DNA of 32,784 bases from assembly GCA_018064365.1 (NCBI GenBank), contig JAGHVJ010000029.1, forward strand, positions 1 through 32,784, given 5' to 3'. Below, piece by piece: positions 1 through 32,784 of the stretch (positions within the stretch are counted from its first letter, which is position 1; each line of letters starts with the position of its first letter). This DNA comes from Candidatus Enterousia onthequi (GTDB taxonomy: Bacteria; Pseudomonadota; Alphaproteobacteria; Rs-D84). A program made the translations under genes and the position numbers. The notes under the pieces are model-generated. The model was given only the letters and a program-made list of their open reading frames with translations. It was not told the DNA's origin and did no database searches.

Positions 1-118
1 AAGCGTGATTTTTGAAAAAACTCTTAAAAATGTATATTTTTTTAGCAAATTTTACTCTCTCTGGACTTTTAATTTTTGGCTGAAAACCAACGGTTTTTCA
101 ATATATAACCAGTATACC

Positions 119-261
119 AAAAACCTAGGTTTTTTTGCGACACCATGCCGAGCAAAGCCCAGAATTTATAAGTGGTTGATTTTACAGAAAAACTAAAAAT
201 TAAAAAAATTGAAAAAAACTAAAAAAAACACTTGTCAAAAAACCTAGGTTTTTTCCGACAC
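119..261. repeat. Pair of CCTAGG-centred palindromes
   Basis: Two perfect palindromes lie in an A/T-rich stretch with no credible gene. The first, at 119-134, is A5-CCTAGG-T5; the second, at 237-254, is A6-CCTAGG-T6. Each is followed on the same side by nearly the same bases, GCGACAC at 137-143 and CCGACAC at 255-261. With no loop they cannot form normal hairpins, so they look like binding sites for a dimeric protein rather than terminators. The rest of 1-280 shows nothing recognisable; a 63-codon reading frame there is low-complexity and has no ribosome site. No protein is known to me for this motif. Confidence 0.5.
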
Positions 262-286
262 TTTTTTACACCCTGCCCCGTAAAAT

Positions 287-310
287 AAAAACCGCCAATT
301 GGCGGTTTTT
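287..310 (-). terminator. Rho-independent terminator of groESL
   Basis: The stem ACCGCC/GGCGGT (291-296 with 301-306, loop AATT) is flanked by an A run and a T run. It lies just after the groEL stop codon, and the T run is in the right place on the minus strand. The flanking A/T bases extend the pairing and make it potentially bidirectional. Confidence 0.85.
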
Positions 311-314
311 TATT

Positions 315-1931
315 TTACATCATACCAGGCATCCCTGCCGGCATTTGTGGCGTCGATTTTTCTTCTGGAATATCCGCCATCACAACACCGGTTGTCAACA
401 TAACCCCCGCGGTACTGGATGCCGCCATAATCGCGGTTTTAACAACCTTGGCTGGGTCAATAATACCCGCCGCCATCATATCGACATATTCTGCTGTTTG
501 TGCATTGTATCCAAAATTATAATCAGAATTTTCAGAAACTTTGCCCACAACAATTTCACCAGACACACCTGCATTTTCTGCAATTTGTGCACACGGTGCA
601 ACCAATGCACGACGAACAATATCGATACCAACATTTTGGTCTGTGTTCACACCCGTCAATTTTTCTAACGCTGTTGCAGCACGCACCAACGCAACACCAC
701 CGCCGGCCACAATACCGTCTGCAACCGCCGCACGTGTCGCCGCCAACGCATCATCAACACGGTCTTTCTTTTCTTTAACTTCGACCTCGGTCATGCCACC
801 AACTTTGATAACTGCAACACCGCCGACCAATTTAGCCAAACGTTCTGATAATTTTTCACGTTCGTAATCACTGGATGTATTATTCAAAGTCTGACGAATT
901 TCATCTGCACGTGCCTGAATTGTACTCACATCGCCGCCACCATGCGCCAATAAAGTTGTATCTTTTCCAACAACAACTTTTTTCGCAGAACCTAACACAT
1001 CCATAGATATATTTTCAAATGTCATACCCATGTCATCAGAAATCACAGTCGCACCCGTCACCGCCGCAATATCTTTCAACATTTCTTTACGTCTATCACC
1101 AAAACCTGGGGCTTTGACCGCACAAACCTTTAACCCGCCACGCAAACGGTTCAACACCAATGTCGCCAATGCTTCGGACTCGACATCTTCGGCAATAATC
1201 AACAACGGACGACCAGATTGCGCAATCGGTTCCAAAATCGGCAATAATGCTTGCAAGCCTGTAATTTTCTTTTCAGAAACCAAAATTTGCGCATTATCTA
1301 ATTCCACCAACATTTTTTCACTGTTAGTCACAAAATATGGCGACATAAAACCTTGGTCAAATTGCATACCTTCGACAACATCGATTTCTGTATCCAATCC
1401 TTTGGCTTCTTCCACAGTAATCACACCTTCGCGGCCAACACGCGCAATCGCATCTGCGATTTTTGTTCCAATATCCGAATCGCCATTTGCAGAAATCGTT
1501 GCGACTTGGGCAATTTCACTGCTGTCTTTAACAGGACGAGCATGTTTTTCAATATCATCAACAACAGCCGATACAGCAATATCAATACCGCGTTTAATAT
1601 CCATTGGATTCATCCCAGCCGCAATAACACGACGACCTTCGTGAATAATTTTCTGCGCCAACACAGTCGCAGTAGTTGTCCCATCGCCCGCATCATCACC
1701 AGCCTTTTTAGCAACTTCTTGGACCATACGCGCACCAATATTTTCAATTGGGTCTGGTAAAGAAACAGCACGTGCCACAGTCACACCATCTTTGGTTGCA
1801 TTTGGCGCACCATAAGATTTATCAATAACAACTGTGCGTCCCTTGGGCCCCATAGTGATTTTCACAGCGTTGGCCAATTTATCAACACCCGCAGCCAATT
1901 TATCTGTATCAAAAACAATATCTTTTGCCAT
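315..1931 (-). CDS. groEL: Chaperonin GroEL (Cpn60)
   Basis: This is the 60-kDa chaperonin that forms the double-ring folding chamber and uses ATP with its GroES lid. The protein has 538 residues, close to the usual 540-550. Visible landmarks are the N-terminal TMGPKGR segment, the ATP-site GDGTTTAT motif near residue 86, the AGGGVAL segment near residue 410 and a Gly/Met-rich tail ending PGMPGMM. The start codon is preceded by AAGGAA at a good distance. It follows groES with a 15-base gap in the standard groES-groEL order, and both should be transcribed from the heat-shock-like promoter upstream of groES. A terminator follows directly. The sequence departs from textbook forms around residues 50-65 ([18 protein letters not shown]), but the key catalytic stretches are kept. 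Confidence 0.98.
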
Positions 1932-1946
1932 TTTTAATTCCTTTTT

Positions 1947-2234
1947 TTATTTCACAATTCCCAAAATGTCAGATTCTTTGATTAAAACATAATCGTGTCC
2001 GTCCAGTTTAACCTCGTTCAAAGAAGATGCCCATTTTGCAAATAAAACAACATCGCCAACAGAAACCGTCATCTGGATACGATTACCATTTTGAAATTCC
2101 CCGTCACCCGTTGCAACAACACGTCCCATAACCGGTTTTTCACGTGCGGTGTCCGGGATAATAATTCCACCCGCAGTTTTTGTTTCTTCTGCGATGCGTT
2201 CCATCAAAACATAATTATTCAGTGGTTTAAACAT
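1947..2234 (-). CDS. groES: Co-chaperonin GroES (Cpn10)
   Basis: This is the 95-residue lid of the GroEL chamber. It matches the family in length and in the opening FKPLNNYVLMERI, the mobile-loop region TAGGIIIPDTAREKP at about residues 21-35, and the closing region with DYVLIKESDILGIV. The start is supported by GGAG at 2244-2247. It is the first gene of the groES-groEL operon. The leader carries a perfect-match inverted repeat at the predicted transcription start, described separately. Confidence 0.97.
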   Translation of the reverse strand: MFKPLNNYVLMERIAEETKTAGGIIIPDTAREKPVMGRVVATGDGEFQNGNRIQMTVSVGDVVLFAKWASSLNEVKLDGHDYVLIKESDILGIVK

Positions 2235-2259
2235 AATATAAAACTCCTATTGATAATAA

Positions 2260-2280
2260 ACCAAGTCTTTACGACCTGGT
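2260..2280 (-). promoter_or_regulatory. Inverted repeat at the groESL start site
   Basis: Eight-base arms (2260-2267 and 2273-2280, one G:T pair) enclose a five-base loop; in mRNA sense they read ACCAGGTC-GTAAA-GACTTGGT. The repeat begins at the predicted +1. It is not the CIRCE/HrcA operator (TTAGCACTC-N9-GAGTGCTAA). It could be an operator, an mRNA-stabilising 5' hairpin or part of a thermosensor. Confidence 0.5.
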
Positions 2281-2286
2281 ACAGAA

Positions 2287-2314
2287 AATATAGTACAAAG
2301 ATTATACATTTCAA
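2287..2314 (-). promoter_or_regulatory. groESL promoter, heat-shock-sigma-like
   Basis: Read on the minus strand, a -35 box TTGAAA (2309-2314, within CTTGAAA) is 16 bases from a -10 box TATATT (2287-2292, within CTATATTT). CTTGAAA is the classic -35 of RpoH-type promoters, and the -10 is an A/T-rich variant of the RpoH form. The lon promoter at 5863-5892 has exactly the same boxes and spacing. I infer RpoH control; transcription would start near 2280. Confidence 0.6.
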
Positions 2315-2371
2315 GGTTGTAATCTGGATAAAAATATGTATTATTTATACCATAAAACAAAAGGAATTATT

Positions 2372-2719
2372 ATGTACGACACAAATAATGTTTTTGCCAA
2401 GATTTTACGCAACGAATTGCCCAGCAAACGGGTCTTTGAAAATGAATACGCGGTTGCTTTTCAAAACATAGAACCACGCGCACAAACCCACATTTTGGTA
2501 ATTCCACGCGGTGAATACAGCGATTTTTATGATTTTACTACACGCGCACCACACGATGTCCAAACCGGATTTTGGCATGCCGTGACCGAGGCCGCAGACG
2601 CATTGGGATTGACTGGGAATTTCCGTATTATCGCCAACACTGGCGCGGGCGCAGGTCAGTCTGTATTTCATTTCCATGTTCATTTAATGAGTGATGCAAA
2701 ATTCAAAACAGATTTTTAA
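2372..2719 (+). CDS. HIT-family nucleotide hydrolase
   Basis: This is a histidine-triad protein of 115 residues, the usual size of small HIT (HINT-like) enzymes, which hydrolyse nucleoside phosphoramidates or related nucleotides in the cytoplasm. The catalytic triad is visible near the C-terminus as FHFHVHLM, the HxHxHxx pattern, preceded by the ANTGAGAGQSV segment. The N-terminal half carries the family's FAKIL-x-NELP and THILVIPR stretches. I chose ATG 2372 because AAGGAA lies just upstream; an in-frame ATG 36 bases earlier has no ribosome site. The downstream DUF167 gene starts inside its 3' end. The substrate cannot be told from sequence. Confidence 0.93.
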   Translation: MYDTNNVFAKILRNELPSKRVFENEYAVAFQNIEPRAQTHILVIPRGEYSDFYDFTTRAPHDVQTGFWHAVTEAADALGLTGNFRIIANTGAGAGQSVFHFHVHLMSDAKFKTDF

Positions 2720-2927
2720 TGTTCGTGTCATTCCGCGCGCAAAACAAAATTCTATCACCCTGGATAATGACGGGACTGTGCGCGTTCACACAACAACGGC
2801 ACCAACCGACGGCCGTGCCAACGACGCAGTCATTCGTGCATTGGCCAAATATTGGGAGGTGCCACGTTCATCTTTGAGAATAATCCGTGGCGAAACTTCA
2901 CATAACAAAGTTGTTCAAATTGTATAA
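2694..2927 (+). CDS. DUF167 (YggU-type) protein
   Basis: This small basic protein of 77 residues belongs to the DUF167/YggU family. The evidence is the N-terminal FNVRVIPRAKQN strand and the central TTAPTDGRANDAVIRALAK segment, the most conserved part of the family, followed by VPRSSLRIIRGETSHNKVVQI. Its biochemical role is not established. The frame overlaps the end of the HIT gene by about 26 bases and has no ribosome site of its own, so translation is probably coupled. A GTG at 2691 immediately before the ATG is an alternative start. Confidence 0.9.
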   Translation: MQNSKQIFNVRVIPRAKQNSITLDNDGTVRVHTTTAPTDGRANDAVIRALAKYWEVPRSSLRIIRGETSHNKVVQIV

Positions 2928-2943
2928 TCTAGAATAAATTTGT

Positions 2944-2980
2944 AAAAAAAATCTGGTGATATCACACACCAGATTTTTTT
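2944..2980. terminator. Bidirectional terminator
   Basis: A strong stem (arms AATCTGGTG and CACCAGATT, extended by A and T runs) lies between the convergent DUF167 gene and the rubrerythrin gene. U-runs exist on both strands, so it can end both transcripts. Confidence 0.88.
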
Positions 2981-2993
2981 ATAACCGTTTTCA

Positions 2994-3614
2994 TTAGTCG
3001 CGATTTGCATATTCACAAAAACCCTCATTGGTATCACAACGAGAAATAATGCCTTCGCTGACAAAATAACCTTGTTCATGCAAACATGCCGGACAAACCT
3101 TTGGAGCCTCGGTCCCAATGTGCCAATTACCACAATTTGTGCAACGCCACATTACAACCCTATCAGATTTGAACAATGTTCCATTTTCAATCGCCTCGGC
3201 CAGCGCACGATAACGTGATTCATGATAACGTTCCGCCAAACCAATATTTTTGAAAATTTCTGCGATTGCATCAAAACCTTCTTGGGCAGCAATTTGTGCA
3301 AAACGCGGATACATTTCTGTATTTTCTTCATTTTCACCAAATGCAGCCGCCTTTAAATTGTCCAATGTGGTCCCAATTTTACCAGCCGGAAAAGACGCAG
3401 TTATTTCCAACATACCACCTTCCATAAATTTGAACAAACGCGACGCATGTTCGTATTCATGTTCTGCTGTTTCCAAAAAGATTTTTGCAATCGCGTGAAA
3501 ACCTTCTTTTTTTGCAGCAGATGCGAACATAGTATAACGATTACGCGCCTGGGATTCACCGGCAAACGCCATCAACAAATTTTTTTCTGTTTGTGTTCCT
3601 TTTAATGTATTCAT
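2994..3614 (-). CDS. Rubrerythrin (peroxide-scavenging diiron protein)
   Basis: This cytoplasmic non-haem diiron peroxidase is typical of anaerobes and microaerobes and reduces hydrogen peroxide. The ferritin-like domain keeps the ligands E20, E53 and H56 (GES and HEYEH), then a second ligand helix containing AERYHE. It is followed by a rubredoxin-like domain with CTNCG and CPAC. The protein has 206 residues, against about 190 in typical members. The extra length is a C-terminal tail after the rubredoxin domain that contains two more cysteines (SRCDTNEGFC). AAGGAG precedes the start by a good distance. It is the last gene of the obgE operon, 12 bases after the unknown gene. Confidence 0.95.
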   Translation of the reverse strand: MNTLKGTQTEKNLLMAFAGESQARNRYTMFASAAKKEGFHAIAKIFLETAEHEYEHASRLFKFMEGGMLEITASFPAGKIGTTLDNLKAAAFGENEENTEMYPRFAQIAAQEGFDAIAEIFKNIGLAERYHESRYRALAEAIENGTLFKSDRVVMWRCTNCGNWHIGTEAPKVCPACLHEQGYFVSEGIISRCDTNEGFCEYANRD

Positions 3615-3626
3615 TTTTACTCCTTT

Positions 3627-4120
3627 TTATTTAGTTTTTCCAATTTCTTTTCCATTTAAAACCGCATGTATAATGTCTTGATATTCATCGTAAAGTTTCA
3701 ATCCCAAAAATGCACGTGCAGATTCAATACTATTTCCATACCCCATAAACACACCATCTTTGGTTTCATATTTTGCAACAACATAATCAGGTCTGTCCGT
3801 AATATAATAACCATAACAATTTGAACATACAGTATATGCTTCAAAAAAAACGAACTTGGTTCTTTCTTGGTGTGGCAATTGTTGCCCCAAAACAAAATCT
3901 TTATCACGAACACGAATTATTGTTTCAGAAAAATTTCTTTGCACACGCCACAAACCAGCAACAAATTTAACCTCATGTTCTCTACACCCGGTCAACGGAT
4001 ATCTTTTACCGTTTTCATCATACGCACACGCCCCAGCTATACAATCCTGTTTGAAATCACCACTAGATAATGATAAATCTCGACAAACCGGACTCTTTAC
4101 AATATTAAGTTTATTTACCA

Positions 4121-4121
<1 letters not shown>
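3627..4121 (-). CDS. Unknown protein coupled to obgE
   Basis: I do not recognise this 164-residue protein. It has no signal peptide or membrane segment. It contains seven cysteines, including a CSNC pair in the middle, which could bind a metal or form a disulfide, and it is rich in aromatic residues. Its ATG overlaps the obgE stop (TAATG), so translation is coupled to obgE, and it ends 12 bases before rubrerythrin. Base composition matches its neighbours. Co-transcription with a peroxide-detoxifying enzyme makes a redox or metal role conceivable, but this is only context. Confidence 0.75.
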
Positions 4122-5155
<1,034 letters not shown>

Positions 5156-5171
5156 TTATAAACTTAAAAAC

Positions 5172-5200
5172 TTGCAATTTCCAGCACAAAGATTTATAAT
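5172..5200 (+). promoter_or_regulatory. ssrA promoter
   Basis: A -35 box TTGCAA (5172-5177) is followed after 17 bases by a consensus -10 TATAAT (5195-5200). This is the strongest sigma-70-type match in the window, as expected for an abundant stable RNA. Transcription should begin near 5207. A divergent TATAAT at 5155-5160 probably serves obgE. Confidence 0.8.
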
Positions 5201-5206
5201 ACTTGC

Positions 5207-5535
5207 GCCGCATCGCGGTGATGATTCTGAACACTATGCAGAATAGTCGTTTTGGACTGGGGGGCGGTACCCCACAGCTCCACCAATTATTATAAAGTTC
5301 TTTTATGGGGCTGACATAGTTTCGACAGACGCAGTAAAAGCAATAGATTGAATCCGACATGGTCGTCGTAAAACACTAAATAAAAACTGAATGGCGATAG
5401 AATCGCTGCGAACGACAATGTTCGCCTTGCAATGGCTGCTTAATAAAAGCGTTTGATATAATTGGCAATTGTTGATTATATCTATTTAGTTATTGCGGGG
5501 TTCGTCGGGTACCTGGCACCAGAAACCCGGCACTT
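5207..5535 (+). ncRNA. ssrA: Circularly permuted (two-piece) tmRNA
   Basis: Transfer-messenger RNA rescues stalled ribosomes. The gene is permuted as in alphaproteobacteria. The acceptor piece comes first and ends CAGCTCCACCA at 5275-5285, with CCA encoded. A 21-base spacer follows. The coding piece then begins GGGGCTG at 5307, which pairs perfectly with CAGCTCC to rebuild the seven-base acceptor stem. A T-arm is visible as TGGGG, loop GGCGGTA, CCCCA at 5258-5274. The tag frame from GCG 5408 reads ANDNVRLAMAA with double stops at 5441-5446; a GCT just before could add one Ala. Downstream bases to about 5535 contain the pseudoknot-like CGGGT/ACCCG pairing. Exact mature ends are inferred. Confidence 0.95.
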
Positions 5536-5568
5536 TAATAATTTATTAAAATAAAAAAGGACTAAAAA

Positions 5569-5805
5569 ATGTTTGGAAAAATTAAAAAAGTATTTTTCAC
5601 AGGTATGTTCGGTATTTTGTATATTTCTTTCGTTGCGCAAATCGCATATGCATTATTTGGTATGGAAAATTGCGAGCAAACATTATTGGCAATGGCCGGC
5701 TTATCTCTTGAATGGTTGGTTTTGATTGCTGCGCGTTATTTATCAAAACGTTCTGCATCTGGCAATTCTTCTTTTTCTGGCAACGGTGGCTATCGTCGTC
5801 ATTAA
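5569..5805 (+). CDS. Small two-helix membrane protein
   Basis: This 78-residue protein is not one I recognise. Two hydrophobic segments, at about residues 7-30 and 39-57, are separated by a short polar loop containing a cysteine. The C-terminus is a Ser/Gly-rich tail ending in basic residues and histidine. The start is well supported by AAGGA eight bases upstream. It lies just after ssrA and could be transcribed from the ssrA promoter, and a clear terminator follows it. It is likely a real inner-membrane protein of unknown role. Confidence 0.75.
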   Translation: MFGKIKKVFFTGMFGILYISFVAQIAYALFGMENCEQTLLAMAGLSLEWLVLIAARYLSKRSASGNSSFSGNGGYRRH

Positions 5806-5834
5806 AGAAAACCAGATTACAACAAATAAAGAAA

Positions 5835-5860
5835 CCTCAATAAAATTATTGAGGTTTTTT
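5835..5860 (+). terminator. Terminator after the small membrane gene
   Basis: The stem CCTCAATA/TATTGAGG (5835-5842 with 5847-5854, loop AAAT) is followed by six T residues. It separates the ssrA-linked gene from the lon promoter. Confidence 0.85.
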
Positions 5861-5862
5861 AT

Positions 5863-5892
5863 CTTGAAAAAACACAAAAAGAATCTATATTT
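5863..5892 (+). promoter_or_regulatory. lon promoter, heat-shock-sigma-like
   Basis: CTTGAAA (5863-5869) is followed after exactly 15 bases by CTATATTT (5885-5892), which includes the -10 box TATATT at 5886-5891. The groESL promoter has identical boxes and spacing. The -10 ends nine bases before the ATG at 5901, so the transcript would begin at or next to the start codon. Confidence 0.62.
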
Positions 5893-5900
5893 ATTCTGCT

Positions 5901-7664
5901 ATGAAAAATTATATACTACCACTTCGCGATATTGTTGTCCATCCAGGACTGACTATGCCTATTTATCTGGACAATCCGACATCGGTCGATTGTTTAAAAA
6001 CGGCATCTAATTTTGGCAACCAAATTATTTTAGTGCCACAACGGTCTTGGGCATACCCATCGAATCCAGATGACATTTATGAAACCGGCACAATCGGGAA
6101 TATTGTTCAAATATTAAATTTACCGGACGGTTCTGTTCACTCTATTGTTCGCACAACCGATGCTGTCCGCATATCAGACGTTCAAATGGTTGACGGTTTG
6201 TTTGTTGGAAATTCTGAAAAAATTGAAATTACAGACGATATGGAATCCGAACAAACATTGGCATTGCGCGATAAAATTATTGAAAACTTACGCACATTAC
6301 CAACAATCAAAAAAATCAAAGTTGATAAATTATACAATGTTGTTCGCAATTATCCCCTGCCCGCATTTATTGACAGTATAATTCAAACATTGAACATTGA
6401 TACAGATACCGCATTAAAAATTTTGACAGCCACAACATGGCGCGAAAAATTGATTATTTTATTAGAACAGGTCAATTTGAACGCAGAAACTGCAAAAATT
6501 GAAGAATCTATCAACAATCGGGTTCATCAACAAATGGAAAACGGCCGTCGCGACGCAATTTTACAAGAAAAACTCCGTGCAATTCAACACGAAATGGGCG
6601 ACGACGATGATGAAATGGCAGATACCAATAATATACGCAAAAAAATCGAAAATTCTGCCATGCCAAATGATGTAATGGACAAGGCAAAATCCGAATGGAA
6701 ACGTATGCGCGCAATGTCGCCAATGTCCCAAGAAGGCGGACTGATTAAAAATTACCTGGACGAATTATTATCTATGCCATGGGGACGTTTTCACCAACAA
6801 CCAATCGATTTGAAATGCGCACGCGAAACATTGGATTCCGAACATTCTGGTATGCAACCCGTCAAAGAACGCATTTTGGAACACATCGCGGTTATGAAAA
6901 AAACAGGCACACCACGCGGGTCTATCTTGTGTTTTGTCGGGGCACCTGGTGTTGGCAAAACATCATTATGCAAATCTATTGCAACCGCATTGGGGCGTAA
7001 ATATCAACGGATTTCGTTGGGTGGCATTTCTGATGAATCACATTTTCGCGGCCATCGCAAAACATACATTGGGGCACAAACAGGACGCATTATGGACGCA
7101 TTAAAAAGATGCAAAACCAATAATCCTGTAATCGTTCTGGATGAAATCGACAAAATGGGACGCGATTGGCGTGGCGACCCAGAATCTGCATTACTGGAAA
7201 TTTTGGACCCAGAACAAAATAAATCTTTCCGTGACCATTACCTAGAGGTTGACTTTGACCTGTCGAACGTTTTGTTTATTGCGACGGCAAATTCGTTAAA
7301 TATGTCTTCCGCATTAAAAGACCGTATGGAAATCATAAACGTTCCTGGATATACCGAAGAAGACAAGGTTCAAATTGCCCGTGAACATCTATTAAAACGC
7401 GTGGCCGATGAAAATGGTTGGGATGTGAACAATATTGTAATATCAGACGATGCAATTCGTCATGTTATTCGCAATTATACATCCGAACAAGGTGTTCGCG
7501 GTCTGCAACGCGAATTGGCAACATTATTACGGCGCCAACTGTTGGCAAATGATGGAATGGATACAAAAACAGATTTCACAATTGAAAAAATTGATGATTT
7601 GCTATCCATCCGCAACAACGCCGACACATCTCATAAAATCGGTTTTGGTATGCGCGCACAGTAA
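5901..7664 (+). CDS. Lon-type AAA+ protein lacking the protease domain
   Basis: The protein is colinear with Lon protease through its first 587 residues and then stops. The N-terminal substrate-binding domain starts with YILPLRDIVVHPG. A coiled-coil region precedes the AAA+ module, which has Walker A GAPGVGKT at 347-354, Walker B with DE at 414-415, a sensor segment ANSLN, the arginine-finger LKDRM and the alpha domain with TSEQGVRGLQRELA. Canonical Lon has about 780-820 residues with a C-terminal Ser-Lys protease domain; here the frame ends at the ATPase-protease border. No protease-domain peptide is visible in any frame downstream, where another gene begins two bases later. All ATPase motifs look intact, so it may be an active unfoldase without proteolysis. 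No Shine-Dalgarno is present. Confidence 0.9.
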   Translation: MKNYILPLRDIVVHPGLTMPIYLDNPTSVDCLKTASNFGNQIILVPQRSWAYPSNPDDIYETGTIGNIVQILNLPDGSVHSIVRTTDAVRISDVQMVDGLFVGNSEKIEITDDMESEQTLALRDKIIENLRTLPTIKKIKVDKLYNVVRNYPLPAFIDSIIQTLNIDTDTALKILTATTWREKLIILLEQVNLNAETAKIEESINNRVHQQMENGRRDAILQEKLRAIQHEMGDDDDEMADTNNIRKKIENSAMPNDVMDKAKSEWKRMRAMSPMSQEGGLIKNYLDELLSMPWGRFHQQPIDLKCARETLDSEHSGMQPVKERILEHIAVMKKTGTPRGSILCFVGAPGVGKTSLCKSIATALGRKYQRISLGGISDESHFRGHRKTYIGAQTGRIMDALKRCKTNNPVIVLDEIDKMGRDWRGDPESALLEILDPEQNKSFRDHYLEVDFDLSNVLFIATANSLNMSSALKDRMEIINVPGYTEEDKVQIAREHLLKRVADENGWDVNNIVISDDAIRHVIRNYTSEQGVRGLQRELATLLRRQLLANDGMDTKTDFTIEKIDDLLSIRNNADTSHKIGFGMRAQ

Positions 7665-7666
7665 AA

Positions 7667-8008
7667 ATGAATATATTTTTCGAAATCATAGAATACACGA
7701 AAAATTGTAAAAACTTGATTTGCCAAATACACAAATACGGCAACAATTTACAATTTGAAAGTTGGTTTTATTCTGATACAATTAAAATAAACGATAGGTT
7801 TACACTGCGAACCCCTGATATATACTTTGTGGTTATACAGTATGAAACTATATTGGTTGGCGAAACGCATTATCGATTTGAACTACACAATGAATCATGG
7901 GTTATGCGTTATCCAAAACACAGAAAATTATTCGATATTTTATTTGCACCGACTATTTTCAAAATCTGTGCAAAAAAATATAACAAACAAAGGACTAAAC
8001 AAAAATGA
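7667..8008 (+). CDS. Unknown protein between lon and tsaB
   Basis: This is a 113-residue protein that I do not recognise. It is rich in aromatic residues (about 20 Phe, Tyr and Trp), ends in a very basic tail, and has no clear signal peptide or membrane span. It starts two bases after the Lon stop, and its TGA stop overlaps the tsaB start (ATGA), so translation is probably coupled on both sides. That places it in the lon-tsaB-acetyltransferase operon. It does not resemble the missing Lon protease domain. Confidence 0.65.
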   Translation: MNIFFEIIEYTKNCKNLICQIHKYGNNLQFESWFYSDTIKINDRFTLRTPDIYFVVIQYETILVGETHYRFELHNESWVMRYPKHRKLFDILFAPTIFKICAKKYNKQRTKQK

Positions 8009-8544
8009 TTCTGGTTATAAACACATCAACCGCCGGCATAGATTTAGTACTGGACAATAAATTTACACATATTGATGCAGAAAAACAGGCAATCACATTA
8101 CCATCATCCGTAGAAAATTTTTTACAAGAAAACGACACAACCTGGTCTGATTTAACCGCGATTGGTATTGTTGTTGGGCCGGGTAGTTTTACAGGAATCA
8201 GACTGGGGATTGCATACGCCAAAGGATTGAGCATCGGATTAAATATCCCAATTATCCCAATCAACGCATTTGAATTATATCTGGCCCAAACCCCAGACGC
8301 ATTTGTTGCAATAGAATCTGGTCGTGGCGATTTCTTTGTAGCCTCACAAAATATTGAACCATGTACAATGGATATCGACACTGTGGAAACACGACAAATG
8401 GAATGCCCACAAACCGTCGGTCATAAACCTTTTGATTTAAAATTGGGAATTGATATAGTTCGCAAAAAACTAGAAATGAACACATCTGAACCTGTTATTC
8501 CAATGTATTTACGCCCCAGTTATGCCGAAGAACAAAAAGAATAA
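8005..8544 (+). CDS. tsaB: TsaB, tRNA threonylcarbamoyladenosine factor
   Basis: TsaB is the inactive-kinase-fold partner of TsaD in making the t6A modification at position 37 of ANN-decoding tRNAs. The evidence is the ASKHA start VINTSTAGIDLVL, the signature GPGSFTGIRLG at about residues 58-68, the following AKGLSIGL helix, and the C-terminal P-x-YLRPSYAE. At 179 residues it is shorter than the enterobacterial form of about 230, with a reduced middle and C-terminal region. It overlaps the upstream gene by four bases and is followed two bases later by the acetyltransferase, the common tsaB-rimI pairing. Confidence 0.93.
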   Translation: MILVINTSTAGIDLVLDNKFTHIDAEKQAITLPSSVENFLQENDTTWSDLTAIGIVVGPGSFTGIRLGIAYAKGLSIGLNIPIIPINAFELYLAQTPDAFVAIESGRGDFFVASQNIEPCTMDIDTVETRQMECPQTVGHKPFDLKLGIDIVRKKLEMNTSEPVIPMYLRPSYAEEQKE

Positions 8545-8546
8545 AA

Positions 8547-8942
8547 ATGTATCCAGAACTTGAAAAACTTTATGCATTATGTTTCCCAGATAAACAACAT
8601 AAATGGACCGCAAAAGATTTTGCTGACTTAAAACAATCTGGATGCGACATTATCGTTGGACAAACAGGGTTTGTTGTTTGGCGCAACACATTAGATGATA
8701 CAGAAATTATTTCTATCGGTGTCGTTCCTGATGCACGTCGTACCGGCACTGCCAGTGCAATGATACAAATGGTAAAACAAGACGCAAAACAAAACGGTGT
8801 AAAAAACATATTACTCGAAGTGGACGAACACAACACCCCTGCAATTGAATTATATAAAAAATGTGGATTCACAAATGTTGGTATGCGTCCGCATTATTAC
8901 GAAAACGGTCACAACGCAATAATTATGAAAACAGCAATTTAA
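8547..8942 (+). CDS. rimI: RimI-like GNAT acetyltransferase
   Basis: This is a GCN5-related N-acetyltransferase of 131 residues. The acetyl-CoA loop is visible as the segment IGVVPDARRTGTASAMI, and the C-terminal part has the RimI pattern LLEVDEHNTPAIELYKKCGF followed by RPHYYENGHNAIIM. RimI acetylates the N-terminus of ribosomal protein S18, whose gene is in this window at 12103-12330. The assignment to RimI rests on these motifs and on its place directly behind tsaB. The N-terminus is short compared with E. coli RimI, and the substrate is not proven. Confidence 0.85.
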   Translation: MYPELEKLYALCFPDKQHKWTAKDFADLKQSGCDIIVGQTGFVVWRNTLDDTEIISIGVVPDARRTGTASAMIQMVKQDAKQNGVKNILLEVDEHNTPAIELYKKCGFTNVGMRPHYYENGHNAIIMKTAI

Positions 8943-8944
8943 CA

Positions 8945-9205
8945 ATGCAACAACAAACCGCCATTTGTACAAAAACAACAGATATGGGCAACTTGATTTT
9001 CATAGAATATAAAATCAATCGCCATATTTACACAATCGGTATTCCCGTTGACGATGCAGATTTTCAAATTGCAAAATCTTTAAAAAATGGTGATAAATTT
9101 ATAATTGAATCAATCAATATCGAATTAAACACAACAAAACAAGTTCAAATTCCAAACGGAACAATAGACACATTAAAATACATAGTAAAAAAAATCACCA
9201 GATAA
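8945..9205 (+). CDS. Small unknown protein
   Basis: This is an 86-residue protein of unknown function, predicted soluble, with alternating hydrophobic and polar residues that suggest beta strands (NLIFIEYKINRHIYTIGIPV). The ATG at 8945 lies two bases after the acetyltransferase stop, so it seems to be the last gene of that operon, with a terminator 10 bases downstream. No good ribosome site is seen. An in-frame ATG at residue 14 is another possible start. Confidence 0.6.
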   Translation: MQQQTAICTKTTDMGNLIFIEYKINRHIYTIGIPVDDADFQIAKSLKNGDKFIIESINIELNTTKQVQIPNGTIDTLKYIVKKITR

Positions 9206-9214
9206 AAAACATAT

Positions 9215-9247
9215 AAAAAATCACCCAGAACAACCTGGGTGATTTTT
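9215..9247. terminator. Bidirectional terminator
   Basis: The stem TCACCCAG/CTGGGTGA (9221-9228 with 9235-9242, loop AACAAC) is flanked by an A run and a T run. It serves the plus-strand lon-tsaB operon and the convergent DsbA-like gene. Confidence 0.88.
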
Positions 9248-9263
9248 AACTTGCACAATCAAA

Positions 9264-10076
9264 TTATTTATTCAAAGCATCAATAATTTGTTTGTATGGA
9301 ATCGCACCAGGGAATGCTTGTTCATTGATAATCAAGAACGGTGTTCCGCTGATTTCAAATTCCTGGGCCATACCACGAACATTTGCCAACTCACGTGTGA
9401 CAACTTCGCCCTGCATATCTGCTTCTAATTGTTTAACATCCAAACCTGCTTCTTTGGCAAACTTCAACACATTAGCTTTGACTTTTTCACCCAATTTTGC
9501 TCTATCTTTCATATCAGCTGGTGAAAAATATTCTTTTGTCATCAAAGAAGTAACCAATGCTGCAGCCTTGGCATTGTCCTGAATTTTTGCAGCAATCACA
9601 GCACGTGCCGGAGCATCAGACAATTCGCCATGGATAGAAAAGTTCTTCACAACAACGCGAACATCATCACGTTCTGCCAATACTTTTTCCAATTCGCCAT
9701 GAACACGACGGCAATAAGGACATGAAAAATCAGTCCAAATAAAGATTGTGTTTTTTGCATCAACATTACCCAAAACCGGTGCATCAGCAATCATGGATTC
9801 CGCACCAGACTTTACAGCCTTGCGAATCGCTTTATTTTTTTCTGCAGCCTGTTGTTCTTGATAACCATTTGCCATATCCTGCAAAATCATCGGATTGACA
9901 GATACCAAGTAATATGGTGTCACCAAACGAGTCACACAGCCAGCAACCAAAATAATTGCCAACAATTTAACGCATTTTTGCATTAAAGATTCGCCCTTGC
10001 CAGAATTGCCCAGCATTTGACCGCCAAACAAGAACAAAGCAATTGCGACAATCAAGATTAAAATTGTCCAAATCAT
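9264..10076 (-). CDS. Membrane-anchored DsbA-like thiol oxidoreductase
   Basis: This protein of 270 residues has two N-terminal hydrophobic segments (about 1-19 and 36-57) followed by a thioredoxin-fold domain of the DsbA/Com1 type. The active site CPYC is at 119-122 after the strand IFIWTDFS. A helical insertion follows, then the cis-proline loop GTPFLII near residue 246. It should be anchored in the inner membrane and act in the periplasm, forming or shuffling disulfides. AAGGAG lies just before the start. The window also encodes three exported proteins with 24-36 cysteines each, which are obvious candidate clients. It sits 69 bases downstream of recO. Confidence 0.9.
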   Translation of the reverse strand: MIWTILILIVAIALFLFGGQMLGNSGKGESLMQKCVKLLAIILVAGCVTRLVTPYYLVSVNPMILQDMANGYQEQQAAEKNKAIRKAVKSGAESMIADAPVLGNVDAKNTIFIWTDFSCPYCRRVHGELEKVLAERDDVRVVVKNFSIHGELSDAPARAVIAAKIQDNAKAAALVTSLMTKEYFSPADMKDRAKLGEKVKANVLKFAKEAGLDVKQLEADMQGEVVTRELANVRGMAQEFEISGTPFLIINEQAFPGAIPYKQIIDALNK

Positions 10077-10145
10077 AGTTTTCTCCTTTTCTATTGAACA
10101 CTACAAACATAAACAAATTTACAAAAAAGGCAAGCAAAAGATTTG

Positions 10146-10784
10146 CTATTTACGCAAAAAAATTCTGTAATCCGGAATTGACACATCCTGTTGCGCACAT
10201 ACACTTTCTAAAAACCGCAAAGTGACATCCAAATTTATAGGCAAATTGAATAACTTACCAACATATGGTGCCCCACAAGTCCTACACACAGCCCGCCCTG
10301 TTTTTGGCGACAAATAGATTAAATCGTCAACACAACCACAGCCTGAACAATGTGAAAAATCCAACGCATAACCCAATTCGCGCAACAAAACCAATTCCCA
10401 TTGCAAATAAGATTCCGATTTTATATCTGACAATGTCCGAATTGTAGCATCATATAAATTCGGATATGCCTCACGTTCTGGCAACAATGTTTCAATCAAT
10501 GCAAACATAGAATTCATAAATGTCAATTTTGATGAATCCATCATAGCAGACAACCCCAAATTTTTTTGCGACTCGAAATGAAACACACCCAATTGAGAAT
10601 CTAGACGTGCATTCCACCCAACCGTCCCCATCTGGCCAATCATGGGTTTATGTTTCACATTGCCCCCCACCCCACGCAACATTCCAGATAATACCCCATG
10701 CCCAGATGTAAAGATATGCGCAACTGCGTCCCTATCACCAAACGCCCGCATAGATACAATAATTCCATCTGTTTCTAACTTCAT
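10146..10784 (-). CDS. recO: DNA repair protein RecO
   Basis: RecO helps load RecA at gaps in the RecF pathway. The N-terminal OB fold begins LETDGIIVSMRAFGDRDAVAHIFT, and a zinc-binding motif CSGCGC followed by CRTCG is in the C-terminal half, where the family has it. The length of 212 residues is a little short of the usual 230-250. I chose ATG 10784 because the family begins with this stretch, and because a promoter with its -10 box seven bases upstream fits a leaderless mRNA. An upstream in-frame start at 10820 would lie inside the promoter. Confidence 0.9.
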   Translation of the reverse strand: MKLETDGIIVSMRAFGDRDAVAHIFTSGHGVLSGMLRGVGGNVKHKPMIGQMGTVGWNARLDSQLGVFHFESQKNLGLSAMMDSSKLTFMNSMFALIETLLPEREAYPNLYDATIRTLSDIKSESYLQWELVLLRELGYALDFSHCSGCGCVDDLIYLSPKTGRAVCRTCGAPYVGKLFNLPINLDVTLRFLESVCAQQDVSIPDYRIFLRK

Positions 10785-10791
10785 AACAGAA

Positions 10792-10820
10792 ATTATGCCA
10801 CACCTGTACATAATCAGCAA
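10792..10820 (-). promoter_or_regulatory. recO promoter abutting the start codon
   Basis: On the minus strand TTGCTG is followed after 17 bases by CATAAT with an extended TG-G element. Seven bases later comes the recO ATG at 10784. The predicted transcription start falls on or next to the ATG, and no Shine-Dalgarno is present. Confidence 0.6.
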
Positions 10821-10821
10821 T

Positions 10822-10850
10822 AAAAAAACCGATACTTTTATAGTAATCGG
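10822..10850 (-). terminator. Terminator upstream of recO
   Basis: The stem CCGATTACT/AGTATCGG (with one bulge) is followed on the minus strand by seven T residues. It ends the unknown gene at 10862-11365 and directly precedes the recO promoter. Confidence 0.75.
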
Positions 10851-10861
10851 CTTTGTATTTT

Positions 10862-11365
10862 TTATCGAGCGTTATTCTTGGGACCTCGCACAAAATTTCT
10901 TAATAAATTAGCAACGCGACATACTTTTTGCAATTTTGTTTTATGAAAAGCAATATCTTGAACCACAGGCACATATTGAAGACACCGCAAACAATAAATT
11001 GGACCTTCTTGCGCACAATCTAATTTTGCAGATACAGTATCTCCTTTATCATTAGTCCTATCATGAAACTTGCCACAACACACCCACGGTCCAAATGTCT
11101 CATTTTTATACCCAACACGACACCATACATACACCCCATGCTTGGACGATGGCGTATTAACATCCCCTTGTTTGCCAGATGTTTCTGATGTAATAACCTG
11201 CACACATTCCAGTTCCGGATTTTCACGTTGCAAAATTACAAAAATTTCTTTTAACATTTTTCTAAAATGGATTTGTTTACCACGATATTTAGTTGTTTTT
11301 TTCGTATCTATAAACACACCTGTTTTATTTATCGTAATATATTCTGTACTTGGAATATCATTCAT
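10862..11365 (-). CDS. Unknown cysteine-containing protein
   Basis: I do not recognise this 167-residue protein. It is probably cytoplasmic because it has no signal peptide or membrane span. It carries several cysteines in its second half (VCCGKF, YCLRCLQY), which might bind zinc. The C-terminus is basic (RNFVRGPKNNAR). GGATGAAAG precedes the start. It has its own promoter and a terminator, so it is a single-gene unit. It shows no obvious similarity to the other unknown protein of similar size at 3627-4121. Confidence 0.72.
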   Translation of the reverse strand: MNDIPSTEYITINKTGVFIDTKKTTKYRGKQIHFRKMLKEIFVILQRENPELECVQVITSETSGKQGDVNTPSSKHGVYVWCRVGYKNETFGPWVCCGKFHDRTNDKGDTVSAKLDCAQEGPIYCLRCLQYVPVVQDIAFHKTKLQKVCRVANLLRNFVRGPKNNAR

Positions 11366-11393
11366 CTTTCATCCTTTTTTGTTCACGAAACAA

Positions 11394-11421
11394 AAAATAG
11401 CACAAACTGCATAAATGTCAA
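11394..11421 (-). promoter_or_regulatory. Promoter of the unknown gene at 10862-11365
   Basis: A perfect -35 TTGACA (11416-11421) is followed after 16 bases by TATTTT (11394-11399) on the minus strand, about 28 bases upstream of the ATG. It overlaps the end of the rplI terminator region. Confidence 0.6.
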
Positions 11422-11422
11422 C

Positions 11423-11448
11423 AAAAAACACCCCATAATTCGGGGTGT
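11423..11448 (-). terminator. Terminator of the rpsF-rpsR-rplI operon
   Basis: The stem ACACCCC/GGGGTGT (11428-11434 with 11442-11448) is followed on the minus strand by a T run, 21 bases after the rplI stop. Confidence 0.88.
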
Positions 11449-11469
11449 CTTTTATATTTGTTTTGCAAA

Positions 11470-12051
11470 TTATTCAGCATCAGCGACTTTTTCTTCTGCA
11501 ACTTCTGCCTTTGCTTCTTCTTTGACTTCTTCAACTGGTTCTTCTTCAACTTTCTTTGTACCAAAAGTCAATTTTTTACCAGCAACCAAAGCATCGATTT
11601 CTTCTTGTGTTTGTGCAACGTAAATTTTCACAGGCACAATCACATCTGCATGCAATGCAATTTGCGTATCGAATGCACCAATTGTTTTAATTGGCGAACC
11701 CAACAAAACCTGAGCAGATTCCACAGAAACATTTGCAACTTCTTTCAAAGTACGTGCAATATCACGACTTGACACAGAACCATACAATTGACCTGTATCA
11801 CCCGCCTGACGAATCATATAGAATTTTGCATTTTTAACTGCATCAACAAAAGATTCTGCCTTTTTGCGAGCATTTTCCTGACGAGCAACCAATTCTGCCT
11901 TTTGTGCTTCAAACAAAGCAACATTTTCACGTGTCCAACGCATCGCTTTTTTGTTTGGCAACAAATAGTTACGTGCAAAACCAGTTTTCACTTCGACTGC
12001 ATCGCCGATATTACCCAACTTTGTGATTTTTTCTGTCAAAATAACTTTCAT
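11470..12051 (-). CDS. rplI: Ribosomal protein L9
   Basis: This large-subunit protein binds 23S rRNA near the L1 stalk. The N-terminal domain has the family signature (MKVILTEKITKLGNIGDAVEVK then GFARNYLLPNKKA), followed by the long connecting helix and the C-terminal domain containing GQLYGSVSSRDI. It has 193 residues, about 40 more than E. coli L9. The excess is a Glu/Ala/Lys-rich acidic tail from about residue 165, as in other alphaproteobacteria. AAGGA precedes the start. It is the third gene of the rpsF-rpsR-rplI operon, 51 bases after rpsR. Confidence 0.97.
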   Translation of the reverse strand: MKVILTEKITKLGNIGDAVEVKTGFARNYLLPNKKAMRWTRENVALFEAQKAELVARQENARKKAESFVDAVKNAKFYMIRQAGDTGQLYGSVSSRDIARTLKEVANVSVESAQVLLGSPIKTIGAFDTQIALHADVIVPVKIYVAQTQEEIDALVAGKKLTFGTKKVEEEPVEEVKEEAKAEVAEEKVADAE

Positions 12052-12102
12052 TTTATCTGTCCTTTTTGTTTCAAAGTTAGAGGTTTCCCCCAGATTTAAT
12101 TT

Positions 12103-12330
12103 TTAACCTATATTATTACGAACAAATGGCAACAATCCCAAATGACGTGCACGTTTAATAGCCGTTGCCAATGCACGTTGATCTTTTTGGGAAACACCAC
12201 TGATACGAGATGGCACGATTTTACCACGTTCAGTAATATAGTGAGATAAAGTTTTAATATCTTTGTAATCAATAACCTTGCCCTTTAATGGGTTAGATTT
12301 TTTACGATAAATTGCTGCACGAACTGCCAT
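12103..12330 (-). CDS. rpsR: Ribosomal protein S18
   Basis: This 75-residue small-subunit protein pairs with S6 on the platform. Family landmarks are [26 protein letters not shown], then [30 protein letters not shown]. Its ATG overlaps the rpsF stop (TAATG), so translation is coupled, which keeps the S6 and S18 partners in balance. A RimI-like acetyltransferase, whose known target in E. coli is the S18 N-terminus, is encoded at 8547-8942. Confidence 0.97.
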
Positions 12331-12674
12331 TATTCTGCCTCCTCGGTATCTGTAGTTTTCTTCATCATAATAGATTGTGTTGTTGACAATTCTTCAACAC
12401 GGATGTTCAAGAAACGGATAACATCTTCATCAATACGAGAACGACGTTCCAATTCAACAATCGCACTACCAGGCAATTCAATGTTTAACATAACATAATG
12501 AGCCTTGCGATTTTTACGAATGATATATGCCAAATTTTTCAATCCCCAGAATTCTGTAGATTTAACAGCACCACCCAATTCTTTAATAATTTCTGTAAAT
12601 TTTGCCGCTTTTTCTTTAACCTGCGACTCGGTCAAGTCTTGACGAAAAACCAAGACACTTTCATAGTAAGCCAT
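12330..12674 (-). CDS. rpsF: Ribosomal protein S6
   Basis: This 114-residue protein starts [21 protein letters not shown] and carries the family's [24 protein letters not shown] and FLNIRVEE stretches. I chose ATG 12674 because AAAGGAAA lies just upstream and the protein then begins as the family does; the reading frame stays open upstream only by chance. It is the first gene of the operon, preceded by a structured leader. Confidence 0.97.
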
Positions 12675-12696
12675 TTTATTTCCTTTGGTCTTATAT

Positions 12697-12740
12697 GTGT
12701 TTATATTGGCCGGTTGCATCATTACAACCAGCAGGAACAC
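12697..12740 (-). promoter_or_regulatory. Structured rpsF leader, possible S6:S18 autoregulatory site
   Basis: In the rpsF 5' leader, GTGTT/AACAC (12736-12740 with 12697-12701) encloses CTGGTTG/CAACCGG (12725-12731 with 12710-12716) with an eight-base apical loop and an asymmetric internal loop. Many bacteria regulate rpsF by an S6:S18-binding leader, and the position fits. A promoter TTGATT-N16-CATAAT lies just upstream. I cannot confirm the motif's conserved bases. Confidence 0.45.
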
Positions 12741-12807
12741 CCCAATTATGCAGAAAAAATTCCAAAAATCAAGCAAAATTTCACTATTGCACTTTCTCGA
12801 AAGCAAC

Positions 12808-12828
12808 AAAAAAGCCCCTTGCGGGGCC
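12808..12828 (-). terminator. Terminator of the DUF805 gene
   Basis: The stem GCCCC/GGGGC (12814-12818 with 12823-12827) is followed on the minus strand by six T residues, eight bases after the DUF805 stop. Confidence 0.85.
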
Positions 12829-12835
12829 ATTAAAT

Positions 12836-13375
12836 TTAATCACGATACGGATTATTCTGTGTTTTCGACGGGAAACACGCCAAAACCAACATCACAATTC
12901 CCCAACAAAAATCCAACCAACCAATAATCGAAGATATACGCAACGGAGCCGCAATCACCCATGGCACCAATATAGAATAGACCAAAAACACCAAATTTAT
13001 ATACAACAATCTTGCAGTAAATCCAGCATCATGCAATCTACGCGCCATAACAGCCCATATCGGTACAATCACAACAGTACAAAACAGCAACCACATCATC
13101 GCAATAAAACTAGAGAACAATAAATTAACACCCTGCAAAAACCAAGATGCCGTCAACAAACCAACGACCCCAATTACAACAAACAACATCGCCCACCAAT
13201 ATTCTGCACGTGTTGCGACACCGTCAAACTGGAAATATTTTTTAAAGAAATTTGACACAGCACGTCCAAAAGACACACATTTGGATCTTTTTTCTGTACG
13301 CGCAACCGATTTTGCAACCTTGCGTTGTGCAACAGTTTTATTAGACTTTTTCACAATCTGTTTTTTTATTGGCAT
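12836..13375 (-). CDS. DUF805 membrane protein
   Basis: This is an inner-membrane protein of the DUF805 (YhaH-like) family. A basic N-terminal extension of about 45 residues is followed by FDGVATRAEYWWA and several membrane spans, including the ARRLHDAGF motif characteristic of the family. The length of 179 residues is longer than the usual 120-150 because of the Lys/Arg-rich N-terminus. AGGAGA lies just before the start. The function of the family is unknown. It is upstream of rpsF but separated from it by a terminator. Confidence 0.9.
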   Translation of the reverse strand: MPIKKQIVKKSNKTVAQRKVAKSVARTEKRSKCVSFGRAVSNFFKKYFQFDGVATRAEYWWAMLFVVIGVVGLLTASWFLQGVNLLFSSFIAMMWLLFCTVVIVPIWAVMARRLHDAGFTARLLYINLVFLVYSILVPWVIAAPLRISSIIGWLDFCWGIVMLVLACFPSKTQNNPYRD

Positions 13376-13523
13376 ATATTTCTCCTATCTCGATACCAGA
13401 CAATTCTACTATTTTTATAAAACAAACACAAGTTTTTTTATTATGAATTCAAAACAGTTGACTTGCACTTACAAAATTTACTAACCTTGATATTGATAAA
13501 AACGGAGGGCCACGCAAAAAAAC

Positions 13524-14297
13524 ATGACAAACCAATTCCACAGAACATTGAATTGCATGACATTAATTGTCGCAATATTGTTTATATTGCTTGGCTTTTG
13601 GCATGTTGAATTTCTGGAATTGACCGCAACAAATTACATAATAAACGGCATGATAATTGGCACTGGGTTATTTGGCATCGGCCTGTGTTTTTATGAAATG
13701 ATACGACTACTTCCAGAATATAAATGGTTATCTGGATATACCCACAACCGCCGCAACATGAAATTACCACCCCATATTTTGCGCCAAATCGCAATGATTT
13801 TACAACATCGTCCATGCCGCATTTACGCAAACACTTTGACAGGATTGATGGATATGGTCGCCGAACGTTTTAATTCTGCACGTGAATCGATTCGTTTTAT
13901 AACCAGCACCCTAATATTCTTGGGATTATTTGGCACATTTTGGGGGTTAATTACAACACTTGGTGGATTTGGTGATTTAATTACCAACCTGAATCCAGAA
14001 GACGCAAATGTAATGGCCGCGATTCAAAATGGGTTATCTGCACCACTATCTGGAATGGCGACCGCATTTACATCATCACTGTTGGGACTGGGGGCCAGTT
14101 TGATTGTTGGCTTGCTGGATCATTTTGTTGGTATCGCACACAGCACTATTTACACAGAATTGGGTAATTACATGGCGGCGCACACACATACAGTTGATAC
14201 AGATTCACCAGCACAAGTATTACCAAATATTGATTTGAACACACAAAAAATAACCGCCATGGTTGCAAATATTGAACGCAATTCTATGGACTCGTAA
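13524..14297 (+). CDS. MotA/TolQ/ExbB-like proton channel subunit
   Basis: This inner-membrane protein of 257 residues has four hydrophobic segments: about 12-30, 40-60, 124-148 and 170-200. The third contains FLGLFGTFWGLITTLGGF, the hallmark of the MotA/TolQ/ExbB family, and the fourth LSGMATAFTSSLLGLGASLIVG matches the other pore helix. The family forms a proton-driven pentamer around a dimer of a MotB/TolR/ExbD-type partner. The next gene encodes such a partner, 25 bases downstream. A GGAGG is 15 bases before the ATG, longer than usual. No flagellar or Tol-Pal gene is nearby, so the machine driven is unknown. Confidence 0.88.
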   Translation: MTNQFHRTLNCMTLIVAILFILLGFWHVEFLELTATNYIINGMIIGTGLFGIGLCFYEMIRLLPEYKWLSGYTHNRRNMKLPPHILRQIAMILQHRPCRIYANTLTGLMDMVAERFNSARESIRFITSTLIFLGLFGTFWGLITTLGGFGDLITNLNPEDANVMAAIQNGLSAPLSGMATAFTSSLLGLGASLIVGLLDHFVGIAHSTIYTELGNYMAAHTHTVDTDSPAQVLPNIDLNTQKITAMVANIERNSMDS

Positions 14298-14322
14298 AAA
14301 AACAAGAGAGAGGGAAATCAAA

Positions 14323-15447
14323 ATGTTAAACATTCGTTACAAAGAAAAAACAAATGCATGGCCAGGCTTTGTCGATTTATTTTCGAACATGGTTATCATC
14401 TTGATATTTTTACTGATGGTATTTGTATTTTTATGGGTAACAACATCCGCATTTAATAAAAACAAAGATATGCGCACTGTATCCGAATTACGTCAAACAA
14501 ACGCAGAACAAACCGCATTGATTCAACAAATGGAAAATGACGAGGCCGAAGCCAAACGTTTGCTATTATTGGCACGCGATGAAATCAATTCTAACGAATC
14601 CAGTTTTACTGATTTAAGTAACGCATATGAAATGAAATTACAAGAATTAGAAAAACAAACTGCTGATTTACAAACCCAGGTGCAAAGCCTACAAAACAAT
14701 AAAAATTTGACCACAAAATACGAAGAGCAAATTGCTGAATTAGAACGGCAAGTATCACGCCACAAATCTGAACGCGAAAATTTAGTATCTCAAATTGATA
14801 CTTTGCAAAAAAAGTTAGACGAACAATCCGATGTTCAAACATCGGTTGCAAACGCAGAAATTGAAAAATTACAATTTGAATTGGCACGCACACGTGCAGA
14901 TGCGGCCGCAGCCCAGGCAGAATACATCAGTATGTCTGACAAATTAAACCGTGCCTTGGCGGATAAAGTGGCTGAATTAAATGAACTAACAAAATATCAA
15001 TCTGATTTTTATCGTGCCATCAAAGACGCTATTGGTAATCGCACAATAATGCAACCCGACGGCGACAGATTTATTGTTTCCAGTGATATTTTATTTTCAT
15101 CAGGAAAATACAGTCTATCTGCCGACGGGAAAAAACAACTGGTGGCAATTGCCAACGCCATCCGCGATTTTGAAACAAAAATTGATCCGAATGTAAAATG
15201 GATAATTCGTGTTGATGGTCATACAGACAACAAACCTGTGGTATCTGGCACACATGGATACAAAAACAATTTGCAATTATCAATGCTACGCGCCAGTGCA
15301 GTTGTTGATGAATTGGCAAAAAACGGTGTATCGCGCAGACGCTTGATTCCCAGTGGTTTTGGCGATATGCACCCAATTGAATTGGGCAACGACGCGGCAT
15401 CTTTGCAAAAAAATCGCAGAATAGAATTACAACTAACTAACAAATAA
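14323..15447 (+). CDS. OmpA/MotB-like peptidoglycan-binding stator protein
   Basis: This 374-residue protein has one N-terminal membrane helix (about 20-43) preceded by WPGFVDLFSN; Asp18 sits where MotB-type proteins carry the proton-binding aspartate. A long coiled coil (about 45-225, rich in Glu, Gln and Lys heptads) leads to an OmpA-like domain (about 240-374) with VDGHTDNKPV, the LSMLRASAVVDELAKNGV helix and NRRIELQL, which should bind peptidoglycan. I chose ATG 14323 because GAGGGAAA lies just upstream. It pairs with the TolQ/MotA-like protein, whose 3' end lies just before. The coiled coil would hold the OmpA domain far from the membrane. Confidence 0.9.
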   Translation: MLNIRYKEKTNAWPGFVDLFSNMVIILIFLLMVFVFLWVTTSAFNKNKDMRTVSELRQTNAEQTALIQQMENDEAEAKRLLLLARDEINSNESSFTDLSNAYEMKLQELEKQTADLQTQVQSLQNNKNLTTKYEEQIAELERQVSRHKSERENLVSQIDTLQKKLDEQSDVQTSVANAEIEKLQFELARTRADAAAAQAEYISMSDKLNRALADKVAELNELTKYQSDFYRAIKDAIGNRTIMQPDGDRFIVSSDILFSSGKYSLSADGKKQLVAIANAIRDFETKIDPNVKWIIRVDGHTDNKPVVSGTHGYKNNLQLSMLRASAVVDELAKNGVSRRRLIPSGFGDMHPIELGNDAASLQKNRRIELQLTNK

Positions 15448-15760
15448 ACACAACGCTAAACAGGTCCTAAAAACAAGTAAAAAAACAGCGGTTGGGGTGT
15501 TGATAAATCAGTATGCTTTGACTCCGTTGATCTTCCAGAACAGATCTGTATTTTATACACCAACGGCACCCCAATCAAATAAAACAATATACAAAAATAA
15601 CGACACAACCATGACATCCCATGCATAAACAAACGCACCAAGATGTCACAAATTGTGCCGAACATACAAAAGCTTATCACAGCCCCGAACCCAATTCCCA
15701 ATTAGATTCATAATTATAATATCAAAGAACCACCAAAAGTATCAAGCAAAATTTATAAGA
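15448..15760. other. Intergenic region with nested inverted repeats
   Basis: There is no convincing gene here. The arm TTGGGGTG at 15492-15499 pairs with CACCCCAA at 15567-15574, and directly adjacent CCGTTG (15524-15529) pairs with CAACGG (15561-15566). A GATCT/AGATC hairpin lies inside. A minus-strand frame from a TTG at 15701 could encode 81 residues with hydrophobic stretches but has no ribosome site. The remaining bases show nothing recognisable. Confidence 0.4.
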
Positions 15761-15791
15761 AAAAACACCCTTGGGATAAAACCCAAGGGTG
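15761..15791 (-). terminator. Terminator of the YgiW-like gene
   Basis: The stem CACCCTTGGG/CCCAAGGGTG (15766-15775 with 15782-15791) is followed by T residues on the minus strand, 20 bases after the stop of the OB-fold gene. Confidence 0.9.
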
Positions 15792-15810
15792 GCACAAACC
15801 GAACAACGAA

Positions 15811-16218
15811 TTACATTGTTGTAATATAGTCAACTTCGATAACATCGGGTTCGCCGTTATCACCTTTATCTATTTCGCCTTTGAGTTTCATTTTCATATC
15901 CGGCATAACAACCATATCACCCAAAATTACAGGTTCTATTTCAACACTGATTGAACCTGTTGAATCTTGGAAAACATACATTTCATCACCCAAACTTTCA
16001 ACCAGATAACCTGTCATAACAACATTTTGATTATCCATCATTGTTGGAATTTGATTGACTGTGACGATTGCATCCATCACAGGTTCTACCACAGTCGTGA
16101 TTTTGACCGTATTCATATCATGATTATTGTGCATATTGTTATGATGCATACCCGTCCCCGCAACCGCGTTTCCTGCAACGAAAGCAGACAATATTGCCAA
16201 AGTGTAAATTTTTTTCAT
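15811..16218 (-). CDS. YgiW/YdeI-type periplasmic OB-fold protein
   Basis: This exported protein of 135 residues has an N-terminal signal peptide (MKKIYTLAILSAFVAGNAVAG) and a His/Met/Asn-rich stretch at about 24-36 that could bind metal. It ends in a bacterial OB-fold (BOF) domain, seen in VVMTGYLVESLGDEMYVFQDSTGSI and the closing GEIDKG...IEVDYI. Members of this family are linked to stress tolerance in other bacteria. I chose ATG 16218 because GGAG lies just upstream and the protein then starts with its signal peptide; an earlier in-frame start lacks support. It is an isolated gene with a terminator. Confidence 0.85.
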   Translation of the reverse strand: MKKIYTLAILSAFVAGNAVAGTGMHHNNMHNNHDMNTVKITTVVEPVMDAIVTVNQIPTMMDNQNVVMTGYLVESLGDEMYVFQDSTGSISVEIEPVILGDMVVMPDMKMKLKGEIDKGDNGEPDVIEVDYITTM

Positions 16219-16325
16219 TTGTATCTCCATTTTGTTAAAGTTACGCACGCAAATTATATCTTTACACCACAATAAAACATATAGGATTCATTTGCCCCAC
16301 ACAAAACATAGAAATCAAATTTTAT

Positions 16326-16352
16326 AAAAAAAGTCAGGCTTTCGCCTGACTT
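16326..16352 (-). terminator. Terminator of the mscS operon
   Basis: The stem GTCAGGC/GCCTGAC (16333-16339 with 16344-16350) is followed by a T run on the minus strand and touches the mscS stop codon. It ends the three-gene transcript that begins at 21978. Confidence 0.88.
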
Positions 16353-17260
16353 TACTTTTGAACATGTACATCCATTTGCGGAAATGGGAAATGAATCTTT
16401 TTACGCGGTAATTCTTTATATAAAACCTCACGTATATCACCTTGGCTATCAAAATTATCATCATATTTTGTCCAATACCGCACACTCAAAACCACCGCGC
16501 TATCTGCCAACTCTGCCACAAACACCACAGGCGCGGGGTCTTGCAGCACCCTTTCATCCTTGGCCAACACGCCCAATATCACCCGCCGTGCAACATCTAC
16601 ATCGTCACCATATGCAATAGATATATTTAATTCAGCACGACGCTTCTTACGATCTGACAAATTTATAATTTCGCCGTTCGCCAATGGCCCATTAGGAACA
16701 AATACCGCCTGGTTATCAAAAGTATGCAATTCTGTCGTGAACATCATAATTTTTTTTACTGTTCCTGTCCGTCCAGATTCCGTCTGTATAACATCACCAA
16801 CCTTGAACGGCTTTAAAAACAAAATAATAATTCCACCTGCAAAATTCTGCAAAGTCCCAGACAACGCCATACCAACCGCCAACGCCGCAGCACCCAACAC
16901 GGCGACAATTGACGTCATCTGAACCCCAACCGTGGTCAACACAATGATAATAACAAAGATACGCAACAAAATATTTACAAAAGACGCAGTAAACGAAACC
17001 AGCGACTGATCCAATTTGCGCTTTTCCATACCAAACTTGACCGAATTTGTCACACGCTTTGCAATCCACATTCCAACCATCAAGATTGCAATAGCCGCAA
17101 TAATTTTCAAACCAAAATCAACAATTCCTCCAAAAAAAGACTGCACTAAATCATGCCATTGTTCTGGGGTTTTGGGCTGACCCAAATTTTGTTGCACTTC
17201 CGCCACATGTTGCAATTTATTTTGCAAATCAGCCGTCACAATTTCATTAACATTATCCAT
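16352..17260 (-). CDS. mscS: MscS-type mechanosensitive channel
   Basis: This small-conductance mechanosensitive channel of 302 residues releases solutes on hypo-osmotic shock. A short periplasmic N-terminus is followed by three membrane helices, about 45-66, 88-112 and 117-150. The third is the pore helix, containing GAAALAVGMALSGTLQNFAGGIIIL, and it leads to FKVGDVI and the beta domain with VPNGPLANGEIIN, all hallmarks of MscS. AGGATG precedes the start. The gene lies only 14 bases downstream of a large cysteine-rich secreted protein gene, so the two are probably co-transcribed. Confidence 0.95.
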   Translation of the reverse strand: MDNVNEIVTADLQNKLQHVAEVQQNLGQPKTPEQWHDLVQSFFGGIVDFGLKIIAAIAILMVGMWIAKRVTNSVKFGMEKRKLDQSLVSFTASFVNILLRIFVIIIVLTTVGVQMTSIVAVLGAAALAVGMALSGTLQNFAGGIIILFLKPFKVGDVIQTESGRTGTVKKIMMFTTELHTFDNQAVFVPNGPLANGEIINLSDRKKRRAELNISIAYGDDVDVARRVILGVLAKDERVLQDPAPVVFVAELADSAVVLSVRYWTKYDDNFDSQGDIREVLYKELPRKKIHFPFPQMDVHVQK

Positions 17261-17274
17261 TTTTTAACATCCTA

Positions 17275-19797
17275 TTACATTGGTATATCTTCACATCTCT
17301 CAACAGGATCAGATTCTTGACAACTCATCTCATCCTTCGCACCTATGCCTAAAAAACCTTTTTTACTAACCGAAGTACAACTCTTTGTAACTGTAGATGT
17401 ACAATAATGACAATTTCTTGTTTCTCGATTAAATAAAGACCACATCTCACGCGTGCCTCCTGGCAACTCCACTTTTACTTTATTACTACCCAAACCAGTA
17501 AAAGAATTAACGACTTCTGCAAACTTAGACGCACCTGCTGTCTTATCCATAACCGCTGTTCCAAAATTACTACTACCTTTACCGCCATTGACTAAATCCA
17601 TATTATTCAAACCTGCACCGACATCGTAACTTATAGCATATGGGGCAGTCAAAGGAGTATCTGCCGTTGTCAAACCTGTCGCCGATCCCCCATCTGTCAC
17701 TGGCATCATCTGACACAAATATTGTGCAATATCCGCAGACGCTTCTTTTGCTGCATCCGCCACAGCCTTATTAAACTTCTTATTATAATTATCTTGAGCC
17801 TGACGTAATGCCGCAACCGCTATTTGCATTCTAACCTGATTCAACAAATTCGGGAAACGCGCAGATGTTTTTTCTTTCTTACCCGTAATTTGTTCCAAAT
17901 TGCGTCCAGAAATACAATATTGAATCTTGGTATCCTGTTCAATCATTTCTGTCACACGATTGATTGTTCCCGCAATATTATTTAACTCCGCCTCTATTGA
18001 CGACAATATAGTCTTTGCATTCTTTAGTCCACCAGATTTCTCCGTGGCATTAGCCATATAGTCTTCAATACCCAATTCTCCAGGTTTCAAAACTCTATCA
18101 CCATCCTTGACAGAACCACTGGCATCACCAAATTTGATAGAACCAAACGAAATCATACCTGTTACACGATAAATATTTCCAACCTTTTGCGACTGCAGAG
18201 AACCCGTTCCCATCGTATCATCTGCTGCAAATTTGTTACAATCGGTGGTTGAACCACATATTTCCACCATTTTTTCATCAACTAAATTCTGACAATTATC
18301 CAATGCTGCATTATCAATATTCAGATACAATCCCATCAACATAGAATCCAAATCATCCATTGAAAAGTTTGGATTAGCTTGTTTACATACAACCAGTTTA
18401 TCAATTGGACAAATATCATGAATATACGCATAATCCATACCCACACACTTCGAAAAATCCTCACCACAACGTGTATCATCGGTAAAGCAATCTTTAACTT
18501 CGGCCGTACAAGCATCAACACGCATAGCCGCCAACTTGTCTTTCACATAATCCCAAATTTGTGGTTCCATACGTTCACACGGATCAATTTCAACCTTGCA
18601 GAAACTGCGTGCCATATCCGGACGTGCCAAACATGCATCCATCGTTTCCACACCTTTGCCCTCGATATCGTCTTTACATGCTTTTTGAATACAATTTGAA
18701 ATATCAGTCAAACAAGATTGACGTTTTTTTGACTCGATTTTACTCTCAGCTAACTTGATTGTCGGTGCTGCTTCACGCAAAAAATCATTCCATACATTAT
18801 CCCGAACAGCCATACATTGATCTAAAACACGTTCACAAATATAACGTTTAGATTCCAATATTTCCATCGTAGACTCTGTAATATTATACGTATTTACAGT
18901 CTGTACTTTTGTTTTCGCCGTACTGACCGCTTTATTATTTTGCATATTTTCACTGGCAATAGTAAAGACACAATTTTCCCAATCTTTACCACATGCGTCT
19001 GGCCCTTGCATACATTTTTTATATTCAACCATACATTCGCCACGATCATATTTATTCGCAGCATCCAAAGACTCTTTTAATGCATCTCGCACAGCGGCAT
19101 TTGCTAAATTCATTTCATTTTTAGCCTCGGCCTCTTTCTTTTCCAAACTATTCGCAAAACCTTTACAATCAGACACTATCTGCCGAGAATACATTTGCTT
19201 TAACAATTTAACATCTTTACCACACGCATCCATATCCATCTGTGATTGACATAATTCGTCAGCAGCCTTATATAACTCATCACCTGTTTTATCTGAAACA
19301 CCATCAATTGCCTCTTCAAACGCGTCCTCATCTTCATCAGACAAATCGTCCCATAATGATAACAAAGCCTGCTTTTTGTCTTTCTGCCCCGATACAGCCA
19401 CATCGCCAGTTTTTTTGTCATATTCGCGTTTTCCATTAAAAATAATGTCCGCATTAGCACCTGCTTGAACACGCTCAACCTCTTCCGTTTTTATGCGTTC
19501 TGCTTCTACCAAAGTATCTTTTATCTTTTCTAAACGTTTTGCATAATCAATACTTAAATCACTACACGCACAAGAACCACCATCTTCATTATCCAAAATA
19601 CAAAACTGATCCATACAACCATAATAAGCCTCATAACATTCTTGGGAATACAAACCTGCTGCATCCGTTTTCGCACGTACTTTGGTTCCTTGCTGAATTG
19701 CAGACTGCTTAGCCGCAGTTTTCGTTGCAGAATATGCCGGCACAACAACCGACAATAATGCTATAAACAACCCACAATTTATCAATCTCGTTTTCAT
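17275..19797 (-). CDS. Large secreted cysteine-rich protein A
   Basis: I do not recognise a known family for this 840-residue protein. A signal peptide (MKTRLINCGLFIALLSVVVPAYSA) precedes a mature part with about 36 cysteines. The signature C-x3-Y-x2-C-M-D-x-F-C plus a CAC pair lies at 54-78. Further shared elements, in order, are SRQIVSDCK, the GEC...CG-x-DWENC block, VLDQCMAVRDNVW, CLTDISNC, CGEDFSKC and near the end NCHYC then CEDIPM. Most of the rest looks helical and acidic. It is a clear paralogue of the gene upstream at 19819-21978. ATG 19797 is preceded by GGAGAGAG. It is probably exported and heavily disulfide-bonded. mscS follows in the same operon. Confidence 0.85.
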   Translation of the reverse strand: MKTRLINCGLFIALLSVVVPAYSATKTAAKQSAIQQGTKVRAKTDAAGLYSQECYEAYYGCMDQFCILDNEDGGSCACSDLSIDYAKRLEKIKDTLVEAERIKTEEVERVQAGANADIIFNGKREYDKKTGDVAVSGQKDKKQALLSLWDDLSDEDEDAFEEAIDGVSDKTGDELYKAADELCQSQMDMDACGKDVKLLKQMYSRQIVSDCKGFANSLEKKEAEAKNEMNLANAAVRDALKESLDAANKYDRGECMVEYKKCMQGPDACGKDWENCVFTIASENMQNNKAVSTAKTKVQTVNTYNITESTMEILESKRYICERVLDQCMAVRDNVWNDFLREAAPTIKLAESKIESKKRQSCLTDISNCIQKACKDDIEGKGVETMDACLARPDMARSFCKVEIDPCERMEPQIWDYVKDKLAAMRVDACTAEVKDCFTDDTRCGEDFSKCVGMDYAYIHDICPIDKLVVCKQANPNFSMDDLDSMLMGLYLNIDNAALDNCQNLVDEKMVEICGSTTDCNKFAADDTMGTGSLQSQKVGNIYRVTGMISFGSIKFGDASGSVKDGDRVLKPGELGIEDYMANATEKSGGLKNAKTILSSIEAELNNIAGTINRVTEMIEQDTKIQYCISGRNLEQITGKKEKTSARFPNLLNQVRMQIAVAALRQAQDNYNKKFNKAVADAAKEASADIAQYLCQMMPVTDGGSATGLTTADTPLTAPYAISYDVGAGLNNMDLVNGGKGSSNFGTAVMDKTAGASKFAEVVNSFTGLGSNKVKVELPGGTREMWSLFNRETRNCHYCTSTVTKSCTSVSKKGFLGIGAKDEMSCQESDPVERCEDIPM

Positions 19798-19818
19798 CTC
19801 TCTCTCCATAGATAAAAA

Positions 19819-21978
19819 TTATTTTAACTCTTTTAACATATCTTCTGTAATATCACCAACATTAATATCTTCACAAGATTCTAATTCCTGACAAAATTCT
19901 TCTTTACCCCCAGACATCGCCCCCATAACACCGGCACCGACTGCACCAATCACACCACCAATGGCCGTCCCCCAACCAGCAGACACCATTGTTCCTGCCG
20001 ATGCTCCAGCCGACAAACCACCGGCCGCCGCTTTCAGTGCAGAAGTAGCCTTATCTTCACCACCAACTTCGCATACACGTTGAACACGACACACATGGCA
20101 ATTGCGTAAATCCGGTTCATACGCAACACTACGGATATAAGTATACGATCCGTCCTCATCCGGTTTCTGTTCTTCTTTATATTTTTTCAAACAATATTTA
20201 TGATTACGATTAGTTTCTTCTTTGGCTTTCAATTCATCCATAATCGAAGACAATTCACGCAACGCACGATTTTTCGCCTCACGGTATGCAACCATCTTTG
20301 CCGATGTATTCACACCATCAATCATACTGGTTCGATTTTTCAGTTTTGTTTTACTTTTACCATAAACATCTTGACACGCAGACAAAGTTAAATCTTTTTC
20401 AAAATCCGCAAAGAACGCATCAACCGCAGCACGCGACGTTTCGTCAACTTTGTTCACCAAAGAATTCACATCCACCCATTTTGTCGTATCAACACCAGAC
20501 AACAATTCTGCCGCCGGAATACAAGCCATATCAGCCCCACAAACATTAGTCAATTTTTCTGCAAATTGATTGATACACCCCGTCAACAACTGGTAATCCA
20601 TATGCAACATAGCCGAACTAACCAATACATCATACTGCAGTGCCCCTTTGCACGATGGGAACATACTCTGCGGACACAATGACACAATCTCAGACACCTG
20701 CTTACCAACACACTCTGGCTTTGTAAAATCAACTCCACACTTGTCTTTCAAACAAGAATCCAAATCATTTTCACAAAACTTTGTTTGCAAATATGCTAAC
20801 TTATCATTTATAACAGTCTGCAACCCTGGAATCTTTTCGTTACACTCTGTAATAATCGGACAAATACCAGCCGCCACATTAACATCAGTCAAACACGCAG
20901 ACTCCGTTGATGTCGAACAGCCTTCTTCCAAACAATCTTGAATTTTTGCCAAACACATCGCACGACTATTTTTATCAGCATACTTTTCCGCTTCTTTCAA
21001 AATAGCAACAGATTCTTCCTTCCAATCCTTTAAAACATTTTCACGATCATACATACACTGATCCAACACATCTTCGCACGCATTTGCACGACGCGACAAC
21101 AACCCTGCATCCAAACAGTTTTCAAAATTCACACCACAACCACCTTTATCCGCGATACAAGAGCGATACGCCAACAAACATTCACCACGATTATATTTGT
21201 GTGTTGTATCCAACATTTCCAAACGAGCAGCACGAACAGCAGCCTCAGCCGTTTTTTTATTCATTTCCGCATCACGTTTTTGGTCAGACAAATACGATTC
21301 AAAAGATTTACAATCTGCAACAATTTGACGACTATACAAAGTTTCTTCCATCGCTGATTTAGAACCACATTTTTTCAATTCATCCGCACACGCTGTCGCC
21401 GCCATAGAATACAAGTTTTGACCAATATCCATATCTTCGCCCAACTCGCCCTCATCATCTGCGCCATCACTTAACCATGCAGAAAAATCCAACCCAGATT
21501 TTAACGAACTTTTTTTAGCAGCATCCGAACTACCAAACACTAATTTTGCCTTGGCACCCAATTTTTCACGTTCAACCCCAGTTGTATACAATTCATCTGC
21601 CTCGTTTTGTATCTTTTGAATTTCTTGAATCAACTTTTTTGAACGTTCTATATTATCCGAGCAAGCACAACGAGAGCCCTCGGTTTCATCCAACAAGCAA
21701 AATTCATCCATACAAGCACGATACGCATCACGACAATTTTCCGGAGTTTCAGAGCTCGCCTTTTCCTCTTCCGACACATCACCATCCTCATCGCCCCCGC
21801 GTTGCTCGATAACAGGACTCGATTTTGTCGTACTCGCCTTTACACCAGTTGTCACCTTTCCAGCAGACGCCCCTACCGGTTTCATCCCTATACGTGCATT
21901 AGAACCCGTCCCACGCCCAGCAGCAAACGCGACCAAAGGTACTAAACAAAAAATCAACGCAATATTTCTGATTTTCAT
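19819..21978 (-). CDS. Large secreted cysteine-rich protein B with glycine zipper
   Basis: This 719-residue paralogue of A has a signal peptide (MKIRNIALIFCLVPLVAFAA), a Gly/Ser/Thr/Glu-rich linker, and the signature CRDAYRACMDEFC with CAC at 82-106. It then has SRQIVADCK, the GEC...CGVNFENC block, VLDQCMYDRENV, CLAKIQDC, CGVDFTKPEC, NCHVC and CED. I count about 36 mature cysteines, nearly colinear with A. Near the C-terminus, at about 640-690, an Ala/Gly-rich stretch (GWGTAIGGVIGAVGAGVMG) looks like a glycine-zipper membrane segment and interrupts the last cysteine module; A lacks it. GGAGAGAG precedes ATG 21978. It is the first gene of the operon. Confidence 0.85.
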   Translation of the reverse strand: MKIRNIALIFCLVPLVAFAAGRGTGSNARIGMKPVGASAGKVTTGVKASTTKSSPVIEQRGGDEDGDVSEEEKASSETPENCRDAYRACMDEFCLLDETEGSRCACSDNIERSKKLIQEIQKIQNEADELYTTGVEREKLGAKAKLVFGSSDAAKKSSLKSGLDFSAWLSDGADDEGELGEDMDIGQNLYSMAATACADELKKCGSKSAMEETLYSRQIVADCKSFESYLSDQKRDAEMNKKTAEAAVRAARLEMLDTTHKYNRGECLLAYRSCIADKGGCGVNFENCLDAGLLSRRANACEDVLDQCMYDRENVLKDWKEESVAILKEAEKYADKNSRAMCLAKIQDCLEEGCSTSTESACLTDVNVAAGICPIITECNEKIPGLQTVINDKLAYLQTKFCENDLDSCLKDKCGVDFTKPECVGKQVSEIVSLCPQSMFPSCKGALQYDVLVSSAMLHMDYQLLTGCINQFAEKLTNVCGADMACIPAAELLSGVDTTKWVDVNSLVNKVDETSRAAVDAFFADFEKDLTLSACQDVYGKSKTKLKNRTSMIDGVNTSAKMVAYREAKNRALRELSSIMDELKAKEETNRNHKYCLKKYKEEQKPDEDGSYTYIRSVAYEPDLRNCHVCRVQRVCEVGGEDKATSALKAAAGGLSAGASAGTMVSAGWGTAIGGVIGAVGAGVMGAMSGGKEEFCQELESCEDINVGDITEDMLKELK

Positions 21979-21990
21979 ATCTCTCTCCAC

Positions 21991-22018
21991 ATAATACTAT
22001 CAAGCATCATTTTATCAA
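21991..22018 (-). promoter_or_regulatory. Promoter of the cysteine-rich operon
   Basis: TTGATA (22013-22018) is followed after 16 bases by TATTAT (21991-21996) on the minus strand, just upstream of gene B. It is divergent from the infA promoter, about 60 bases away. Confidence 0.55.
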
Positions 22019-22054
22019 AAAAACCATTATATATCAAGCCCAAATAAAAAAATC

Positions 22055-22083
22055 TTGATATTTTTCATATCCAGATATACTAT
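22055..22083 (+). promoter_or_regulatory. infA promoter
   Basis: TTGATA (22055-22060) is followed after 17 bases by TACTAT (22078-22083), about 30 bases upstream of the infA ATG, which has AAGGA before it. Confidence 0.55.
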
Positions 22084-22114
22084 ACACAAAAAATAACAAA
22101 AAAGGATTAAATTT

Positions 22115-22363
22115 ATGGCAAAAGATGACGTTATCGTTTTCACAGGCACTGTGACAGATAAATTACCAAACACTATGTTTCGCGTAAAATTGGACAACGG
22201 TCATGACATATTGGCAACTGTATGTGGCAAAATGCGCAAGGCACGCATCTGGGTCAATGTTGGAAAACGCGTCCGCGTTGAAATGACACCATATGATTTA
22301 GACAAGGGACGCATCACATTTGTAGAAAAAAATAATACCGCATCAGAAACCTCAGCAAATTAA
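22115..22363 (+). CDS. infA: Translation initiation factor IF-1
   Basis: This 82-residue OB-fold factor binds the ribosomal A site during initiation. The body matches the family closely ([36 protein letters not shown], then [30 protein letters not shown]), with about ten extra C-terminal residues rich in Ser, Thr and Asn. AAGGA lies 11 bases before the start. It stands alone between the divergent cysteine-rich operon and a third cysteine-rich gene, and a terminator follows. Confidence 0.97.
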
Positions 22364-22380
22364 GAAAATAAATCATACAT

Positions 22381-22407
22381 AAAATGCACCACTTGGTGCA
22401 TTTTTTT
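22381..22407 (+). terminator. infA terminator
   Basis: The stem TGCACC/GGTGCA (22385-22390 with 22395-22400, loop ACTT), with flanking A and T runs, is followed by seven T residues. Confidence 0.88.
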
Positions 22408-22446
22408 ATTGCCCAACCAACAAAATTTTTGATAACATTTTTATGT

Positions 22447-24576
22447 ATGAGGAAGAAAGTTTTTCTATTTTTATCTCTATCATTAATGGCTGCAATTGGC
22501 ATATGCCATGCGGCGGATCGTTCTATATCCGAAAACCCGACAAAAACAATGCGCGGCACCATGGCTGCGACATCAAATAACGCACGCGCGACAACATCTA
22601 TCCGTTCGCCAAAACAACAAAATATCAAACAACGCACAACAAACACCAACACACGTGACCGAGGTGCAACCCAACAAACAAAATCACGAACAGCCACACG
22701 TACAATCACATCAACTCGTTCGGGACTGTTCTATACACCAACAAAATCCAGAACGATTATTTCACGTGCTGCAACAAACGCCATAATTCCAGAAACAAAT
22801 TTTAGTACAGATTATAACACATGCCGCGACGCATATTTTACATGCATGGACCAATTTTGCGCAACAATGCACGACACATATCGTCGTTGTATTTGTTCAT
22901 CACGACTTTCCGAAATACAACAAAAACAATCCACAATTTCCGAGGCATCTGATTCTTTGACCGCATTTCATGATTTAAACTTAAATGTTATAAACAAAAC
23001 CGCTGCCGAAGTATCTGCAATGACAACCGCAACTATCGGCGAACAAATGATAAACACAGCAACCGACAATTCGGCTTCAACCCAACAGTTAAATGCCATC
23101 AGCAGCGTATTGTCTAAAACCAAAAGCAAATCTTTATCCACCGCCGGCACCTTGGATGCAGGTGGCAATATTCAATCAATTTGGGCAACCACAGATTTAG
23201 CAAATGGCGCCAATATCGCAAACCTTACTGGTGAACCACTGTATAATGCTGTAAACGCACAATGTTCTGAAATGGTAAATACACAATGTCCTTCATCTAT
23301 ATTAAACATGGTAATATCTGCATACGGTATGTACATAGAAAACGATTGTTCAGCACTGGCAACAACTTTGACCAAACAAAAAAATTCCACAAATTCCGCA
23401 ATTCGCGAAACTGGGCGCGAATTAAATGTTGCACGACTGGAAAATTATGATGCACACAATTCATTATCCATCAACGAATGTATCAACAGTATCAGAAATG
23501 ATTTAACCGCAGACACGGCATGCGGCCCCGATTTTGTCCACTGTTTAGATGTGACAGGATTGTATTTGAACATCGACACCGGTGAACCATTATACACAAA
23601 AAACTTCTATAATTTGGCAAATCAAATTTCATTAGAAGGAAATATTTTAAACAACCAAACCAACCATATGTTTGTAAACACACTAAACAATAAAAAAATT
23701 TATGCAGAAACATCACTGGATAAATGTCGTGATGTATCCGGTGATGTTTGGGACGAATTTATGCGTCAAGCAATAATCGAAATTCATCAAAAACAACAAG
23801 AAAAAATCAGAACCGTAAAAAATGAATGCTTGGGCATTGTTAACCAATGCTATGACGAACAAACAAATTCATTGAAAGATTTCAGCAACATTTCTGATAA
23901 AACATTATTAGGAATGACAATGGAAACCGTCGAAGATTTATGTCGTGAAAAATTAGACACATGCAGCAACCTATACGGTGGCGGTCCATCAGGGCTGACT
24001 GAATTGGTGAACGCAATGCACGACATTGTTGACCAACGAATACTTGCAGAATGTCAAAATTTACTAACCGATTTCGGGAAAAACTTATGTTCTGTTCAAT
24101 CCAGTGATACATTGCATGCATACCCATACGCATGTCGTGTTTACACACCCGGGGACCAAAAATATGCTGCAATTCCAAAATGCAATGCCGCAACAGCAAA
24201 TTCTACAGATTGCGGTGACGATTATATCAACAGTTTGTATCAACGTTTTGTTCATTACGCAATGCAGGTTTGCATCCGACCGTCTGAATATGAAAACTAT
24301 GCAACAACAGAAAATGGGGTGGCACAATTAACAATTCCAACTGCGGTATTACAAGACATAAATATCGTTATGGACAAAATGCGCATTGATATGAGTAACG
24401 AATTATCAATCGAGTGTGAACGCCTGGGGGGCATATGGGTCACCACGCCATACATCGATACATCTATCGCATTACAGGAACAATTTTATACAGAAACAGG
24501 TACAAATAAAAACTGGGGATATTGTCGCGCCCCAAACACAACCCTTGATACAGACATAGAACCGACTTCAGAATAA
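22447..24576 (+). CDS. Large secreted cysteine-rich protein C
   Basis: This is a third, more diverged member of the same family as A and B, 709 residues long and on the opposite strand. It has a signal peptide (MRKKVFLFLSLSLMAAIGICHA), then about 100 residues rich in Thr, Ser, Arg and Gln, then the signature CRDAYFTCMDQFC with CIC at 126-150. Later blocks recognisable from A and B are the NDC region, CGPDFVHC, CRDVSGDVW-EFM, CLGIVNQC and CREKLDTC. About 24 mature cysteines remain, and the NCHxC module at the C-terminus of A and B is missing. I chose ATG 22447 so that the protein begins with its signal peptide; an earlier in-frame start lies inside the infA terminator. Function unknown. Confidence 0.8.
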   Translation: MRKKVFLFLSLSLMAAIGICHAADRSISENPTKTMRGTMAATSNNARATTSIRSPKQQNIKQRTTNTNTRDRGATQQTKSRTATRTITSTRSGLFYTPTKSRTIISRAATNAIIPETNFSTDYNTCRDAYFTCMDQFCATMHDTYRRCICSSRLSEIQQKQSTISEASDSLTAFHDLNLNVINKTAAEVSAMTTATIGEQMINTATDNSASTQQLNAISSVLSKTKSKSLSTAGTLDAGGNIQSIWATTDLANGANIANLTGEPLYNAVNAQCSEMVNTQCPSSILNMVISAYGMYIENDCSALATTLTKQKNSTNSAIRETGRELNVARLENYDAHNSLSINECINSIRNDLTADTACGPDFVHCLDVTGLYLNIDTGEPLYTKNFYNLANQISLEGNILNNQTNHMFVNTLNNKKIYAETSLDKCRDVSGDVWDEFMRQAIIEIHQKQQEKIRTVKNECLGIVNQCYDEQTNSLKDFSNISDKTLLGMTMETVEDLCREKLDTCSNLYGGGPSGLTELVNAMHDIVDQRILAECQNLLTDFGKNLCSVQSSDTLHAYPYACRVYTPGDQKYAAIPKCNAATANSTDCGDDYINSLYQRFVHYAMQVCIRPSEYENYATTENGVAQLTIPTAVLQDINIVMDKMRIDMSNELSIECERLGGIWVTTPYIDTSIALQEQFYTETGTNKNWGYCRAPNTTLDTDIEPTSE

Positions 24577-24603
24577 AAAACACATAAAACTTTCATCACA
24601 AAC

Positions 24604-24627
24604 AAAAACCGTCAAATGACGGTTTTT
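24604..24627. terminator. Bidirectional terminator
   Basis: The stem ACCGTC/GACGGT, with A and T runs on its two sides, lies between gene C and the convergent clpX gene and serves both. Confidence 0.88.
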
Positions 24628-24636
24628 ATTTACAAT

Positions 24637-25902
24637 TTAAGCGACTTTTTTTGATTCCGCAAAAATTTCCACATATGGCTTTTTGCCCAACACAACATCT
24701 TTGTCTATTACAATTTCCTGTAATCCATCTTTTTCTGGGGCATCAAACATTGGTTGCAACAATAATTTTTCCAAAATACTACGCAACCCACGTGCACCAG
24801 TTTTGCGTTGCACCGCCATATGCGCAACCTCTTGCAAACCATCTGGTGTAACAGTCAGTTTTACACCATCAATTCCCAACATCGCGACATACTGTTTTAC
24901 AATAGCATTTTTAGGCTCAGTCAAAATCTTAACTAATGCATTTTCATCCAATTCTTGCAAAGTTGTAATAATCGGTAAACGGCCAACCAATTCAGGAATA
25001 ATACCAAATTTCACCAAATCTTCTGGTTGTACATCTGACAAATTACTCGCATCCACGCGTTCTTGTTTAGATTTAACATCAGCACCAAAGCCAATACCCG
25101 CACGAACACTTTTGCGCGCACCAATAATTTTATTCAACCCATCAAATGCACCTCCACAGATAAATAAAATTTTCGATGTATCTAATTGCACAGTAGCCTC
25201 GCCAGGATGCTTGCGGCCTGCGCCACCAACCGGCACATTTGCAACAGTTCCTTCGACCAATTTTAATAACGCCTGCTGCACACCTTCACCAGACACATCA
25301 CGTGTCAAAGACGGATTTTCAGATTTGCGTGCAATTTTATCAATTTCATCGATATAAATAATTCCACGCCCAGCCTTTTCTACATCGAAATTCGCATTTT
25401 GCAACAAACGTGCCAAAACACTTTCTACATCGTCACCGACATATCCAGCCTCGGTCAAAGTAGTTGCATCTGCAATTGCAAACGGCACATCCAAAATACG
25501 CGCCAATGTTTGTGCAAACAAAGTTTTACCCGTTCCAGTTGAACCAATCAACAATACATTTGACTTTTGAATTTCAACATCAGAAACAGAAACCGTATGA
25601 CGTTTATAATGATTATATACCGCCACAGACAACGCACGTTTTGCATCATCTTGACCGATAATATATTCATTCAAGAAATCATAAATTTGATGTGGAGTTG
25701 GCAATTTTGTTGTGCCATTTTTAACCGCATCTCGTTGTAAATCATCAGCCATAATATCATTGCACAATGCGATACATTCATCGCAAATGCAAACATTACG
25801 ACCACTGACCAACTTTTTTACTTCATACACTGCCTTACCACAGAAAGAACAAAACTGGTCATTTTTTTTATTTTCTGTCGAAGTTATTTTTTCGTCACTC
25901 AT
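24637..25902 (-). CDS. clpX: ClpX, unfoldase of the ClpXP protease
   Basis: This 421-residue AAA+ unfoldase feeds substrates, including tmRNA-tagged proteins, into ClpP. The N-terminal zinc domain uses CSFC at 18-21 and CDEC at 40-43. The ATPase has Walker A GSTGTGKT at 120-127, the pore loop GYVGDDVE, Walker B with IDEIDK, the RKH loop (GRKHPGE) and the sensor-2 segment [14 protein letters not shown] 25902 is preceded by GAGG. An in-frame TTG five codons upstream gives a non-canonical N-terminus. It follows clpP by 25 bases, the usual clpP-clpX order. Confidence 0.97.
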
Positions 25903-25927
25903 ATCCAAAAGCCTCAAAATTCAAATA

Positions 25928-26509
25928 TTATTTACGCACCAAAATTCCATCAATCAAGCCAAAATCTTTCGCATCATTCGCAGTCATCCAATTATCACGT
26001 TCCATTGCTGTGAATAATTCTTTTTCTTTACGACCTGTAAATTCAGACATTTGTTTAATCAACAATTCTTTGGTCTGCTTAAACTTACTGATTTGAATTT
26101 CCATATCGGTCACCTGGCCCTGGGTTCCAGCCATTGGTTGATGAATCATAATAGATGTATTTGGCAAAACAAATCTTTTGCCCTTTTCACCCGCCGCCAA
26201 CAACACAGACGCCATCGACGCAACCAATCCCATGCCAATTGTAGAAACAGGTGCCTTGATATAACGCATCGTATCCAAAATAGCCTCGCCCGCAGAAACA
26301 TCACCACCAGGGCTGTTGATATACATTGAAATATCTGCATTTGGATTTTCAGATTCCAACAACAACAACTGGGCAACAATAACATTTGCCATATTTGTTT
26401 CGATTTCACCGGTCACCATAATAATTCTATCACGCAACAAACGTGAATAAATATCAAAAGAACGCTCACCACGTGGCGATTCTTCTATAACCATAGGTAT
26501 CAAAGCCAT
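25928..26509 (-). CDS. clpP: ClpP protease subunit
   Basis: This self-compartmentalised serine protease has 193 residues. The catalytic triad is Ser98 (in VASMAS), His123 (MIHQP) and Asp173 (MERDNW). The N-terminal [22 protein letters not shown] and the tail GLIDGI match the family. It is the proteolytic partner of the downstream clpX gene. Because the Lon protein in this window has no protease domain, ClpXP is the only complete ATP-dependent protease visible here. AAGGG lies before the start. Confidence 0.97.
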
Positions 26510-26543
26510 ATTACCACCCTTTTATATATAACGATTTTCTGTA

Positions 26544-26572
26544 AGTATAGCACAAAAAAAAGCAGTTCGCAA
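26544..26572 (-). promoter_or_regulatory. clpPX promoter
   Basis: TTGCGA (26567-26572) is followed after 17 bases by TATACT (26544-26549) on the minus strand, about 35 bases before the clpP start. Unlike groESL and lon, it does not carry the CTTGAAA heat-shock-like box. Confidence 0.6.
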
Positions 26573-26598
26573 ATTTTCCAGCACAAATTTAATATAAA

Positions 26599-27765
26599 TT
26601 AAACAACCAAAACTTCAAGTGCCGGCAAAGTCCCTTTTTCAATAAACTCTAAAAAAGCGCCCCCACCGGTCGAAACATACGTCATATCGCCACGAACATC
26701 AATCGCATCCAAACAAGCAACTGTTTCACCACCGCCAATTACACTAATTAAATGTCCAGATTTAGTCTGTTCTGCAATCGCACGCGCAACCCGAAAACTG
26801 GATTCGCCCCACACATCGCCCCACTCGGCCATGCCAAACGTCCCGTTCCAAACAATTGTTTTGGCATTACAAATTTCAGAAACATTGCGTTCCGCTGTCA
26901 TCGGCCCATCATCTATAACAATATCAGAATCCACAATTTCATCTATTGCTTTATTTATCCGTAATGCAGATTTATCAAATTTTGCACCGACACCTTTATC
27001 AATCGGCATTAAAAATTTACAATTATGCGCCTCTGCAATTTGCATAATTTCACGTGCCGTCGCCACCATTTCTGGTTCATACAGTGAATTCCCAACATTT
27101 TTTCCACACGCATAACAAAATGTTGTGCCAATAGCACCACCAACAATCACCGTATCCGCCAATTTGCACAAAGTTTTTAACACACCAATTTTACCGGAAA
27201 CTTTCGCGCCACCAACAATCGCCAACAAAGGCCGTTGCGGATTTTCCATAATACGCGAAATATTCATAACCTCTGCCACAACCAAATCACCAGCAAATGA
27301 AGGTAAAATTTTTGCAACACCAACCGTTGATGCCGCCGCCCGATGTGCCACCGCAAATGCATCATTTACAAACAAATCAAAACCACGTGCCAGCGCACCG
27401 GCAAATCCGGCATCATTTTCTTCCTCGCCTGCATAAAAACGCACATTTTCTAATAAAACAACATCACCATCACGCATCCCCACCATAAAATCTCGTTTCA
27501 GGCAATCATCAACAAACGGTATTTTCATATAATCTGCGATTGGACGCAGCGACAATTCCGGGGTTGCCACACCCTTTGGCCGCCCCAGGTGTGCGCATAT
27601 TGCAACACGCGCCCCGGCATCACGCAATTTATTTATCGTCGGCATCGATTGTTCAATACGAAAAGTATCAACGATTTTTCCATTTTCAATTTGGACATTA
27701 AAATCTACACGCAACAAAACATTTTTGCCTCGCAAAGTTCCATAATCTATCACACGCAATTGCAT
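26599..27765 (-). CDS. pgk: Phosphoglycerate kinase
   Basis: This glycolytic enzyme makes ATP from 1,3-bisphosphoglycerate. The 388-residue length fits the family. Visible signatures are VLLRVDFNV near residue 16, the CAHLGRPKG phosphate-binding segment, LLENVRF, the nucleotide-site GGAKVSGKIGVL, and the C-terminal VIGGGETVACL and YVSTGGGAFLEF. It is the last gene of the nrdR-slt-rnhB-pgk run and follows rnhB by 17 bases. A run of A/T without a clear hairpin separates it from the clpP promoter. It shows that lower glycolysis is present. Confidence 0.97.
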   Translation of the reverse strand: MQLRVIDYGTLRGKNVLLRVDFNVQIENGKIVDTFRIEQSMPTINKLRDAGARVAICAHLGRPKGVATPELSLRPIADYMKIPFVDDCLKRDFMVGMRDGDVVLLENVRFYAGEEENDAGFAGALARGFDLFVNDAFAVAHRAAASTVGVAKILPSFAGDLVVAEVMNISRIMENPQRPLLAIVGGAKVSGKIGVLKTLCKLADTVIVGGAIGTTFCYACGKNVGNSLYEPEMVATAREIMQIAEAHNCKFLMPIDKGVGAKFDKSALRINKAIDEIVDSDIVIDDGPMTAERNVSEICNAKTIVWNGTFGMAEWGDVWGESSFRVARAIAEQTKSGHLISVIGGGETVACLDAIDVRGDMTYVSTGGGAFLEFIEKGTLPALEVLVV

Positions 27766-27782
27766 CTTACATCTCTTTTCTA

Positions 27783-28391
27783 TTACTTTGATTCTAAAAG
27801 TTTTTTAACAGGTCCAAAACTTTTTCTATAATGCTCATTTATACCATATTTTTCTATGGCGCGCAAGTGTTCAGGTGTTGGATAACCTGCATTTTTTTCC
27901 CAACAATATTGTGGAAATTCTTTCGCCAAATTATGCATCAACCTATCACGATAAACCTTTGCAATAACAGACGCCGCCGCAATAGACAAAGATTTTGCAT
28001 CGCCTTTGACCACAGCCAGCCCAGTTAAACTTTTTGGCACACGATTTCCATCAACCAAACAAAAATCCGGCTTCCGCCCCAGCGCACCAACCGCCCTTTC
28101 CATCGCCAACATAGATGCCCACAAAATATTTAATTCATCAATTTCCGCCGGATTACATTGTCCAACAGCCCAAATTGTATTTTGTATAATCCAGTCATAT
28201 GCCGCATCGCGCTGCGCCGCCGTCATTTGCTTTGAATCACGAATTATAACCGGAATTTCAATATCACGATTTGGAAAAATTACTGCGCCCGCCACCACAG
28301 GTCCACACAACGGTCCCCGCCCAGCCTCGTCAACACCGGCAACAATACCATTTTGCGCCAATTCAAAATCAAAATTTGGATTCGTTTTCAT
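27783..28391 (-). CDS. rnhB: Ribonuclease HII
   Basis: RNase HII cleaves RNA in RNA-DNA hybrids and removes misincorporated ribonucleotides. It has 202 residues. Active-site acids lie in GVDEAGRGPLCGP (Asp21, Glu22) and in LVDGN. The family stretches DSKQMTAAQR and SIAAASVIAKVYRDR are present, as is the C-terminal Tyr-containing GYPTPEHL segment. The start ATG has no Shine-Dalgarno; a TATAAT ends eight bases before it. It lies between the transglycosylase and pgk genes. Confidence 0.97.
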   Translation of the reverse strand: MKTNPNFDFELAQNGIVAGVDEAGRGPLCGPVVAGAVIFPNRDIEIPVIIRDSKQMTAAQRDAAYDWIIQNTIWAVGQCNPAEIDELNILWASMLAMERAVGALGRKPDFCLVDGNRVPKSLTGLAVVKGDAKSLSIAAASVIAKVYRDRLMHNLAKEFPQYCWEKNAGYPTPEHLRAIEKYGINEHYRKSFGPVKKLLESK

Positions 28392-28399
28392 TTATAAAA

Positions 28400-28409
28400 A
28401 TTATACCAC
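28400..28409 (-). promoter_or_regulatory. rnhB extended -10 promoter abutting the start
   Basis: On the minus strand TGGTATAAT (TATAAT at 28400-28405) ends eight bases before the rnhB ATG, with no clear -35 box. Transcription would start at or just before the ATG, giving a leaderless mRNA inside the larger operon. Confidence 0.5.
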
Positions 28410-28416
28410 AAACAAA

Positions 28417-30141
28417 CTAAATAGACATACGATTTTCAATTTGCTGTTGCACATATTCATCTTCACTGTTATATAACGGCCATTGACCATTTGCCAATTC
28501 CTGCATAGATGTCAACGGCTGGTTCAATCGTGCACGATACAACCACAAATTTGACAACACACGTTTGATATATCCACGCGTTTCGTACGCAGGAAAACTT
28601 TCAATATATAACAACGGGTCGTATGTACTAAACGATTTTTCAAATTTAGCAACATTACCAATCCCTGCATTATACGCCGCCAACATTTTAATAATACTGT
28701 TGTCAATCACAGGTTGTTGCAACAAATCCACAATATATTGCTGGCCCAAGAACATATTATGTTCAGGCTTTGACATATCCATATCAGACCATTTAACCTT
28801 GTTTTTATGAGCCACCAATTTAGCAGTTCCAGGCATCAATTGCATAACACCATTTGCACCAACACCAGATTTCGCCGTAGTGCGAAAACCACTTTCCTGT
28901 TTTGTAATTGCAAACAACAATGCCCTATCAATAGACCACCCCCCCATTGGTTCCCAATCCGGCAAAGGATATTGTGCAGAATAAATAATATCATCGTCAA
29001 TTTCCAAAATCCCACGATCACGCACAACCCCAGAAATCTGGATTGCAATTCGTGGCAAATCATACGCCGTCGCCACAGAATTTATCGCATGCAGTGTTTT
29101 ATCTGTCGCACGTGTCGTAATCATAGACTTAAAATATTGTTCGGCCCGTGCCTTGTTCCCAACCTGAATCAAAGCCAATGCCACACGCCCCAACTTCAAT
29201 TCTTGCAACGCCTGAATATCTTCATCCGTACAATCCTGTTCGAAAAATTCGTATTCCGGTGTCCGCCCCAACATAGTCGCGGACAAAGCACCATAAAACG
29301 CCATCGGACGTGTTGCGCCAATTTCCCAATATTTTTTCGCCTGGTCCATATCATCATTTGCATCCGCGGCACGCCCAGCCCAAAACGCAGCCTCTATTTT
29401 TCTTGCATCATTTATTTGAGACAAATCTAAAATTTTACTGAAATATTTTTCAGATTCACCATACTTGGCTTCTTGATAATATAACAACCCCATCGCCCAC
29501 AGACCGTATTCACTGTTTGCATCAGACGCCACAAAACCCCATTTTTTTGCCAATTCCAATTCACCATTTGTATAATAAACATACGCCAAACGTCCCGCCA
29601 AACGGCCATAATCGACCACAGACAAAGCCTTTTTAAACTTTTTATCTTCTAAAATATTACGCGCGCGTTTTGTTGCCCCACTGCGAATAGCCCGCTTAAA
29701 ACTTGTAATTTTCTTTTCGACCGATTTAGAATAAGTCTTGGTTGTCCATGTTTCACTCTGCGCAGATTCACCATTTGATTTTGCCGTCAAAGAAGAATAT
29801 ATAACAGGTTTTCGCACCTTGACCTTTTTAATCTTGGATAATTTTTCGACCCGTTCTGCCCCAGGCATATCGTAATATTTTTTCATCCAATCAGATATTT
29901 CAGCCCCACGAGTTTTATAAGTCTTGGAAAAGAACCGTTGATACAAAACCTCGTTCATTAAAATTTTATCAGATAATTTTGCTTCTAATTTTTTTGCAGA
30001 ATCAATTTTTTCTTTATCTTGCAACATAAAAATCTGTTGATAAATTTCGACATCCGCATCCGTCAAAACGTCCAACACAGGCCTCGCCACCGCGCCATGG
30101 GCAAAAAACACAGCAATCAAAATCAAAATTATTTTCTTCAT
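28417..30141 (-). CDS. Slt-type soluble lytic transglycosylase
   Basis: This periplasmic enzyme cleaves the peptidoglycan glycan strand with formation of anhydro-muropeptides. It has 574 residues: a signal peptide (MKKIILILIAVFFAHGAVA), a long all-helical, TPR-like N-terminal part like the Slt70 doughnut, and the C-terminal SLT domain. The catalytic glutamate is Glu416 in AITKQESGFR. It is followed by GVMQLMPGTA, the AAYNAGIGNV motif and the ETRGYIKRVL segment. The ATG lies one base after the nrdR stop, so translation is coupled to nrdR; a frame open further upstream overlaps nrdR and is not used. Confidence 0.93.
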   Translation of the reverse strand: MKKIILILIAVFFAHGAVARPVLDVLTDADVEIYQQIFMLQDKEKIDSAKKLEAKLSDKILMNEVLYQRFFSKTYKTRGAEISDWMKKYYDMPGAERVEKLSKIKKVKVRKPVIYSSLTAKSNGESAQSETWTTKTYSKSVEKKITSFKRAIRSGATKRARNILEDKKFKKALSVVDYGRLAGRLAYVYYTNGELELAKKWGFVASDANSEYGLWAMGLLYYQEAKYGESEKYFSKILDLSQINDARKIEAAFWAGRAADANDDMDQAKKYWEIGATRPMAFYGALSATMLGRTPEYEFFEQDCTDEDIQALQELKLGRVALALIQVGNKARAEQYFKSMITTRATDKTLHAINSVATAYDLPRIAIQISGVVRDRGILEIDDDIIYSAQYPLPDWEPMGGWSIDRALLFAITKQESGFRTTAKSGVGANGVMQLMPGTAKLVAHKNKVKWSDMDMSKPEHNMFLGQQYIVDLLQQPVIDNSIIKMLAAYNAGIGNVAKFEKSFSTYDPLLYIESFPAYETRGYIKRVLSNLWLYRARLNQPLTSMQELANGQWPLYNSEDEYVQQQIENRMSI

Positions 30142-30142
30142 T

Positions 30143-30643
30143 TTAAAACAAGGATGTTTTTGGCAATTTACAAACAACTGCATCATCATCCGCCTCTGGT
30201 ATTTTATCAATAATTTTTTTGAAATCAGAAATTTTAGAGAACTTGCGATACACAGACACAAACCGCACAAACGCAATCGGGTCCAAATTCAACAAAGAAT
30301 CCGACACCATTTGCCCAACATCAGCCGAACTGACCGTTTCATCAGCACTTTCTGTTTCCAATCTACGATGAATAGAAGTCACCAATTTTTCAATTTGTTC
30401 ATCACCCACATCACGATTACGACACGCCAACCGAATACTGCGTGCCAACTTTTCTCTATCAAAAGGTTCTAATTTTCCGCTGTTTTTACGCACCATCAAA
30501 TCACGCATTTGGACACGTTCCACCGTAGTAAAACGAGCACCACATTGATTACAAATACGGCGGCGCCGAATTATTGCGTCTTCAATATCGGGGCGTGAAT
30601 CCAGCACCCGACTATCAGTAGAATTACAGTATGGACATCTCAT
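30143..30643 (-). CDS. nrdR: Transcriptional repressor NrdR
   Basis: NrdR is a zinc-ribbon and ATP-cone repressor of ribonucleotide reductase genes. With ATG 30643 the protein begins MRCPYCNS, as the family does, followed by the second zinc pair CNQCG, the ATP cone (VRKNSGKLEPFDREKLARSIRLAC) and the tail FVRFVSVYRKF. The length of 166 residues is typical. An ATG two codons upstream is the alternative. No Shine-Dalgarno is present, but a promoter ends nine bases before ATG 30643. It is the first gene of nrdR-slt-rnhB-pgk and is divergent from ccrM. Confidence 0.95.
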   Translation of the reverse strand: MRCPYCNSTDSRVLDSRPDIEDAIIRRRRICNQCGARFTTVERVQMRDLMVRKNSGKLEPFDREKLARSIRLACRNRDVGDEQIEKLVTSIHRRLETESADETVSSADVGQMVSDSLLNLDPIAFVRFVSVYRKFSKISDFKKIIDKIPEADDDAVVCKLPKTSLF

Positions 30644-30652
30644 ATCCATACA

Positions 30653-30681
30653 AATTTAGCAATCTAAAACCAAAGTGTAAA
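30653..30681 (-). promoter_or_regulatory. nrdR promoter abutting the start
   Basis: TTTACA (30676-30681) is followed after 17 bases by TAAATT (30653-30658), which ends nine bases before ATG 30643. No ribosome site is seen, so the mRNA is probably leaderless. Confidence 0.55.
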
Positions 30682-30784
30682 GCATATTTTTTTTGCAAAA
30701 AATCAAAAAAATGCTTTTTTCAAAAAAATCAAGACTTTTTTATCACTTTTTTTGATTTACAGCAAAAAAGTTCACCCAAAAATA

Positions 30785-30793
30785 TGGTATAAT
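30785..30793 (+). promoter_or_regulatory. ccrM extended -10 promoter
   Basis: TGGTATAAT at 30785-30793 is an extended -10 element without a clear -35, 23 bases upstream of the ccrM ATG. I see no GANTC site in the 170-base divergent region, so methylation feedback at this promoter is not evident. Confidence 0.5.
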
Positions 30794-30816
30794 ATCCAAC
30801 ACAGAGGACGAGAGAA

Positions 30817-31917
30817 ATGGAAAAATATCTAAACAAGATTTTATCTGGTGATTGCATAGAATTAATGCGCAAAATGCCAGATGCATCTGTGGACGCGATT
30901 TTTGCAGATTCTCCTTATAATTTACAACTGGGCGAAAAAACTTTATACCGCCCCGAAGACCAAACCGCCGCCCGCGCAGTTCGTGACGCATGGGACGCAT
31001 TTGAATCCCCAGAACAATATAATCAATTTTGTCGTGATTGGTTACGCGAATGTAAAAGAATATTAAAACCAACCGGCGCAATGTGGGCGATTGGGTCTTA
31101 CCACAACATTTTTCAAATTGGCGCAATTATGCAAGACCTGGGTTTTTGGATTTTGAATGACATCGTATGGGTCAAAACAAATCCTATGCCGAATTTCCGT
31201 GGCACGCGTTTTACGAACGCACATGAAACATTGATTTGGGCAACACCTACCAAAACAGGTAAATACACATTTAATTATGAAACAATGAAGAAATTAAACG
31301 GCGGCAAACAAATGCGTTCTGATTGGGGACTGGACATCTGTTTGGGACACGAACGCATCAAAGGTGCCGACGGTAAAAGTCTGCACAACACACAAAAACC
31401 ATTGGATTTATTGCGCCGCGTCATATTGGCATCGACAAAACCAGGAGACATAATTTTAGATCCTTTTTTAGGCAGTGGCACAACCGCCGCCGCCGCCAAA
31501 GAATTGGGGCGTCAGTTTATCGGTATTGACCGTGATGAAACATACGTTGCCGCCGCACGCGAACGCGTTGCAAATGTGCAACCAATTGATTTATCAGACA
31601 TCGAAGTAACAAAACCAAAACGCGATGAAATCCGTGTTGCATTCCGTGAACTTATCGATGCAGGATTATTATATGTCGGCCAAACATTGGTCAGTCCACG
31701 CGGCGAACGCGTTATGATAACACACGACGGACAATTAGCACACACACTGTATGGCAAGGCATCCATCCACGTCATGGCTGCGCGCATCCAACACAGTGTC
31801 AGTTTTAATGGCTGGGATTATTGGTCTGCCCAAAAACGCGATGGCACATTGGTTCCAATCGACGATTTGCGTAAATATATTCGCGATGTAAAATCCGGCA
31901 TTAAAAAAGCCGCATAA
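30817..31917 (+). CDS. ccrM: CcrM-type GANTC adenine DNA methyltransferase
   Basis: This cell-cycle methyltransferase methylates adenine in GANTC and is characteristic of alphaproteobacteria. It is a beta-class enzyme. The catalytic motif comes first (ADSPYNLQL, DSPY at 31-34), followed by GSYHNIFQIG, DIVWVKTNPMPNF, NAHETLIWA, then the AdoMet motif DPFLGSGTT and the CcrM-specific C-terminal domain with FRELIDAGLLYVGQTL and NGWDYW. The length of 366 residues matches Caulobacter CcrM at about 358. The catalytic motif has Ser in place of the usual first Pro (DSPY for DPPY). GAGGACGAGAG precedes the ATG. There is no restriction enzyme gene next to it. Confidence 0.95.
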   Translation: MEKYLNKILSGDCIELMRKMPDASVDAIFADSPYNLQLGEKTLYRPEDQTAARAVRDAWDAFESPEQYNQFCRDWLRECKRILKPTGAMWAIGSYHNIFQIGAIMQDLGFWILNDIVWVKTNPMPNFRGTRFTNAHETLIWATPTKTGKYTFNYETMKKLNGGKQMRSDWGLDICLGHERIKGADGKSLHNTQKPLDLLRRVILASTKPGDIILDPFLGSGTTAAAAKELGRQFIGIDRDETYVAAARERVANVQPIDLSDIEVTKPKRDEIRVAFRELIDAGLLYVGQTLVSPRGERVMITHDGQLAHTLYGKASIHVMAARIQHSVSFNGWDYWSAQKRDGTLVPIDDLRKYIRDVKSGIKKAA

Positions 31918-32002
31918 TCAACGAAATTTTTGTTGACGGCATAACGCAAAATATCATAAAATAAAAGACATAATAAACAACAAAACACAGGACAAAACAA
32001 TC

Positions 32003-32290
32003 ATGACAGAACCCAAACAAAATTTTCTAGACACCGTTCGTTACATTTCAATTATGCCAATATGGTTGGCCATTTATTTGCTTGTTCCTTTGGCGATACA
32101 AACGTGGTTTGGCCCATTCAGCAGTTATTTTATGCGTTTAATAATGCCATGCACAATAACTGCAATCACAGAATATTTTGCGATGTACATATTAGCACCT
32201 GGTTGTGAAAAACCAATCGCAATATATTGTGGTGTTTTCACATTTATATGGGCGGCAATTACAATATACCTGTTGCCACACTTGGCATAA
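32003..32290 (+). CDS. Small multi-span membrane protein
   Basis: This 95-residue hydrophobic protein is not one I recognise. Three membrane spans are likely, at about 15-37, 43-65 and 71-92, joined by short loops. AGGAC lies ten bases upstream of the ATG. The gene stands alone between ccrM and an interspersed repeat, and could share the ccrM transcript because no clear terminator separates them. A hairpin that may terminate it lies at 32325-32344. Confidence 0.7.
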   Translation: MTEPKQNFLDTVRYISIMPIWLAIYLLVPLAIQTWFGPFSSYFMRLIMPCTITAITEYFAMYILAPGCEKPIAIYCGVFTFIWAAITIYLLPHLA

Positions 32291-32324
32291 CAGTATATTT
32301 CCATTATAACAACACATTATCATC

Positions 32325-32344
32325 ATCCCGCAGAAATGCGGGAT
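32325..32344 (+). terminator. Possible terminator hairpin
   Basis: The stem ATCCCGCA/TGCGGGAT has a GAAA loop and is followed by only a short T-rich stretch. It may end the small membrane gene, or may be part of the adjacent interspersed repeat. Confidence 0.45.
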
Positions 32345-32372
32345 TCATTTTGCATCATTACACAAACAAAAA

Positions 32373-32578
32373 ACACATTGCGTTTTTGTCATCCTAAGCG
32401 GAGCAAAATCGCGATGTCGCACATTCGCGATTTTGCGCAGTCGAAAGGATCCAGTTTTATCAAAGTACCAGCAATATGCTGGACTTTGTTATTGACTGGA
32501 TTGCCACGTCTCACTCGTTCGGCCTTGCGCCACACCGTGCAAGTTGAACTCGTTCGCTCGCAATGACAAAAAATGTGT
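32373..32578. repeat. Interspersed palindromic repeat element
   Basis: The terminal inverted repeat TTTTTGTCAT/ATGACAAAAA (32383-32392 and 32563-32572) is flanked by ACACATT/AATGTGT. Inside are GCAAAATCGCGA pairing with TCGCGATTTTGC around a 10-base loop (from about 32404), a second hairpin built from CCAGCA/TGCTGG with CCAGT/ACTGG (about 32450-32503), and a shorter CTTGC/GCAAG hairpin. The ends resemble the GTCATTGCGAGCGAA-type intergenic repeats I know from several alphaproteobacterial and other genomes. It has no coding capacity and is probably a non-autonomous repeat. Confidence 0.75.
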
Positions 32579-32589
32579 TGCGCTGGGGA

Positions 32590-32784
32590 TTATGGTTCGA
32601 TGATGGGGTACCAATGTGGTGTGCCGTCTTCATCTTGGACAAGTAAGCATTTCATATTTGCGGGACATGACTCATCGGGGCGCGTTTGTTTGGTTTCGTG
32701 CAAAGTTGCAATCTGTCCGGTCTGGGTAATCGTGCGCGATACAACACTTTCAATCGTTTGAACCGTTGTTGCTAATTTTGCCTC
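32590..32784 (-). CDS. C-terminal part of an unknown protein, cut by window edge
   Basis: The minus strand is open from the window end for 64 codons to a TAA at 32590-32592, with codon use like its neighbours. The visible tail reads through QTIESVVSRTITQTG, CPANMKCLLVQDEDG and ends HWYPIIEP. I do not recognise it. The opposite-strand frame over the same bases starts in the repeat and looks like its shadow. Confidence 0.55.
   Translation of the reverse strand, partial: EAKLATTVQTIESVVSRTITQTGQIATLHETKQTRPDESCPANMKCLLVQDEDGTPHWYPIIEP

Follow-up and report, generated by a model that had tools for sequence, protein, structure and literature searches.

A Lon without a protease domain and with an invariant Ile-Gly-Phe tail beside an ordinary permuted tmRNA gene in Candidatus Enterousia

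The window, a 32,784-nt stretch of a contig of Candidatus Enterousia onthequi that was analysed at its full length, carries a tmRNA gene of the ordinary permuted type and, downstream of it, a gene for a Lon that has no protease domain. The Lon is the unusual part of this region; the first-pass annotation had given it as context only and without mention of the Ile-Gly-Phe (IGF) tripeptide in its C-terminal tail. We lean slightly towards a reading in which, across most of the family, Lon has turned into a Clp-type ATPase, the peptidase having been lost once and the remaining stub converted into a ClpP-docking IGF tail, which would make a natural LonA-ClpP two-component protease beside the tmRNA gene. 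Candidatus Enterousia belongs to the order Rs-D84 and comes from animal guts, its genomes not exceeding about 1 Mb (PMC12306168, in part); that paper names the genus without using the words Lon, protease, tmRNA or ssrA, and no paper on a protease-less Lon in the group, or on Lon docking on ClpP, was found in the open-access literature. The protein-coding features that matter here are as follows.

5901-7664, forward strand: protease-less Lon (587 aa; N domain, AAA+ and lid), with matches to PF02190, PF00004 and PF22667 and none to Lon_C
7638-7646, forward strand: codons of Ile580-Gly581-Phe582 in the C-terminal tail of the truncated Lon, a tripeptide present in 86/86 distinct truncated Lons
24637-25917, reverse strand: ClpX, with a zinc finger and its own IGF loop AGIGFGADV (profile matches and alignment)
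25087-25095, reverse strand: codons of the ClpX IGF tripeptide, residues 275-277 (aligned with the solved ClpX chain of 8e91)
25928-26509, reverse strand: ClpP (PF00574, 252 bits; NF001368, 280 bits)

That the Lon had lost its protease domain was borne out, with no Lon_C in the protein at 5901-7664 and no Lon_C or Ser-Lys protease domain in the 35 genus genomes searched; against TIGR00763 the protein scored 552 bits, below the family cut-off of 608. A protease domain encoded elsewhere in the genome was ruled out by the lack of any Lon_C match, and the next open reading frame (7667-8008), considered as a protease remnant, had no NCBIfam match. With LonA (TIGR00763, endopeptidase La) the protein has the N domain, AAA+ module and lid in common, residues 5-548 aligning to positions 2-562 of 795 and the fold alignment with the model of the truncated Lon extending to residues 570-576; it differs in the missing protease domain and in the new IGF tail. 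As far as its sequence tells, the Lon downstream of the tmRNA cannot cleave proteins, because the protease domain was apparently lost once in the ancestor of most of the family.

Truncated Lon was found in 58 of the 59 genus genomes, with frames mostly of 586-625 aa, a few of them partial at contig edges and one of 726 aa (L414) whose protein ends in the usual tail. Within an order sample of 142 genomes, truncated Lon frames of about 590-640 aa occurred in nine of the ten genera of the family, and genus g193 of the same family, sister to the truncated group, has Lons of 769-779 aa with the GPSAG motif. Lon_C matched strongly in 17 of 18 order genomes from outside the genus, with only a weak match in the remaining genome (G048). 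Apart from two genus members, the matches listed for 144 class genomes yielded no further confirmed case of a truncated Lon. Two candidates were rejected, a short Lon frame (G069) that runs off the contig end into the protease domain and a short second Lon copy (G179) that has GPSAG. A further genome (G150) has a 312-aa Lon frame at a contig edge.

A maximum-likelihood tree of 37 Lons, built from the ATPase parts only with the tail and protease domain left out, placed the 24 truncated sequences on one side of a single branch (100/99), next to g193. The simplest history would be one old loss of the protease domain, after g193 had split off. Among nine close Lons (36 pairs) the median dN/dS was 0.069 and the maximum 0.107, with dS ranging from 0.49 to 2.4, which makes the larger distances approximate only. 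All 30 aligned genus Lons retain intact Walker A and Walker B motifs, sensor 1, Arg finger, pore Tyr and sensor 2. The Lon ATPase is evidently kept by selection and the remnant is, on this evidence, not decaying. Gene loss does occur in reduced genomes, and the window comes from a draft assembly of 37 contigs, both of which might point to pseudogene decay or misassembly; against this, 86 distinct truncated Lons, drawn from nine genera, all stop at the identical end point and have no internal stops, dN/dS is about 0.07 and there is one origin, by which the idea is refuted for practical purposes and its probability reduced to almost nothing.

The tail of the truncated Lon is short and, apart from three residues, variable. 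In each of the 86 distinct truncated Lons (72 from the genus and 14 from eight other genera, with identities down to about 51%), IGF is found in the final 14 aa with Lys or Arg directly before it, and the residues after it vary in both sequence and length (4-9). Beyond L568 the sole invariant residues are I580-G581-F582, and their codons are freely exchanged (Ile: ATC 33, ATT 35, ATA 18; Gly: all four; Phe: TTT 57, TTC 29). At position +6 from the tail Ile, where ClpX has Val, 82 of the 86 have A, I, L, V or M. Full-length Lons (n = 13) read [VI]-G-[VITAL] at the matching junction, never with Phe, so the first-strand stub of the lost domain may have been the raw material of the motif, to which Phe would have been added before all three residues were fixed.

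Taking 27 genes of the window, [LIVM]G[FL] in the last 14 aa was found once, namely in Lon, and IGF at any position in Lon and ClpX only. A scan of genome contigs for the pattern ANDNxxxAMAA found at least 114 stretches, 109 of which read as tmRNA (five had no readable tag); a Lon ATPase frame accompanied 54 of the 114 loci, with a stop and IGF in 48, the remaining six frames having no stop and running off the stretch or the contig. The AlphaFold monomer model of Lon is mediocre (mean pLDDT 72.3, pTM 0.46, shallow alignment), with pLDDT under 50 for tail residues 572-587. Solved Lon chains reaching the C-terminal end, among the matches listed, align to model residues 570-576 at most (581-588 in the bacterial chains). 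Because of that alignment limit and the low pLDDT, the tail is taken to start about where the protease domain was joined and is probably flexible, the predicted disorder carrying little weight since the model is mediocre.

ClpX docks on ClpP by an IGF loop, with Ile268, Phe270 and Val274 of the E. coli protein packing into ClpP clefts, and the substitutions I268L, F270L and V274A cause severe ClpP-binding defects (PMC7112951, in part). ClpX of the source genome reads IGFGADV at the aligned place. The truncated Lon carries a docking-type tripeptide, [hydrophobic]-Gly-[Phe/Leu], in a C-terminal tail and not in an internal loop. With ClpX and other IGF/IGL partners of ClpP it has in common IGF, a hydrophobic residue at +6 and an AAA+ unfoldase with a pore Tyr, and its motif sits where the peptidase should be, as it does in those partners; whereas ClpX carries the motif on a loop inside the large AAA+ domain, here it is at the Lon C-terminus, and the motor is a Lon with a Lon N domain. 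We consider it rather probable that the Lon ring docks on ClpP, feeds it substrates and so constitutes a second ClpP-dependent protease. By this mechanism, after an ancestor of most of the family had lost the Lon protease domain and kept the ATPase motor, the tail IGF and the hydrophobic residue at +6 would insert into the ClpP surface clefts in the manner of ClpX, and the docked ring, presumably a hexamer, would hand substrates on to ClpP.

The main rival is a chaperone or DNA role without ClpP, the truncated Lon being a pure ATP-dependent chaperone or DNA-binding factor whose IGF tail packs on its own lid or on a neighbouring subunit and caps an exposed surface. Strong selection on the ATPase would suit such a role, the anti-aggregation activity of human LONP1 needs ATP hydrolysis and not protease activity (PMC8368198, in part), and [VI]-G corresponds to what full-length Lons have in the first strand of their protease domain. 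Inactive Lons with chaperone-like activity, whether mutant or mitochondrial, also have a Lon ATPase that works without cleavage, but there the protease domain is present and inactive, whereas here it is naturally gone in most of the family. A packing residue, however, should drift among Ile, Val and Leu, while Ile and Phe are fixed in 86 proteins in which the neighbours and the tail length vary, and the tail is predicted at very low confidence. Since neither Val nor Leu is tolerated in place of Ile, the pattern fits ClpP docking better than generic packing, and the rival is judged unlikely, if a serious contender.

Several considerations count against docking on ClpP: a C-terminal IGF tail is not among the docking modes described in the literature consulted, [VI]-G may simply be a leftover of the lost domain's first strand, and assembly of the Lon hexamer may depend on the protease ring. 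On the side of the receptor, E. coli ClpP touches the IGF backbone through Arg192, and ClpX no longer binds when this residue is changed (R192K; PMC7112951, in part). The source-genome ClpP ends in ILVRK, and the residue matching Arg192 may be Lys, as in the best-matching aligned ClpP; a Lys at this position is uninformative for Lon versus ClpX. It is also conceivable, but improbable, that the tail docks on ClpP mainly to regulate it, by opening or blocking the pore or by competing with ClpX, with no delivery of substrates. The same clefts are bound by acyldepsipeptides, which open ClpP (PMC7112951, in part), and the motif is complete, as such regulation would have it, but mere occupancy would not need the pore Tyr and all the ATPase motifs, which are kept in 30/30.

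The gene upstream, from which the analysis set out, is a known family member, and its parts, all on the forward strand, are given below.

5168-5534, forward strand: permuted two-piece alphaproteobacterial tmRNA gene (RF01849, RF04321)
5223-5285, forward strand: acceptor piece with CCA end (cmscan and stem reading)
5258-5262 and 5270-5274, forward strand: T-stem strands, within the acceptor piece
5263-5269, forward strand: T-loop GGCGGTA, within the acceptor piece
5275-5281, forward strand: acceptor 3' strand CAGCTCC, within the acceptor piece
5286-5306, forward strand: 21-nt spacer separating the two pieces (measured length), with excision expected from the family
5307-5313, forward strand: acceptor 5' strand GGGGCTG, which opens the coding piece and holds the G of the G3-U pair (7/7 pairs)
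5408-5443, forward strand: tag reading frame ANDNVRLAMAA-stop (GCG..TAA), from both covariance models

The permuted tmRNA proposed in the first-pass annotation was matched by RF01849 at 5168-5534 on the forward strand (166.3 bits, E 1.9e-46, gathering score 50) and by RF04321 at 5223-5443 (125.8 bits), both with cmscan, and the RF01849 match is the only one in the whole 885-kb genome. The covariance-model search thus fitted the permuted model, and an alternative tag frame was ruled out, RF01849 and RF04321 setting the identical frame at 5408-5443, as first read. ARAGORN reported no tmRNA in the window despite the two strong Rfam matches, a miss that was not counted against the gene because the covariance models are decisive. 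The acceptor stem formed between the two pieces, described as perfectly complementary, does pair at 7/7 positions, but only with the G-U wobble at pair 3 counted. A G3-U pair in the acceptor stem is an identity element for Ala. It is kept in 33 of the 34 order stems that were readable (a set in which some unpaired positions are probably misread 5' strands), and at pairs 5, 6 and 7 changes on both sides were seen among Rs-D84 relatives. The T-loop GGCGGTA, noted as lacking the usual TTC, is present as read, but it is not odd: it is the RF01849 consensus and the norm of the class (GGCGGTA in 57 and GGCAGTA in 49 of 119 readable alphaproteobacterial tmRNAs), and therefore no defect. The gene is an ordinary permuted tmRNA of the alphaproteobacterial type, having in common with the Caulobacter-type permuted tmRNA (RF01849) the acceptor piece in first place, G3-U, the CCA end, an ANDN... 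tag with an Ala-Ala end and the T-loop GGCGGTA; the sole difference is the Met preceding the last Ala-Ala, which is common to the order Rs-D84.

The tag ANDNVRLAMAA starts with Ala and ends in Ala-Ala before the stop. It had been called short, which did not hold, since 11 aa is a normal length: tags of the class run from 9 to 15 aa (119 readable tmRNAs), with 10 aa the commonest tmRNA tag length in a 2025 database paper (PMC11915505, in part). The Met in place of the usual Leu or Val is real, but its supposed oddness falls away once tags are compared across relatives, the MAA end being stable over the order. Tag ends of the order Rs-D84 (44 loci taken of 48 order matches, four without a readable tag left out; n = 40) were MAA in 36, LAA in three and IAA in one, compared with LAA in 75, VAA in 24, AAA in eight, IAA in six and MAA in six for the class (134 loci, 15 without a readable tag left out; n = 119). 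Outside Rs-D84, AMAA tags were seen in Sphingorhabdus (L074), a Sphingomonas bin (L147) and Pacificimonas (L148), among the matches listed. Given 36/40 in the order and matches outside it, AMAA is a stable habit of the clade that is also found elsewhere; no paper linking AMAA with ssrA was found in the open-access literature.

The machinery expected to read such a tag is present. ClpXP, said to be encoded nearby, lies in the window at 24637-26509. The genome has an SmpB gene (G000:C3:4800-5228) with a 157-aa frame and a full basic C-terminal tail. Among 59 relatives, SmpB was detected in 56 and SspB in 53, with the source genome counted in both cases; for FtsH the figure was 57 of 59. The HslV-type Proteasome profile had no match in 52 of 53 order Rs-D84 genomes, the sole match being weak and partial (G015), and Clp_N had none in the 53. 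In several genus genomes (G004, G006, G010, G011, G034, G267, G268 and others) there are AAA+ frames about 690-750 aa long that share 28-33% identity with the AAA module of Lon; these may encode a ClpA whose N domain has diverged beyond the reach of Clp_N, so that a conventional second partner for ClpP may exist.

For ClpX, the essential part of a tag is its last two Ala (PMC12383707, in part), which ANDNVRLAMAA has, for which the expected reader is ClpXP with SspB. We are highly confident that this is a standard permuted tmRNA acting in the standard way. Its precursor is predicted to be cut into two pieces and charged with Ala, the tmRNA and SmpB would add ANDNVRLAMAA to stalled proteins, and ClpXP, probably aided by SspB, would degrade these, the Met leaving in place the C-terminal Ala-Ala required by ClpX. 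MAA ends are uncommon outside the order (6/119), which might indicate that AMAA is poorly read by ClpX and that tagged proteins survive or go to another reader; the terminal Ala called essential, the stability of MAA over the order, its recurrence in Sphingomonadales and the retention of SspB make this very improbable.

In 23 of the 32 genus genomes in which the tmRNA gene and lon could both be placed, the two share a strand and the tmRNA gene precedes lon by a few hundred bases. Elsewhere in the window, three long open reading frames (17275-19809, 19819-21990 and 22384-24576; 844, 723 and 730 aa) had no Pfam or NCBIfam match, and a DNA methylase at 30817-31917 has N6_N4_Mtase and RAMA domains, an architecture that we take to be that of CcrM.

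The tmRNA itself adds only a tag typical of its clade. If the reading of Lon as a ClpP-docking motor is true, evolution can split a fused ATPase-protease and re-plug the motor into an unrelated peptidase ring, a change of which we know of no other natural case. The minimal rules of ClpP docking would then be directly testable with natural variants, since the 86 proteins record which tail lengths and flanking residues are permitted. The region would further illustrate how bacteria with a genome of about 1 Mb bring their cytosolic proteolysis together on a single peptidase, in an order where an HslV-type match is missing from 52 of the 53 genomes searched.
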